This document shows positions 1-46,547 of a stretch of DNA of 46,547 nucleotides, in pieces; within the stretch, counting starts at the first letter, position 1, and every line of letters begins with the position of its first letter. This stretch comes from an uncultured Chitinophagaceae bacterium. GTDB lineage: Bacteria; Bacteroidota; Bacteroidia; Chitinophagales; Chitinophagaceae. The notes beneath the pieces are model-generated. The model ran no database searches, was not told the DNA's origin, and was given only the letters and a program-made list of their open reading frames with translations. The position numbers and the translations under genes were made by a program. The stretch is from assembly GCA_903907815.1 (NCBI GenBank), contig CAIVPM010000193.1, positions 1-46,547 of the forward strand. Direction: 5' to 3'.

Positions 1-2
1 GT

Positions 3-485
3 ATCCGACTTTCTGATAAAGATTTAAAGAAGGTTACGCAAAAGATTATAGAGCTTGGTGATAGAAAAGAAACCGTTACACAGTCAGATTTACCCTATAT
101 TATTTCCGATGTATTAGATAGTAGTTCTATCGAAGAAAAGGTGCAGGTTTTAAACTATGTACTTACTCATTCCAAAGATTTAAGACCTTCGGTTACGCTC
201 AAACTTAATCTGAATGGAGAAGTGTTTGAAGAGCATGCACAGGGTGATGGACAGTATGATGCTTTTATGAATGCGCTTAAAACGATTTATAAAAAGAAGA
301 AACTGGATTTGCCGGTTCTAACAGATTATGCCGTTCGTATTCCACCCGGCGGTAAGTCCGATGCATTGTGCGAAACCATTATTACCTGGGATATACATGG
401 CAGAGAATTTAAAACAAGAGGCCTCGATTCCGATCAGACAGTTTCGGCAATACAAGCTACTCAGAAAATGTTGAATATGATTTAA
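3..485 (+). CDS. leuA: 2-isopropylmalate synthase, C-terminal part (5' truncated by window edge)
   Basis: LeuA condenses acetyl-CoA with 2-oxoisovalerate, the first committed step of leucine synthesis. Only the last 160 residues are in the window; the frame is open from base 3. They correspond to the C-terminal regulatory domain that binds leucine, seen in the GDGQYDAFMNAL stretch and the later VRIPPGGKSDALCETIITW stretch. The catalytic TIM barrel lies upstream of the window. leuB follows on the same strand, so this is a leucine operon, but the two genes are separated by about 670 bp holding a four-helix-bundle gene and inverted repeats. The open frame upstream of the GTG at 141 shows that the gene does not start there. 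Confidence 0.9.
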   Translation: MRLSDKDLKKVTQKIIELGDRKETVTQSDLPYIISDVLDSSSIEEKVQVLNYVLTHSKDLRPSVTLKLNLNGEVFEEHAQGDGQYDAFMNALKTIYKKKKLDLPVLTDYAVRIPPGGKSDALCETIITWDIHGREFKTRGLDSDQTVSAIQATQKMLNMI

Positions 486-514
486 TACAAGGCAAAGAGG
501 CAATAGGGGAATAC

Positions 515-551
515 AAGGGACAGAGGCAACAAGGCACAAAGGCACAAAGTG
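515..551 (+). repeat. left arm of 37-bp inverted repeat around four-helix-bundle gene
   Basis: This segment is the reverse complement of 1106..1142 with 36 of 37 positions matching; the one difference is the fifth base from its left end (G here, C expected). It begins 30 bp after the leuA stop. Its content is iterated GGCACAAA/GAGGCAA words. In an mRNA running from leuA to leuB the two arms could form a long stem with the intervening gene in the loop. Confidence 0.9.
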
Positions 552-611
552 AATACAGGGAGTAGAAAATACAAGCGGTTTTTAATTTTCGGCAAAGATA
601 AAATTAGGTTT

Positions 612-1007
612 ATGAGTTCTATTAATACTTATAGGGATTTGATAGTCTGGCAGAAATCTATGACTTTTGTTACGGAAGTATACTTGATAACGAAGAGCTT
701 TCCTTCAACTGAAAATTTTGGACTGATTAGTCAAATTAGAAGAAGTGCAATTTCAATTCCCAGTAATATTGCCGAAGGATATGGCAGAAAATCTACTGGC
801 GATTACATAAGATTTCTTCAAATTGCTGTAGGTTCTTTATTTGAATTACAAACGCAAATTGAAATAGCATTTAATTTGCTTTATATAGATAAAATAATAT
901 TTGATAAATCATTAATTAAAACAAGTGAGCTTGATAGAATGCTGTTTTCTTTGATTAATAAAATAAAAGGAAACGATGCACAAAAGTTCAGAGTAAACGA
1001 ATTATAG
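612..1007 (+). CDS. four-helix-bundle protein (S23/IVP-like, TIGR02436 type)
   Basis: This 131-aa protein belongs by its motifs to the four-helix-bundle family known from ORFs inside 23S rRNA intervening sequences and from the Avd accessory protein of diversity-generating retroelements. The visible family signature is YRDLIVWQKSM at the N terminus and a central RRSAISIPSNIAEGYGR block, followed by a helical C-terminal half. I chose the ATG at 612 because the conserved YRDLIVWQ begins five residues later; an in-frame ATG at 549 would add a tail unlike the family. The gene lies between leuA and leuB, inside a near-perfect 37-bp inverted repeat. Its molecular function is unknown; family members are thought to bind nucleic acid or protein partners. 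No leucine-related role is suggested by the sequence. Confidence 0.85.
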   Translation: MSSINTYRDLIVWQKSMTFVTEVYLITKSFPSTENFGLISQIRRSAISIPSNIAEGYGRKSTGDYIRFLQIAVGSLFELQTQIEIAFNLLYIDKIIFDKSLIKTSELDRMLFSLINKIKGNDAQKFRVNEL

Positions 1008-1073
1008 AATTGATTATTAAATTTGAAAAAAGAATTCATCATAGTTTAAAAAAATAAACAAAAGAGAGCAAAT

Positions 1074-1090
1074 CACTTTGTGCCTTTGTT
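1074..1090 (+). repeat. partial direct copy of the right repeat arm
   Basis: The word CACTTTGTGCCTTTGT occurs here and again 32 bp later at the start of the right arm (1106). This shows local duplication of the repeat word on the right side of the four-helix-bundle gene. Confidence 0.7.
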
Positions 1091-1105
1091 CCTTATTTTA
1101 AATAA

Positions 1106-1142
1106 CACTTTGTGCCTTTGTGCCTTGTTGCCTCTGTGCCTT
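1106..1142 (-). repeat. right arm of 37-bp inverted repeat
   Basis: Reverse complement of 515..551 (36/37). It ends 17 bp before the leuB start codon, so a stem formed by the two arms would lie directly upstream of leuB and could affect its translation or mRNA processing. Confidence 0.9.
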
Positions 1143-1159
1143 AGTTCAAAAACCTCGAC

Positions 1160-2233
1160 ATGGCAAACAAAAACATCCTAATCGTTCCGGGAGACGGAAT
1201 TGGACAAGAAGTAACAGCAGTGGGTAAAAAAGTACTCGATAAAATAGCTGCTAAGTACAATCATCAGTTTAATTACGATGAAGCTTTAATCGGTCATGTG
1301 GCTATCGAAGCTACAGGAAATCCCCTGCCAGATGAGTCTTTGGAGAAAATGAGAAACTCCGATGCCGTTTTGTTTGGTGCCGTTGGTCACCCTAAGTATG
1401 ATAACGATCCTTCTGCCAAGGTTAGGCCCGAGCAGGGATTATTAAAGATGCGTAAAGAGCTTGGACTCTATGCCAATCTTCGTCCAATAAAATTGTTCGA
1501 TGAATTGTTGAGCGCTTCCAGCATTAAGTCCGAGATTTTAAAAGGTGCTGATATATTATTCTTCCGCGAGCTGACAGGCGATATATATTTCGGTGAAAAA
1601 GGAAGAAAGAATGATGGCGATACCGCTTATGATATTGCCGAGTATAGCCGTTACGAAGTAGAGCGTATTGCCCGCCGTGCTTTCGAGGCCGCCCGTACCA
1701 GAAGAAAGAAACTTTGTTCCGTAGATAAAGCCAATGTATTGGAAACCTCTCGACTATGGCGCGAAGTGGTGCAGAAAGTAGCTTTGGAATATCCTGATAT
1801 CGAGGTGGAACATCAGTTTGTGGATTCTACTGCCATGATGCTTATCAAAGATCCTTGTCGTTTCGATGTGGTACTTACCGCCAATCTTTTTGGCGATATT
1901 CTTACCGATGAAGCCTCTCAGATTGCAGGTTCTATGGGAATGCTTGCTTCGGCTTCTATCGGCGATGGAACAGGCGTTTACGAGCCTATTCATGGCTCTG
2001 CTCACGATATTACCGGCAAGGGTGTTGCCAATCCGTTGGCTTCTATTCTTTCGGCCGCTTTATTGCTCGATATTTCTTTCGGTTTAAAGGAAGAATCGGT
2101 AGCCATCATTACGGCGGTAGAAGGCGTATTGAAAGCAGGTTTCCGTACCCGCGATATTGCCGATGCGAGTACCCCAGCCAATATGATTTTAGGTACCGAT
2201 GCAATGGGCGAAGAAGTACTGAATAGAATCTAA
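1160..2233 (+). CDS. leuB: 3-isopropylmalate dehydrogenase
   Basis: LeuB oxidatively decarboxylates 3-isopropylmalate with NAD+ to 2-oxoisocaproate in leucine synthesis (cytoplasmic, metal-dependent homodimer). The 357 residues match the usual family length. Visible features are the N-terminal PGDGIGQEV, the substrate-loop RELTGDIYFGEKGR near residue 136, the SVDKANVLETSRLWR segment, the metal-binding NLFGDILTDEASQIAGSMG region, and GSAHDI for NAD binding near residue 280. The ATG at 1160 gives the expected N terminus. It is downstream of leuA on the same strand. No intrinsic terminator is evident after it; a structured 202-bp repeat starts 65 bp past the stop. Confidence 0.97.
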   Translation: MANKNILIVPGDGIGQEVTAVGKKVLDKIAAKYNHQFNYDEALIGHVAIEATGNPLPDESLEKMRNSDAVLFGAVGHPKYDNDPSAKVRPEQGLLKMRKELGLYANLRPIKLFDELLSASSIKSEILKGADILFFRELTGDIYFGEKGRKNDGDTAYDIAEYSRYEVERIARRAFEAARTRRKKLCSVDKANVLETSRLWREVVQKVALEYPDIEVEHQFVDSTAMMLIKDPCRFDVVLTANLFGDILTDEASQIAGSMGMLASASIGDGTGVYEPIHGSAHDITGKGVANPLASILSAALLLDISFGLKEESVAIITAVEGVLKAGFRTRDIADASTPANMILGTDAMGEEVLNRI

Positions 2234-2298
2234 TACCAGAAGCTCGCCTCTCTGAATTAAATTATCAATTATTCATTGTCAATTATCAATTAGTTTTT

Positions 2299-2500
2299 GG
2301 GCGTTCCCTGCGGGTCGTTCCAGCTCTTCCTATCTATTGCTACCACTTGCATCAGCTAACATTTATTAGCAGGTTCAGTGTGGTAGCAATAGGATATTCC
2401 CTGCTGGCACTAACGCAATTCAAATACATAGCTCCTAGTCAACATGTCCTATTCACCAATAACAAATTTGAAATAGACAAAAGTGAATCAGACGAGTAAT
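2299..2500 (+). repeat. 202-bp structured intergenic repeat, copy 1
   Basis: This copy runs from GGGCGTTCC to CAGACGAGTAAT and matches the reverse complement of 17791..17992, also 202 bp. Shared blocks are GGGCGTTCC, CGTTCCAGCTCTTCCTA, TATTCCCTGCTGGCACTAACG and the end block CAGACGAGTAAT. GCGTT near the start pairs with AACGC at 2412..2416, and CCAGC pairs with GCTGG. An inner 13-bp arm at 2334..2346 pairs perfectly with 2380..2392. The inner stem has a different sequence in copy 2 but is again self-complementary. It fills most of the spacer between leuB and the defence cluster. I recall similar structured repeats from other Bacteroidota but cannot name a family. Confidence 0.85.
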
Positions 2501-2539
2501 TGTAATCAATTATAAATGATTAATAAATTTTATCAACTG

Positions 2540-5533
2540 TTATACTAATTGTTCTTCTAACATATCCTTCCAGATAATAAATCCTTTCAAATTATTAGTA
2601 GAATAATCATGTAGTATTTTGCTAAATCCTTTTGGTTGAGTATCAAGGAAAAACTGTCTACCTTTATTTCTTATGATATTTAATTGACTATCTATCTCAT
2701 TTAATTTAGCAGTAAGCACTTCTCTATTTTTATCAAAATGCCATAAATAAGTTGCTTCTTCTGTATCAAGTGTTTCTAAAATAATATGAAATTGTTCAGC
2801 TCCTTCAATAAGAAACACAAATGAAAAAGGACTTAACACAAACCTTAATTTAAGTAGTGTACTTGCATGATTTAAAGCAAGGTGTCTAAGTTGTTTGAGG
2901 TGTTTATATTGAGTATGTTTTAATACATCATCCAACAATTCCTCTGCTGAATCATATAAATCATTTTTAGATTGAAGGAGAGTAATTTCTTTATTGGAAT
3001 CTTTTGAAAAAAAGGAAGAGTTCTTCCGGGAGACATCTTTAGTAATGAACTTAAATCTTACACTTTCAATAACCTCTCTGTTTATTTTTTCAATATCTCT
3101 TGATATGGCTAATTGAGAAATCAATTCATCATTTTCAAATTCTACATGAACCTCAACTTCAATGGTTTTAGAATGTAATTCCTTAGCAAAGAATGGTTTC
3201 AACACTTCAAATTCAGGTCTTATATCCAAATGCTCAATCTCAAAATCCAGTTCAATATTCAACTCATTTATTACATGTCTAAAACCAACACAGCCATATC
3301 TGAACTCCAATGATTCTATTGGAATATTTACGGTATAATCATATTTAAATATTTTATCTTTTGTTATAGTAGATATCTCATCTGATTCATTAAACAGTGT
3401 AGCTTCCTTTGCAAGTTTTCTATAATATGTATTTCTTTTAAGAAATAGTTTATTCAGATAATCAATTTTTATATCTCTGTAATCATATACAAAAGGAGTT
3501 ATTTCTGCTCTTTGTATTCTACCAATATATTGAATCAGTTTTCCTTCAAATGAAAAAGGGTAAACAAGAAAAAGACATTGAGCATTATGTAAATCTGTTC
3601 CTTCTCCAAAAAACTGACCTGTGGTAATTAATACCTGATAATTACCTTTTTTTAGCGCATCCCATTTTGCTTTTCTATTTGTCTCCGAATCCTCTCCACT
3701 CAATGCAATAGTTTCATAAGATTGCTTAAGATATTGGTTAAGTGATTCTATATGATCTTTTCTTTCTGTAATTAAAATTACTTTTTTACCTGATTTCAAT
3801 TCATTATTTACATCCGCAAGAATTAATTTGTTTCTTGTTGAATCATGTACTAATATTTTAGAAAGGGTTTCAAATTTATCTATTTTTGAATTAAACGGCA
3901 CATCAAGTTCTGTATTTCTGACAATGATTTTAGCTTGCTTTGCATTGCCAATATCTTGCGGTTTTAATTCTGAAATAATGTCACCTAAATGGATAAAAAT
4001 TAATTTACCATCATTATATTTTCTGAAAGGAGTGGCAGTTAAACCATAGAGATAATAACTATTAAATTTTGATATGGTACTATTATAAGTTTCCGCAGGA
4101 ATATGATGGCATTCATCAATTATAATTGTTCCAAACGAATTTAAAATAGTCACTTCAGATTTCTCTATTTCTTTGGTCAGACTTTGAATGGTAGCTATGG
4201 TTATTTGTTTGCCAATCTTATTCTTACCCTGTCCAATTTTACCAATTTGAGTTTTAGGAATCCCTAAAAAAGTTTCAATACGTTCTATCCATTGCTCAGC
4301 AAGTTGTTTTCTATGAACAACAATTAAAGCAGGCTGTTGTTTTTCAGCAATTATTTTCAAACCTACAACAGTCTTTCCAGATCCGGGAGGAGCTACAATT
4401 ACTCCTATATCTTTTTTGGCAGAAGCTTCAATTGCCGCATCTTGATGCTTCCTTAATATTGCATTGAATTCGAAAGTAACAGGTTCAAGTTTTTTTCTTT
4501 CATCAGTAAAATCATATTCAAATTGGTTCTCTCTGCAAAACCGAATTACTTTACCTATAAACCCTTTTGGTATTATTACATCATGTTCTTTTTCTTCAAT
4601 AAATTTAAAATAACGTTCTGTACCAAATGTATTTCTTCCTGATTTTTTCTTGATAATAAACGCTGAATTAGAAAAGTTTAATTCATCTTTCAGATACGCT
4701 TTCAGCAACCCATTTATACCTGCTCTGTTAATAGAAACAACATTGTTCAACGTTATTGTTAGTTTGCTACAAAGTGCTTTATTTTCTAATAGTTTTGTAG
4801 ATTTATCAGCTCCCGAAATATCTATAAATATTTTATCAAGAACAGTAGTTTCAATTTTCTTTAAGTTGCTCAGAAATTCCCATTGATCACCAAAGGGTTC
4901 TAATGTTTCGGCATTAATAAAACAACTATTACCTAGCTCAAAAGTCTTCTTAAATAAAGGCAATGCAATAAGATTTCCTAATCCTTTACCCGATAGATAA
5001 TCCTGATTTGGGAACAATCTATCAAAACTAGAACTCTTATCATACACGGAAAATATACCTGCTTGTTCTAAAATAGCAAGAAATATTTTTCTACTTTTAA
5101 ATGCAGGAAATGGTTGATTAAAGAATATCCATACATGTCCTCCTTTACCAGAGCGAGAACGTTCCAGATAAGATGGAATATTATTTTTGTTACATTCTTT
5201 TATAAAACATTTGCATTGTTCTACCCAGTTTTCTTTATCAAAATCTGCCACTAAAAACCAGGAAGTGTTATCATTCAATAATGGATAAACTCCAATGTGT
5301 TGTTCTCCATTAAGATGTTTTATTATTTGCTGATTGGTTAGAGTTAAATATGTTTTGTCAGGATAATTCTGAAAAGTACCTCCTTTTATTTTATGTACTC
5401 GAAATAAGTAAGGGTCAAAATAATAAGCAGGCATATACCCACTTTTATTTCCTTTTTCCCATCTTGTTGCAAACACATCTTCGCGCCCTTTAAAAAGGGA
5501 TTTGAATATGTTTATTTGCTCCTCTGTAATCAT
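2540..5533 (-). CDS. primase-helicase of TOTE conflict-system type (AEP primase + SF2 helicase)
   Basis: A 997-aa multidomain protein. The N-terminal ~230 residues look like an archaeo-eukaryotic primase domain of the TOTE type: a catalytic ADFD acidic pair at residues 96-99 and SGKGGHVWIFF at 128-138. An SF2 helicase follows: Walker A APPGSGKT at 381-388, DECHH at 473-477, LTATPFR at 498-504, and motif VI QYIGRIQR at 668-675. The C-terminal ~300 residues are helical, with no nuclease motif I can recognise. TOTE proteins are predicted, not proven, to act in conflicts with mobile DNA. It lies 85 bp downstream of the ABC-three-component genes on the same strand and may be cotranscribed. A plain helicase annotation would miss the primase part. 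Confidence 0.8.
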   Translation of the reverse strand: MITEEQINIFKSLFKGREDVFATRWEKGNKSGYMPAYYFDPYLFRVHKIKGGTFQNYPDKTYLTLTNQQIIKHLNGEQHIGVYPLLNDNTSWFLVADFDKENWVEQCKCFIKECNKNNIPSYLERSRSGKGGHVWIFFNQPFPAFKSRKIFLAILEQAGIFSVYDKSSSFDRLFPNQDYLSGKGLGNLIALPLFKKTFELGNSCFINAETLEPFGDQWEFLSNLKKIETTVLDKIFIDISGADKSTKLLENKALCSKLTITLNNVVSINRAGINGLLKAYLKDELNFSNSAFIIKKKSGRNTFGTERYFKFIEEKEHDVIIPKGFIGKVIRFCRENQFEYDFTDERKKLEPVTFEFNAILRKHQDAAIEASAKKDIGVIVAPPGSGKTVVGLKIIAEKQQPALIVVHRKQLAEQWIERIETFLGIPKTQIGKIGQGKNKIGKQITIATIQSLTKEIEKSEVTILNSFGTIIIDECHHIPAETYNSTISKFNSYYLYGLTATPFRKYNDGKLIFIHLGDIISELKPQDIGNAKQAKIIVRNTELDVPFNSKIDKFETLSKILVHDSTRNKLILADVNNELKSGKKVILITERKDHIESLNQYLKQSYETIALSGEDSETNRKAKWDALKKGNYQVLITTGQFFGEGTDLHNAQCLFLVYPFSFEGKLIQYIGRIQRAEITPFVYDYRDIKIDYLNKLFLKRNTYYRKLAKEATLFNESDEISTITKDKIFKYDYTVNIPIESLEFRYGCVGFRHVINELNIELDFEIEHLDIRPEFEVLKPFFAKELHSKTIEVEVHVEFENDELISQLAISRDIEKINREVIESVRFKFITKDVSRKNSSFFSKDSNKEITLLQSKNDLYDSAEELLDDVLKHTQYKHLKQLRHLALNHASTLLKLRFVLSPFSFVFLIEGAEQFHIILETLDTEEATYLWHFDKNREVLTAKLNEIDSQLNIIRNKGRQFFLDTQPKGFSKILHDYSTNNLKGFIIWKDMLEEQLV

Positions 5534-5618
5534 CGATTATAACTATCTACTTTTTCTCATTTTAGGAAATTGAGCTTACTAGCCTTATTCAATTCTTCAA
5601 TATTAATTATTTATAGGC

Positions 5619-7319
5619 TTACTCTTTTATCCTAAACAACTTATCATCTTGTGATAGCTTAACTATGAAATACTCCTCTTTATTAATTTCTTCAGGTAGT
5701 TTATCTTTAAGAATTGATGCAACAAACTGGATATTGTTTTTATTTACAAAATCTGCAATTTTTACCAACTGTTTATCGTCCATTAGTTCTTTTTTATCAT
5801 TCAATAAAAAGTGTAAGCAAGGAATATTTTCTTCATCTGCAAACATGGTATAAGCTAAATCAAAACAAGATATTTCCCCTTGCTTTTTCCCAGAGCTCAT
5901 ATTCGTATTAAATGAATTAAATTTATAGAGTCTCTGACCTTTTTGGTTAGTTATAATATCCCATTTTACTGCATATTGTTCTCCATATAATTCGTTTGAA
6001 ATTGATGCAAAGTATTTGTTGAATTTATTTAATTGTGATTTCACAACAAGTTCAAAATCTTCACTAAAAAGTTCGTTATCAATTTCATTTAGTTGTTTGT
6101 TGAACTCTTTAATATTCAATTCAACCTCACTTAACTGTTGAATAATATTTTCATATTCTCCTTTCTTTCTGTACTTTTCAGTTAACACAGTTATTACCTG
6201 TTCAAGTTCTTCAAATGAATCGCTTTTTGAAATTGCATTAGTTAATTTTCTTTCCTCAGAAAGCAATCGTGTAAGTGAATTGTTATTATCAGAAATTGAT
6301 TTTTCTAGAGTCGGTAATTCTTTAGTAATGAATTTTACCTTTTCTTCAATCATAGTATTATGATAAGCCACAAGATCTGAAAATGATTTTTGTATAGTCT
6401 TTACTTTATTTGTAGCTTGTTCATATATAATTTCTAGTTGTCTTAGGTCTATATTTGACTTGCTTGATTTAAGTTCATCCTCTGTTTCTTTTATTAAGTC
6501 TTTACGAATATTCATTTTTCCAATACTCGAACTTAATTTATTGATAGAGTATCTAACATCGTTTAACTTATCTAAGTCCTTTTCAAAATTCTCGTTTAAA
6601 TTAAAATTACTCTTCTTTTTATTTAACTCCTCAATATCATTATTGATTAATGAAAGTGCTGTTTCATAAGCAGTTTTCGTTTGACTTTTTTCAAGTCTTT
6701 TTTTGAAGGTATCTTCTTGTTTTAGTTTAGAAATAATTTCTTGTTTACTATTTCCCTTTATAAAATTACAACCAAATAAAAATAAATATAGCGATTCGTA
6801 TTGTTCTGTTTTACCATAGGGTAACGTATTTAAAGTATTACTTAAACTCTCATCTCTGTATCTTATGTTGTGAGAAATTATTTGCCTGAAACTTGGAGTA
6901 GAAGTTAGATGTTCGGGGAAAATTATATTTGACAATGTATCTTCAAACTCTTCCTCAGTTAACTGTTTGCCATTTATTTTTCTAACAAGTTCTTTTCCCT
7001 TTGATAAAAAATTCCTTTCTATTATAATATTATCATTCCTTTCAAAATCATTTGTAATCTCAAGTCTAATTAATATTTTTTCATTAACTAGAAATTTTTT
7101 TACAACTTCATCTGCTTTTTTTGATTCCTCATCAATATAAATATGTTTCCCGTCTGCTCCTAAACAAAAATCAACCAATTTCAATACAGTAGTTTTTCCA
7201 ACACTATTGCCTGTTATTTGGAATTCACTTTCATCAATAATTAAATTAAGCCCTTTGTGAAACTTAATTTCACGAATGATTTTACTACCACTGGTTATTG
7301 ATAATGATTTTATGAACAT
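5619..7319 (-). CDS. DUF2326-type ABC ATPase of an ABC-three-component (ABC-3C) system
   Basis: A 566-aa Rad50/SMC-like ATPase. The Walker A motif GNSVGKTT lies at residues 37-44, a long Lys/Glu-rich coiled coil spans roughly 195-420, and the C-terminal half carries SGKKQGE and the segment PCLHFLLND, which fits the DUF2326 Walker-B region. ABC-3C systems pair such an ATPase with a small middle component and an effector, and are predicted to sense invading DNA or DNA ends. The start ATG overlaps the end of the middle-component gene by 10 bp, as expected for a translationally coupled operon. The ATPase is probably the sensor; no direct evidence for a trigger is visible. Confidence 0.85.
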   Translation of the reverse strand: MFIKSLSITSGSKIIREIKFHKGLNLIIDESEFQITGNSVGKTTVLKLVDFCLGADGKHIYIDEESKKADEVVKKFLVNEKILIRLEITNDFERNDNIIIERNFLSKGKELVRKINGKQLTEEEFEDTLSNIIFPEHLTSTPSFRQIISHNIRYRDESLSNTLNTLPYGKTEQYESLYLFLFGCNFIKGNSKQEIISKLKQEDTFKKRLEKSQTKTAYETALSLINNDIEELNKKKSNFNLNENFEKDLDKLNDVRYSINKLSSSIGKMNIRKDLIKETEDELKSSKSNIDLRQLEIIYEQATNKVKTIQKSFSDLVAYHNTMIEEKVKFITKELPTLEKSISDNNNSLTRLLSEERKLTNAISKSDSFEELEQVITVLTEKYRKKGEYENIIQQLSEVELNIKEFNKQLNEIDNELFSEDFELVVKSQLNKFNKYFASISNELYGEQYAVKWDIITNQKGQRLYKFNSFNTNMSSGKKQGEISCFDLAYTMFADEENIPCLHFLLNDKKELMDDKQLVKIADFVNKNNIQFVASILKDKLPEEINKEEYFIVKLSQDDKLFRIKE

Positions 7320-7537
7320 AATTCTATTTCTCCTTTTGAATTAAACTTAGCAACATCCAATAAATACAACCAATCTAAACAAAGTATAAAAACAGAAAAA
7401 GACATTTGCTTTTTAGCTTTTACATCTTGATATAAGTCTAGCATGCTGTAACTCTTTTCTTTTTTCAAAGATTCTATTACAAATGCGCCATTGTAATAAA
7501 TACTATTTTCAGGATGTATGTTATCGGGTAGCAGCAT
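7310..7537 (-). CDS. ABC-3C system small middle component (MC6-like)
   Basis: A 75-aa protein starting MLLPDNIHPENSIYYNG. The pattern of an N-terminal LLPD...ENSI(Y)YNGA stretch, a short helix, and a C-terminal SFSVFILCLDWLYLLD helix followed by a beta hairpin resembles the middle component 6 class; the class number is from memory. I prefer the ATG at 7537 over the frame's earlier start at 7579 because the conserved part begins there. It overlaps the SMEK gene upstream by 17 bp and the ATPase gene downstream by 10 bp. In ABC-3C systems this component is thought to couple the ATPase to the effector. Confidence 0.75.
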   Translation of the reverse strand: MLLPDNIHPENSIYYNGAFVIESLKKEKSYSMLDLYQDVKAKKQMSFSVFILCLDWLYLLDVAKFNSKGEIELCS

Positions 7538-8486
7538 AGTTATTAGGGTTTTCAAATATTTTACATCTAATAAAAGCATCTACAACTAATACATTTAAAC
7601 AAAGCTCTAGTTCTTCAATTGGTATTTCTATATAATTTGCACTATTAATTACCTTTTCTTCAATTTTAGAAATTATCTCAAAAAAAAGTTGGTCATCTTT
7701 TAAATTGCTTTTAGCTTTAGCATACTCTTGTCTGATAGAAGCTAAAACAGACTTACTCTTATTGCTGCCCAATGAATCAAATTCTGAATAAATTCTATCT
7801 ACTCTTCCATAATGAATAAAATAGTCTTCTATTATTAATTTGGCTGAGGTTAAATTATTAAAAGAAATTTTTCTATCAATCTCAAAGCTATTGATTTCAA
7901 ATTCAAAATCAATATTATCTAAATCCTCTTTTGACAAAATATTTATAATTGAAGCCAGGTTAGATTCCATTTTCATTGCATCAATTTCAGCACCCAATTC
8001 TTTTTTGATAAATTGATAAACCCTTTTTTGACTTTCTGGATTCATATTTTTTATAAATGTCAGAATAGATTTGTTATCAATAATATCTACAAAAGGATCA
8101 AACTTAATTCCATGTGGATTATTAAACTTGTTTTTCCTTAAATCATCCGCATTTATTGCAATTGATACAAATTTATAAGTATACTCTTTAAATTGTTTTA
8201 TGGAGTCTTTTGATAATGATGATTCAATTTTTTGCTTTGTTGCAGTAGCTGATACTTGAATAATTAGTTTGTTTCCAATATCAATTAAATCGATTGCTTC
8301 AACATTTTGTTTGTTAGCATTTTCATTTTTAAGATCCCAACTATAAACCTCATTTAATAAATATTGATAGAAGTTTTCAGAGTGCCCATGCAAATCAAGA
8401 ATGTTCAACTTACCTCTCGATATTATCCGAGTTGCTAAGTGATTTAACCTGTCTTCAATAAAATTAAAGTAAATTGACCTTTTCAT
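7521..8486 (-). CDS. SMEK-domain protein, predicted nuclease effector of ABC-3C system
   Basis: A 321-aa protein whose N terminus matches the SMEK domain: residues 11-60 contain EDRLNHLATRIISRGKLNIL and ENFYQYLLNEVYSWDL, then EAIDLIDIGNKLIIQVSATA at 63-82 and TKQKIESSL. SMEK is regarded as a restriction-endonuclease-fold domain; the D...QVS arrangement is the likely active-site region. The remaining ~220 residues are helical with no motif I recognise. It is the first gene of the SMEK, middle component, DUF2326 set, and a TAAGTTTG promoter element lies 11 bp upstream. The most likely role is target or host nucleic-acid cleavage once the ATPase detects an invader; this is inference from family context. 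Confidence 0.8.
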   Translation of the reverse strand: MKRSIYFNFIEDRLNHLATRIISRGKLNILDLHGHSENFYQYLLNEVYSWDLKNENANKQNVEAIDLIDIGNKLIIQVSATATKQKIESSLSKDSIKQFKEYTYKFVSIAINADDLRKNKFNNPHGIKFDPFVDIIDNKSILTFIKNMNPESQKRVYQFIKKELGAEIDAMKMESNLASIINILSKEDLDNIDFEFEINSFEIDRKISFNNLTSAKLIIEDYFIHYGRVDRIYSEFDSLGSNKSKSVLASIRQEYAKAKSNLKDDQLFFEIISKIEEKVINSANYIEIPIEELELCLNVLVVDAFIRCKIFENPNNYAATR

Positions 8487-8496
8487 TATATATCGG

Positions 8497-8504
8497 CAAA
8501 CTTA
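8497..8504 (-). promoter_or_regulatory. possible -7 element (TAAGTTTG) for the defence operon
   Basis: Read on the minus strand this is TAAGTTTG, fitting the Bacteroidota TAnnTTTG -7 consensus. It lies 11 nt from the SMEK start codon, so the leader would be very short. No clear TTTG occurs 19 bp further upstream, which weakens the call. Confidence 0.4.
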
Positions 8505-8708
8505 ATCTATTAGTAAATGAATAATGTTTTAAAATCTATTATTCTTTTTTATAGAAGAAAAGCTTAACTAATTCTATTTTTTACGCCTCAGAGTGTAATT
8601 CTATTTTTCAGTCACTTTTAACTTTCTTAAATAGTCAACAGTATGTAAGAAATTTGACGTTTTATTCTTATGCTTCTAAAAAGTAAACTTAATCAAAATT
8701 CACCATAT

Positions 8709-8736
8709 AAAAAGCCCGCAGATTACTCCGCAGGCT
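8709..8736 (-). terminator. rho-independent terminator of the downstream-most 8.7-kb gene
   Basis: On the minus strand AGCCTGC pairs with GCGGGCT (one G-U pair) around a 10-nt loop and is followed by TTTTTAT. It lies 24 bp past the stop codon of the gene at 8760. Confidence 0.7.
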
Positions 8737-8759
8737 CAAAATTTCTTTTCTATTCATTA

Positions 8760-9644
8760 TCAAATTTGCTTTACCAATTTCACAACCATTTCCGCACCAC
8801 TACCCCTCACTACTATCAAAGTAATAGTCTGAGTTACATATCCAACCGCTTCTATAAGAAACTTTTGCTTACCACTTGCACAGGTATCAAAATGTGCAAA
8901 CCCTACTTCATCACTAATAGTAAACAAGTTAGTATTCTTTACTTTAGTCACTTTTACACCAGCAATTAATTTCCCACTTAAAGAATCTGCCACATACAGG
9001 TCTATCGGGTTATGTCTGCCCCCAAGTATTATCAGTTTACTTGTAAGGTCAAACCCTTCAGATAGTTTACTTTTAGGGAAATATGAATGTATTAAATTTC
9101 CTTCAAGAGTAATATATCCATCCAGTTTATCCAACAATGGAGGTACTTGGTCTGTACCATCTACTTTCTTAGCTTGTTTTTCAGTGGTAGGCTCATCTTT
9201 CTTAGCTACAAATGCAGCAATTGCGGCCCTCATTGTTACCACATTAGCAGCTGTTAAAGAAGCAAGCTTTAATAGTTTCAACTCTATCAAATCCACAGTT
9301 GCTGTAGCCCTACTCTCACTCAAACTCGCTCTCCCCTTTGTATAGTACAACAAAGAATGGTCTATCTCATCACTTAGCTCTTTGTTACCAGTCAGCGTTG
9401 CACTTACCATTCCTCGCTGTGAGTAAATAAGGATGGTCTCACCCATCTCTACTCTCAATTCTTGTTTAGTGGGTGCAATCCCCGAAATGTCTTTAGATTG
9501 GGCCGAGTGTGCAGATTTTATTTCCTTAAGCGTATCGCTTATTCCTAGGGCAACTGCAGGATAATCTTCTATAGTAGCTAATAGCGCTGCATTTTCTACT
9601 ACGGTATTAAGTAAATGTTCTTGTGCCGGCTTCCATGCGGGCAA
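8760..9644 (-). CDS. hypothetical protein with C-terminal carboxypeptidase-regulatory-like domain
   Basis: I do not recognise a function. The 294-aa product has a helical N-terminal half (to about residue 165) and a C-terminal beta domain with PIDLYVADSLSGKLIAGVKV and GFAHFDTC, resembling carboxypeptidase-regulatory-like folds. There is no signal peptide. The only start in this frame is TTG at 9644; a stop codon lies just upstream. In another frame an ATG at 9660 encodes MKARDIARMEA, which looks like the usual N terminus of such Bacteroidota proteins, so a one-base frameshift near 9620-9650 may have separated the true start. The gene is monocistronic and ends in a terminator. Confidence 0.65.
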   Translation of the reverse strand: MPAWKPAQEHLLNTVVENAALLATIEDYPAVALGISDTLKEIKSAHSAQSKDISGIAPTKQELRVEMGETILIYSQRGMVSATLTGNKELSDEIDHSLLYYTKGRASLSESRATATVDLIELKLLKLASLTAANVVTMRAAIAAFVAKKDEPTTEKQAKKVDGTDQVPPLLDKLDGYITLEGNLIHSYFPKSKLSEGFDLTSKLIILGGRHNPIDLYVADSLSGKLIAGVKVTKVKNTNLFTISDEVGFAHFDTCASGKQKFLIEAVGYVTQTITLIVVRGSGAEMVVKLVKQI

Positions 9645-9879
9645 TGTCTCTTGCTTTCATAATAACTCATTTAAATTGTTTACTTAAAAAAAGCAACCAA
9701 ACGAGTCATTATATTTTCAATATAGCTTTTAGGCCCATTCAATCACAGCGCAAATGTCACTATACTTATTCATGCCATCTCCTTATACTTATGCACCAAC
9801 AAAGCATTTATTCTCTCTTCAAATGTTAATGTTTGGTTCGTACCATACCTTACAGAGGTTTTCAACGGTGCATAACTAT

Positions 9880-10065
9880 ATTAAACCCATAATTTGCAGT
9901 AGGATTCGTAATGAAAGCTACAAACACAATAAAGACAGGGATTTGAGCAGATTTTTTAATGGAAAGCATAGTGAACTATGATAACATTAAAAAATCAAGC
10001 AAATACTTATGTTTGAAGGGTTTGGAGTTTGTAATAGAATTTCTACTGCAAATTCTGGGTTAAAT
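9880..10065. repeat. 186-bp imperfect palindrome, MITE-like
   Basis: The outer arms, about 28 bp at each end, share the core AATTTGCAGTAG in inverted orientation (9891..9902 and 10044..10055). The centre is a near-perfect hairpin: GATTTTTTAATG at 9950..9961 pairs with CATTAAAAAATC at 9985..9996, and CATAG pairs with CTATG around a TGAA tetraloop. Partial complementarity also exists between these blocks. No transposase is present. The whole unit could be a small non-autonomous mobile element or a long structured RNA. The rest of the spacer 9661..9879 shows nothing I can identify. Confidence 0.65.
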
Positions 10066-10133
10066 CAGGCTTATTTTAAATGTAAATACAGAGATATTCA
10101 ACAACACAACCCATGTATTCAACTGCAACATCA

Positions 10134-10328
10134 ATTTCAGAAACTTCTATATCAATTTCATTAATTGAATGGAGGATTTCACACACAATGCTATGCATTT
10201 CAAACATAGAACAGAGGATATACTAAAAAATATAGGGCATATTTTTCGTAACACTATCGATTTCATTAATATAACGGAGGATTTCACACACAACACAATG
10301 CATTTCATGCATTGAATCATAGATTTCA
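10134..10328. repeat. degenerate 21-bp-period repeat array A
   Basis: The anchor word ATTTCA recurs at 10134, 10155, 10176, 10197, 10260, 10281, 10302 and 10323, with decayed units at 10218 and 10239, so the period is exactly 21 bp through ten units. Flanking words such as GGAGG and CACACAA also recur. Because 21 is a multiple of three, reading frames stay open across it; the minus-strand frame at 10147..10329 is a by-product and not a gene. Confidence 0.85.
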
Positions 10329-10359
10329 TTGATTTCTTAGAATTCGCTCAAATTAGTAT

Positions 10360-11835
10360 CTAAAATGCTCTTACGCATTCACTTATATTATTGCCTTCGC
10401 TGATGGCGGCTACAAATATTTTATCGCCTTTTATCATCAGCAAATCGTTTATATCCAATACCATTTTCTTTCTGGTATACATAATCTTTATCAAAGTGGC
10501 ATAGCCAAGCGACTCTTCTACTACGGGAGACATATCGAAAATGGCATATCCTTTTATATCTTCTTTGCCAGGGTAGCTAACGGAAACTTTATTGTTGTCG
10601 ATAGCCACCACAGTGGGCTTTGCGGGAACCACACTATCTATCCAGGACATAGGGGGAATAATGGCGGGCAGACGATAATAATTGGTGCGAAGACTATCAT
10701 TCCATCCATTGGGATTATTCCTGAATATTCCGGCACTGAAATAGGCGCTACCATTGGTGGTCATGTATTCGCGAAGGTTATTAATTTCATCGGGAATCTC
10801 GCTTTTATTACGCCATGCAATAGAATGTCCTACCCTTTCCAGCGTGTGTCCAATATATAATTGTCGGCCATAGGTATGGTTGTTCCACCATTCCAGCAAA
10901 GTATCGTAATCGCAGAGTTTATGTCCTCGCTCCCAGTACAATTGTGGTACTACATAATCGATCCAGCCTTTCGATAACCAAAGCAAAATATCGGCATATA
11001 AATCGTCATAATTCGTAAGGCCAGCCTTGGTATTGCTACCGGTAGAATCGATACTTATATTTCGCCATACACCAAAGGGACTGATACCAAATTTTACTTT
11101 GGGAGCAATCGTTTTAATGGTAGTAGACAGCAGGGTAATAATGCTATCGCAATTACTCCTTCTCCAGTTGGCTTTAGATAAATTGTTGCCGTATAAATAG
11201 TAGGCTTTATTATCGTTGAACTCTTTGTTGCCAACGGGATAAGGATAAAAATAATCGTCCATATGTATGGCGTCTACTTTGTATCGCTTTACCATATCGC
11301 TTACTACTTCCTTTATAAATTCTCTTACCTGCGGCAAGCCGGGATTAAAGTATTTTTTTCCTGCATAATTAATAAACCATTCGGGATGTTTGCGGGTAAT
11401 ATGACTGGGCGAAATGGAAGAACTGCCGAGATTAAATACGGCCCGGTAAGGATTGAGCCAGGCATGAAATTCCATATGCCTTTTATGGGCTTCCTCTATC
11501 ATAAAAGCCAGGGGATCGTAGAATGGAAATGGGGCCTTTCCCTGCACACCACTAAGGTACTCGCTCCAGGGTTCTAAATCGGATGGATAAAATGCATCGG
11601 CAACAGGACGAACCTGCACTATTACGGCATTCATTCCTATAGATTGCAACAGATTGATAAGCTTGATAAATTCTGCTTTTTGTTCTTCGGTAGAGAGTCC
11701 TTTTTTACTTGGCCAGTCTATGTTTTCGACCGTTGCTATCCAGGCGGCTCTGAATTCGAAAATGGGCGAAATGGCCTGGGCTGAACCCATAGTACTCCAT
11801 ACACTAAAAAGGAAAACTGCTATTACTATTCTCAT
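10360..11835 (-). CDS. GHL10-family (DUF187) glycoside-hydrolase-like protein
   Basis: A 491-aa exported protein with a signal peptide (MRIVIAVFLFSVWSTMGSAQA). The FRAAWIATVENIDWPSKKGL opening, NAVIVQVRPVADAFYPS, FHAWLNPYRAVF, IHMDDYFYPYP and DYVVPQLYWE segments are typical of glycosyl-hydrolase-like family 10, a TIM barrel thought to act on cell-wall or polysaccharide glycans. The last ~90 residues after PAKPTVVAI look like a fibronectin-III-type domain. I placed the start at the ATG at 11835; a TTG four codons upstream is less likely. Transcribed alone, with repeat-rich spacers on both sides. The substrate cannot be told from sequence. Confidence 0.88.
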   Translation of the reverse strand: MRIVIAVFLFSVWSTMGSAQAISPIFEFRAAWIATVENIDWPSKKGLSTEEQKAEFIKLINLLQSIGMNAVIVQVRPVADAFYPSDLEPWSEYLSGVQGKAPFPFYDPLAFMIEEAHKRHMEFHAWLNPYRAVFNLGSSSISPSHITRKHPEWFINYAGKKYFNPGLPQVREFIKEVVSDMVKRYKVDAIHMDDYFYPYPVGNKEFNDNKAYYLYGNNLSKANWRRSNCDSIITLLSTTIKTIAPKVKFGISPFGVWRNISIDSTGSNTKAGLTNYDDLYADILLWLSKGWIDYVVPQLYWERGHKLCDYDTLLEWWNNHTYGRQLYIGHTLERVGHSIAWRNKSEIPDEINNLREYMTTNGSAYFSAGIFRNNPNGWNDSLRTNYYRLPAIIPPMSWIDSVVPAKPTVVAIDNNKVSVSYPGKEDIKGYAIFDMSPVVEESLGYATLIKIMYTRKKMVLDINDLLMIKGDKIFVAAISEGNNISECVRAF

Positions 11836-11940
11836 AACTTGCGGCAAAGAAAAACAAAACGGAGCATTTATTGGGGATGGGGTAATAAGTTGTGGGGTTA
11901 TAGTTTACATAACCTATAAATGTGGATATTGAGCATGATA

Positions 11941-12431
11941 ATCGTGAATCGTGAAAATACATCGTGAGTCGTGAGGAATGCAGAATACATTGAACCACAG
12001 AGACAGGGCGACACAGTGGTGCACAGTGCTTTTCTATAATACCAATACAGAGAACAGAGAGAACCGCTAGCGGTTGGGCAGATGATAAAAATCGTCGTGA
12101 GGAATACAGAATACAATTGAACCACAGAGACACGGCGGCACAGAGGAACACTGAGGTTTTTAATACTAATACAGAGAACACGGAGAACCGCGGCGGTTTG
12201 ATACAAACAAAATGTAATAGGTAATCTATATTTAGAATAGAATACAATTAGTGAATTAGCGGATTGGCTGATTGAATACAAATACATTCAACGCAGAGAA
12301 AGGAGGGAAAGAGAATACAATTGGTGAATTAACGGATTGCTGATTAAATTCATTAATCCAATCAATTTGTCCAATTATACAAAACTGTATTCATTATCTC
12401 ATTATCAAATTGTCACATTATCTCAATAGTA
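11941..12431. repeat. mosaic of simple intergenic repeat words
   Basis: No gene is supported here. The spacer starts with iterated ATCGTGA(A/G)TC words (11941..11974). A roughly 110-bp unit containing GAACCACAGAGACA and CAATACAGAGAACA-like words then occurs twice in direct order (11961..12075 and 12091..12198). A shorter unit, GAATACAATT(A/G)GTGAATTA plus CGGATT, occurs at 12240 and 12313. CATTATCTCATTATC words precede the tryptophanase stop. The open minus-strand frames across this region consist of these repeats. Confidence 0.75.
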
Positions 12432-13802
12432 TTATAGTCTTTCAAATTTTGCCGTAAAGTGTCTTAACAAAGGAGATTCATAGGAAATCTTTAATCCCTT
12501 TATTTCATTTCTACGTTTGTAAACTGCAGATATAACTTCGGTTACATAATCTATATGACTCTGGGTATATACTCTTCTTGGTATTGCCAGCCTTACCAGT
12601 TCCATAGGTGCAGGTATTGTGTTGCCATCAGCATCATACTTACCAAACATTACGGTACCAATTTCTACCCCTCTTATACCACCTTCAATAAATAGTTCGC
12701 AACAAAGTGCTTGTCCAGGAAATTCGTGAGCAGGAATATGCGGTAAGAATGCTTTTGCATCTAAATATACCGCATGACCACCAGTAGGTTTTATGTAAGG
12801 AATATTATCTATATCCAGTTTATCACCTATATATTCTATACTTCTGATTCTGTAGCGTAGATAATCTTCTTCCATTATCTCTTTCAGTCCAATGGCAATA
12901 GCTTCTAAATCTCTTCCTGCTAATCCACCATAAGTAGGAAAACCTTCGGTAATAACCAGTAGATTTCTACAATGCATTGCTAAGTCTTCATCTTTCATAG
13001 CCAGGAATCCACCAATATTAGCAAAGGCATCTTTCTTGGCGCTCATAGTACAACCATCGGCGTAAGAGAATAGTTCCTGCGCTATTTCGAACACTGTTTT
13101 ATTTTCGTATCCTTTCTCTCTTAGTTTAATAAAGTATGCATTCTCAGCAAATCTGCAGGCATCTATAAACAAAGGAATGTTATGTGCTGTACAAACAGCT
13201 CGTACAGCCTTAATGTTCTCCATACTTACCGGCTGTCCACCACCCGAGTTGTTGGTAATGGTAATCATTACAATAGGAATGTTTTCTGCCCCTTTATCCT
13301 GAATAAACTGTTCTAATCTGGCTACATCCATATTGCCTTTAAAAGGTGCAATAAGTGCAGGCTGATTACCTTCGGCACATAAAAGATCTACACCTTCGGC
13401 ACCAGAGAATTCTATATTGGCACGGGTAGTATCGAACAGCGTATTACTTACAAAGTATTTCCCCTTACCACCTATAATACTGAATAATATTTTCTCGGAA
13501 GCCCTTCCCTGATGGGTAGGAATTATAAAAGGCATGTGGGTAATGCTTCTTACTGTTTCTTCGAAATGAAAAAAGCTACTACTACCTGCATAGCTTTCAT
13601 CGCCACGCATCATACCGGCCCATTGTTCGCTACTCATTGCACTGGTACCACTATCGGTTAATAAATCGATAATTACATTCTTAGCCTTTATCAGAAAAGG
13701 ATTGAAATGAGCTTCTTTTAGTATGTCAACTCTTTCTTCCTTAGTAGTAAAAAAGATAGGCTCTACCGACTTAATCTTAAATGGTTCTATAATCGTTTTC
13801 AA
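12432..13802 (-). CDS. tnaA: tryptophanase (L-tryptophan indole-lyase)
   Basis: A PLP-dependent beta-eliminating lyase of 456 aa that splits tryptophan into indole, pyruvate and ammonia. Motifs: IDLLTDSGTSAMS (45-57), THQGRASEK (96-104), NNSGGGQPVSM (184-194), FIDACRFAENAYF (212-224), and SAKKD (254-258) holding the PLP lysine. The relative tyrosine phenol-lyase has Thr in FTTT and Arg in SMERG; here these are FDTT (D124) and GVEIG, the tryptophanase state, so I favour tryptophanase. The start is TTG; no in-frame ATG lies upstream in the leader. The leader has a -7-like TATATTTG at 13932..13939 and an AT-rich hairpin. There is no TnaC-like leader peptide or neighbouring permease. Confidence 0.87.
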   Translation of the reverse strand: MKTIIEPFKIKSVEPIFFTTKEERVDILKEAHFNPFLIKAKNVIIDLLTDSGTSAMSSEQWAGMMRGDESYAGSSSFFHFEETVRSITHMPFIIPTHQGRASEKILFSIIGGKGKYFVSNTLFDTTRANIEFSGAEGVDLLCAEGNQPALIAPFKGNMDVARLEQFIQDKGAENIPIVMITITNNSGGGQPVSMENIKAVRAVCTAHNIPLFIDACRFAENAYFIKLREKGYENKTVFEIAQELFSYADGCTMSAKKDAFANIGGFLAMKDEDLAMHCRNLLVITEGFPTYGGLAGRDLEAIAIGLKEIMEEDYLRYRIRSIEYIGDKLDIDNIPYIKPTGGHAVYLDAKAFLPHIPAHEFPGQALCCELFIEGGIRGVEIGTVMFGKYDADGNTIPAPMELVRLAIPRRVYTQSHIDYVTEVISAVYKRRNEIKGLKISYESPLLRHFTAKFERL

Positions 13803-13864
13803 AACAATAGTTTTTGATATAAAAATATTAAATCTAAATAAAATATTCGTTAGAAATAATTTAA

Positions 13865-13897
13865 TAATAAAAAGCTTTTGCGCTTTGTTATTATAAA
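13865..13897 (-). promoter_or_regulatory. AT-rich hairpin in the tnaA leader
   Basis: On the minus strand ATAATAACAAAGC pairs with GCTTTTTATTAT (12 bp, one bulged C) around the loop GCAAAA. It lies 63-95 nt upstream of the tnaA start and downstream of a TATATTTG -7 candidate (13932..13939). It could slow transcription or shape the leader; no U-tract directly follows, so a full terminator is unlikely. Confidence 0.4.
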
Positions 13898-14026
13898 TTA
13901 TACAATATTAATATCCTTTTTAGAAAGTTGTCAAATATAGGTAGATTATATAATTCAACTATAAACTATTGAATTAATTCTACTGAAACGATCAAGTGGG
14001 TCTATAAATATGGAGAGAAGAAACAA

Positions 14027-14863
14027 TTACTGTACGAATACATTTTTGGTATTAATAAGCTCCGAATGGGTAATTTGCTGGTAAACTTCCAACAGCTTTT
14101 CTACCATTATCTTTCCTTCATCACCTAATTGAAGAGAGAAATTATTGACGTATAAATCGATATGTTGCAGCATTACCGACTCTTCCATTTCCTGTGCATG
14201 TTGCTTAACATAATCGCTAACAGCAGGATAATGCTCAAAAGAATATTCAAGACTTTTTCGTATCAGCCTATTCATTTTTAATAAGTGATCTCTATCTATA
14301 CTTCGCTTACCCACAATGCCTCCTAATGGTATAGGGGCATGAATATTATTTTCCCAGTATTCTCCAAGATCCTGTATTTTTTGAAGTCCTTTTAGTTGGT
14401 AAGTAAACCTGTTTTCATGAATAATTACTCCGGCATCTACCCTGCCATTCTTTACGGCGTCTTCTATTTCATTAAAGACCATAAAAACCTTTTCTTTCAC
14501 TGCAGGATAAGCAAAAGAAAACAGTAAATGCGCAGTAGTATTTTGTCCGGGTATAGCAACACGCATGTCTTTTACTTCCTTTTTATGTAAGGTATCTTTA
14601 GTAGTAATTAATAATGGTCCCACCCCTTTACCGAGTGCTCCACCACTTTCCAGTACAGCATAATCTCTGGTAACAACAGGAAGTACTCCGTAACTTATTT
14701 TACTAAAATCAAGTTTACCTTCCATAGCCCATTGGTTAAGGGTTTGAACATCTTCTAAAACCACATCAAACTCAAAGCCTTCCGTATCAATTTTATGATT
14801 GACTAAAGCATCGAAAATAAAAGTATCGTTTGGACAAGGAGAGAAGCCTAGTGAAAATTTCAT
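14027..14863 (-). CDS. mqnD: 1,4-dihydroxy-6-naphthoate synthase
   Basis: MqnD acts late in the futalosine route to menaquinone, converting cyclic dehypoxanthine futalosine to 1,4-dihydroxy-6-naphthoate. The 278-aa product starts MKFSLGFSPCPNDTFIFDAL, the family signature, and continues with a periplasmic-binding-protein-like fold (YGVLPVVTRDYAVLESGGAL, GPLLITTKD, INTKNVFV-type end). I chose the ATG at 14863: the frame stays open for another 108 codons upstream, but that stretch is a 21-bp repeat array and has no homology to the family. The enzyme is cytoplasmic. No other menaquinone gene is in the window. Confidence 0.93.
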   Translation of the reverse strand: MKFSLGFSPCPNDTFIFDALVNHKIDTEGFEFDVVLEDVQTLNQWAMEGKLDFSKISYGVLPVVTRDYAVLESGGALGKGVGPLLITTKDTLHKKEVKDMRVAIPGQNTTAHLLFSFAYPAVKEKVFMVFNEIEDAVKNGRVDAGVIIHENRFTYQLKGLQKIQDLGEYWENNIHAPIPLGGIVGKRSIDRDHLLKMNRLIRKSLEYSFEHYPAVSDYVKQHAQEMEESVMLQHIDLYVNNFSLQLGDEGKIMVEKLLEVYQQITHSELINTKNVFVQ

Positions 14864-14933
14864 TTTGCAAAAATAAAGGAGAAAATGGGAGTATTCAGAA
14901 AAGGGATAGAAAGCAGCAGTTGCGACCTTGGGT

Positions 14934-15252
14934 AGAATGGCTGCCACCGAAGCCACAATGACCAACAGGGAGCTTACAATGACCATGACCTTGTATAGAA
15001 TGGTTGTTAGCAGTTGTACGAAGCTGTGCAGACATAAAGAATGCTCAACAAATGTGTTATTTACTGTTGCGGCAGTATCACAAGCTATTACGGCGATTGA
15101 ACTAAGGGTTTGCTGCAGTAAAGTGACTATAAAATAAGTGTACAATGGAGTACAGATTGTTTGCAATGGAAGTAGACTATAAAACAATGAAGCCAGGAAT
15201 TAAACTAAGGATGTAAGCTTTTAAACAATGAATGACAGATAGTGTACAATGG
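14934..15252. repeat. degenerate 21-bp-period repeat array B
   Basis: A-(C/G)-AATG anchors occur at 14934, 14955, 14976 and 14997, with a weak unit at 15018, and again at 15142, 15163, 15184, 15225 and 15246; spacings are 21 or close to 42. The middle part is more decayed. It fills the space upstream of mqnD and explains the 108-codon open extension of that gene's frame. The rest of the spacer (15253..15527) shows no gene or structure that I can support. Confidence 0.75.
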
Positions 15253-15527
15253 ATAAACATATGAAAGCAGAGAACATCATCATAGGAGTAATTGATAATG
15301 AGGTGTTGAGAATAGGAATAAGCTCTGTGGATTTCAAATAGGATATGCAGTATTATTAATATAGTTTAAATTATTGATTAAGCAAAGTAATACAAGGTAT
15401 AGCGCTATAAAAGGAGTGGTGCTTTTTGGTGCAGGTAGGAACAGCCGCAATGGAGGAAATTTAAAAAAGCTATCTAATATATATTTTGCCTTACATTTAT
15501 TTCTCTAAATAAACCTAAAACTTCTAC

Positions 15528-17306
15528 ATGAAAAGTATATACTTAATTGTTAGTTTGTATTTAATCGGTACAAATATTTGTATTGCTCAAAATATTTTAC
15601 AAGAAGATTTTGAAGGAAATTTTCCACCCCCAGGATGGACTATTTATAATAATGGTATAGGTGCTAATTGGACTCAAAATACCTATAACTTTTCATTTAA
15701 TGGATCATATTCTATGGAGTTGTATAGTACTTCAAATACAACTGATGCATGGGCTTTTACACCGAGTTTGACCTTAAATACCAATCCCGTTTATATTAGC
15801 TTTTGGGTACGTGTAAGTAATAGTTATTTTCCTGAAAGCCTTACGTTAACTATTGGAAATGGGAATGTTATGGCAAATCAAACTACCCTATTATTAGACA
15901 GTGCTAATATAACTAATACAACATACCGTAGATGGTCTGCTGTATTTTTACCACCATCAACTGGCAATTACAATTTTGCTTTTAATTGCAACAATTCCAG
16001 TACTGGTTCGCTTTTTGTAGATAGCATTACAATTAGTCAGTTACAACCAAATTGTACTGGTATGCAGCAAGGTGGTATTACGGTAGCTGAAGATTCTACT
16101 ATCTGTCAAAATACTTCTTTTAATTTAACTGTTTCTGGTGGTTCTTCTGGTGTTTCTGGGCTTACTTATCAATGGTTAAGCTCATTGGATAGTATTAATT
16201 GGAATAATGTAATAGGCGAAACTAATATAGGATATTCTGTACCTTATTCTACCATATCTACGCCAACATATTTCAAAAGAAAAATTATTTGTAATAGTAC
16301 AGATACTGTTTCTGTACCAATAAGAATTGGGATAAAGCCAAATTATTTATGTTTATGTAATCCTACCTATACCCCTAGTAGTGGAAATACGTGCCCCTAC
16401 ATTGATTCCATTAATATAATAGGTACAACATTGAATAGTGGCCCATTGAACCTACCTAATAATGCCTATCAATTTAATGCTGTTCCTACCTATCTTACTG
16501 CTGGTGGAATATATTTGATGTATATACATTTCAACACCATTGCAACTTCCGGTATATGGTTTGATTGGAATCAGGATGGAGTATTTGACCCAACTGAGTG
16601 GTCTTTGATATCTTCAGCTAAAACTGATGATACATTATTATTTGTTGTTCCACAAAATTCTATCTTGGGAAATACTTTGATGCGTATTAGAGTTGGAAAT
16701 CCTGGAAGTCCTATATCTAGTGCAAATTCAGCTTGTCTTCTTTATCCTTGTGGTGAAACACTTGACTATGTAATAAACGTTCAAAGAAATACATTGCCAA
16801 TAAATACAATACAACTAAAGGGTGAAATTGTTGGCAACAAAAACATTGTAAGCTGGAGTAAGCTGTTCGATTCAAATGATAAAGGTTTTGATATATTGCG
16901 AAGTAATAATGGGTTAACTTTTGAAAAAATTGGATTTGTTTCGAATACAAACAGCAATGAAAATACTACTTATCATTTTGAAGATAAACAACCATTAACA
17001 GGGAGTAATTACTATCAGTTAAAACTATTAAATAATAATGGCCAAATAATGTATAGTAATTTATTTGAATTGATAAATGATAATACTAAATTTATAATTA
17101 GCCCTAACCCAGCTAAAGACTATGTAACTATAAGTGGAGGGAATGTAAAGGAGGTGAGGATTAGTGATGCAAGAGGAAGGGTGCTTTTGGTAATTAGAGA
17201 TAAGAGGGTGGATTTTAGAGGATTAGTAAATGGTGTTTATTATGTAGAAATAGAAACTTTAAACGGGAATCATGTTACCCAAAAACTTATCAAGTTACCA
17301 TATTAG
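15528..17306 (+). CDS. T9SS-secreted multidomain protein (adhesin-like, GEVED domain)
   Basis: A 592-aa exported protein. Signal peptide: MKSIYLIVSLYLIGTNICIAQ. Residues ~22-170 (EDFEGNFPPPGWTIYNN onward, ending FVDSITISQ) match a cleaved-adhesin/choice-of-anchor jelly roll. An Ig-like segment follows (~180-270). Residues ~285-420 look like a GEVED domain (GIWFDWNQDGVFDPTEW, RIRVGN, CGETLDYVINV). The last ~80 residues (ISPNPAKDYVTISGG through KLIKLP) are a type A T9SS sorting domain. The protein is therefore expected outside the outer membrane, attached or released. No catalytic motif is visible, so adhesion or glycan binding is the likeliest role. It stands alone between repeat-rich spacers. 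Confidence 0.88.
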   Translation: MKSIYLIVSLYLIGTNICIAQNILQEDFEGNFPPPGWTIYNNGIGANWTQNTYNFSFNGSYSMELYSTSNTTDAWAFTPSLTLNTNPVYISFWVRVSNSYFPESLTLTIGNGNVMANQTTLLLDSANITNTTYRRWSAVFLPPSTGNYNFAFNCNNSSTGSLFVDSITISQLQPNCTGMQQGGITVAEDSTICQNTSFNLTVSGGSSGVSGLTYQWLSSLDSINWNNVIGETNIGYSVPYSTISTPTYFKRKIICNSTDTVSVPIRIGIKPNYLCLCNPTYTPSSGNTCPYIDSINIIGTTLNSGPLNLPNNAYQFNAVPTYLTAGGIYLMYIHFNTIATSGIWFDWNQDGVFDPTEWSLISSAKTDDTLLFVVPQNSILGNTLMRIRVGNPGSPISSANSACLLYPCGETLDYVINVQRNTLPINTIQLKGEIVGNKNIVSWSKLFDSNDKGFDILRSNNGLTFEKIGFVSNTNSNENTTYHFEDKQPLTGSNYYQLKLLNNNGQIMYSNLFELINDNTKFIISPNPAKDYVTISGGNVKEVRISDARGRVLLVIRDKRVDFRGLVNGVYYVEIETLNGNHVTQKLIKLPY

Positions 17307-17460
17307 TTGTACTTTTCTTTTAGGAGTGGTTTATAATCTGTAGTAATGAGTGCCATTATAAGATGGAGAGTTACTAATTACTAACTTCCAACCCGATTTG
17401 CTGGTGAAGAACACCCGCACAGGCGGAAAAGTGGGGAATAAAAAGATAAGATGAAGAAAA

Positions 17461-17690
17461 CTCTTTATAATCTGTTTCAAATGCATTATAAAGTCTTTCA
17501 AAGCCTATATAATTTGTTTCAAATGCATAGTAATCTCTTTCAAACCCCTTATAATCTGTTTCAAATGCATTATAATTTGTTTCCAGACCAATATAAGCTG
17601 TTTCAAATACATTATAATCTGTTACCAGACCATTATAAACTGTTGCAAATACATTATAATCTATTACCAGACCAATATAAATTGATTAAA
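17461..17690. repeat. degenerate 21-bp-period repeat array C
   Basis: TATAA (or one-base variants) recurs at 17466, 17487, 17508, 17529, 17550, 17571, 17592, 17613, 17634, 17655 and 17676: eleven units with an exact 21-bp step. The intervening 16 bp alternate between TTTCAAATGCAT-like and TTACCAGACCA-like forms, so the array also has a loose higher-order pattern. The open plus-strand frame at 17451..17720 is a consequence of the 7-codon period and has no coding signature. Confidence 0.9.
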
Positions 17691-17790
17691 AGGAATGTTG
17701 AGGAGGATTTAGCTTTATAAAAGATAAAAAATAATATTAATACATGATTAAATAGAAAATTATGAATTCCTGATATATAAAATAGCGGAT

Positions 17791-17992
17791 ATTACTCGTC
17801 TGTTGCTACAGAATAATGGGTAATGAATAAATGAAAATTGATAATTGGGGCGTAATGACGGGAGCGATGTATTTGTCTTTGCGTTAGTGCCAGCAGGGAA
17901 TACCCTTTTTTGCCTAAGCTATTGAAATCTAAAGTTTTTTAATAAGGGCAAAAAAGGTAGGAAGAGCTGGAACGGCCGCTTGCGGAACGCCC
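17791..17992 (-). repeat. 202-bp structured intergenic repeat, copy 2 (inverted)
   Basis: The reverse complement starts GGGCGTTCC and ends CAGACGAGTAAT, as copy 1 at 2299..2500 does. Its inner stem, plus-strand arms 17904..17914 and 17947..17957 (CCTTTTTTGCC and GGCAAAAAAGG), is perfectly paired but unrelated in sequence to copy 1's inner stem. CAATTGTCAATT-type words flank it, as CAATTATCAATT words flank copy 1. The remainder of the spacer (17307..17460, 17691..17790, 17993..18102) shows no gene. Confidence 0.85.
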
Positions 17993-18102
17993 AAAATTTA
18001 ATTGACAATTGATGATGGAAAATTTATAATGAATACAAACAATACTAGAACTAAACATTTAATTTTCTTTAATGATGATTTTCTAAGATTCTTTTAAAAA
18101 TA

Positions 18103-18133
18103 ATTGCTCCATAAAATTCACTCATTAAATTTG
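18103..18133 (+). promoter_or_regulatory. Bacteroidota-type promoter for the gene at 18156
   Basis: TTG at 18104..18106 and TAAATTTG at 18126..18133 are separated by 19 bp, matching the TTTG (-33) and TAnnTTTG (-7) pattern. The -7 element lies 22 bp before the start codon. Confidence 0.65.
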
Positions 18134-18155
18134 GGGTTCTGTAAAAGAAACTTAT

Positions 18156-19073
18156 ATGAAAAAACTGCTTTATGTAACGGCATCATTACTGATGATTGGC
18201 TTTAGTTATCAATCTACTGCACAGACTACTTTGAAATTTAATTTCCCTAAAGGAAATGTAGTAATTTACAAATCGTTGAATACTATGAACCTTACTGTTA
18301 AGGGCAGTGGTATGAGTAGCGATATGAGTACTTCGAGCAATTTTACTTTTAAATCTCTGGGAGAGAGTGCAGGCCTGACGAATATAGAATATACTATGCT
18401 TAACAATAAAATGAGTAGTACAGGTGCTGCATCAATGAATATTAATTCGGATGATGAAATTACCGATTCTATCAGTACGCAGGGTGCTATAGCTTTGTTG
18501 TATAAAGAAATGTGTAATACCCCATTTGTAATTTACGTAAATCCTAAAGGAGAGGTGGTGCAGGATAAAGGCTTTAAAGAATGGATAAAGCTGCATAAGA
18601 AACAAATAGCCAATATGAAAGATGCTGCAGGCGGATCGTCGAAAGGCTCTTTTGATCAGAACACCTTTAAACAATCTTTCTCTTCTTTATTTAATATATT
18701 GAGCGATAAACCAGTGAAAGTGGGTAGTAAATGGAAAAAGAAGAATACCATTTCTGCCAGCGGTATCAGCATGAATTTTGACAATACTTATATTATTGAT
18801 TCGCTGGATGAACATGTAGCGGTGATTAAAATTGTGTCGGATATATATGCTCATTCTGTAATGGAATCTATGCCAGATGTTTCCATTAGTATATTAGGAG
18901 AAGCTAAAGGTAGAATGTGGCTGGATGTGGCAACAGGAATGGTGATAAAACAAACTTCTGATGCTCATATTGAATCGAAACCCGAAGTAAAAGGAGGAGC
19001 TGGTGCTGGTATGGGCAACGAGATGCCAGTTACCATTATTGAAAGTAACAGTACCATTGAAGCAGCAAAATAG
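18156..19073 (+). CDS. exported protein of unknown function, DUF6263-like
   Basis: A 305-aa protein with a signal peptide (MKKLLYVTASLLMIGFSYQSTAQ). The mature part is rich in beta strands, with FKSLGESAGLTNIEYTML, KPVKVGSKWKKKNTI and GRMWLDVATGMVIKQTSD segments that resemble the DUF6263 family of Bacteroidota periplasmic proteins. The family name is from memory. No catalytic motif or lipobox is present. It is preceded by a good promoter and followed by a 153-bp spacer before efp; no terminator was found, so read-through into efp is possible. Function unknown. Confidence 0.75.
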   Translation: MKKLLYVTASLLMIGFSYQSTAQTTLKFNFPKGNVVIYKSLNTMNLTVKGSGMSSDMSTSSNFTFKSLGESAGLTNIEYTMLNNKMSSTGAASMNINSDDEITDSISTQGAIALLYKEMCNTPFVIYVNPKGEVVQDKGFKEWIKLHKKQIANMKDAAGGSSKGSFDQNTFKQSFSSLFNILSDKPVKVGSKWKKKNTISASGISMNFDNTYIIDSLDEHVAVIKIVSDIYAHSVMESMPDVSISILGEAKGRMWLDVATGMVIKQTSDAHIESKPEVKGGAGAGMGNEMPVTIIESNSTIEAAK

Positions 19074-19183
19074 GGTCTGTTTGTAGCTAACTTAGTTAGT
19101 GTTGATTTCTTGTATTTTGAGGCAAAAATGACTGTTTTAACAAAGAAAATAAGTAAAATGACCTCTTTTATTGCATCAACCAC

Positions 19184-19191
19184 TACATTTG
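19184..19191 (+). promoter_or_regulatory. possible -7 element (TACATTTG) for efp
   Basis: TACATTTG fits TAnnTTTG and lies 35 nt upstream of the efp ATG. A matching -33 TTTG at 19-bp spacing is not evident. Confidence 0.35.
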
Positions 19192-19226
19192 CCTTCTTTT
19201 TTTAAAAAGTAAAAATTACTATAACG

Positions 19227-19793
19227 ATGGCAACTACATCAGACATTAGCCGTGGAATGATTTTGAAGTTAGACGGTAGCCTTTATTCCGTAGTGGAGTT
19301 TGGCGAAAATAAAACAGCTCGTGCAGCCGCTAAAATATGGGCAAAGCTTAAGGGTGTTGACAATAAAAAAAGTATTGAAAAAACATGGAATAGTGGGGAA
19401 ACAATTTTTCCTATTCGTGTAGAGAAAAGAACTTTTCAATTTCTTTACAAGGATGATACAGGTTACAATCTGATGAACAATGAAACTTTCGAGCAAATTG
19501 TTTTGGATGAAGTAATGATTGATGCACCTCAGTATTTAAAAGATGGTGCAGAAATATTTGTATTTGTTAATACCGATACAGAACTTCCAATAGGAGCAGA
19601 ACTACCTGAAAAAATTGTTGTTGAAGTTACCTACTGCGAACCTGGTTTAAAAGGCGATACTGCAACAAGAGCTATGAAACAAGCTACAATTGATACAGGC
19701 ACAACGGTAAATGTTCCATTGTTTGTAGAAGTTGGCGAAAAAATAAGAATTAATACTAAGACTGGAGATTACTTAGAAAGAGTTAAGGATTAA
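19227..19793 (+). CDS. efp: elongation factor P with Arg32 at the loop tip
   Basis: EF-P binds between the ribosomal P and E sites and relieves stalling at polyproline. The 188-aa product has all three domains: an N-terminal KOW-like domain, a middle OB domain (FLYKDDTGYNLMNNETFEQI), and the C-terminal signature CEPGLKGDTATRAMKQAT with TKTGDYLERV at the end. The domain I loop, residues 25-40, reads FGENKTARAAAKIWAK. The usual KPGKG, whose Lys34 is modified in E. coli, is absent, and the tip residue is R32, as in rhamnosylated EF-P of EarP-containing bacteria (NKSGR there, NKTAR here). It lies upstream of accB/accC on the same strand. Confidence 0.95.
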   Translation: MATTSDISRGMILKLDGSLYSVVEFGENKTARAAAKIWAKLKGVDNKKSIEKTWNSGETIFPIRVEKRTFQFLYKDDTGYNLMNNETFEQIVLDEVMIDAPQYLKDGAEIFVFVNTDTELPIGAELPEKIVVEVTYCEPGLKGDTATRAMKQATIDTGTTVNVPLFVEVGEKIRINTKTGDYLERVKD

Positions 19794-19936
19794 TCAGTAA
19801 AAATCTCCTTCGAAAATATTTAAATATCGGTTTTATTTAATCCAATATTTAAAACTAATTATGTTTTTCGAAATCGATTTAGTTAATTTGCTTCTTGCTA
19901 TAGAAAAATAAAGTACATACACAAAACTTTCCTGTT

Positions 19937-20422
19937 ATGGATTTAAAACAAATTCACGAGTTAATAAAGATTGTTAACAAGAGTAATATCGGAGAAATTA
20001 GTATCGAGGACAAAGATGGTAAAGTAACCATCAAACAAAAGGAAGAACCTGCTGTTACAATTGCTCCTCAACAAGCACAAGTATATAACGTTCCTGCTGC
20101 TCATGCACCGGCTCCTGTAGCGGCGGCGGCTCCTGCTGTTTCAGCTGTAGCTCCTGCTGTACCAGAAGCAAAAGCAGATAACCTTATTACTATCAAGAGC
20201 CCAATGATTGGTACATTCTACCGTCGCTCTTCTCCAGACAAACCAAACCTGATTGAATTAGGTGGAGATGTAGCTCCTGGTGATGTAGTTTGTATCATTG
20301 AAGCGATGAAACTTTTCAATGAAATTGAAAGTGAAGTAGGTGGTAAAATTGTAAAGGTATTAGTAGAAAATGCTAGTCCTGTAGAATACGATCAACCATT
20401 GTTTTTAGTAGAGCCAGCATAA
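19937..20422 (+). CDS. accB: biotin carboxyl carrier protein of acetyl-CoA carboxylase
   Basis: AccB carries biotin between the carboxylase and transferase sites of acetyl-CoA carboxylase, the first step of fatty-acid synthesis. The 161-aa protein has a short N-terminal helical region, an Ala/Pro-rich linker (about 50-78), and a biotinyl domain with [11 protein letters not shown], in which K125 is the biotinylation site. The start ATG at 19937 gives the standard [11 protein letters not shown] terminus. accC normally follows directly; here a four-helix-bundle gene and inverted repeats intervene. Confidence 0.96.
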
Positions 20423-20427
20423 ATAGC

Positions 20428-20455
20428 AATTAGCTAATGTGCTGATCTGCTAATT
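20428..20455 (+). repeat. left arm of 28-bp inverted repeat around second four-helix-bundle gene
   Basis: It matches the reverse complement of 20933..20960 at 26 of 28 positions; the core AATTAGCTAATGTGCTGAT (19 bp) is identical. It begins 6 bp after the accB stop. Its GCTAAT/TTAGC words are unrelated to the arms at the leu locus. Confidence 0.85.
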
Positions 20456-20539
20456 AGCTAATGAATACAATAATACAGTTCTTCATTTTGGGACGTTTTG
20501 TATTCAGAATATTTTTAAGTTCATTTTAAATAGTCTGGT

Positions 20540-20902
20540 ATGCAAAACAGTATGATTGACAGGAATCCTATTCTGAAACTCACAATAGCGTTTTCGGTAA
20601 TGATTGTCAATTATTGTGAAGAACTAAGGCTTACTAACAGATATATTATTGGTAATCAGCTTACAAGATCTGGAACATCCATCGGAGCAAATTGCTTTGA
20701 GGCACAGAATGGAGAAAGTAAGGATGATTTTATACATAAGATAAAGATTGCAGCAAAAGAAGCGGATGAAACGCAATACTGGTTACTGATTTGTAAAGCT
20801 GCTGAAAACTATCCAGATTGTGAAGCTCTTTCAAATAGACTAATTGAAATTCAGAAGGTTTTAAATAAGATAATATCAAGTAGTAAAGCCGTGAATAATT
20901 AA
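20540..20902 (+). CDS. four-helix-bundle protein (S23/IVP-like), second locus
   Basis: A 120-aa all-helical protein with the family pattern: RNPILKLTIAF and EELRLTNRYIIGNQLTRSGTS up front, then SIGANCFEAQNGESKDDF at the position of the SIPSNIAEGYGR block in the leu-locus protein, then two C-terminal helices. It is divergent from that protein, so the two are not recent duplicates. It sits between accB and accC inside a 28-bp inverted repeat. The ATG at 20540 is used; a second ATG four codons on is equally plausible. No evidence links it to fatty-acid synthesis; it looks like an inserted cassette. Confidence 0.85.
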   Translation: MQNSMIDRNPILKLTIAFSVMIVNYCEELRLTNRYIIGNQLTRSGTSIGANCFEAQNGESKDDFIHKIKIAAKEADETQYWLLICKAAENYPDCEALSNRLIEIQKVLNKIISSSKAVNN

Positions 20903-20932
20903 TTTTATAACAAGCTAAGTGTATTGGTGTTC

Positions 20933-20960
20933 AATTAGTACATCAGCACATTAGCTAATT
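20933..20960 (-). repeat. right arm of 28-bp inverted repeat
   Basis: Reverse complement of 20428..20455 (26/28). It ends 16 bp before the accC start, and the AGCTAATT word continues to about 20968, so a stem would end almost at the accC start region, the same geometry as at leuB. Confidence 0.85.
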
Positions 20961-20976
20961 AGCTAATTAAAAAGTT

Positions 20977-22317
20977 ATGTTTAAAAAGATATTGATTGCA
21001 AACCGTGGAGAAATTGCTTTACGTGTTATTCGTACCTGTAGAGAAATGGGTATTAAAACCGTAGCTGTTTATTCTACCGCAGATAAAGATAGTTTGCACG
21101 TACGTTTTGCCGATGAGGCAGTTTGTATTGGTAAACCTGCCAGTAGCGAATCATACTTATCTATTCCTAATATTATGGCCGCAGCAGAGATTACCAATGC
21201 TGATGCTATACATCCCGGTTATGGATTTCTGGCAGAAAATGCTAAGTTCTCTCAGATTTGTGCTGATCATGGTATTAAGTTTATCGGGCCTACTCCTGAG
21301 ATGATCAATGCTATGGGAGATAAGATTACCGCTAAAGAAACCATGATTAAAGCGGGTGTACCTACTATTCCTGGTAGTGCAGGATTATTAAATAGTTTGG
21401 AAGAAGCTATTGATTTAGCAAAGAATCTGGTAGGCTATCCTGTAATATTAAAAGCTACAGCAGGTGGTGGTGGAAAGGGTATGAGAGTAGTATGGGAAGA
21501 AAGCGAAATGGAGCGTGCCTACAATACTGCTAAAGCGGAAGCTGGTGCAGCATTTAAGAATGATGGCATCTACATGGAGAAATTTGTGGAAGAACCTCGT
21601 CATATAGAGATTCAGATTGCTGGAGATCAGTATGGTACTGTATGTCACTTAAGTGAAAGAGATTGCTCTATTCAAAGAAGACATCAGAAGCTGGTTGAAG
21701 AATCTCCTTCTCCTTTCATGACTGATGATTTAAGACAAAAAATGGGTGAAGCTGCTATTAAAGCTGCTTCTGCAATCAACTACGAAAGCGTTGGTACCAT
21801 TGAGTTCTTAGTTGATAAACACCGCAACTTCTACTTCATGGAAATGAATACCCGTATTCAGGTAGAACATTGCGTAACAGAAGAAGTAATTAGTTTCGAT
21901 CTGATTAAAGAACAAATAAAGATTGCATTGGGTGAGCGACTTTCTGGTATGAATCACCTTCCTAAGATGCATGCTATTGAATGTAGAATTAATGCAGAAG
22001 ATCCATATAACGACTTTAGACCTTCTCCAGGAAAAATCACTACGCTTCATACGCCGGGTGGTCATGGAGTAAGAGTAGATAGTCATGTATATGCAGGATA
22101 CGTTATTCCGCCTTATTACGACAGTATGATAGGAAAGCTGATAACTGTTGCACAAACAAGAGAAGAGGCCATTAATACTATGTATAGAGCCCTTAGCGAG
22201 TATGTGATAGAAGGTGTGAAGACAACCATTCCTTTCCATCTTCAGTTAATGAAAAATGAAGACTTCATTGCGGGTAACTTTAATACGAAGTTCCTTGAAG
22301 GATTTACAATGAAATAA
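20977..22317 (+). CDS. accC: biotin carboxylase subunit of acetyl-CoA carboxylase
   Basis: AccC carboxylates biotin on AccB using ATP and bicarbonate. The 446-aa product has the family length and order: N-terminal biotin-carboxylase domain ([20 protein letters not shown]), ATP-grasp domain with [10 protein letters not shown] (163-172), [19 protein letters not shown] (224-242), the catalytic [10 protein letters not shown] (289-298), and a C-terminal domain with PSPGKI. It continues the accB unit and ends 31 bp before a strong bidirectional terminator. Confidence 0.97.
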
Positions 22318-22318
22318 G

Positions 22319-22339
22319 GCTAATGTGCTAATTGAATAC
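22319..22339 (+). repeat. extra copy of the acc-locus repeat word
   Basis: GCTAATGTGCTAATTGAATAC directly follows the accC stop and repeats the word found in the inverted repeats between accB and accC, ending in the recurring GAATAC border. Confidence 0.6.
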
Positions 22340-22347
22340 ATATTACA

Positions 22348-22392
22348 ACTAAAAAGAGGTAGACAGCTTTAATGTTGCTACCTCTTTTTAGT
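22348..22392. terminator. bidirectional terminator between accC and the ABC ATPase gene
   Basis: ACTAAAAAGAGGTAG (22348..22362) is perfectly complementary to CTACCTCTTTTTAGT (22378..22392) with a 15-nt loop; T-rich strands lie on both sides, so it can serve the convergent genes accC and lolD-like. Confidence 0.85.
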
Positions 22393-22410
22393 ATATGTAA
22401 TTTGTTCTTC

Positions 22411-23061
22411 TTATATAAACAGTCCATCTTTCATGTGTAGCGTTCTGTCGCAGCTGGCTGCAAGATCATCGTTGTGGGTTACTATTAAAAATGCCTGCTG
22501 ATATTCGTTTCTAAGCTGAATCAGTAGTTCATGCAAGTGGCGTGCATTATCGCTATCCAGGTTTCCGGTAGGTTCGTCGGCAAATACAATATCGGGCTGA
22601 TTTATCAGTGCCCTTGCTACTGCCACTCTTTGTTGTTCTCCACCACTTAAGGTAGATGGTTTGTGTTGCATTCTATCTCCCAGGCCCAGTCTTTCCAGTA
22701 ATTCTGTAGCCCTATCCAAAGATTGTTTTTTTGATGTACCTGCAATCCATGCCGGTATACACACGTTTTCAATAGCCGTAAATTCGGGTAATAAATGATG
22801 AAACTGAAATATAAATCCAATATGTTTATTCCTAAATTTTGACAGTGCTTTATTGCTCAGCTTATTAAGGATAGTATTGTTTAATATTATATCGCCACTA
22901 TCGGGTTTATCCAATGTGCCCAGTATATGCAGCAAAGTACTTTTACCTGCACCGGATGATCCCACTATTGCTACAATTTCGCCTTTCTCCATACTAAGGT
23001 TTACGCCTTTAACTACCTTCAGGCTGCCGTAGTTCTTAGTAATATTTACCGCTTTCAACAT
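22411..23061 (-). CDS. ABC transporter ATP-binding protein, LolD-like
   Basis: A 216-aa ATPase of the MacB/LolD type, which powers lipoprotein release or substrate extrusion at the inner membrane. Walker A GSSGAGKST (34-42), Q-loop FQFHHLLPEFTA (86-97), signature LSGGEQQR (138-145), Walker B IVFADEP (158-164) and H-loop THND (194-197) are intact. The EFTAIENV segment and GNLD favour the LolD/FtsE branch. No permease partner is adjacent, which is common for this branch in Bacteroidota. I leave out a symbol because LolD, MacB and other exporters cannot be separated without the partner. Confidence 0.88.
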   Translation of the reverse strand: MLKAVNITKNYGSLKVVKGVNLSMEKGEIVAIVGSSGAGKSTLLHILGTLDKPDSGDIILNNTILNKLSNKALSKFRNKHIGFIFQFHHLLPEFTAIENVCIPAWIAGTSKKQSLDRATELLERLGLGDRMQHKPSTLSGGEQQRVAVARALINQPDIVFADEPTGNLDSDNARHLHELLIQLRNEYQQAFLIVTHNDDLAASCDRTLHMKDGLFI

Positions 23062-23273
23062 AGATTTATAATTAGTATTGCCCTATTCTACCGTACAATA
23101 GTACTTTCTTTAAATTAATTAATTAACAACTCTAACCAACTACTTCCATGAATTTACCGGTTCATCTATCTATAAAACCCAGTAAACAAAGGGATTATAG
23201 CAATAAAGCACGGTTAAAGTTAATAATATTTCCCGCTACAAATTAACAGCTTATGCAACTTATAAATAGTAGA

Positions 23274-23304
23274 TTTGGAAAATTCGTTTATACGGTTACT
23301 TTTG
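23274..23304 (+). promoter_or_regulatory. Bacteroidota-type promoter for DUF2795 gene
   Basis: TTTG at 23274..23277 and TACTTTTG at 23297..23304 are spaced by exactly 19 bp. The start codon follows 16 bp later. This is the best match to the family promoter consensus in the window. Confidence 0.75.
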
Positions 23305-23320
23305 CACAAAATTACAGGGT

Positions 23321-23542
23321 ATGTTCTGGACATTAGAGCTAGCAAGTTACTTAGAAGAGGCCCCTTGGCCTGCCACAAAAGATGAGCTTATCGACTACTC
23401 TATTCGTAGTGGTGCACCTTTGGAGGTGATCGAAAATCTTCAGGAACTGGACGACGAAGGCGAAATATACGAAAGCATCGAAGATATTTGGCCGGATTAT
23501 CCAAGTCAGGATGACTTCATGTTTAATGAAGACGAATATTAA
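23321..23542 (+). CDS. small acidic DUF2795 protein
   Basis: A 73-aa highly acidic protein (LEEAPWPATKDELIDYSIRS, GAPLEVIENLQELDDEGE, NEDEY end) matching DUF2795, a small helical family strongly conserved in Bacteroidota. Function is unknown. It is monocistronic with a strong promoter and an intrinsic terminator, which suggests high expression. The N-terminal MFWTLELASYLEEAPW is the family start. Confidence 0.9.
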   Translation: MFWTLELASYLEEAPWPATKDELIDYSIRSGAPLEVIENLQELDDEGEIYESIEDIWPDYPSQDDFMFNEDEY

Positions 23543-23575
23543 AATCGATCTATTCTAAGTTAAAAGAGTAAATAC

Positions 23576-23606
23576 AAGCGCACTTAAAATTAAGGTGCGC
23601 TTTTTT
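23576..23606 (+). terminator. rho-independent terminator after DUF2795 gene
   Basis: AAGCGCAC pairs with GTGCGCTT around an AT-rich loop and is followed by a run of T, 34 bp past the stop. Confidence 0.85.
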
Positions 23607-23750
23607 GTTTTTGGGAGGTGATAGAATAATACATTTATCGTGAATCATAAGGAATACAAGTTTCTGGTTACTGGTTTCAAGTAACTGTAGTATTTACAAA
23701 ATGTAAGTGTATTTTCCTAACTCCTATCTTCTGGCTACCTTTTATTGCTA

Positions 23751-24623
23751 TTATGCTTTTCGGCTACTAAGGGCTACTCCTACCAGGATGATGAGTAAGC
23801 TTAGAATTTCTATAAGGGATATATGATCGCCGAGTACTAATCCCCATGCAACTGCTACAAAGGGTATACCATAAGTGACCATGGATGCGAATACTGCTCC
23901 TGCGCTTTTCATTAGTTTATAGAAATAGATGGTTGCAAATGCAGTACCTATACTTCCTAATGTAAATGCTGCCGCTGTAGAGATATAAAATTGTGGGGTG
24001 GCATGCATTATCTGAGAGAAGAACCCTGTAGAATATAGAATAATAAAACAAGGTATTAGCAATCCTGTAAAAGCAAATGCTACTATATGAATAGAGGTAA
24101 TTTCTTTCATAGTTTTATGTACCAAGTTTACATTTATACCGTATAAGAAAGTAGCTAATAATACTAAAAGGGAATAGCCCAGATCTTTAAATTCGAAATT
24201 GCCCTTTGGCATCAAAAGTAAAATCATCCCTAGGAAACCTACAGCTACACCTAAGAGTTGTTTGGTAGAAACTTTCATTTCAAAAAATAGAATGCCTACC
24301 AGTATCATGAACAGCGGTGTAAGAGCATTTAAAATTCCTACAATTGAGCTATCCAGTTTTGTTTCGGACAAACAAAATAGGTATGCTGGAATCATACTGC
24401 CAATAATACCTGAAATGAATACATATTTTCTTTTCTCAGCAGGAATCTGTCGATAAGATTTAATAAAAAAGGGGATCATGATTAATCCGGCACTCAATAT
24501 GCGAATAGTAGCTACCTGGTAGGGCGATAAAGCTTTCATACCTTCTTTCATTAGCATGAAGGAACTGCCCCAAATTAAAGATAGCAATACAAATAGGCCC
24601 CAGCTGGAAAGCGATTGTTTCAA
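23751..24623 (-). CDS. EamA-family (DMT superfamily) transporter
   Basis: A 290-aa integral membrane protein with about ten hydrophobic segments in two EamA repeats (LLSLIWGSSFMLMKEGM in the first; LLVLLATFLYGINVNLVHKT in the second). Family members export small metabolites such as amino acids or nucleosides; the substrate cannot be told here. The start is TTG at 24623: upstream in-frame codons hold no ATG before the spacer, and the next ATG would delete most of the first helix. Transcribed alone, away from the gene pair at 24.7 kb. Confidence 0.9.
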   Translation of the reverse strand: MKQSLSSWGLFVLLSLIWGSSFMLMKEGMKALSPYQVATIRILSAGLIMIPFFIKSYRQIPAEKRKYVFISGIIGSMIPAYLFCLSETKLDSSIVGILNALTPLFMILVGILFFEMKVSTKQLLGVAVGFLGMILLLMPKGNFEFKDLGYSLLVLLATFLYGINVNLVHKTMKEITSIHIVAFAFTGLLIPCFIILYSTGFFSQIMHATPQFYISTAAAFTLGSIGTAFATIYFYKLMKSAGAVFASMVTYGIPFVAVAWGLVLGDHISLIEILSLLIILVGVALSSRKA

Positions 24624-24740
24624 ATTGAATGTTTGAGCAAAGATTAATAGGAATTGGAAAATTAAAAAATTAAAAAGGAATTTAAATGCCCAATATCTGT
24701 ATTGTGGATAATGAGTAGTACAGAAGACAAGCTGTTTTTA

Positions 24741-24748
24741 TACCTTTG
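24741..24748 (+). promoter_or_regulatory. possible -7 element (TACCTTTG)
   Basis: TACCTTTG matches TAnnTTTG 23 bp upstream of the ATG at 24772. No TTTG at 19-bp spacing upstream. Confidence 0.4.
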
Positions 24749-24771
24749 ATGGGTTATTTTCAAAGTAAGAT

Positions 24772-25068
24772 ATGAAATACAATCAGGCTACATTAAAAAA
24801 GATAGAAGACATACTTGGTCAGGCAAACTATGTAGTACGATATGAAAGAGGTACTTTTCAGAGTGGCTGGTGTGTACTGGAAGAGAAAAGGGTAGTAGTT
24901 TTGAATAAGTTTATTCAAATGGAAGGTCGTATCAATACATTGGTAGAAATTGTGCCTCAACTGGATATTAATTATGATTCGCTTACTCATGAGAGTCAAA
25001 AATTGTACGATGAAATAATAGAACAAAACAATCCTACCAATATACTTAAAGCATCGAAAGCTGACTAA
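24772..25068 (+). CDS. conserved hypothetical protein, pair with MBL hydrolase
   Basis: I do not recognise a characterised family. The 98-aa cytoplasmic protein (YERGTFQSGWCVLEEKRVVV and KFIQMEGRINTLVEIVPQLD are its most conserved-looking parts) lies 12 bp upstream of the MBL-fold gene on the same strand, so the two are probably cotranscribed. It has no signal peptide or membrane helix. Similar small proteins occur widely in Bacteroidota, as far as I recall. It may be a small beta protein followed by a helix. Confidence 0.75.
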   Translation: MKYNQATLKKIEDILGQANYVVRYERGTFQSGWCVLEEKRVVVLNKFIQMEGRINTLVEIVPQLDINYDSLTHESQKLYDEIIEQNNPTNILKASKAD

Positions 25069-25080
25069 TAATAAATAACA

Positions 25081-25854
25081 GTGAACAATTCAACTAAAAT
25101 TACTTTTCTGGGCACAGGCACAAGTAGTGGTGTACCTATGATTGGTTGTAGTTGTGCTGTATGTACTTCCACCAACCCTAAAGATAACCGACTAAGGAGC
25201 AGCATACTGGTTAATACGGAGGATTTTACTTTTGTAATAGATACCACTCCGGACTTTAGATACCAGATGTTGCGTAGTAAAACCAATACGCTGAATGCAG
25301 TTGTAATTACCCATGCTCATAAAGATCATATAGCTGGACTGGATGATATAAGGGCTTATAATTATCTTATGAAGGCCCCTATGAATGTTTATGCGAGTGC
25401 AATGACAAATGAGGCTTTGAAGAAAGATTTTTATTATGCTTTTGCCGAGATAAAATATCCTGGTGTTCCGGAAATAATACTGCATGAAATAGATGAAACT
25501 CCATTTACAATTGGCAATACACTAATACAACCAATACTGGTATGGCATCATAAAATGCCTGTGTTTGGTTTTCGATTTAATGACTTTACCTACATCACCG
25601 ATGCCAACAGGATAGATGAGGATCAGAAAGAGAAGATTAAAGGATCGAAAGTATTAGTGCTGAATGCATTGAGAAGAGAGCCTCATATTTCTCACTTTAC
25701 ATTACAGCAAGCAATTGATCTTGCTGAAGAATTGAAAGTACCAGAGGTATACTTTACCCATATCAGTCATCAGTTAGGATTACACGATGAAGTTGAGGAA
25801 GAACTGCCGAGTCATATCCATCTTGCTTATGATGGATTGGAGGTGGAAGTTTAA
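25081..25854 (+). CDS. MBL-fold metallo-hydrolase, PhnP-like
   Basis: A 257-aa metallo-beta-lactamase-fold enzyme. The N-terminal ITFLGTGTSSGVPMIGCSC with a Cys-rich CSCAVC (23-28), and the metal motif THAHKDHIAGLDD (H78, H80, D82, H83), are typical of the PhnP/cyclic phosphodiesterase branch. HKMPVFGFRF and DANRID follow the family order, with a later YFTHISHQ. The likely reaction is hydrolysis of a cyclic or phosphodiester metabolite; true PhnP function is not implied because no phn genes are present. The start is GTG at 25081, 12 bp after the upstream stop. Confidence 0.88.
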   Translation: MNNSTKITFLGTGTSSGVPMIGCSCAVCTSTNPKDNRLRSSILVNTEDFTFVIDTTPDFRYQMLRSKTNTLNAVVITHAHKDHIAGLDDIRAYNYLMKAPMNVYASAMTNEALKKDFYYAFAEIKYPGVPEIILHEIDETPFTIGNTLIQPILVWHHKMPVFGFRFNDFTYITDANRIDEDQKEKIKGSKVLVLNALRREPHISHFTLQQAIDLAEELKVPEVYFTHISHQLGLHDEVEEELPSHIHLAYDGLEVEV

Positions 25855-26055
25855 GGAAACTCAGGGTAGAATATAGGAGTCAGCAGAATACACTTATACT
25901 TTTAGATAATACAGTTGCAAGTTTCTGGTTTCTAGTTACTGGTAATCGGCAACTTGTAACTTTTTGCATTCTTACGACTCAGACATCTTCTCATATTTAA
26001 ACAAATCCATCATTCCCCACATTATTCAGCTACCTTACCGCATTATCTTTTAGGT

Positions 26056-26949
26056 ATGAGGCGTAATAATCTTTTTAAACAGTACTTTAATTTCTCTAAG
26101 AATGAAACTAGGGGTGTTATAGTAACATTGGTTTTAATATCATTGTTATATATCATTCCATCATTCTTTCGCCCTACTTTAGTTACCATTAAAAGAGATA
26201 CTATTATTGAAAAACAGATTCAGGATTTGTTTGATAAAGAAGAGGATGCTGACCATAATACAAACGATAATATTCCATTAGATTCTATCAAAATGTTTGT
26301 ATTTGATCCTAATAAAATAGACTCTATTATCTGGAGATCTTTTGGAATTAATAAAAAGACTACTCATACCATTTTAAACTATCGGAATAAAGGAGGCTGG
26401 TTTAAAGATACAGGTGATCTGAGAAAAATATGGAGCCTTAAAAAAGAAGATGCAGACCGACTAATTCCATTCATTTCTATTGAAGCAAGGATTAATCCAA
26501 AATATCCTAAACCTGAATGGCTACAGAAAAAAGAGGATGTTCCTACTTACAACTCAGTTGACATTAATACAGTAGAAGCAGATAAATTTAAGAACATTCC
26601 AGGAATGGAATACCCCTTGCAATATACCATTGTAGCCTATAGAGAAAGGCTTGGTGGATTTTTAAATATTGAGCAGATAAAAGAGGCTAAAGGAATGCAG
26701 GATACTACCTTTATTAAAATACGCAAGTACCTTACAATAAGCACTGTACCCATTCATAAACTAAATATAAATACCGCAACGGATGATGATCTTTCGCAGC
26801 ATCCCTATATCATTAGAAACATTGCTAAAGCTATCTTTATTTATAGATTACAGCATGGTAACTATCAGAAGATTGAAGATATAAAAAACATCCCCTTTAT
26901 TAAAGAAGATGCTTATAAAAAGATTGCTCCGTATATATCTGTGGAATAA
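26056..26949 (+). CDS. membrane-anchored helix-hairpin-helix protein (ComEA-like repeats)
   Basis: A 297-aa protein with one N-terminal membrane helix (GVIVTLVLISLLYIIPSFF, about 20-38) and then several helix-hairpin-helix modules: FDPNKIDSIIWRSFGI, VDINTVEADKFKNIPGM and LNINTATDDDLSQHPYI, each followed by a RLGGF/GGW/HGNY-type hairpin. HHH motifs bind DNA without sequence specificity; ComEA uses one in DNA uptake. Here three modules face the periplasm, so DNA binding or a structural role is possible. No com genes are nearby. Transcribed alone. Confidence 0.85.
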   Translation: MRRNNLFKQYFNFSKNETRGVIVTLVLISLLYIIPSFFRPTLVTIKRDTIIEKQIQDLFDKEEDADHNTNDNIPLDSIKMFVFDPNKIDSIIWRSFGINKKTTHTILNYRNKGGWFKDTGDLRKIWSLKKEDADRLIPFISIEARINPKYPKPEWLQKKEDVPTYNSVDINTVEADKFKNIPGMEYPLQYTIVAYRERLGGFLNIEQIKEAKGMQDTTFIKIRKYLTISTVPIHKLNINTATDDDLSQHPYIIRNIAKAIFIYRLQHGNYQKIEDIKNIPFIKEDAYKKIAPYISVE

Positions 26950-27005
26950 TTTTAAATGTTGAATGTTTAATTGGAATACAAATATTCAACATTCAATACA
27001 ATGTT

Positions 27006-27362
27006 TTATTTCCCTTCGTAAATTGCACCAGAGGTAGGTGTCTCGTTCAGTTGTATTTTGCAAAGCTGTGGCACCTGAGGTTTTATCTGATCCCAAAGCC
27101 AAACAGCTAACTTTTCGCAGGTAGGATTCTCTAATCCAGGCACATCATTAATTAGTTTATGATCTACTTTATCAATAATTGGTTTTATAATCTTCTTTAC
27201 CACAGCAAAGTCACTTACCCAACCAAGATGTTCATCAAGATTATCTTCCAGATAAACCGTTAAGTGGTAGGTATGACCATGAATGTTCTTGCACTTATGA
27301 CCGTCTGGTACATTAGGCAGGAAGTGTGCTGAATCGAAAGTAAACTGTTTAAATATCACCAT
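27006..27362 (-). CDS. queD: 6-carboxytetrahydropterin synthase
   Basis: QueD converts dihydroneopterin triphosphate to 6-carboxytetrahydropterin in preQ0/queuosine synthesis. The 118-aa product has the zinc ligands H13 (FDSAHFLP), H28 and H30 (NIHGHTYHL), the catalytic Cys24 in GHKCKNIHGH, the DFAVVKKIIKPIIDKVDHKLIND core and the C-terminal E (QLNETPTSGAIY). The 6-pyruvoyl-tetrahydropterin synthase branch is a possible alternative, but length and the Cys favour QueD. Standalone on the minus strand, with a 66-bp spacer to the GH31 gene. Confidence 0.92.
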   Translation of the reverse strand: MVIFKQFTFDSAHFLPNVPDGHKCKNIHGHTYHLTVYLEDNLDEHLGWVSDFAVVKKIIKPIIDKVDHKLINDVPGLENPTCEKLAVWLWDQIKPQVPQLCKIQLNETPTSGAIYEGK

Positions 27363-27428
27363 GAGGCTGCAAAAATAAAGATTGATAGACGGATGGGCAA
27401 ATTGTATTTTACTATCTACAGATATTAC

Positions 27429-29783
27429 TTAGAACTTTATATCAATATTTAAAGGTTCTGTAGGCATTTTGCCAGCACTAATATATAATTGATTTGATGG
27501 ATTTATATAATAGTAAAATGCAGATTGGCTATCCTTTGTTTGTAAAGGAATTTCTTTGCCATTAATATTTACAGAAACTGGTTTCTTATGCGCATTTACA
27601 ATAAAATTAAATGGTAAAGAAGTCTGTGTTTTTTCTATAAATTCTGGCTTATCAATATTGAAATATACTTTTAAATGACCTTGATAATAACCAGTTGATT
27701 TTACATTTACTACAGCATATTTATTATTAGCTAAAGTATTCTTAGAGATGCCATTATCAAAATAATACTCTGACTTTGTTGGATAAGAAGAGAACCTATA
27801 ATTAATATCAAAACTATTTTTAGATATGCTAACTAAAAAAGTTCCCGCTTTAACAAAAACAGGCAACGTAAAGTTACTTACATCGTACTCAATAAAGGTT
27901 CCACCTTCGTATTGTTTTAAATTTTTGCTATCATACCATCTATTCCCTTTAGGTAAATATACCGTTCTTGTTTTGGCTCCCTTTACTGTTACTGGTGCAA
28001 CTAATAAATCGGCACCCCACATGTACTCATCTTCTATTTTACAGGCAGTTGTATCCTTTGGAAAGTCATAGTACAATGGTCGCATTAATGGTTCGCCATA
28101 CTTGGCTTGTCTATAAGCAAGTGTATAATTATAAGGCATCATTTTATATCGGTCTTCAATTATTTGTTTAGCAATTGCTCTGTAAGGCGTATCTATCAAA
28201 GCAGCCTCACTTGGAAAACTAAATGCAGCCTTTTCTACTTCATATAAAGCCGTTCCATGCGGACGGAAGATAGGCGTATAAGCTGCAAACTGTAACCAGC
28301 GTACATATAGTTCATTATCTCCTTCACCACCCGCAAATCCACCGGCATCACTATGGGCATAAGGTATACCACTCATGCTCATTCCTAACAGATTGGTTAA
28401 CTGTGCTCTTAGACCACCCCAGCTTCTGCTGACATCGCCCGTCCAAGGAAAAATACTATAGCGCTGACTACCTGCAAAACCAGAACGGTTTAAATGGAAT
28501 AATCTGGTATCGGGATATTCTTTTGCATAATGTTCAAACAGATTCTTGTTCCAGTAATGCCCATATATATTATGTACTTCATCGGCTTTCAGCATTCTGT
28601 TTACCCCTAAATCTTTTGCATTGTGCAACATAGCAGCAGGATGTTTCTCTGGTTCTCCAAGATCGGTCCACCAGGCAGCAATTCCATTGTCTATTTGTTT
28701 CTTATAATGATAATTCCATATCCAGTTGCCTGCGTCTTTTCTAAAGATATCAATCAAACCACCTACACCAAAATAGAAGTCCGTAATCATGAATGGTTTG
28801 TTGTTGCTATCCTTTGCTAAAAAAGATTCAGAAGCATCAAAAGCCTTGGTATTCTTCAACATAAAAGGCTCAGTAATCAGCACGGTATTGATGTTATCTT
28901 TCTTAAAGTCAGCCACCATTTTATTAGGATTAGGCCACTTGGTTTTATTCACCCAGTCAAGGTTGCCCATGGTACCTTTTATGCTATCGCCAAACCAAAA
29001 CAAATCGAAGATGATAGCACTTACAGGAATATCTGCAGCCTTCATTTTACCAGCTATATCTTTTACCTGAGTTTCACTGGTATAGCCGAATCTACTCATC
29101 AAATTTCCCAATGCCCAACGTGGAGGAAGTGGTTGTTTTCCGGTAAGACTTTGATAAGCCGTTAGAATTTCTTTATTATCTTTTCCAGTAATAATATATA
29201 CGTTTAGTTCACCACTAATAAACCCTGCTTCCAGTATATCAGGATTGGTTTTACCTATATCAGCATACCCTTTTGAGGCATTATCGAAGAATAGTCCATA
29301 GCCATTGGAAGAAGTAAAAAATGGTACAGAATAATTAAGGTTATCAGCACCTTCTCCGTAACCATACCAGGGGTTGTTGTAGAGATTCAATTTATACCCT
29401 CTCCTGTTCAATGGCAAAGCTCTTTCGCCACCGCCATATATCCTTTCTGTTTTATTAAGTAAGAACGAGAAGCCTCTGAATTCATTGGTTTGATTAGTGC
29501 TTACTATTCTTGCATTTCCTATTTTAATAGTATCCCCTTTCTTGCTAAAAGGAATATTAAAACTATTAGTTGGAGATAGAATTACGGCATCCGTTATATT
29601 TTCATTAGTAGTATAATCATTCGGCTGAAAAGTAAGTTTGAAAATGTTCTGACCATAAGCCAATACAGTAACCTTTCCATTTTTATAATCGAAATGTTTG
29701 GTAGGATTAAAATCTACAGGTTGAGCAAAAGCATTCGCCAACATCAATAAACTTAATATGAAACAGCAAAATAATTTATTCAT
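27429..29783 (-). CDS. glycoside hydrolase family 31 (alpha-glucosidase-like)
   Basis: A 784-aa exported enzyme with a signal peptide (MNKLFCCFILSLLMLANAFA). The N-terminal beta domain is followed by the catalytic barrel: nucleophile region WWTDLGEPE with D374, acid/base region WTGDVSRSW with D450, and GIPYAHSDAGGF. RGYKLNLYNNPWYGYGEG is the usual GH31 loop. The C-terminal ~170 residues are beta domains typical of the family. The substrate is probably an alpha-glucoside or alpha-xyloside; the glutamate variant of the usual nucleophile motif is not seen, and D374 remains. Periplasmic location is likely. No other polysaccharide-utilisation genes are adjacent. Confidence 0.9.
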   Translation of the reverse strand: MNKLFCCFILSLLMLANAFAQPVDFNPTKHFDYKNGKVTVLAYGQNIFKLTFQPNDYTTNENITDAVILSPTNSFNIPFSKKGDTIKIGNARIVSTNQTNEFRGFSFLLNKTERIYGGGERALPLNRRGYKLNLYNNPWYGYGEGADNLNYSVPFFTSSNGYGLFFDNASKGYADIGKTNPDILEAGFISGELNVYIITGKDNKEILTAYQSLTGKQPLPPRWALGNLMSRFGYTSETQVKDIAGKMKAADIPVSAIIFDLFWFGDSIKGTMGNLDWVNKTKWPNPNKMVADFKKDNINTVLITEPFMLKNTKAFDASESFLAKDSNNKPFMITDFYFGVGGLIDIFRKDAGNWIWNYHYKKQIDNGIAAWWTDLGEPEKHPAAMLHNAKDLGVNRMLKADEVHNIYGHYWNKNLFEHYAKEYPDTRLFHLNRSGFAGSQRYSIFPWTGDVSRSWGGLRAQLTNLLGMSMSGIPYAHSDAGGFAGGEGDNELYVRWLQFAAYTPIFRPHGTALYEVEKAAFSFPSEAALIDTPYRAIAKQIIEDRYKMMPYNYTLAYRQAKYGEPLMRPLYYDFPKDTTACKIEDEYMWGADLLVAPVTVKGAKTRTVYLPKGNRWYDSKNLKQYEGGTFIEYDVSNFTLPVFVKAGTFLVSISKNSFDINYRFSSYPTKSEYYFDNGISKNTLANNKYAVVNVKSTGYYQGHLKVYFNIDKPEFIEKTQTSLPFNFIVNAHKKPVSVNINGKEIPLQTKDSQSAFYYYINPSNQLYISAGKMPTEPLNIDIKF

Positions 29784-29902
29784 ATAAAAAATATTTATTC
29801 AATTTAAATGTAGTAGGTTAAGTGGAATGTTATAATTAAAAATGAAACATTAGAATGCGATGTTAATTGTAATTACTATATGGCATCAAGAAGTTCATCT
29901 AA

Positions 29903-30271
29903 CTATTTATCAGTCTTCTCCTCTGTATTATTGCTGATAAATTTTTCCAGAAACGAAGTAGTCAGTGATACTATCACACTAAATAGTAAAGCTGCTATCC
30001 AGTCTCTGACAATAAAATCGTCTACAATCTTGGAAGTCAACTCTACCATAAATACATTTATGACTATAAAGAATATTCCAAAAGTAAAAACAGTAATAGG
30101 TATAGTCAGCAGTATCAGAATCGGTTTGATAAAACTATTTAAAAGACCAAGCATCAACGCAACCATTATAGCACTTATAGATCCATTTACTGTAATTCCA
30201 TGATTCTTTAATAAGTATCCTGCCAGTAATACTGCTAATGATGTTACTAAAGTTTTAGTGATAAAGCGCAT
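29903..30271 (-). CDS. four-helix membrane protein of 'phage holin family 4' type (not a phage gene)
   Basis: A 122-aa membrane protein with four hydrophobic segments (SLAVLLAGYLL, IMVALMLGLLNSFI, ILILLTIPITVFTFGIFFIVINVFMV, WIAALLFSVIVSL) and a charged C-terminal tail. It matches the Phage_holin_4_2 (PF04020-like) family, which is chromosomal in most Bacteroidota and is not tied to prophages. Its role is unknown, perhaps in envelope stability. No phage genes are nearby. It is upstream of and opposite in function to the GH31 gene but on the same strand; the spacing of 119 bp makes an operon uncertain. Confidence 0.85.
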   Translation of the reverse strand: MRFITKTLVTSLAVLLAGYLLKNHGITVNGSISAIMVALMLGLLNSFIKPILILLTIPITVFTFGIFFIVINVFMVELTSKIVDDFIVRDWIAALLFSVIVSLTTSFLEKFISNNTEEKTDK

Positions 30272-30341
30272 ATATAATTTATTAAAAAACTAAAGCCCAA
30301 TTGAATTAAAAAAGTTTAAGAGGCTCAAGTAGTCGAAAAGT

Positions 30342-31115
30342 TTATTTACTAAAGTCAGGCTTCCTTTTTTCTACAAAAGCACTTACACCCTCTTTCATTT
30401 CATCTGTTTGAAAGCATTCACCAAATGCTTCTGCTTCTATCTGATACCCATTCTTTGTTTCATCGAAAACGGCATTTGCAGCAACAATACAATGCGCTAT
30501 AGCATTAGGTGATTTAGTGTTTATTACTGATAAAATTTCAGTAGCCTTTGGTAATAATTCGCCTTCGTCTACTACATAATTTACCAAGCCAAGATTCAAT
30601 GCTTCTTCAGCATTTATCATAGCAGCTGTAAACAATAATTCCATTGCTTTGGCTTTACCAATCAATTGTACTAAACGTTGTGTAGCACCATATCCAGGTA
30701 TCAATCCGAGATTAACTTCGGGTTGCCCAAACTTTGCATTTCTGGCAGCAATTCTAAAGTGACAACTCATGGCCAACTCACAACCACCACCTAGTGCAAA
30801 TCCATTTACTGCAGCAACTACAGGCTTTGAACAGTGTTCTATCTTAGCAAATACCTGATGTCCTCTTAGTGATAATGCTTTACCCTGATCTGGTGTAAAG
30901 TCTTTAAACTCCACTATATCAGCACCAGCAACAAAACTTTTTGACCCAGCTCCGGTAATAATCACAGAACGTATTTCAGCGTTAGTATACACCTCTGTAA
31001 ATACAGTATCTAAATCGTCGAATACCTGTTTGTTTAAAGCATTTAATTTATCGGGACGATTAATAGTGATGGTGAGAATATGATTACTTATTTCGGTTAA
31101 TAATGTCTGATACAT
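30342..31115 (-). CDS. enoyl-CoA hydratase/isomerase family protein
   Basis: A 257-aa crotonase-fold enzyme. The oxyanion-hole segments FVAGADIVEF (61-70) and FALGGGCELAMSC (106-118) are intact, and both catalytic glutamates are present: E113 in GGGCELA and E133 in GQPEVNLGLIPG. It most likely hydrates 2-enoyl-CoA, e.g. in fatty- or branched-chain acid degradation. The next gene upstream in transcription is a B12-binding mutase subunit, 33 bp away, so the pair may act in one acyl-CoA pathway. That link is inference from position. Confidence 0.92.
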   Translation of the reverse strand: MYQTLLTEISNHILTITINRPDKLNALNKQVFDDLDTVFTEVYTNAEIRSVIITGAGSKSFVAGADIVEFKDFTPDQGKALSLRGHQVFAKIEHCSKPVVAAVNGFALGGGCELAMSCHFRIAARNAKFGQPEVNLGLIPGYGATQRLVQLIGKAKAMELLFTAAMINAEEALNLGLVNYVVDEGELLPKATEILSVINTKSPNAIAHCIVAANAVFDETKNGYQIEAEAFGECFQTDEMKEGVSAFVEKRKPDFSK

Positions 31116-31148
31116 ATTTTGATAAAGTAAAAAGTAAAAAATGACGAA

Positions 31149-31568
31149 TTAGAAATTCCGATGAGTAGAAACCCACTCTTTTATATAGTCTGCTATATCA
31201 GTTGTTTCAGTACCTGGAGGAAATAATTTACCTACGCCCATATCATTTAGTTCTTTCATGTCTGCTTCAGGAATTATACCGCCACCTGTAAGTAGTACAT
31301 CGTTCATTTCCTTTTCTTTCATCAATGCAATAATCTTAGGAAATACGGTCATGTGTGCACCACTTAGTATACTAACTCCTATAGCGTCTACATCTTCCTG
31401 CAATGCAGCATTTACAACCATTTCAGGTGTTTGCCGAAGGCCGGTATAGATTACTTCCATTCCTTTATTTCTTAATGCTGTTGCTATTACTTTAGCGCCT
31501 CTATCATGTCCATCGAGGCCTACTTTAGCAACTAATACCCTTAATGGTCTTGAAGATTTTGTATTCAT
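31149..31568 (-). CDS. cobalamin-binding small subunit of an acyl-CoA mutase
   Basis: A 139-aa protein consisting of only the B12-binding domain of methylmalonyl-CoA mutase type. The DxHxxG motif is LDGHDRG (D19, H21, G24), followed by GVSILSGAH and [13 protein letters not shown] that line the nucleotide loop. The ATG at 31568 gives the [16 protein letters not shown] terminus; the frame's earlier ATG at 31610 adds unrelated residues. Free-standing domains like this partner a separate large catalytic subunit in isobutyryl-CoA or 2-hydroxyisobutyryl-CoA mutases; none is in the window. It lies 33 bp upstream of the enoyl-CoA hydratase gene. Confidence 0.88.
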
Positions 31569-31613
31569 GCAATCAATCTTTTGGATTGTAAAAGTAACAA
31601 CAAAAAGCAATTA

Positions 31614-33167
31614 CTAATTGAATTGTTTTCTGTCCATAGCTTGTTTTCGGCTAATAGCAGCCTGACGCAATGCTTCATTTTGTTGCCCATCGGGCACTGA
31701 ATATAAAGTAATTTTAAGATTACTTATTCTGGTAAAAGGAAGGGTAATATCATCCATCTGATCACCTAATTTAAAGTGTTTATAAACCGGATCATCTGCA
31801 CTGGTTGAATTTCTGGATAACAACATAATTACTTTTATGTCCATGGTTTCTGGTATCCATAAATTGTAAGAACCATTAAGACAATAAGCAAAAGGCAAAC
31901 CAATTTTATTTCCAAAATAATTCAACCCTCCTGCTACTCCATATTCATCAGATAGTATTAAAGTGTGAGACTTATCATCGTCTGTAAGGGTGCTATAAAT
32001 ACGCATAGTTCTATCGGTAATATCTTTCCAACCAAGCATATCAGCAAAATCCTGTGGCAATGCATGATTCTGTTGATCATCCCATCTTAATATACCTGTT
32101 GTTGTAAAGTGTTTTGTTTGATACAAATCTGCTAAAGGCTCTGGTGGAAGAAAAGGCACCGCTAATCCAGCAACGTATAAGCCAAATAAAGTAGAAAAGG
32201 TAATGAGTCCATATCGAATAAACTTCATGTATTTACGGGTGATTCTATCAAAATTATAGGCCCCTAATGCAATCAATCCGGGATAGGCATTTAAAGCATA
32301 GCTGCCTTTGGCGTGTATATTAATTAAGAATATCAAACTGAATATAAATGCAGTTAGAATGAAGACATAATTAATTAATCCTTTTTTGGTCAGAATTATA
32401 TAGAGTATACCCATTATCCATAAATAAAATACTGGCAAGAGCAAAAGGAATTGATTATTAAGAAAATCTTCAGAAGATAAATTCCGGGAATAATTATCCT
32501 GCATTTCCTGTATCAGATTTCTAATAGGAAAACCATGTTGCGATTGCCATATATAAAGAGGGGAAACAATTGCAGCTCCAATAATTAAAGCAAGATAAAA
32601 ATGATAGTTGATATACATTTTTGCTTTAGCGCTAAACAATACGCCAATCAGTAAAGCAACTATATAAAAGCCCAGCGTGTACCGACTTAAGATACCCAGA
32701 GCAGCACTTACAGCAAACAGGTATAACCAGTAGCTTTTCTCGGAAAGGATATACTTCAGTAGCGTAAGTACCATTGCAGCCGAAAAGAACAAATCGAGAA
32801 AAACCGGACTAAGAATATAATGAATTCTAAGAATTGAAGTTAGAACATAAGCCATAAAAACCAGAAACACTGCATAAGATCTGCCACCAAAGGCTACAGC
32901 AATTTCGCAGGTAATGTAGAAAGTTAGTGCACCAAAAAAAGAAGGCCAGAACTTTATCCAAACAATATTGTTACCTAATGCCTTTGTAATAAAGGCCAGA
33001 CCAGCTATCAATGGAGGATTTTCGTAATAGCCCCAATCGAGATGATTTGCCTGATCTAAATATAAATACTCATCATGATGTGGCTGATACACTCCATGCT
33101 GAAATATATACGGTATAAGAAATTTAAGGACAGCCAGAATAATAATCAGGAAACGAATGTTCTTCAT
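31614..33167 (-). CDS. glycosyltransferase family 39-type membrane protein
   Basis: A 517-aa multi-pass membrane protein. The N terminus MKNIRFLIIILAVLKFLIPY is followed by the acidic loop HHDEYLYLDQANHLDWGYYE, which carries the Asp/Glu residues of GT39/ArnT-like enzymes, and then about ten hydrophobic segments and a soluble C-terminal domain. Such enzymes move sugars from lipid carriers to periplasmic acceptors. I use the ATG at 33167; the frame runs upstream to 33260 but would overlap the divergent DCC1 gene. The acceptor is unknown; lipid A or protein glycosylation is possible. Confidence 0.85.
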   Translation of the reverse strand: MKNIRFLIIILAVLKFLIPYIFQHGVYQPHHDEYLYLDQANHLDWGYYENPPLIAGLAFITKALGNNIVWIKFWPSFFGALTFYITCEIAVAFGGRSYAVFLVFMAYVLTSILRIHYILSPVFLDLFFSAAMVLTLLKYILSEKSYWLYLFAVSAALGILSRYTLGFYIVALLIGVLFSAKAKMYINYHFYLALIIGAAIVSPLYIWQSQHGFPIRNLIQEMQDNYSRNLSSEDFLNNQFLLLLPVFYLWIMGILYIILTKKGLINYVFILTAFIFSLIFLINIHAKGSYALNAYPGLIALGAYNFDRITRKYMKFIRYGLITFSTLFGLYVAGLAVPFLPPEPLADLYQTKHFTTTGILRWDDQQNHALPQDFADMLGWKDITDRTMRIYSTLTDDDKSHTLILSDEYGVAGGLNYFGNKIGLPFAYCLNGSYNLWIPETMDIKVIMLLSRNSTSADDPVYKHFKLGDQMDDITLPFTRISNLKITLYSVPDGQQNEALRQAAISRKQAMDRKQFN

Positions 33168-33245
33168 ACGACGACTATTTGGATATTTGCAAAAATCGTC
33201 AAATTGTTTTGAATAATGCAATAATCCGGTAAATACTTTTACTTC

Positions 33246-33650
33246 ATGATAAACGAACAATACAATATTATATTATTTGATGGAGTCTGTAATTTGTGTA
33301 ATGGCTTTGTAAAGTTTATTATTCATCAGGATAAAAGCAGTAGGTTTAAGTTGGCTTCTTTACAATCGGCAGTAGCAATTGAATTACTTGAAAAGGGAGG
33401 ATTTTCTAACTTTCCCAACAATTCCATTGTTTATATTTCAGCAGAAAAAGTATACTTCAAATCAACAGCTGTACTATGTATCCTTAAGCAAATGGGCTAT
33501 CCATGGAAAGTATTATATGCATTTATTATTCTCCCTCAATTTATAAGAGATGGCTTGTATAATATAATTGCAAGAAACCGTTACAGAATATTTGGTAAAA
33601 GAAATCAATGTATGATACCAAGTGATAACATTAAAAAGCGGTTCTTATAA
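33246..33650 (+). CDS. DCC1-like thiol-disulfide oxidoreductase (DUF393)
   Basis: A 134-aa protein with the DUF393 signature: ILFDGVCNLCNGFVKFI at residues 9-25, where CNLC is the CxxC redox centre, and a DKSSRFKLASLQS stretch after it. The C-terminal YNIIARNRYRIFGKR motif is also typical. The family is thioredoxin-like, with unknown partners. It is divergent from the GT39 gene and convergent with hemN; transcribed alone. Confidence 0.92.
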   Translation: MINEQYNIILFDGVCNLCNGFVKFIIHQDKSSRFKLASLQSAVAIELLEKGGFSNFPNNSIVYISAEKVYFKSTAVLCILKQMGYPWKVLYAFIILPQFIRDGLYNIIARNRYRIFGKRNQCMIPSDNIKKRFL

Positions 33651-33670
33651 TAGCTTAATACTCTATTATT

Positions 33671-35038
33671 CTAAATAGCTCTACTGAATAAATTCTTTTC
33701 TGAAGGTTGTACATTTCTTAATAAATGCAGATCGAATGCCTTGCAGATGTTTCTGATAAAATGACGGCCCAAAGCGGTGACTTCCAGGTGTTGTTCATCA
33801 AATACTACCAATCCATCCTGCTTTAAAGATTCCAGTTCGGGGAATGTAAAGGCTTCTAACAAGGTTAAATCTTTCTCCTCAAAGTTGGTTTTACCCATAC
33901 AACTTACCTGCAGAATATATTTTCGGAAAGTAACATCTTCTTCAGACAAGAAGTAACCTTTAGTTACGGGCAACTCATTGTTTTCAATAGATTGATAATA
34001 TTCATGTATAGTCTTATGGTTTTGAGCAAATGCTATACCAAGATCACTAATACTGGAAACTCCCAGCCCAAGTAACATTTCGGTACCTTGTGTAGTGTAT
34101 CCCATAAAATTACGATGCAGCTTTCCTTTTTGCCATGCTAAAAATAAATCATCTTCAGGGAGCGAAAAGTGATCCATACCAATATCATGATAACCATTCT
34201 GCATAAGCAAATCTTTGCCTAAGCAATAGAGTTTCATTTTTACATCGGTAGTAGGAAGATCTTTCTCATCAAATAATCTTTGTCCTCTGCTCGTCCATGG
34301 AACGTGGGCATAGCTATAAAAAGCAATTCTATCGGGCCGTAAAGTAATACATTGATTAATTGTTTTTTCCATGCCTTCAAGTGTCTGTAAAGGAAGGCCA
34401 TAAATTAAATCGAAGTTTACAGAAGAATATCCTATCTCTCTTGCCATTTCTACCGCATTCACCAGGTTCTCGAAAGGCTGAATTCTGTTGATTACAAACT
34501 GCACTGTAGGATCGTTGTCCTGTACGCCATAACTTACTCTACGAAAACCCAGATTGTATAAAGTTTGTAAATGTTCCCTGCTGGTATTATTTGGATGTCC
34601 TTCGAAACTAAACTCCTGATTATCGGGAATAATAGCTTCGTTGAAGATAGATTGTAATAATTTTTGAAGATTCTCAGGAGAAAAGAAAGTTGGCGTACCA
34701 CCACCCAAATGTAGTTCAGCAATTACCGGCTTCTCCTTCATCATGGCAGTGTACAGTTTCCATTCTGTAAGAATTGCTTTCATGTATTCTTCTTCCACAT
34801 CGTGATTGGTAGTAATCTTTTTATTACAACCACAATAAGTACAAAGCTTTTCACAAAAAGGGAGATGCAGGTATAAGCTAATACCCGTTTTACTGTTTAC
34901 AATAGTGAACTGTTTTGAAAATGCTTGTTTCCATTGATCTACTGCTATATTTTCTTTCCAGAATGGAACAGTAGGGTAACTGGTATAACGAGGTACCTGT
35001 ACATTATATTTATTTAGTAAATCAACTGAAACGTTCAT
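33671..35038 (-). CDS. hemN: oxygen-independent coproporphyrinogen III oxidase
   Basis: HemN is a radical-SAM enzyme that converts coproporphyrinogen III to protoporphyrinogen IX without oxygen. The 455-aa product has CEKLCTYCGC with the 4Fe-4S ligands C62, C66 and C69 plus C71, the LHLGGGTPTFF SAM loop near 108-118, and FEGHPNNTS. The C-terminal domain, including GMGKTNFEEKD-like segments and the trailing HemN tail, is full length, so this is true HemN rather than a short HemW relative. Standalone; 20 bp separates its stop from that of DCC1, which is convergent. Confidence 0.93.
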   Translation of the reverse strand: MNVSVDLLNKYNVQVPRYTSYPTVPFWKENIAVDQWKQAFSKQFTIVNSKTGISLYLHLPFCEKLCTYCGCNKKITTNHDVEEEYMKAILTEWKLYTAMMKEKPVIAELHLGGGTPTFFSPENLQKLLQSIFNEAIIPDNQEFSFEGHPNNTSREHLQTLYNLGFRRVSYGVQDNDPTVQFVINRIQPFENLVNAVEMAREIGYSSVNFDLIYGLPLQTLEGMEKTINQCITLRPDRIAFYSYAHVPWTSRGQRLFDEKDLPTTDVKMKLYCLGKDLLMQNGYHDIGMDHFSLPEDDLFLAWQKGKLHRNFMGYTTQGTEMLLGLGVSSISDLGIAFAQNHKTIHEYYQSIENNELPVTKGYFLSEEDVTFRKYILQVSCMGKTNFEEKDLTLLEAFTFPELESLKQDGLVVFDEQHLEVTALGRHFIRNICKAFDLHLLRNVQPSEKNLFSRAI

Positions 35039-35234
35039 ATTGCATTATTTAACTGGAATGCAAAGCTATTGGAGGTGAAGAAGTAAAATACTGACATTGG
35101 TTAGGAAAAAGGAAAGGATTGTCATTTAAGTTTCAGAAAATCATAAATAAATATTTATTTATTTTCATGGGAGATTAGAAGCGATAACTCGTTTATTAGT
35201 ATTTTTAAATGTAATTTTGAATAAAATAGCAAGT

Positions 35235-35504
35235 ATGCCTGTTATATCAATGTTTTATGGAATTATCATTTCTATGTATTTCTTAGACATAAAACAGCAT
35301 AATGTTCCACATATTCATGTTCGTTATTCTGAAGATAGTGCTGTTTATCAAATACCTGATGGAATATTACTGGAAGGAGAACTACCTTCCAATAAACATA
35401 AACTGGTTGTTGCCTGGATAGAAATTCACCATGAAAGTTTAATGGCTGACTGGGATTTAGCAGTATCGGGTAATCCCATATTTAGAATAGATCCTTTAAA
35501 ATAA
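35235..35504 (+). CDS. DUF4160 protein
   Basis: An 89-aa protein with the DUF4160 core: MPVISMFYGIIISMYFLDIKQ-like start, HNVPHIHVRYSEDSAVY and a C-terminal ALL/WIEIHHESLMADWDLA segment. The ATG at 35235 is preferred to the TTG six codons upstream because family members begin MP(V/T)I. It is 7 bp upstream of the DUF2442 gene. DUF4160/DUF2442 pairs recur in bacteria and have been proposed as toxin-antitoxin-like; experimental proof is lacking. Confidence 0.9.
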   Translation: MPVISMFYGIIISMYFLDIKQHNVPHIHVRYSEDSAVYQIPDGILLEGELPSNKHKLVVAWIEIHHESLMADWDLAVSGNPIFRIDPLK

Positions 35505-35511
35505 TTATAAA

Positions 35512-35754
35512 ATGAATCCAAGAGTAATTAATGTTGAATATAAAAGTCCATATAAGTTGAAGTTGTACTTCAATAATAATGTTGTAAAACAATTTGATTT
35601 ATCTCCCTATCTACAGTATCCTGTTTATCAGGCACTAAAAGATGAAGCATTTTGCAGTAAAGCAAAAGTTTGGAACGATACCGTTATATGGGACGATATG
35701 GTTGATTTTGACCCCGATACCCTTTACTTAGAATCTGAACCAATTTCTGATTAA
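35512..35754 (+). CDS. DUF2442 protein
   Basis: An 80-aa protein: YKSPYKLKLYFNNNVVKQFD with DLSPYLQYPVYQALKD and the C-terminal VIWDDMVDFDPDTLYL match DUF2442. It lies 7 bp downstream of the DUF4160 gene and is very likely cotranscribed. DUF2442 proteins are often found with a small partner and may serve as the antitoxin-like member. Function is unproven. Confidence 0.9.
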   Translation: MNPRVINVEYKSPYKLKLYFNNNVVKQFDLSPYLQYPVYQALKDEAFCSKAKVWNDTVIWDDMVDFDPDTLYLESEPISD

Positions 35755-35771
35755 GCAGAAGTGTAATTATT

Positions 35772-36443
35772 TTAACCCAGATGCTTCAATGCCTCTCTTT
35801 TACTTAAGGGTGCCAACGCATTATTTTCTACAAATTCTTTAACCCAAGAAGGGTTTGTTTTAGCATACTCTCTCAATGACCATCCAATAGCTTTCTGTAA
35901 AAAGAACTCTTTGCTTTTGCTACATTGCAATATATATTTCGACAGCAGTACAGTATCTGTATCCTTTTTGTAGGATTTCTGAAACATGATACTACAACGT
36001 TGCAACCAGAAGTTATTTTCTGTTGTATTCCACCTTCCTGTAATGGGTATAATCTGTTGAGGATACAATTTAAAATAAGGACCAAGATGTAAAGAGAAAA
36101 TAGTATCTACGGAATCCCACCAGCTTTTAGACGTAATCAGGTATTCGAAGAAAGAGATTATTTCTATTGTCCACAGCTTTTTATGCTTTGCTACCAGTTC
36201 AATTGCAACGTATTGATATTCCCTTTCAGGTAATTCCCAAAGCTCTTTAGCACAGGCAATCAGTTCTTTTTCTGTATGAAAAGAATGTTGTTTAAATATG
36301 GCAGTCTTAAGTGCTCTACGGAGAGGCGTTTGTAATCCTACAAACTCAAACTGATTGCGTAGATAAGCCTTTGCTCCAGCAGCAATTTTAGGATAAGCAT
36401 TGGCAGTAAATGCCTTAATAATATCTTTTGTAAGTGAATGCAT
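35772..36443 (-). CDS. DNA alkylation repair (AlkD-like) HEAT-repeat protein
   Basis: A 223-aa all-helical protein of the AlkD/AlkC family, which removes alkylated bases by trapping DNA in a HEAT-like groove. KAYLRNQFEFVGLQTPLRRALKT, the ELWELPEREYQYVAIELVAKH helix and KSWWDSVDTIFSLHLG (the Trp/Asp pocket) are the family hallmarks. The C-terminal LREYAKTNPSWVKEFVE helix is also typical. Standalone; the start ATG at 36443 gives the standard N terminus. Confidence 0.88.
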   Translation of the reverse strand: MHSLTKDIIKAFTANAYPKIAAGAKAYLRNQFEFVGLQTPLRRALKTAIFKQHSFHTEKELIACAKELWELPEREYQYVAIELVAKHKKLWTIEIISFFEYLITSKSWWDSVDTIFSLHLGPYFKLYPQQIIPITGRWNTTENNFWLQRCSIMFQKSYKKDTDTVLLSKYILQCSKSKEFFLQKAIGWSLREYAKTNPSWVKEFVENNALAPLSKREALKHLG

Positions 36444-36569
36444 GTTGAACAGTTTAAATAGTTCAAAAGGTTTAAAGGGGTTTAAAAAGTTAATACAAGC
36501 TATATTTTATTATTACAAATAAACTGTATTCTCCTGACTCCTATATTCTAACTCCTATCTCCCCTTGTA
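36444..36569. repeat. spacer of simple repeat words
   Basis: GTTTAAA/GTTCAAAAGG words (36444..36495) give way to TCCTGACTCCTATATTC-type words (36531..36560). The second set is the reverse complement of the GGAGATAGGAG words near 41850. No gene fits. Confidence 0.55.
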
Positions 36570-37667
36570 TTAACTCATCATCTTAGCAAAGTCATCAAAA
36601 AGATACCTTGAATCGTGAGGACCCGGAGTAGCTTCGGGATGGTATTGTACCGAGAATGCAGGCTTGTTTTTTACCCTGATTCCTTCTATGCTATTATCAT
36701 TCAGATTAACGTGGGTAATTTCTATTTCAGGATGATTATTCACTTCTTCGGGTACTACTCCAAAGCCATGATTCTGCGTAGTAATTTCGCATAATCCTGT
36801 TACCAGATTTCTTACAGGATGATTCAATCCTCTATGACCATGGTGCATTTTGAAAGTAGCAATATTATTTGCGAGAGCAAGTAACTGATGACCAAGACAA
36901 ATACCAAAAACAGGTTTATTTTCTGCCAGTATTTCTTTAATAGTTTCTACTGCATAAGGCATGGCAGCAGGATCGCCAGGACCATTAGACAGGAAATATC
37001 CTGTTGGATTAAATTCCTGTAATCTTTTAAAAGAGGTTTTTGAAGGATGCACTCTAAGGTGCATTCCTCTATCGGTCATGCACTTTAAGATATTTTGTTT
37101 AACACCAAAATCCAGTACAGATACTTTTAGTGGAGATGCAGGATCGCCCAATTCGTATTCTTCTTTGGTAGATACCATTCCTGCAAGTTCTAAACCAGCC
37201 ATATCAGGACAATCATTCAAAACTTTTCTTGCTTCTTCCAGATCGGTAATCTCGGTAGAAATAAGACAATTCATGGCACCTTTATTTCTAATGTGTGCTA
37301 CTAAAGCCCTGGTATCAATACCGGCAATAGCCACCAGATTTTGTTCTTCGCAATAGTCCAGTAAAGAACCATCGGCCATGTGGCGACTATATTTACTTTC
37401 CAGATTACGGGCAATCAGTCCATTAATAGTTACTGACTTACTTTCAACATCTTCTTTTTTTACGCCATAATTACCAATATGAGCATTATTCATAATCAAC
37501 ACTTGACCTGTATAACTTGGATCGGTAAAGACTTCCTGATAACCTGTCATACCAGTATTAAAACAAATTTCGCCGGTTACGGTACCTGTTTTTCCAAAGG
37601 ATTGGCCATAAAAAACGTGCCCATCCTGAAGCATCAAGATAGCAGAAGGAGTATTTACAGATGTCAT
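36570..37667 (-). CDS. carA: carbamoyl-phosphate synthase, small subunit
   Basis: CarA supplies ammonia from glutamine to CarB for carbamoyl phosphate, used for arginine and pyrimidines. The 365-aa product has the N-terminal domain with FNTGMTGYQEVFTDPSY and a class I glutamine amidotransferase domain: nucleophile C257 in GICLGHQ, H343 and E345 in YHPEA. All three catalytic residues are intact. I use the ATG at 37667 (MTSVNTPSAILMLQDG); an earlier in-frame start at 37712 adds unrelated residues. carB is not in the window. Confidence 0.95.
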   Translation of the reverse strand: MTSVNTPSAILMLQDGHVFYGQSFGKTGTVTGEICFNTGMTGYQEVFTDPSYTGQVLIMNNAHIGNYGVKKEDVESKSVTINGLIARNLESKYSRHMADGSLLDYCEEQNLVAIAGIDTRALVAHIRNKGAMNCLISTEITDLEEARKVLNDCPDMAGLELAGMVSTKEEYELGDPASPLKVSVLDFGVKQNILKCMTDRGMHLRVHPSKTSFKRLQEFNPTGYFLSNGPGDPAAMPYAVETIKEILAENKPVFGICLGHQLLALANNIATFKMHHGHRGLNHPVRNLVTGLCEITTQNHGFGVVPEEVNNHPEIEITHVNLNDNSIEGIRVKNKPAFSVQYHPEATPGPHDSRYLFDDFAKMMS

Positions 37668-37993
37668 TTTGTAATATTGTGTTCTATTAGAGAAATGTAG
37701 AAAGTAGGGCAAAAATAAGGGTATAGATTATTAAGGCACTATAAAATCTCTCCCCATTTTATAACATTTAAAATAGAATAATATGTTGCTGTCTTTATTA
37801 TTCTTTCTTATAATGGAAGTACCATTATTTAAATAATTACTTTGAAGATAGAAGAAGGATAAATAGGCTGGGAAATAGCAAAGAATATCTTGGAAATCCT
37901 CCAGAAGAAGTTTTCCGTAAGAAAGTAAATGCTGTAAACAATCCTTAAGAGCATGTTTTTCATCGGTAAGAACCAGTCCGAATGCGCAAGATG

Positions 37994-38215
37994 CTTTCCG
38001 TACTATGGAGAAACCTTTCCCTAATACGGGGAATTCCATCCGTCCTCGGGAATATGTTTTCCGCTTTATGGGCAATACTTTCCGCCCTCGGGGAGACCTT
38101 TTCCGTACTAGGGCAGACCCTTTCCGCCCTCGGGGAGATGCTTTCCGTCATCGGGGAGACCTTTTCCATCGTCGGGAATATGTTTTCCGCCATGGAGTAG
38201 ATGTTTTCCGTCGGC
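37994..38215. repeat. degenerate 21-bp-period repeat array D
   Basis: (T/A)TCC anchors occur at 37996, 38017, 38038, 38059, 38080, 38101, 38122, 38143, 38164, 38185 and 38206: eleven units with an exact 21-bp step. Typical units read TTTCCGCCCTCGGGGAGA with variants; GTACTA and CATCGG forms alternate. It is noticeably richer in G+C than its surroundings. The small open frames on both strands here are by-products of the 7-codon period. The rest of the 1-kb spacer (37668..37993 and 38216..38665) contains nothing that I can support. Confidence 0.92.
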
Positions 38216-38665
38216 GAAAACCCTTATCCCTATTGAGTTTTTACTTATTCAGCTAATTTCTATATTATAAAATGTAAGTAACAACCTTTTACCGATTTGT
38301 ATGAAATATTGCTGCAAAACGGTTTATATTATCTATCAAACATTATTAAATACAAGTAGGATTGCAATTGTGTAAAAACTAGCATCCAGAATAATATTAT
38401 TGAGATAACAGTATCCACACAGAATAATATATAGTTTCGGGCTGTTATTAATACTTTAAAACCTTCCATTTAAAAGCATCTTTTTGTTGAGTAAAGTCAT
38501 CTTGTTTAAAATAAGAACTATTCTTAACAAGGAAATATTGAAACACAGAAGTGCTAAAATTTTAATTCCGTTGAACGTGTTTTAAAAGTAGTTAACAGAA
38601 TTTTGGTAGCAAACAGTAAACTATTTAGTAAATTTGAATCGTTAGTTATATACAAAATCTATACA

Positions 38666-39913
38666 ATGAAAACAGTATTAGCCATTCTTGCAATCCTTAT
38701 TATCCTCGGGGGTAGCTTTAATTCCTGTACAAAATCCACCGTTAATAATAATTATACCGATACAGTTATACTTCCAACCCATCCAGGTATTGTTGGTACC
38801 ACTACCGTAGTTGGTGATACTACTTTAATTAAGATTGATGATATTACTATTCATTATTTTAGTACCTCGCCTTGTGGGTTCAGCAACGAAACATTTTATT
38901 TCTGGGTTACTTCTCCAAGCTTACCTGCCAATACTAAACTAAATTGGTTTTATGGAGATGGTAATCAGGATTTAGGTACACAATTGGGTACCTGGGCAAG
39001 TCATTTATATAATTCAGGCGGAAAACGAACTTTAATATTGCAGGTAACTATCAATGGATCCATTGTTACTACCATTACTACTACAATTGTAGCATGGGGG
39101 CAAAATGTATCTCCTACGGCAAGTTTTTATACTGGTTTAAACAATGTAGAAGATCAAAACTGGGTTGCTTTCAACAGCACATCATCTGTAGGTTCGGGTG
39201 CAATTGTTAGCTATCAGTGGGATTTTAATGACGGCAGAAACGATACTACTTCTATGGCTTATCATGAACATTATTTCCCTAATGTACCTCAGGATAAAAC
39301 CTATAAAGTAAAATTAACTGCCGTAAGTCAGGCGGGTTGTAAGGGTAGTATCACGCAAGATGTTACTGTGCCTGCCAGTTATAATCTTCCCTGTAGTTTT
39401 ACGTATTCCAATTCCAATCCTTGTAAGCCCAATATAGAACAAACTTATTTTACCGCCGACATTACTGGCATGCCTAGTGGTGTAAAATATTACTGGGATT
39501 TTTCTGATGGAATAGTTGATTCTACCCGTAACTATACTATAGGACATAATTTTATATATCAAGGTACAAAAGCAGTTGTTTTAAAGATTAAACTAAACGG
39601 TAGAACTTTATGTAATGCCCAGTATCCAGTAACGGTTCATGGCAGTACAGCAACACCTACAGCATATATTACACAGGTGCAAAGACAAGGGACTAACGAT
39701 TTCTTCTTCAATAGTAGTTGTACCGCAAGCGATAGTTATACTGTAAAACAATATAACTGGGACTTTGGGGATGGTACTGTAGATAATAGTAATAATCCAA
39801 CTGCTGCGCATGTATATTCTCAATCGGGAACTTACAATGTTTCTGTTAAGGCTACTATTATAGAATCGGGTTGTTCTACTACCTATACCAAAACTGGTGT
39901 TATCGTTTATTAA
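38666..39913 (+). CDS. PKD-domain lipoprotein, first of two paralogs
   Basis: A 415-aa lipoprotein. Signal sequence MKTVLAILAILIILGGSFNSC with a lipobox-like SFNSC. After a short linker with NNNYTDT, a conserved N-terminal block contains FSTSPCGFSNETFYF; it is followed by PKD-type repeats with YQWDFNDGRND, YYWDFSDGIVD and YNWDFGDGTVDNSNNPTAAH. PKD domains mediate protein or glycan contacts. The same order with low identity is seen in the next gene, 11 bp downstream. The ATG at 38666 was chosen because it precedes the signal peptide; an upstream in-frame ATG at 38603 would bury it. Outer-membrane surface location is expected. Confidence 0.88.
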   Translation: MKTVLAILAILIILGGSFNSCTKSTVNNNYTDTVILPTHPGIVGTTTVVGDTTLIKIDDITIHYFSTSPCGFSNETFYFWVTSPSLPANTKLNWFYGDGNQDLGTQLGTWASHLYNSGGKRTLILQVTINGSIVTTITTTIVAWGQNVSPTASFYTGLNNVEDQNWVAFNSTSSVGSGAIVSYQWDFNDGRNDTTSMAYHEHYFPNVPQDKTYKVKLTAVSQAGCKGSITQDVTVPASYNLPCSFTYSNSNPCKPNIEQTYFTADITGMPSGVKYYWDFSDGIVDSTRNYTIGHNFIYQGTKAVVLKIKLNGRTLCNAQYPVTVHGSTATPTAYITQVQRQGTNDFFFNSSCTASDSYTVKQYNWDFGDGTVDNSNNPTAAHVYSQSGTYNVSVKATIIESGCSTTYTKTGVIVY

Positions 39914-39924
39914 TCTTAGATAAG

Positions 39925-41208
39925 ATGTTCCATTTAAAAAGAATTTTTCTTGTTTATTGTACCATACTGCTGATAGTTTCATCGGTAGTAATACAGTCCT
40001 GTTCTAAAACGGATGTTGCTTCTCCTGTTGTAAACAATTACATTACTCCTGATACGCTTATTAATGGCACCATTAAATTCAGAGATTCTGCACATAGTAT
40101 AAATCAGAATGGACTAATCCTACAATATATCAGCTCTTCACCTTGTTATCCAAGTAATGAAATATTTTTCTTTACAGCAATTCCCAATGGTATAGATACT
40201 ACAGGCGTTACCTACTCATGGTATATTCAGGATGGGCAAGATCATTATATTCTTACAGGCAAAAAGATTCAGTATTTATATAATACTGCTGGTGGATCGA
40301 ACTATGTAAAAGTAGAGGCATATAAGAATGGGAATATTATAGATAGTGTTTCCACCAGTGTTACTGCTTATGGGCAGCGGGCAAATAATAGAGATGTAGG
40401 TTTTCAGATGAATTATGCTACCACTACCAATAAACGGTATGTTGCATTTAATAGTACTGCACAAAACCCTTTGGATGGTTATATAAATGCGCTATACTGG
40501 GATTTTGGCGATGGCAGTTCTGATGGTAGTAATAACAAATATCCCAATCATACTTTTCCTTATATCCCTGCTGATATAAATTATAAGGTAACATTATATG
40601 TAAATAATAATGCCAATTGTAAGGATAGTGTAGCGCATACAATATTAGTACCTGCTTCTTATTCGCTACCTTGTAAGTTTAACTATAGTAGCAAGAATGC
40701 CTGTACTACAGGAGAGATTTTTACTTTTAATGCCGATACAACAGGAGTGCCTAAAGGCGCTGATTATATCTGGGATTTTCATGATTTTTCTACCGGTATA
40801 AAAGGCAATCCTATTACCCATCAGTATGCTACCCCAAATAGGTATCAAATTTCTTTACTGATAAAATATCATGGAGTAGAGGTTTGTAATTATACCGATA
40901 CCAACTTGTATGCTGTAGGGCAGAATATAAAGCCTTCAGCCTACTTTTATGGTGCTCCCAAAACCGCAGATAGTTCGTACTGGTTCTTTAACGACCTAAC
41001 TACGTTTAATAATGGCGGTTTTCTGGATGATATTTTGTGGGATCTGGGTGATGGAAACACACGTCATCCAAGCAAGTATAGTCCAAGTCTGGATTATCAA
41101 TATGCTATCCTACCTACCAGAAAAACATATACTGTAAAAATGCTGGTAACAGCTATTTCGGGCTGTAAAGACAGTAGCTACTTTAAGGTAACTGTTCCAG
41201 GGAAATAA
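39925..41208 (+). CDS. PKD-domain lipoprotein, second paralog
   Basis: A 427-aa lipoprotein: MFHLKRIFLVYCTILLIVSSVVIQSC, then NNYITPDTL and the block YISSSPCYPSNEIFFF, which parallels the STSPC...SNE segment of its neighbour. PKD-like repeats follow (LYWDFGDGSSDG, YIWDFHDFSTG, ILWDLGDGN). It has no T9SS sorting domain. It starts 11 bp after the previous stop, so the two are cotranscribed and probably arose by tandem duplication. No function beyond surface binding is supported. Confidence 0.86.
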   Translation: MFHLKRIFLVYCTILLIVSSVVIQSCSKTDVASPVVNNYITPDTLINGTIKFRDSAHSINQNGLILQYISSSPCYPSNEIFFFTAIPNGIDTTGVTYSWYIQDGQDHYILTGKKIQYLYNTAGGSNYVKVEAYKNGNIIDSVSTSVTAYGQRANNRDVGFQMNYATTTNKRYVAFNSTAQNPLDGYINALYWDFGDGSSDGSNNKYPNHTFPYIPADINYKVTLYVNNNANCKDSVAHTILVPASYSLPCKFNYSSKNACTTGEIFTFNADTTGVPKGADYIWDFHDFSTGIKGNPITHQYATPNRYQISLLIKYHGVEVCNYTDTNLYAVGQNIKPSAYFYGAPKTADSSYWFFNDLTTFNNGGFLDDILWDLGDGNTRHPSKYSPSLDYQYAILPTRKTYTVKMLVTAISGCKDSSYFKVTVPGK

Positions 41209-41359
41209 ATACTAATGTGATAATTTAAGATTCAGCTGAAGTGCTAATCTAATAGCCAATACAGTAGACAAAGGTTGTTATACTAACGAAAACTTGATAA
41301 TTGTTGATTTATTAATGCGTAAATCCGTTAATTCGCTAATCCGATAATTTGAATTTCCC

Positions 41360-41749
41360 TTACCCATTAATTCTGATAGAAGTAATTACATACTTTCCTT
41401 CTTTGTTTTTCAATAGAATGGTAATATTGTAGTTCTTGGTTTTTCCGGTAATCTTTCCAGCAATATACATGGTGCTTACTGCTTCTCTTTGGGAGATAAG
41501 TTCGAAACCGGCAATATTATTATCGCTATAAAACGACTTTAAAATCACCCCTGCCTGATTCTTACTTACATTCTTGATTTCGTCTTTACCCGGTAAAGTA
41601 AAATCAATCAGATTGTCGAAATAAGAACTTATTTCTGAAGTATTAGAGGTTTTAAACGCCTTAATTATATCATCTGCAGGTGTAGTAGTATTCAATACAA
41701 ACGACATGGTAAGAATACTTATAATTGATAAAAAGGATGCTATTTTCAT
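41360..41749 (-). CDS. DUF4783 exported protein
   Basis: A 129-aa protein with an N-terminal signal-like segment (MKIASFLSIISILTMSFVL). The mature part (IIKAFKTSNTSEISSYFDNL, ISSYFDN, FTLPGK, ILKSFYSDNNIAGFELISQ, TMYIAGKI) matches DUF4783, a Bacteroidota periplasmic family of the NTF2/cystatin-like fold type. Function unknown. Standalone, with repeat words on both sides. Confidence 0.87.
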   Translation of the reverse strand: MKIASFLSIISILTMSFVLNTTTPADDIIKAFKTSNTSEISSYFDNLIDFTLPGKDEIKNVSKNQAGVILKSFYSDNNIAGFELISQREAVSTMYIAGKITGKTKNYNITILLKNKEGKYVITSIRING

Positions 41750-41820
41750 GATCTTAATTTGTTGTTCTATTATAAAAAGTAACCAAAACTATGCCAAACT
41801 AATAACAATAAACACAAATG

Positions 41821-41880
41821 GAAACAAATATTAATCAGGGAATACAGGGAGATAGGAGACAGGAATCAGGAGATAGAATA
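41821..41880. repeat. GGAGATAGGAGACAGGA-type word array
   Basis: GGGAATACAGGGAGATAGGA and related words occupy 41839..41880; the same word appears reversed at 36531..36560 and in fragments near 23717 and 25874. It sits just before the feoB stop. Confidence 0.6.
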
Positions 41881-41893
41881 ACTTATATCCCTT

Positions 41894-44011
41894 TTATCGG
41901 AGCAAATGGAAGGTGATAAAACTAATACCATAGGCTAATAAAGTCATATAAGCGAACTGAAAGGCTGGCCATTTCCAGCTCTTTGTTTCTCTTTTTACAA
42001 CTGCCAGTGTGCTCATACATTGCATAGCAAATAAATAAAACATCATTAGCGATAAGGAGGTGGCTAAAGAGTATACTTTTTTACCTTCATCATCTACCTG
42101 CGCCTGCATCTTTTCTCTTAACGACGATTTGTTATTTTCTTCCACACTATACAAGGTGGCCATGGTGCCTACAAATACTTCTCTTGCTGCAAAGGAAGAT
42201 ATTAGTGCAATGCCTATTTTCCAGTCGAACCCTAATGGTTTTATGGCAGGTTCAATTGTTCTTCCCATAATACCGGCATAGGAATGTTTTAATTTTTCGG
42301 AAGAAAGATTTCTTTGTAATGAATCTTTTTGCAATGGATGTTGTGCTATTTCCTGCTGATATTTCTTTTCTATTGATGCAAAAGAATTGCCCGGACCATA
42401 ACTGGATAAAAACCATAATACCAGGCTGATAATCATGATAATTTTTCCTGCATCCATTATAAATACCTTTACCTTTTCGAACATGGTAATATAGATATTC
42501 TTTAGCTGCGGCATTCTATAAATAGGAAGCTCCAGTATAAAAAAGCTCTTCTCTTTTATGTGTACAAACTTGCTGATGATATAGCTTACTACTAATGCAC
42601 CAAAGATGCCGGTAAGGTATAAACCCATCATGACTAATCCTTGCAGACTAAGAAATCCCAGGTAGTATTTGTTTTCTATAGATAAGGAGATAAGAATGGT
42701 AAATACTGGTAAGCGGGCGCTACAACTCATTAATGGAGTAATGAGAATAGTAAGTAACCGTTCCTTTTTGTTTTCAATGTTTCTGGTAGTCATGATGGCA
42801 GGAACTGCACAGGCAAAGCCACTGATCATAGGCATGAGGCTTTTACCGTTTAGTCCGGTTTTGCGCATCAGCTTATCACTCAGAAAACTTATTCTGGCCA
42901 TGTAGCCACTGTCTTCCAGAATAGTTATTAATCCGAAGAGAATCATTATCTGTGGAACAAATACAACTATTCCACTAAGGCCAGCCATGATACCTTTTGT
43001 AAATAGATTGCTCCACCAGGTTTCGGGCAGAAAGGCATCTACATAGTTGGTAAGGTTATTAAAGCCAGCTTCTATCCAGTTCATAGGATATTGTGCCAGC
43101 CAGAATACACTCTGGAATAAGGTGAATAATACCGTAAGTAAAATCAAGTATCCCCAGAAACGATGCAGTAGAACATTATCTATTTTATCGGTAAATATCT
43201 TTTTATCCTCGGGATGAGGCTCTACCACATTCCTTTTTATCAGCTCTCTTATCTTCTGATAACGCATCAATACATCATCGGCCTGCGTTTTAATAGGATT
43301 AAAGTTATTGTTCTTCTCTACCTTTTCAATATTTTCCTGCAGTTGATCATTTAAAGGAAAATGCTCATGATTAATTAGGTAATGTATTGCCCGGTAATTT
43401 GAAGCACCCGGAATCAGCTGCTGTAATTGATGAATAGAATCTGGAGCAATAGACTTTACATCTATAAAATCGGGCTTCGGCTGGTACGTTTCTACCGAAT
43501 TACAAATTTGAGTGATTACTTTTTTAAAGTTGGAAACCCCTTTATTCTTTCTTGGGTTAACGGCAACTACCGGCACGCCGAGATCTTTCTGTAATCCATC
43601 AATATCGATGATGATGCCTTTGCTTGCGGCAATATCATTCATGGTTAATACCAATACTACTGGTATCTTGAGATCAAGAATCTGACTACAGAACAGCAGG
43701 TTTCTTTTTAAGTTACTGGCATCGGCCACCAGGATAATAATATCAGGCTTTTCCAGATCATCTTCGTGCATTAAAACTTTGTAAGCCACCCATTCATCGC
43801 TACGGCGAGGATAAAGGGAGTAAGTGCCTGGTAAATCAATCAGGTTGGCCGTTATCTGTTCATTAACCTCGAGTGTACCAGTCTTTTTATCAACGGTAAC
43901 TCCGGGAAAATTGCCCACCTTTTGATTCAATCCTGTAAGGAGGTTAAACAAAGATGTTTTACCACTATTCGGATTGCCGACCAATGCAATATGGAAGTTT
44001 TTTTTATTCAC
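41894..44011 (-). CDS. feoB: ferrous iron transporter FeoB
   Basis: FeoB imports Fe2+ across the inner membrane. The ~705-aa protein has an N-terminal GTPase: G1 GNPNSGKTS, G3 LIDLPGTYSLYPRR and G4 NDIAASK-like LTMND; then the gate-type membrane domain with GFACAVPAIMTTRNI and about ten hydrophobic helices. The GTG at 44011 (VNKKNFHIALVGNPN) is the likely start; a TTG four codons further upstream is possible. No FeoA or FeoC gene is adjacent. Standalone on the minus strand, divergent from ispH across a 170-bp spacer. Confidence 0.93.
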   Translation of the reverse strand: MNKKNFHIALVGNPNSGKTSLFNLLTGLNQKVGNFPGVTVDKKTGTLEVNEQITANLIDLPGTYSLYPRRSDEWVAYKVLMHEDDLEKPDIIILVADASNLKRNLLFCSQILDLKIPVVLVLTMNDIAASKGIIIDIDGLQKDLGVPVVAVNPRKNKGVSNFKKVITQICNSVETYQPKPDFIDVKSIAPDSIHQLQQLIPGASNYRAIHYLINHEHFPLNDQLQENIEKVEKNNNFNPIKTQADDVLMRYQKIRELIKRNVVEPHPEDKKIFTDKIDNVLLHRFWGYLILLTVLFTLFQSVFWLAQYPMNWIEAGFNNLTNYVDAFLPETWWSNLFTKGIMAGLSGIVVFVPQIMILFGLITILEDSGYMARISFLSDKLMRKTGLNGKSLMPMISGFACAVPAIMTTRNIENKKERLLTILITPLMSCSARLPVFTILISLSIENKYYLGFLSLQGLVMMGLYLTGIFGALVVSYIISKFVHIKEKSFFILELPIYRMPQLKNIYITMFEKVKVFIMDAGKIIMIISLVLWFLSSYGPGNSFASIEKKYQQEIAQHPLQKDSLQRNLSSEKLKHSYAGIMGRTIEPAIKPLGFDWKIGIALISSFAAREVFVGTMATLYSVEENNKSSLREKMQAQVDDEGKKVYSLATSLSLMMFYLFAMQCMSTLAVVKRETKSWKWPAFQFAYMTLLAYGISFITFHLLR

Positions 44012-44181
44012 AAAGAGCCGCAAATGTAATAGGTTAATAATGCTAAAGATTACTATTTGAGGAAAACTGCTTATACAATCAGGAAATCGTTTAGTAGGAT
44101 ATAAGAAAGGCGAATATCTGAATTAGTAAATGACAAACACCCAATCTCCGTATTTTCGCATCGCTGTAAAAGCATTCTAAC

Positions 44182-45420
44182 ATGAAAAAATTTGTAGTTC
44201 CCAACATCTATAAGAGCGATATTATTTCGGCTATTAAAACAAAAAGAAAGGAGGAAGATAAACTTAAGAAGGATTTTAGTCCTACCCTTCTGGATCTGGG
44301 AACAGTACAGATTTATCTTGCCCGTCATTTTGGATTTTGTTATGGTGTAGAAAATGCTATAGAAATTGCCTTTAATACCATTGATGAGAATCCTGGCAAA
44401 AGGATATTTCTTTTAAGCGAAATGATTCATAACCCACAGGTAAATGCTGACTTGAAAGATAGAGGCATAGTTTTTTTACAAGATACTTATGGCAAACAGA
44501 TTATCCCTTTTGAAGAAATTACTGGTGACGACATAGTATTGATTCCTGCTTTTGGAACAACACTTGATATTGAAGAGAAGCTAAGAAATAAGGGTATTGC
44601 AGTTGAGAAATACAATACTACCTGTCCTTTTGTAGAAAAGGTATGGAACAGAAGTCAGCAGGTTGCCATTAAGGGTTATTCTATTATTATTCATGGCAAA
44701 CCAAAACACGAGGAAACCAGAGCTACATTTTCTCATGCTGCCTCTTTTGCGCCATCTGTAATTGTAAACGACATGAAGGAAGCAGAACTTCTTGCTATGT
44801 ATATTACCGGTAAGAAATCTTCGGCAGAGTTTGAGGTAGATTTTAAAGGGAGATACTCTCCAGGTTTTAATGTGGAAACCGATTTACAAAGAGTGGGTGT
44901 TGTAAATCAAACTACCCAGTTAGCATCCGAAACCCAGGCTATTTCTGATTATATAAAGCAGACTATTATTAGTTATTATAACCTAACAGAAGTAACCATC
45001 TCGGAAAGGTTTGCAGATACCAGAGATACACTTTGTTATGCTACCAACGACAATCAGACCGCTGTAGCAAAGATGCTGGAAACGCCTTCCGATATTGCTA
45101 TTGTAATTGGTGGGTATAATAGTAGTAATACTTCTCATCTGGTAGAATTATGCGAAAAAAAACTACCTGCCTATTTTATCAATTCAGCTAACGATATTAT
45201 AAATCAATATACTATTAATACCTGCAACTGGAGAACGAAAGAAGTAACTACAATAGAAAACTTTATACCAGGAATTAATCCGGTAAAAATATTAATTACC
45301 AGCGGCGCAAGTTGCCCCGATATTCTGGTAGAAGAAGTAATAGATAAAATTGCTGCGCTCTATTCCGTAACAGAAACACTGGAAAAAGTAAAAGAACAGT
45401 GGATAGAAACTATCCAGTAA
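44182..45420 (+). CDS. ispH: 4-hydroxy-3-methylbut-2-enyl diphosphate reductase
   Basis: IspH is the last enzyme of the MEP route to isoprenoids; a 4Fe-4S cluster reduces HMBPP to IPP and DMAPP. The three cluster cysteines are C53 (FGFCYGVENA), C148 (NTTCPFVEKVW) and C285 (DTLCYATNDNQ). HNPQVNADL and NQTTQLASETQ are also conserved. At 412 aa it is about 100 residues longer than the E. coli form: ~43 extra N-terminal residues and insertions in the middle (around 205-232). I recall such long forms in Bacteroidota. It converges with the small lipoprotein gene; their stop codons abut. Confidence 0.94.
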   Translation: MKKFVVPNIYKSDIISAIKTKRKEEDKLKKDFSPTLLDLGTVQIYLARHFGFCYGVENAIEIAFNTIDENPGKRIFLLSEMIHNPQVNADLKDRGIVFLQDTYGKQIIPFEEITGDDIVLIPAFGTTLDIEEKLRNKGIAVEKYNTTCPFVEKVWNRSQQVAIKGYSIIIHGKPKHEETRATFSHAASFAPSVIVNDMKEAELLAMYITGKKSSAEFEVDFKGRYSPGFNVETDLQRVGVVNQTTQLASETQAISDYIKQTIISYYNLTEVTISERFADTRDTLCYATNDNQTAVAKMLETPSDIAIVIGGYNSSNTSHLVELCEKKLPAYFINSANDIINQYTINTCNWRTKEVTTIENFIPGINPVKILITSGASCPDILVEEVIDKIAALYSVTETLEKVKEQWIETIQ

Positions 45421-45588
45421 TTATTGTTTGAATTTAGGAGCGCTCTTAAATAGCTTTAATGCTTTAGGATCACCAGAAAGAATTCTTTCTGCCCCTACTG
45501 CTTTTCCATTAGCCGGACAACCCGATTTCTGAGTAGCGCAAGAACCCAATAGTATTCCGCCAGATAATAGAACAATTAATAAACGCAT
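45421..45588 (-). CDS. small lipoprotein, 55 aa
   Basis: A 55-codon ORF with ATG at 45588: MRLLIVLLSGGILLGSCATQ, with a clear lipobox LGSC and Cys17 as the lipidated residue, followed by KSGCPANGKAVGAERILSGD and a basic C terminus. Its stop codon abuts that of ispH. Upstream lies the ssb terminator, so it is transcribed separately from ssb. I do not recognise a named family; a small lipoprotein with the CPANGKAVGAE motif seems likely to be widespread in the family. Function unknown. Confidence 0.75.
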   Translation of the reverse strand: MRLLIVLLSGGILLGSCATQKSGCPANGKAVGAERILSGDPKALKLFKSAPKFKQ

Positions 45589-45616
45589 ATAAATTCTTTA
45601 GGACACAAATAAATAA

Positions 45617-45653
45617 AAAAGAGGTGGTATATCCATTATATACCACCTCTTTT
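45617..45653 (-). terminator. terminator of ssb
   Basis: GAGGTGGTATA (45621..45631) and TATACCACCTC (45639..45649) are complementary around a 7-nt loop and flanked by A/T runs on both sides. It lies 18 bp past the ssb stop and upstream of the small lipoprotein start. Confidence 0.88.
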
Positions 45654-45671
45654 AAGGAAATTTTATTCAGA

Positions 45672-46121
45672 TTAGAAAGGAAGGTCATCAATTGGCTCTG
45701 CCATTTCAGTTGGCGCAACCGATGAAGGATGACTTTGCTCTGCCACCATAGCAGTAGGATTTGAAACCTGAGAAGTAGCATAACCATTGGCTGCTCCCTC
45801 TACTGGTTTTGTACCTAATAACTGAACAGTATTCACTCTAAGCGTGATAACGCCTGTAGCTACTCCCTGAGGATTGGTATATACTCTTACATCAGGATTA
45901 CCTTCAACATACACCTGAGTGCCCTTCTTTAAATAAGGAGCAATAGCTGTTCTATCTGTCCAATAAGCACAATCAACCCAAATAGTTCTCTCTTTCTGAG
46001 TACCTTGAGCATCTTTAAATTTCTCGGTATGTGCTACCGTAAAATTAATAACATTTCTGCCATTAACGTTATTCACCAAAGCATCTTTGCCCAGATGACC
46101 AATAACATTTAACTTAATCAT
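45672..46121 (-). CDS. ssb: single-stranded DNA-binding protein
   Basis: SSB coats single-stranded DNA in replication and repair. The 149-aa protein has an N-terminal OB fold (MIKLNVIGHLGKDALVNNVN, VINFTVAHTEKF, ERTIWVDCAYW, YLKKGTQVYVEGNPDVR) up to about residue 110, a short variable linker, and the C-terminal acidic tip DDLPF that recruits partner proteins. The start ATG at 46121 matches the family. A -7-like TAATTTTG lies 39 bp upstream. Confidence 0.96.
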   Translation of the reverse strand: MIKLNVIGHLGKDALVNNVNGRNVINFTVAHTEKFKDAQGTQKERTIWVDCAYWTDRTAIAPYLKKGTQVYVEGNPDVRVYTNPQGVATGVITLRVNTVQLLGTKPVEGAANGYATSQVSNPTAMVAEQSHPSSVAPTEMAEPIDDLPF

Positions 46122-46547
46122 ATAATTACCATTTAACTTGTTTACTAAAATTATTTATTTCAAAATTACAGTTTAAAGAAATCCCTGACTTAAAAATATA
46201 TCCACGTTTTGAATAGTGGAAAAGGATTTAATAAATGAAAAGATTGTTTTTATGATGAATTATCTATTACATATAGTATAAAATACCCTGAGATTGCAGA
46301 AACAAAAATCCAGGTTTTAAGTGGACTGCTTTAAGGTAAGTGCTAAAAGTATTGATTTGCCGAAGGAAAGCTTTTTGCAGAAGTGCGTAAAGTTTTTTGG
46401 TGCTGTACTTGCTAAAGGCAAGACCCATTTATCGAGGAATATCCTGTGCTAAGAATGGTAAAACATTAATGCAAGTCATATATTCAATTTTTAAGAAGCC
46501 AAATCTAATTCTAATAAATGTAAGATGCAATATATTTTATTAAATAA
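46122..46547. other. spacer upstream of ssb, no gene seen
   Basis: Apart from a TAATTTTG (minus strand, 46161..46168) that could be the ssb -7 element, I find no supported gene, RNA or repeat in this stretch. Some CTTTA/CTTTC words recur at roughly 21-25 bp near 46370..46430 but not regularly. Confidence 0.5.

Follow-up and report, generated by a model that had tools for sequence, protein, structure and literature searches.

S23/IVP genes bracketed by their own inverted short tandem repeats suggest an unrecognised protein-repeat system in many phyla

S23 elements of the window and of its genome

The window is a 46,547-nt stretch of DNA from an uncultured Chitinophagaceae bacterium (genome G000; 3.9 Mb in 511 contigs). 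It opens on the plus strand with the 3′ end of leuA (3..485; PF08502, LeuA_dimer domain, E 1e-24; best NCBIfam match NF042433), which reads as a 2-isopropylmalate synthase/citramalate synthase type and is the upstream gene of an operon. The downstream operon gene is leuB, encoding 3-isopropylmalate dehydrogenase (1160..2233, plus strand; TIGR00169, E 1e-135). Between the two lies a gene for a 131-aa four-helix-bundle protein of the S23/IVP family (612..1007, plus strand). Its start was taken as the ATG at 612, the GTG at 549 being a mechanical ORF call. The protein scored well over the curated cut-offs of PF05635 (133.2 bits against 33.8, E 5e-39) and TIGR02436 (129.2 against 24, E 7e-38), in agreement with the initial annotation, which had placed it in the family of the 23S rRNA intervening-sequence proteins; 2gsc (XCC0516) and 2rld are solved relatives. 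Against the copy in G001, a genome of the same genus, 10 synonymous and 3 nonsynonymous changes were counted, and by this ratio the gene appears to be under constraint.

The S23 gene is the only gene between two inverted arms, which were delimited by inverted-repeat and periodicity analysis. The left arm (515..551, plus strand) is a tandem array of GGCACAAA-type units in sense orientation, and the right arm (1106..1142, minus strand) is its inverted copy. Each arm is 37 nt long with an 8-nt period of GGCACAAA and close variants, and the two are complementary at 36/37 positions and 554 nt apart, so that the near-perfect arms first noticed at this locus were confirmed. The left arm begins 29 nt after the leuA stop codon, which ends at 485, and the right arm ends 17 nt before the leuB ATG at 1160. 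An arm pair of this strength (flank-to-flank inverted repeat score 34) was found in 0 of 845 mismatched flank pairs and at 0 of 385 neighbour genes, and is thus beyond chance. Self-comparison and dispersed copies delimited an outer left partial module of a related unit, AGGCAAAGAGGCAATAGGGG (486..509, plus strand), while inverted and direct matches placed an inner right partial module of the GGCACAAA-type unit at 1073..1097 (minus strand). In the sequence, AATACA motifs on the plus strand punctuate the left-hand modules (484-489, 510-515, 552-557 and 568-573). A CRISPR-like array was considered and rejected, as a constant repeat/spacer structure is absent.

A second S23 element is present in the window. 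Its gene (L019; 20540..20902, plus strand; PF05635, E 9e-20) is preceded by a left arm of GCTAATNN-type units (20428..20455, plus strand) and followed by a right arm (20933..20960, minus strand), with 93% complementarity over 28 nt; the neighbours, assigned by Pfam, are accB (19937-20422) and accC (20977-22317). Altogether, 12 PF05635 genes were found in G000, two of them cut by contig ends. Most of those with complete flanks lie between inverted arms of short period (7-8-mers), each with a unit of its own: GGAGWYA at L010, GTCGTGA at L013, CGAATTAG-like at L014, ATGTTGAA-like at L015, AATTTGAAAA-like at L018, GCTAATNN at L019 and AAAACTAA at L020. Only one side of L011 carries a strong array, and L012 has no clear arms. 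L018 is located between two genes that read, by sequence and not by profile, as CoA-transferase subunits A and B. S23 genes within one genome are at most 61% identical in pairs; the gene stays single copy, with no recent copies.

Elsewhere in the window, a possible defence cluster was noted on the minus strand (2540-8486), with a TOTE-type primase-helicase (AEP-TOTE), a DUF2326 protein (PADLOC PDC-M68B, LmuB-like) and a SMEK/ABC-3C CTD10 protein. Tandem repeats of 42 nt and 21 nt occur at 17465-17680 and 38039-38213, respectively.

Dispersed arms, empty sites and gene-less copies

A search of G000 with the leuA-leuB spacer gave 81 matches, nearly all of them to the arms. In the 20 matching regions that were read, the GGCACAAA-type copies are intergenic, and most stand alone as modules of about 36 nt with the consensus AAGGCACAAAGGCAAC[G/A]AGGCACAAAGGCACAAAGT. 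These modules are made of tandem, one-stranded units and are not palindromes. They are often joined to other unit types with AATACA in between. Whatever the unit family, this motif flanks the modules on either side and reads on the same strand as they do (e.g. L219-L238 in G000); it may belong to the module itself or represent a target motif, such as a target-site duplication. The GGCACAAA solos are in sense to the 5′ gene in 15 of 19 cases, often 6-20 nt past its stop codon. TCGTGAR solos, unlike these, showed no consistent placement relative to genes, and the placement after stop codons was therefore not taken as a general rule. Solo TCGTGAR units also occur in the window (11942..11975, plus strand), and their cognate S23 gene is at G000:C380:10109-10423. 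They lie in a long intergenic mosaic (11940-12430) of TCGTGAR solos and GAATTAGCGGATT-type modules, punctuated by AATACA throughout, which also contains a tandem repeat of 127 nt (11968-12198) built of units of the ACAGAG type.

The arms at leuA-leuB are thus unexceptional copies of a dispersed repeat, set in inverted orientation. They had initially been regarded as a dedicated stem of this locus; as a complete account of the arms this was rejected, because the same arms are found alone at many intergenic sites. Arms without the gene at other loci, together with RNA ends unprocessed at the arms, had been named in advance as observations against that reading, and the first half of these was found, solo intergenic arms being common in G000.

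The leuA-leuB spacers of related genomes were compared. Three genomes of the same family (G025, G024 and G009) have empty spacers of 20-40 nt, which bears out the proposal that the whole unit is a discrete insertion; a fourth has a spacer of about 115 nt without S23. The S23 element is present at the same junction in G001 and in G175, a genome of another genus whose S23 protein is 64% identical. Empty spacers in some relatives and occupied ones in G001 and G175 point to an old, discrete insertion. None of the genomes compared showed the gain of an S23 gene at strain level. Between G000 and G001 the two arms changed by 16 nt each, independently, indicating that a fixed stem was not kept. In G029, of another genus, the leuA-leuB spacer (L024 1310-1490) carries gene-less inverted arms of GGTTRCA heptamers with other sequence nested inside. 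In G014 and G023 the leuA-leuB junction is occupied by unrelated ORFs (L026 820-1416, L027 833-1477), so that interruptions here are frequent within the family.

Two genomes of other phyla, G561 and G559, contain gene-less inverted doublets of 85-341 bp. Like MITEs or other non-autonomous elements, they place the same inverted ends at several positions without a gene. One pair within one genome is identical at 192/225 positions and lies at two places with unrelated flanks, and its left edge coincides with the left arm. This was the only copied gene-less pair found, and doublets of this type were seen in other phyla, with none for the GGCACAAA family of the window.

Inverted arms and cognate repeats across the S23 family

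S23 genes are frequent in bacteria: 107 of 149 genomes of the order have them, one genome was found with as many as 15, and the named relatives of the window S23 span many phyla. In a sample of these relatives, S23 genes were located and oriented by profile before their flanks were scored, and a flank-to-flank inverted repeat score of at least 14 was taken as the arm criterion. With this score, which overlooks gapped or weak arms, inverted arms were found at 93/169 S23 genes (55%), compared with 10/385 neighbour genes (2.6%) and 1/845 mismatched flanks (Fisher 2e-46 for the enrichment at S23 genes). The rate was 53% when the set was widened to 215 S23 genes. Nearly half of the S23 genes have no detectable arms, and some are one-sided (L323).

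Arm sequence was then set against protein relatedness. At unrelated genomic places, the mean Jaccard index of arm 6-mers was 0.031 for proteins of 50-90% identity and 0.012 after permutation (0/5000 permutations), host phylogeny being handled in this test solely by the exclusion of shared neighbourhoods. The index climbed with identity class, from about 0.004 to 0.06 and 0.25. Units linked to clades were recognised, such as TCGTGAR/GTGANNN in the L013 clade and RATKTGNN in the L019 clade. Among the scored members of the window's clade, 19 of 20 upstream arms read in sense (19:1) and 18 of 19 downstream arms in antisense (18:1). Arm sequence therefore tracks the protein clade, and arm orientation is nearly invariant.

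The dispersed repeats also co-occur with their cognate S23. Among the 149 genomes of the order, the ten that have the closest L013 homologues were compared with the other 139: the TCGTGAR repeat TCGTGARTCGTGAR reached at least five places in 6 of the former and in 3 of the latter (Fisher 1e-6), and these 3 have the repeat but no close cognate S23. Nine genomes of other phyla with a GGCACA-armed S23 have GGCACARAGGCACARAG at 9-472 places, the S23's own arms included in the count: Opitutales (472), Nitrospirae (148, 36 and 21), Lentisphaerae (75), a deltaproteobacterium (57), Caldithrix (25), Desulfobacteraceae (13) and Kiritimatiellae (9). Seven further GGCACA-armed genomes have only 0-3 such places, and 16 genomes whose window-clade S23 carries other arms have 0-2 (Mann-Whitney 2e-5). 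Exact GGCACAAAGGCACAAAG is little informative in the order beyond its own genome, because a cognate S23 of more than 60% identity occurs only in G000 and G175.

Short-period intergenic repeats are common, and cyanobacteria have the STRR heptamers, orphan short tandem intergenic repeats akin to TAACTGA. The TAACTGA heptamers have been published without an S23 partner, the candidates being S1, Csp and CsrA; no mechanism for their spread is evident, and they have been proposed as translational control sites (PMC4679880). If the link between S23 and repeats is general, some S23 genes are expected beside TAACTGA arrays. (TAACTGA)3 was found in 18/395 Bacteroidota genomes. When 14 of the 18 were searched with PF05635, an S23 gene was located about 40-90 nt from the array in two of them, G471 and G294, and in most of the 14 the array is not beside S23. 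The two array-adjacent S23 proteins are mutual best hits among the 215 (59% identity), although their hosts belong to different families, and two such adjacencies would arise by chance with a probability of roughly 5e-4. The prediction drawn from this published orphan heptamer thus held in two genomes.

Interpretation and alternatives

The closest known architecture is that of RAYT-REP/REPIN, also called TnpA-REP (Nunvar 2010, PMC2817692; Bertels 2011, PMC3116915). At S23 loci, too, the gene lies between two inverted copies of its cognate repeat, and the repeat is dispersed and extragenic in the genome. Relatedness of protein and repeat agrees in both, for S23 by k-mer permutation (0/5000) and not by tree comparison. 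RAYT genes are single copy (PMC3116915), as are S23 genes, and gene-less inverted doublets occur alongside. On the other hand, S23 is a four-helix bundle in which the Y1/HUH tyrosine transposase domain is absent, its repeats are tandem 7-8-mers where RAYT-REP units are palindromes, and its genes lie in sense within operons. The profile search of the window S23 returned only PF05635 and a weak bAvd match, with no DNA-moving enzyme visible. The S23 loci are therefore RAYT-REP-like in architecture, yet lack the transposase and palindromes by which RAYT-REP is defined. The bAvd match (PF22296, E 7e-5, below cut-off) is to a related four-helix-bundle family, the Avd proteins of diversity-generating retroelements. 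Such a retroelement was rejected here, since the neighbours are leuA, leuB, accB and accC and not an adjacent reverse transcriptase with a TR/VR pair. With TAACTGA, the S23 repeats have in common short tandem intergenic units, mixed unit families, whole-unit indels and sporadic distribution; the difference is the S23 partner, not proposed before, two TAACTGA arrays here adjoining S23 genes of one clade.

The intervening sequences of 23S rRNA in Leptospira and Coxiella resemble the window element in having a PF05635 protein between complementary ends and a sporadic presence, and RNase III excises the Coxiella intervening sequence that carries the S23 ORF (PMC4990558). The initial annotation had asked whether the leuA-leuB element is an mRNA counterpart: the arms would pair in the leuA-S23-leuB transcript and be cut by RNase III, releasing the S23 piece or insulating leuB. 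On this reading, the element would persist through its removal from RNA. The long stem that it envisaged was recovered in folding, where the arms are the predicted 36-bp closing stem of the RNA of 486-1159 (z -8.1, 0/20 shuffles). The context differs from that in rRNA, in line with its proposal of a new setting, the element being intergenic in the leuA-leuB operon with no Rfam match in the window. Slipped stem forms are predicted for the G001 spacer (z -2.9), and the two arms of a locus are more alike than either is to the arms of close homologues. Moreover, 185 of 204 S23 genes lie between same-strand genes, 178 of the 185 in sense; this placement would fit expression by read-through and is compatible with, rather than proof of, an RNA step. 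However, sense orientation is also usual for ordinary operon genes, control gene triples being all-sense in 49/71 cases. The arms of the window element, known here from sequence, are tandem repeats that also stand alone at many intergenic sites, they changed length independently in G000 and G001, and a stem by itself leaves clade-specific arm sequence and dispersal unexplained. We regard this reading as doubtful as the whole account, while RNase III processing of the intervening-sequence kind is possible and may operate alongside an S23-repeat system.

Somewhat less probable still is autoregulation, in which S23 would be a DNA- or RNA-binding regulator with the arms as its own operators and the solos as targets, and nothing would be mobile. 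The co-variation of protein and unit, the sense placement of GGCACAAA solos and the translational control role proposed for TAACTGA repeats (PMC4679880) all speak for such a regulon. It fits poorly with the mosaic solos, in which units of several families are linked by AATACA, with the inconsistent placement of TCGTGAR, with gene-less doublets copied along with their inner sequence and with insertions that some relatives have and others lack. Such repeats abound in the genome, and the S23 flanks could merely be repeat-rich regions where repeats gather passively in intergenic space. This was rejected as very improbable on the neighbour-gene and mismatched-flank controls, as inverted arms are so much rarer at neighbour genes of the same loci, and arm orientation is nearly fixed and the unit tracks the S23 clade across phyla.

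The observed association, clade specificity, orientation, dispersal and one copied gene-less unit are probably best explained by an S23-cognate repeat system, in which an S23/IVP gene is bracketed by its own inverted 7-8-nt repeat with solos and doublets dispersed in the genome, in a RAYT-REP-like manner. From co-variation and co-occurrence, we infer that the S23 protein is specific for its own repeat unit and would bind it. The inverted arms would delimit a unit capable of insertion and copying, whether still mobile or mobile in the past, and the S23 gene, in sense within operons, would probably be expressed by read-through. To our knowledge, S23 has no catalytic domain and no enzyme activity that could move DNA. 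Insertion would thus need host machinery or a partner, and a stem of the arms in mRNA may make the insert more tolerable to the host, as with the intervening sequences of 23S rRNA. More tentatively, S23 proteins may be specificity factors of a new class of repeat-propagating elements without a transposase, each clade reading a 7-8-nt code of its own in the inverted arms. Host enzymes, suggested by the lack of a known catalytic domain in S23, would spread the solos and doublets, possibly via an RNA intermediate, given that the genes lie in sense within operons. This one process would then have produced both the intervening sequences of rRNA and the orphan heptamer and octamer repeats found in Bacteroidota, in Cyanobacteria and in further phyla.

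In the open-access literature, no description of a link between S23/IVP proteins and repeats was found; a prior description in subscription papers or preprints, outside that scope, is possible. These results suggest that, in many phyla, S23 proteins belong with their repeats to a single unrecognised system in which every protein version has a repeat of its own. The finding is wider than the single locus from which it started and holds for much of the S23 family. We know of no function for S23/IVP proteins. The link would give this orphan protein family a testable function, the orphan repeats a partner, and the rRNA intervening sequences a possible origin. If true, it would be a RAYT-REP-like repeat system built on an unrelated, non-transposase protein.

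Follow-up and report, generated by a model that had tools for sequence, protein, structure and literature searches.

A four-helix-bundle gene between accB and accC lies within inverted arrays of a dispersed 8-nt word: a candidate REPtron-like repeat system

The STRR of cyanobacteria are heptamer tandem repeats. To our knowledge, neither a maker nor a reader is known for the heptamer repeats of cyanobacteria, Xanthomonas, Beggiatoaceae and Bacteroidota. A second puzzle is the family of small four-helix-bundle (4HB) proteins covered by PF05635 and TIGR02436, a family also called S23, IVP or 23S rRNA-intervening sequence protein; its structures have been available for about 20 years, yet we know of no function for it. 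On the repeat side, GGGNATC heptamers were described by Rehm et al. 2015 (PMC4692102) in Xanthomonas (GGGAATC) and Nostoc (GGGGA(C/T)T). They prefer four units, are few between divergent genes, form inverted pairs, and are placed after stops and, inverted, before starts; no function was found for them (PMC4692102). TAACTGA repeats have been reported in Beggiatoaceae, Cyanobacteria and some Bacteroidetes (MacGregor 2015, PMC4679880). On the protein side, XCC0516 (2gsc) is described as a homopentamer (PMC4990558), and it belongs to Xanthomonas campestris, the same species as the GGGAATC study. A literature search, subscription journals excepted, found no paper linking a 4HB protein with heptamer repeats, and a search of plasmids and phages with the XCC0516 domain gave no Xanthomonas match.

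The window analysed here, 46,547 nucleotides from an uncultured Chitinophagaceae bacterium (GCA_903907815.1, contig CAIVPM010000193.1), carries 4HB genes at an acc and a leu locus, with the following features.

19937..20422, + strand: accB (biotin carboxyl carrier protein; Pfam PF00364), upstream operon gene
20424..20469, + strand: left arm of the acc locus, tandem 8-nt words AATTAGCT AATGTGCT GATCTGCT AATTAGCT, then the terminal slot AATGAATACA
20540..20902, + strand: 4HB gene of the acc locus, 120 aa (PF05635 / TIGR02436)
20920..20925, - strand: inner AATACA motif of the right acc arm (TGTATT on the + strand)
20933..20969, - strand: right arm of the acc locus, inverted copies of the left-arm words, 26/28 match to the left arm
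20977..22317, + strand: accC (biotin carboxylase; Pfam PF02786, PF00289, PF02785), downstream operon gene
515..551, + strand: left arm of the leu locus, AAGGCACA-type words, then AATACA at 552-557 (arm and motif 515..557)
about 612 (start) to 1007 (stop), + strand: 4HB gene of the leu locus (PF05635, 133 bits)
1106..1142, - strand: right arm of the leu locus, inverted AAGGCACA words, 36/37 match to the left arm

The accB gene, the 4HB ORF and accC are all on the + strand, and the left acc arm starts 1 nt 3' of the accB stop codon. The unit of the acc words is AATNNGCT, with two positions free. Positions 20428-20455 agree with the reverse complement of 20933-20960 at 26 of 28, and the best local alignment of the flanks (20424-20455 with 20933-20965) scores 48, against a mean of 15.9 and a maximum of 34 in 2,000 dinucleotide-shuffled flank pairs. 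An earlier note on this DNA had described such arms around a 4HB family member, and both are real; the right arm, taken to 20960, also stops 16 bp before the accC start, as it had stated. At the leu locus the arms align with a score of 69 (shuffle maximum, 32), and the right arm ends 17 bp before the next gene start. The two loci were said to have a common geometry. The design is indeed the same, but the core left arm at leu begins about 29 bp past the upstream stop and not directly after it, word-like sequence being present already from the stop. The words themselves are unrelated between the two loci (AATTAGCT/AATGTGCT at acc, AAGGCACA at leu), again in agreement with the note. Window positions 3-1515, containing the leu locus, are 95% identical to a sister species (G001:C208), whereas other stretches of the window mostly reach 67-85%, hinting that the leu region may have been exchanged recently with the sister species.

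The acc 4HB protein matches PF05635 with 71.3 bits (cut-off 33.8) and TIGR02436 with 89.2 bits (cut-off 24). Its AlphaFold2 model (mean pLDDT 95) has a four-helix fold, and its best PDB matches, 2rld (in first place) and 2gsc, contain five chains each. More distantly, the structure is related to that of Avd from diversity-generating retroelements (Foldseek TM about 0.68, sequence identity about 10%), and the leu protein gives a weak match to bAvd. PF05635 alone was found in a domain search of the acc protein, which returned no HuH/Y1 tyrosine transposase and no known catalytic domain. Across very divergent 4HB members (alignment A3), three polar residues, Q40, E54 and E77 in the numbering of the window's protein, are invariant and may possibly form an active or ligand site. 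The window's genome contains 12 4HB genes.

Inverted arms are common around genes of this family. At 157 4HB loci, taken from 43 genomes within the same family and order, the left flank was aligned with the reverse-complemented right flank. The median arm score is 35, vs 18 for flanks swapped between genomes; 82% of the loci exceed the 95th percentile of the swapped flanks and 61% the 99th. A score of 28 or more is reached by 76% of the 157 loci; among 954 ordinary ORFs taken from four genomes, 0.4-0.9% reach it. This upholds the view that the repeated architecture is not due to chance. The genome-wide comparison with shuffled flanks proposed in the earlier note gave the same picture: at 78% of the 157 loci the true flanks outscored each of 40 dinucleotide shuffles. 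The suspected preference for same-strand intercistronic sites was found as well (in a subset of 80 loci, 61 lie between two genes of their own strand). Chance or composition as the source of the arms is ruled out by the swapped flanks, the dinucleotide shuffles and the ordinary-gene controls. Direct repeats were considered in place of inverted ones, and just 11% of the loci pass the swapped 99th percentile in direct orientation.

The architecture extends across phyla. A further 93 loci, drawn from plasmids of cyanobacteria and from named genomes across many phyla, show the same arms more weakly than the related genomes do (62% above the 95th percentile, 34% above the 99th). Examples come from Nostoc (GGGAACA words), Anabaena and Pseudanabaena (between cas6 and cas4), an acidobacterium, planctomycetes, clostridia and a nitrospirota genome. 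The 4HB loci of cyanobacterial plasmids are mixed: arms are strong at 5 of 13 (above the 99th percentile of swapped flanks), weak at two (29-30) and lacking at the rest. Some cyanobacterial 4HB genes are located within CRISPR operons (L259, L268, L269), twice as cas6-4HB-cas4 and once as cas10-4HB-cmr3, and two of these three loci have strong inverted heptamer arms.

The arms are tandem arrays of short words. The best period is 7 nt in 81 of 113 and 8 nt in 23 (together 104 of 113, against a flat null), acc and leu being among the 8-nt loci; the strong cross-phylum arms have period 7 in 26 of 32 and period 8 in 4. Arm length has a median of 30 nt, about four words, and arrays comprise about 4-5 tandem copies. 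Because the acc word has 8 nt and is not G-rich, quadruplexes are not the common denominator.

The same words are dispersed throughout the genome. Measured on genome stretches with the 4HB loci masked, each arm has 20.6 matches per Mb in its own genome vs 0-0.9 per Mb in three relatives, the reversed control giving 1.6. The 18-mer ATTAGCTAATTAGCTAAT, with up to two mismatches, has 126 sites in the window's genome and 0 in the reversed control. Solo copies of the acc type form a discrete, sharp-ended element, YTAATTAGCTAATTAGCTRATGTGCTAATGTGCTAATGAATACA, about 43 bp long; it has 39 listed matches, some of them overlapping, and the left acc arm is one of these listed copies. AATACA closes the array in this genus and ends most solo copies in the window's genome. 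The commonest count before it, where the unit is informative, is four words, a noisy figure, as low-information words are unreliable and their reversed-unit controls score equally high. Solo arrays are found close to stop codons, 24 of them in codirectional gaps, 11 in convergent and none in divergent ones (0/35; background divergent 13/80), and they run 11 times sense and 13 times antisense to transcription, with no orientation preference. The pattern AAGTNNT has 41 sites in the window's genome, where no cognate gene was identified.

Other repeats are also present in the window. An unrelated dispersed, hairpin-like element of about 130 bp, TTTGCGTTAGTGCCAGCAGGGAATATCC...GGAACGCCC, often beside word arrays, occurs at 2295-2430 and 17866-17997, at L099:11803-11939 and in several copies in the sister genome G001. 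The stretch 9882-10064 (about 183 bp) has three copies in the same sister genome, with 81-85% identity. A 127-bp direct repeat of 1.9 copies at 11968-12198 contains GTCGTGAGGAATACA and other word modules, and has copies in the sister genome. At 17451-17720 and 38005-38256 there are ORF-like tracts of 21/42/63-bp tandem repeats, a period that is a multiple of 3 and 7; these are possibly over-expanded word arrays.

Membership of the S23/IVP family raises the question of an RNA element like the rRNA intervening sequences (IVSs), in which the arms would pair in the polycistronic mRNA, with the 4HB gene in the loop of the stem, and RNase III would excise or process it. The acc locus shares with the 23S rRNA IVSs the complementary arms around a PF05635 gene, an arrangement that in rRNA is excised by RNase III (PMC4990558); in addition, 4HB loci lie inside operons, and where sites are orthologous the two arms have changed together. 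The 23S rRNA IVSs are located in an rRNA helix, whereas the acc element occupies the accB-accC spacer; an Rfam scan of the window gave no match, and the window contains no rRNA. Arm mismatches read as + strand RNA show no excess of wobble pairs (G.U 103 vs A.C 97, p = 0.72, 55 loci), so that an RNA stem under selection left no signal in this test. The presence of solo arrays in both orientations is unexplained by a stem requirement, and neither the match between word and protein clade nor the genome-wide dispersal would be predicted. We regard the IVS-like reading as quite unlikely. The wobble result, the lack of an orientation bias in solo arrays and the avoidance of divergent gaps together favour a DNA-level element over an RNA stem, and RNA binding by the protein may occur too.

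The arm word is predicted by protein clade, which supports the tie between protein and repeats proposed earlier. Among 119 loci with arms, pairs were drawn from different genomes and non-homologous sites, and a word was counted as shared at a score of 28 or more. Sharing was 53% at a protein similarity of 0.6 and above (the 38 closest pairs), 20% at 0.5-0.6, 8% for pairs at 0.4-0.5 and about 1.8% for those below 0.3. When the wrong strand was compared, it was 0% for the closest pairs. At a similarity of 0.4 or more, 14.8% of pairs share a word vs a maximum of 6.3% when loci were permuted. Over all pairs, protein and word are weakly rank-correlated (0.07, Mantel p 0.02); the signal comes from the close pairs, and the relationship is clear only above a similarity of about 0.4. 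Across phyla, with permutation inside phyla, 5.9% of pairs share a word vs a maximum of 5.2% in 2,000 permutations. One 4HB clade is accompanied by words of the form AGCNNTN in Cyanobacteria, Planctomycetota, Acidobacteriota and Bacteroidota alike; the leu-type AAGGCACA word is found with relatives in Bacteroidota and a Nitrospirota genome. All 10 genomes that carry the argC-argD 4HB clade have AAGTNNT arrays, vs 16 of 51 others (Fisher 6e-5). Transfer of whole cassettes, arms and gene together, explains part of this match, which to that extent is no proof of recognition. The earlier suggestion that the protein recognises an inverted structure whatever its sequence is rejected because the word tracks the protein clade, across genera and phyla and strand-specifically.

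Arrays and 4HB genes also tend to be present together. De novo searches found period-7/8 arrays in three 4HB-bearing genomes, at densities of 131, 72 and 72 per Mb, and 0 in 379 kb of a 4HB-less relative; nine more 4HB-less genomes gave 0 arrays in about 164 kb, and ten more 4HB-bearing ones gave 21 in 200 kb. The pooled figures are 0 in 544 kb from ten 4HB-less genomes vs about 110 in 1.24 Mb from 4HB-bearing ones, and the comparison by genome, with arrays sampled in 0 of 10 vs 9 of 13, is safer because array counts are not independent across sites. Genome G048 has no PF05635 / TIGR02436 match, yet it carries 30 sites of the heptamer pattern TGAATNN, although it scored 0 in the array sampling (20 kb sampled, no array). 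These sites indicate that arrays can exist or persist without a 4HB gene, and they may reflect a lost partner, a missed gene or another reader.

Orthologous sites occur both empty and occupied. The accB-accC spacer is plain, of 20-65 bp, in five relatives, vs 554 bp in the window and 471 bp in the sister species, where the 4HB gene is 59% identical to the window's and AATNNGAT words stand on both sides. The gene is missing from the spacers of G004, which is 226 bp long and has the window's words, and of G006, which is 104 bp long and has inverted AATNNG words. From these gene-less spacers and that of the sister species it follows that arms can exist without the gene and that both arms change together. 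At the orthologous argC-argD site in 13 genera, arms match their own partner with an average of 35.8 vs 22.6 across species (p = 5e-5), the words running through AAGT, ACGT, ACGC, AAGC and AGGC forms. Another spacer, of about 200 bp in the window's genome, is filled with two word modules; its counterpart in the sister species measures about 35 bp.

These sites bear on the origin of the arms. The earlier note had offered, as a further possibility, cassettes inserting into operon spacers made of local repeat words. Such spacers are not what is found: the words are genome-wide dispersed families, they are absent from the sampled 4HB-less genomes, and the accB-accC gap is plain in several relatives, so the arms belong to the element and not to the site. 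A related scheme, in which arrays arise at spacers by polymerase slippage or gene conversion and 4HB genes insert there as passengers, is very improbable in our judgement. Many bacteria show an over-representation of heptameric repeats, for which slippage has been proposed, as quoted in PMC4692102, and inverted arms can homogenise each other. The scheme, however, would not predict clade-specific words common to unrelated sites across genera and phyla, dispersed copies of fixed length with sharp ends, or the absence of arrays from the sampled 4HB-less genomes, and such arms flank fewer than 1% of ordinary genes.

A regulatory role without mobility was also weighed. The 4HB ring would bind word arrays in transcripts or DNA, in the manner of TRAP, and control its own operon together with a regulon of solo arrays. 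Pentameric relatives (2rld, 2gsc), the action of the distant structural relative Avd in an RNA-protein complex, and the position of arrays near stop codons here and near starts and stops, mostly transcribed, in the literature (PMC4692102) are consistent with it. The neighbouring genes, however, have no common function (acc, leu, arg, cas and others), solo arrays show no orientation bias in the window's genome, and arrays at the same site differ between sister species. This makes regulation alone an unlikely explanation.

The reading we prefer, with a probability of roughly 0.6, is that the acc locus represents one copy of a two-part, REPtron-like repeat system. One part would be the small 4HB protein, whose structurally solved relatives form rings of five subunits, and the other its cognate word of 7 or 8 nt, repeated in tandem about 4-5 times per array. 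Two such arrays, inverted, surround the gene, and solo or gene-less inverted arrays are present elsewhere in the genome. The pairing of protein and word is well supported by the sequence comparisons, and from it we infer that the protein binds its own word array directly, perhaps with one word per ring subunit, a guess from the about 4-5 words per array that is numerology so far. Binding would maintain or spread the arrays as selfish or domesticated repeats, like TnpA-REP (RAYT) with REP. As there is no recognisable transposase, the catalytic step would have to be supplied by the host or by some activity of the 4HB protein that has escaped recognition, and intercistronic stop-to-start gaps would serve as tolerated landing places.

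The results suggest that the 4HB protein and the long-unexplained heptamer repeats are two halves of one system. More tentatively, the 4HB/S23 family could be the missing protein partner of bacterial heptamer repeats generally, in Bacteroidota, Cyanobacteria, Acidobacteriota, Planctomycetota, Firmicutes and others, its pentameric ring reading a tandem 7/8-nt word and propagating arrays by a mechanism unlike that of known transposases. The pairing merges two old puzzles, the heptamer repeats and the function of S23/IVP, into one testable question. Should every branch of the family read a word of its own, small ring proteins and short DNA words would together make up a natural code, and such pairs would account for a considerable part of the spacer sequence of many genomes.

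Among the known systems, Avd/bAvd of diversity-generating retroelements (PDB 4dwl, 8ub7), compared by fold alone, has a related fold and a five-chain entry; neither a reverse transcriptase nor variable/template repeats were noted at the 4HB loci. The 23S rRNA intervening sequences (S23/IVP; PMC4990558) have the same protein family and a gene within complementary arms; they differ in that here the sites are protein-operon spacers, the arms are tandem word arrays and there is no strand-specific pairing signal. Compared with a classical MITE or transposon, the TTAGC element has sharp ends and spacers occur occupied and empty, and no target-site duplication was established. The REPtron (TnpA-REP/RAYT with REP/REPIN; PMC8266576, PMC2817692, PMC3116915) likewise consists of a gene bracketed by an inverted dispersed intergenic repeat, with gene-less solo and paired copies elsewhere and protein-repeat co-evolution, which appears here as a correlation between sequences. 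The REPtron has a HuH transposase and a tagged palindrome, in contrast to the PF05635 four-helix bundle and the tandem array of 7/8-nt words found here; since the HuH transposase is absent, the system may be REPtron-like in its working but is no REPtron. For the heptamer repeats of the GGGAATC and TAACTGA type, no cognate 4HB protein is named in PMC4692102 or PMC4679880. Their unit is 7 nt, vs 7 nt at 81 and 8 nt at 23 of 113 loci here. In other respects they resemble the arrays described here: they are mostly intergenic, scarce between divergent genes and preferably of four units, they form inverted pairs, and they stand behind stops or, when inverted, ahead of starts; the solo arrays of the window's genome are themselves intergenic, scarce between divergent genes and about four units long.
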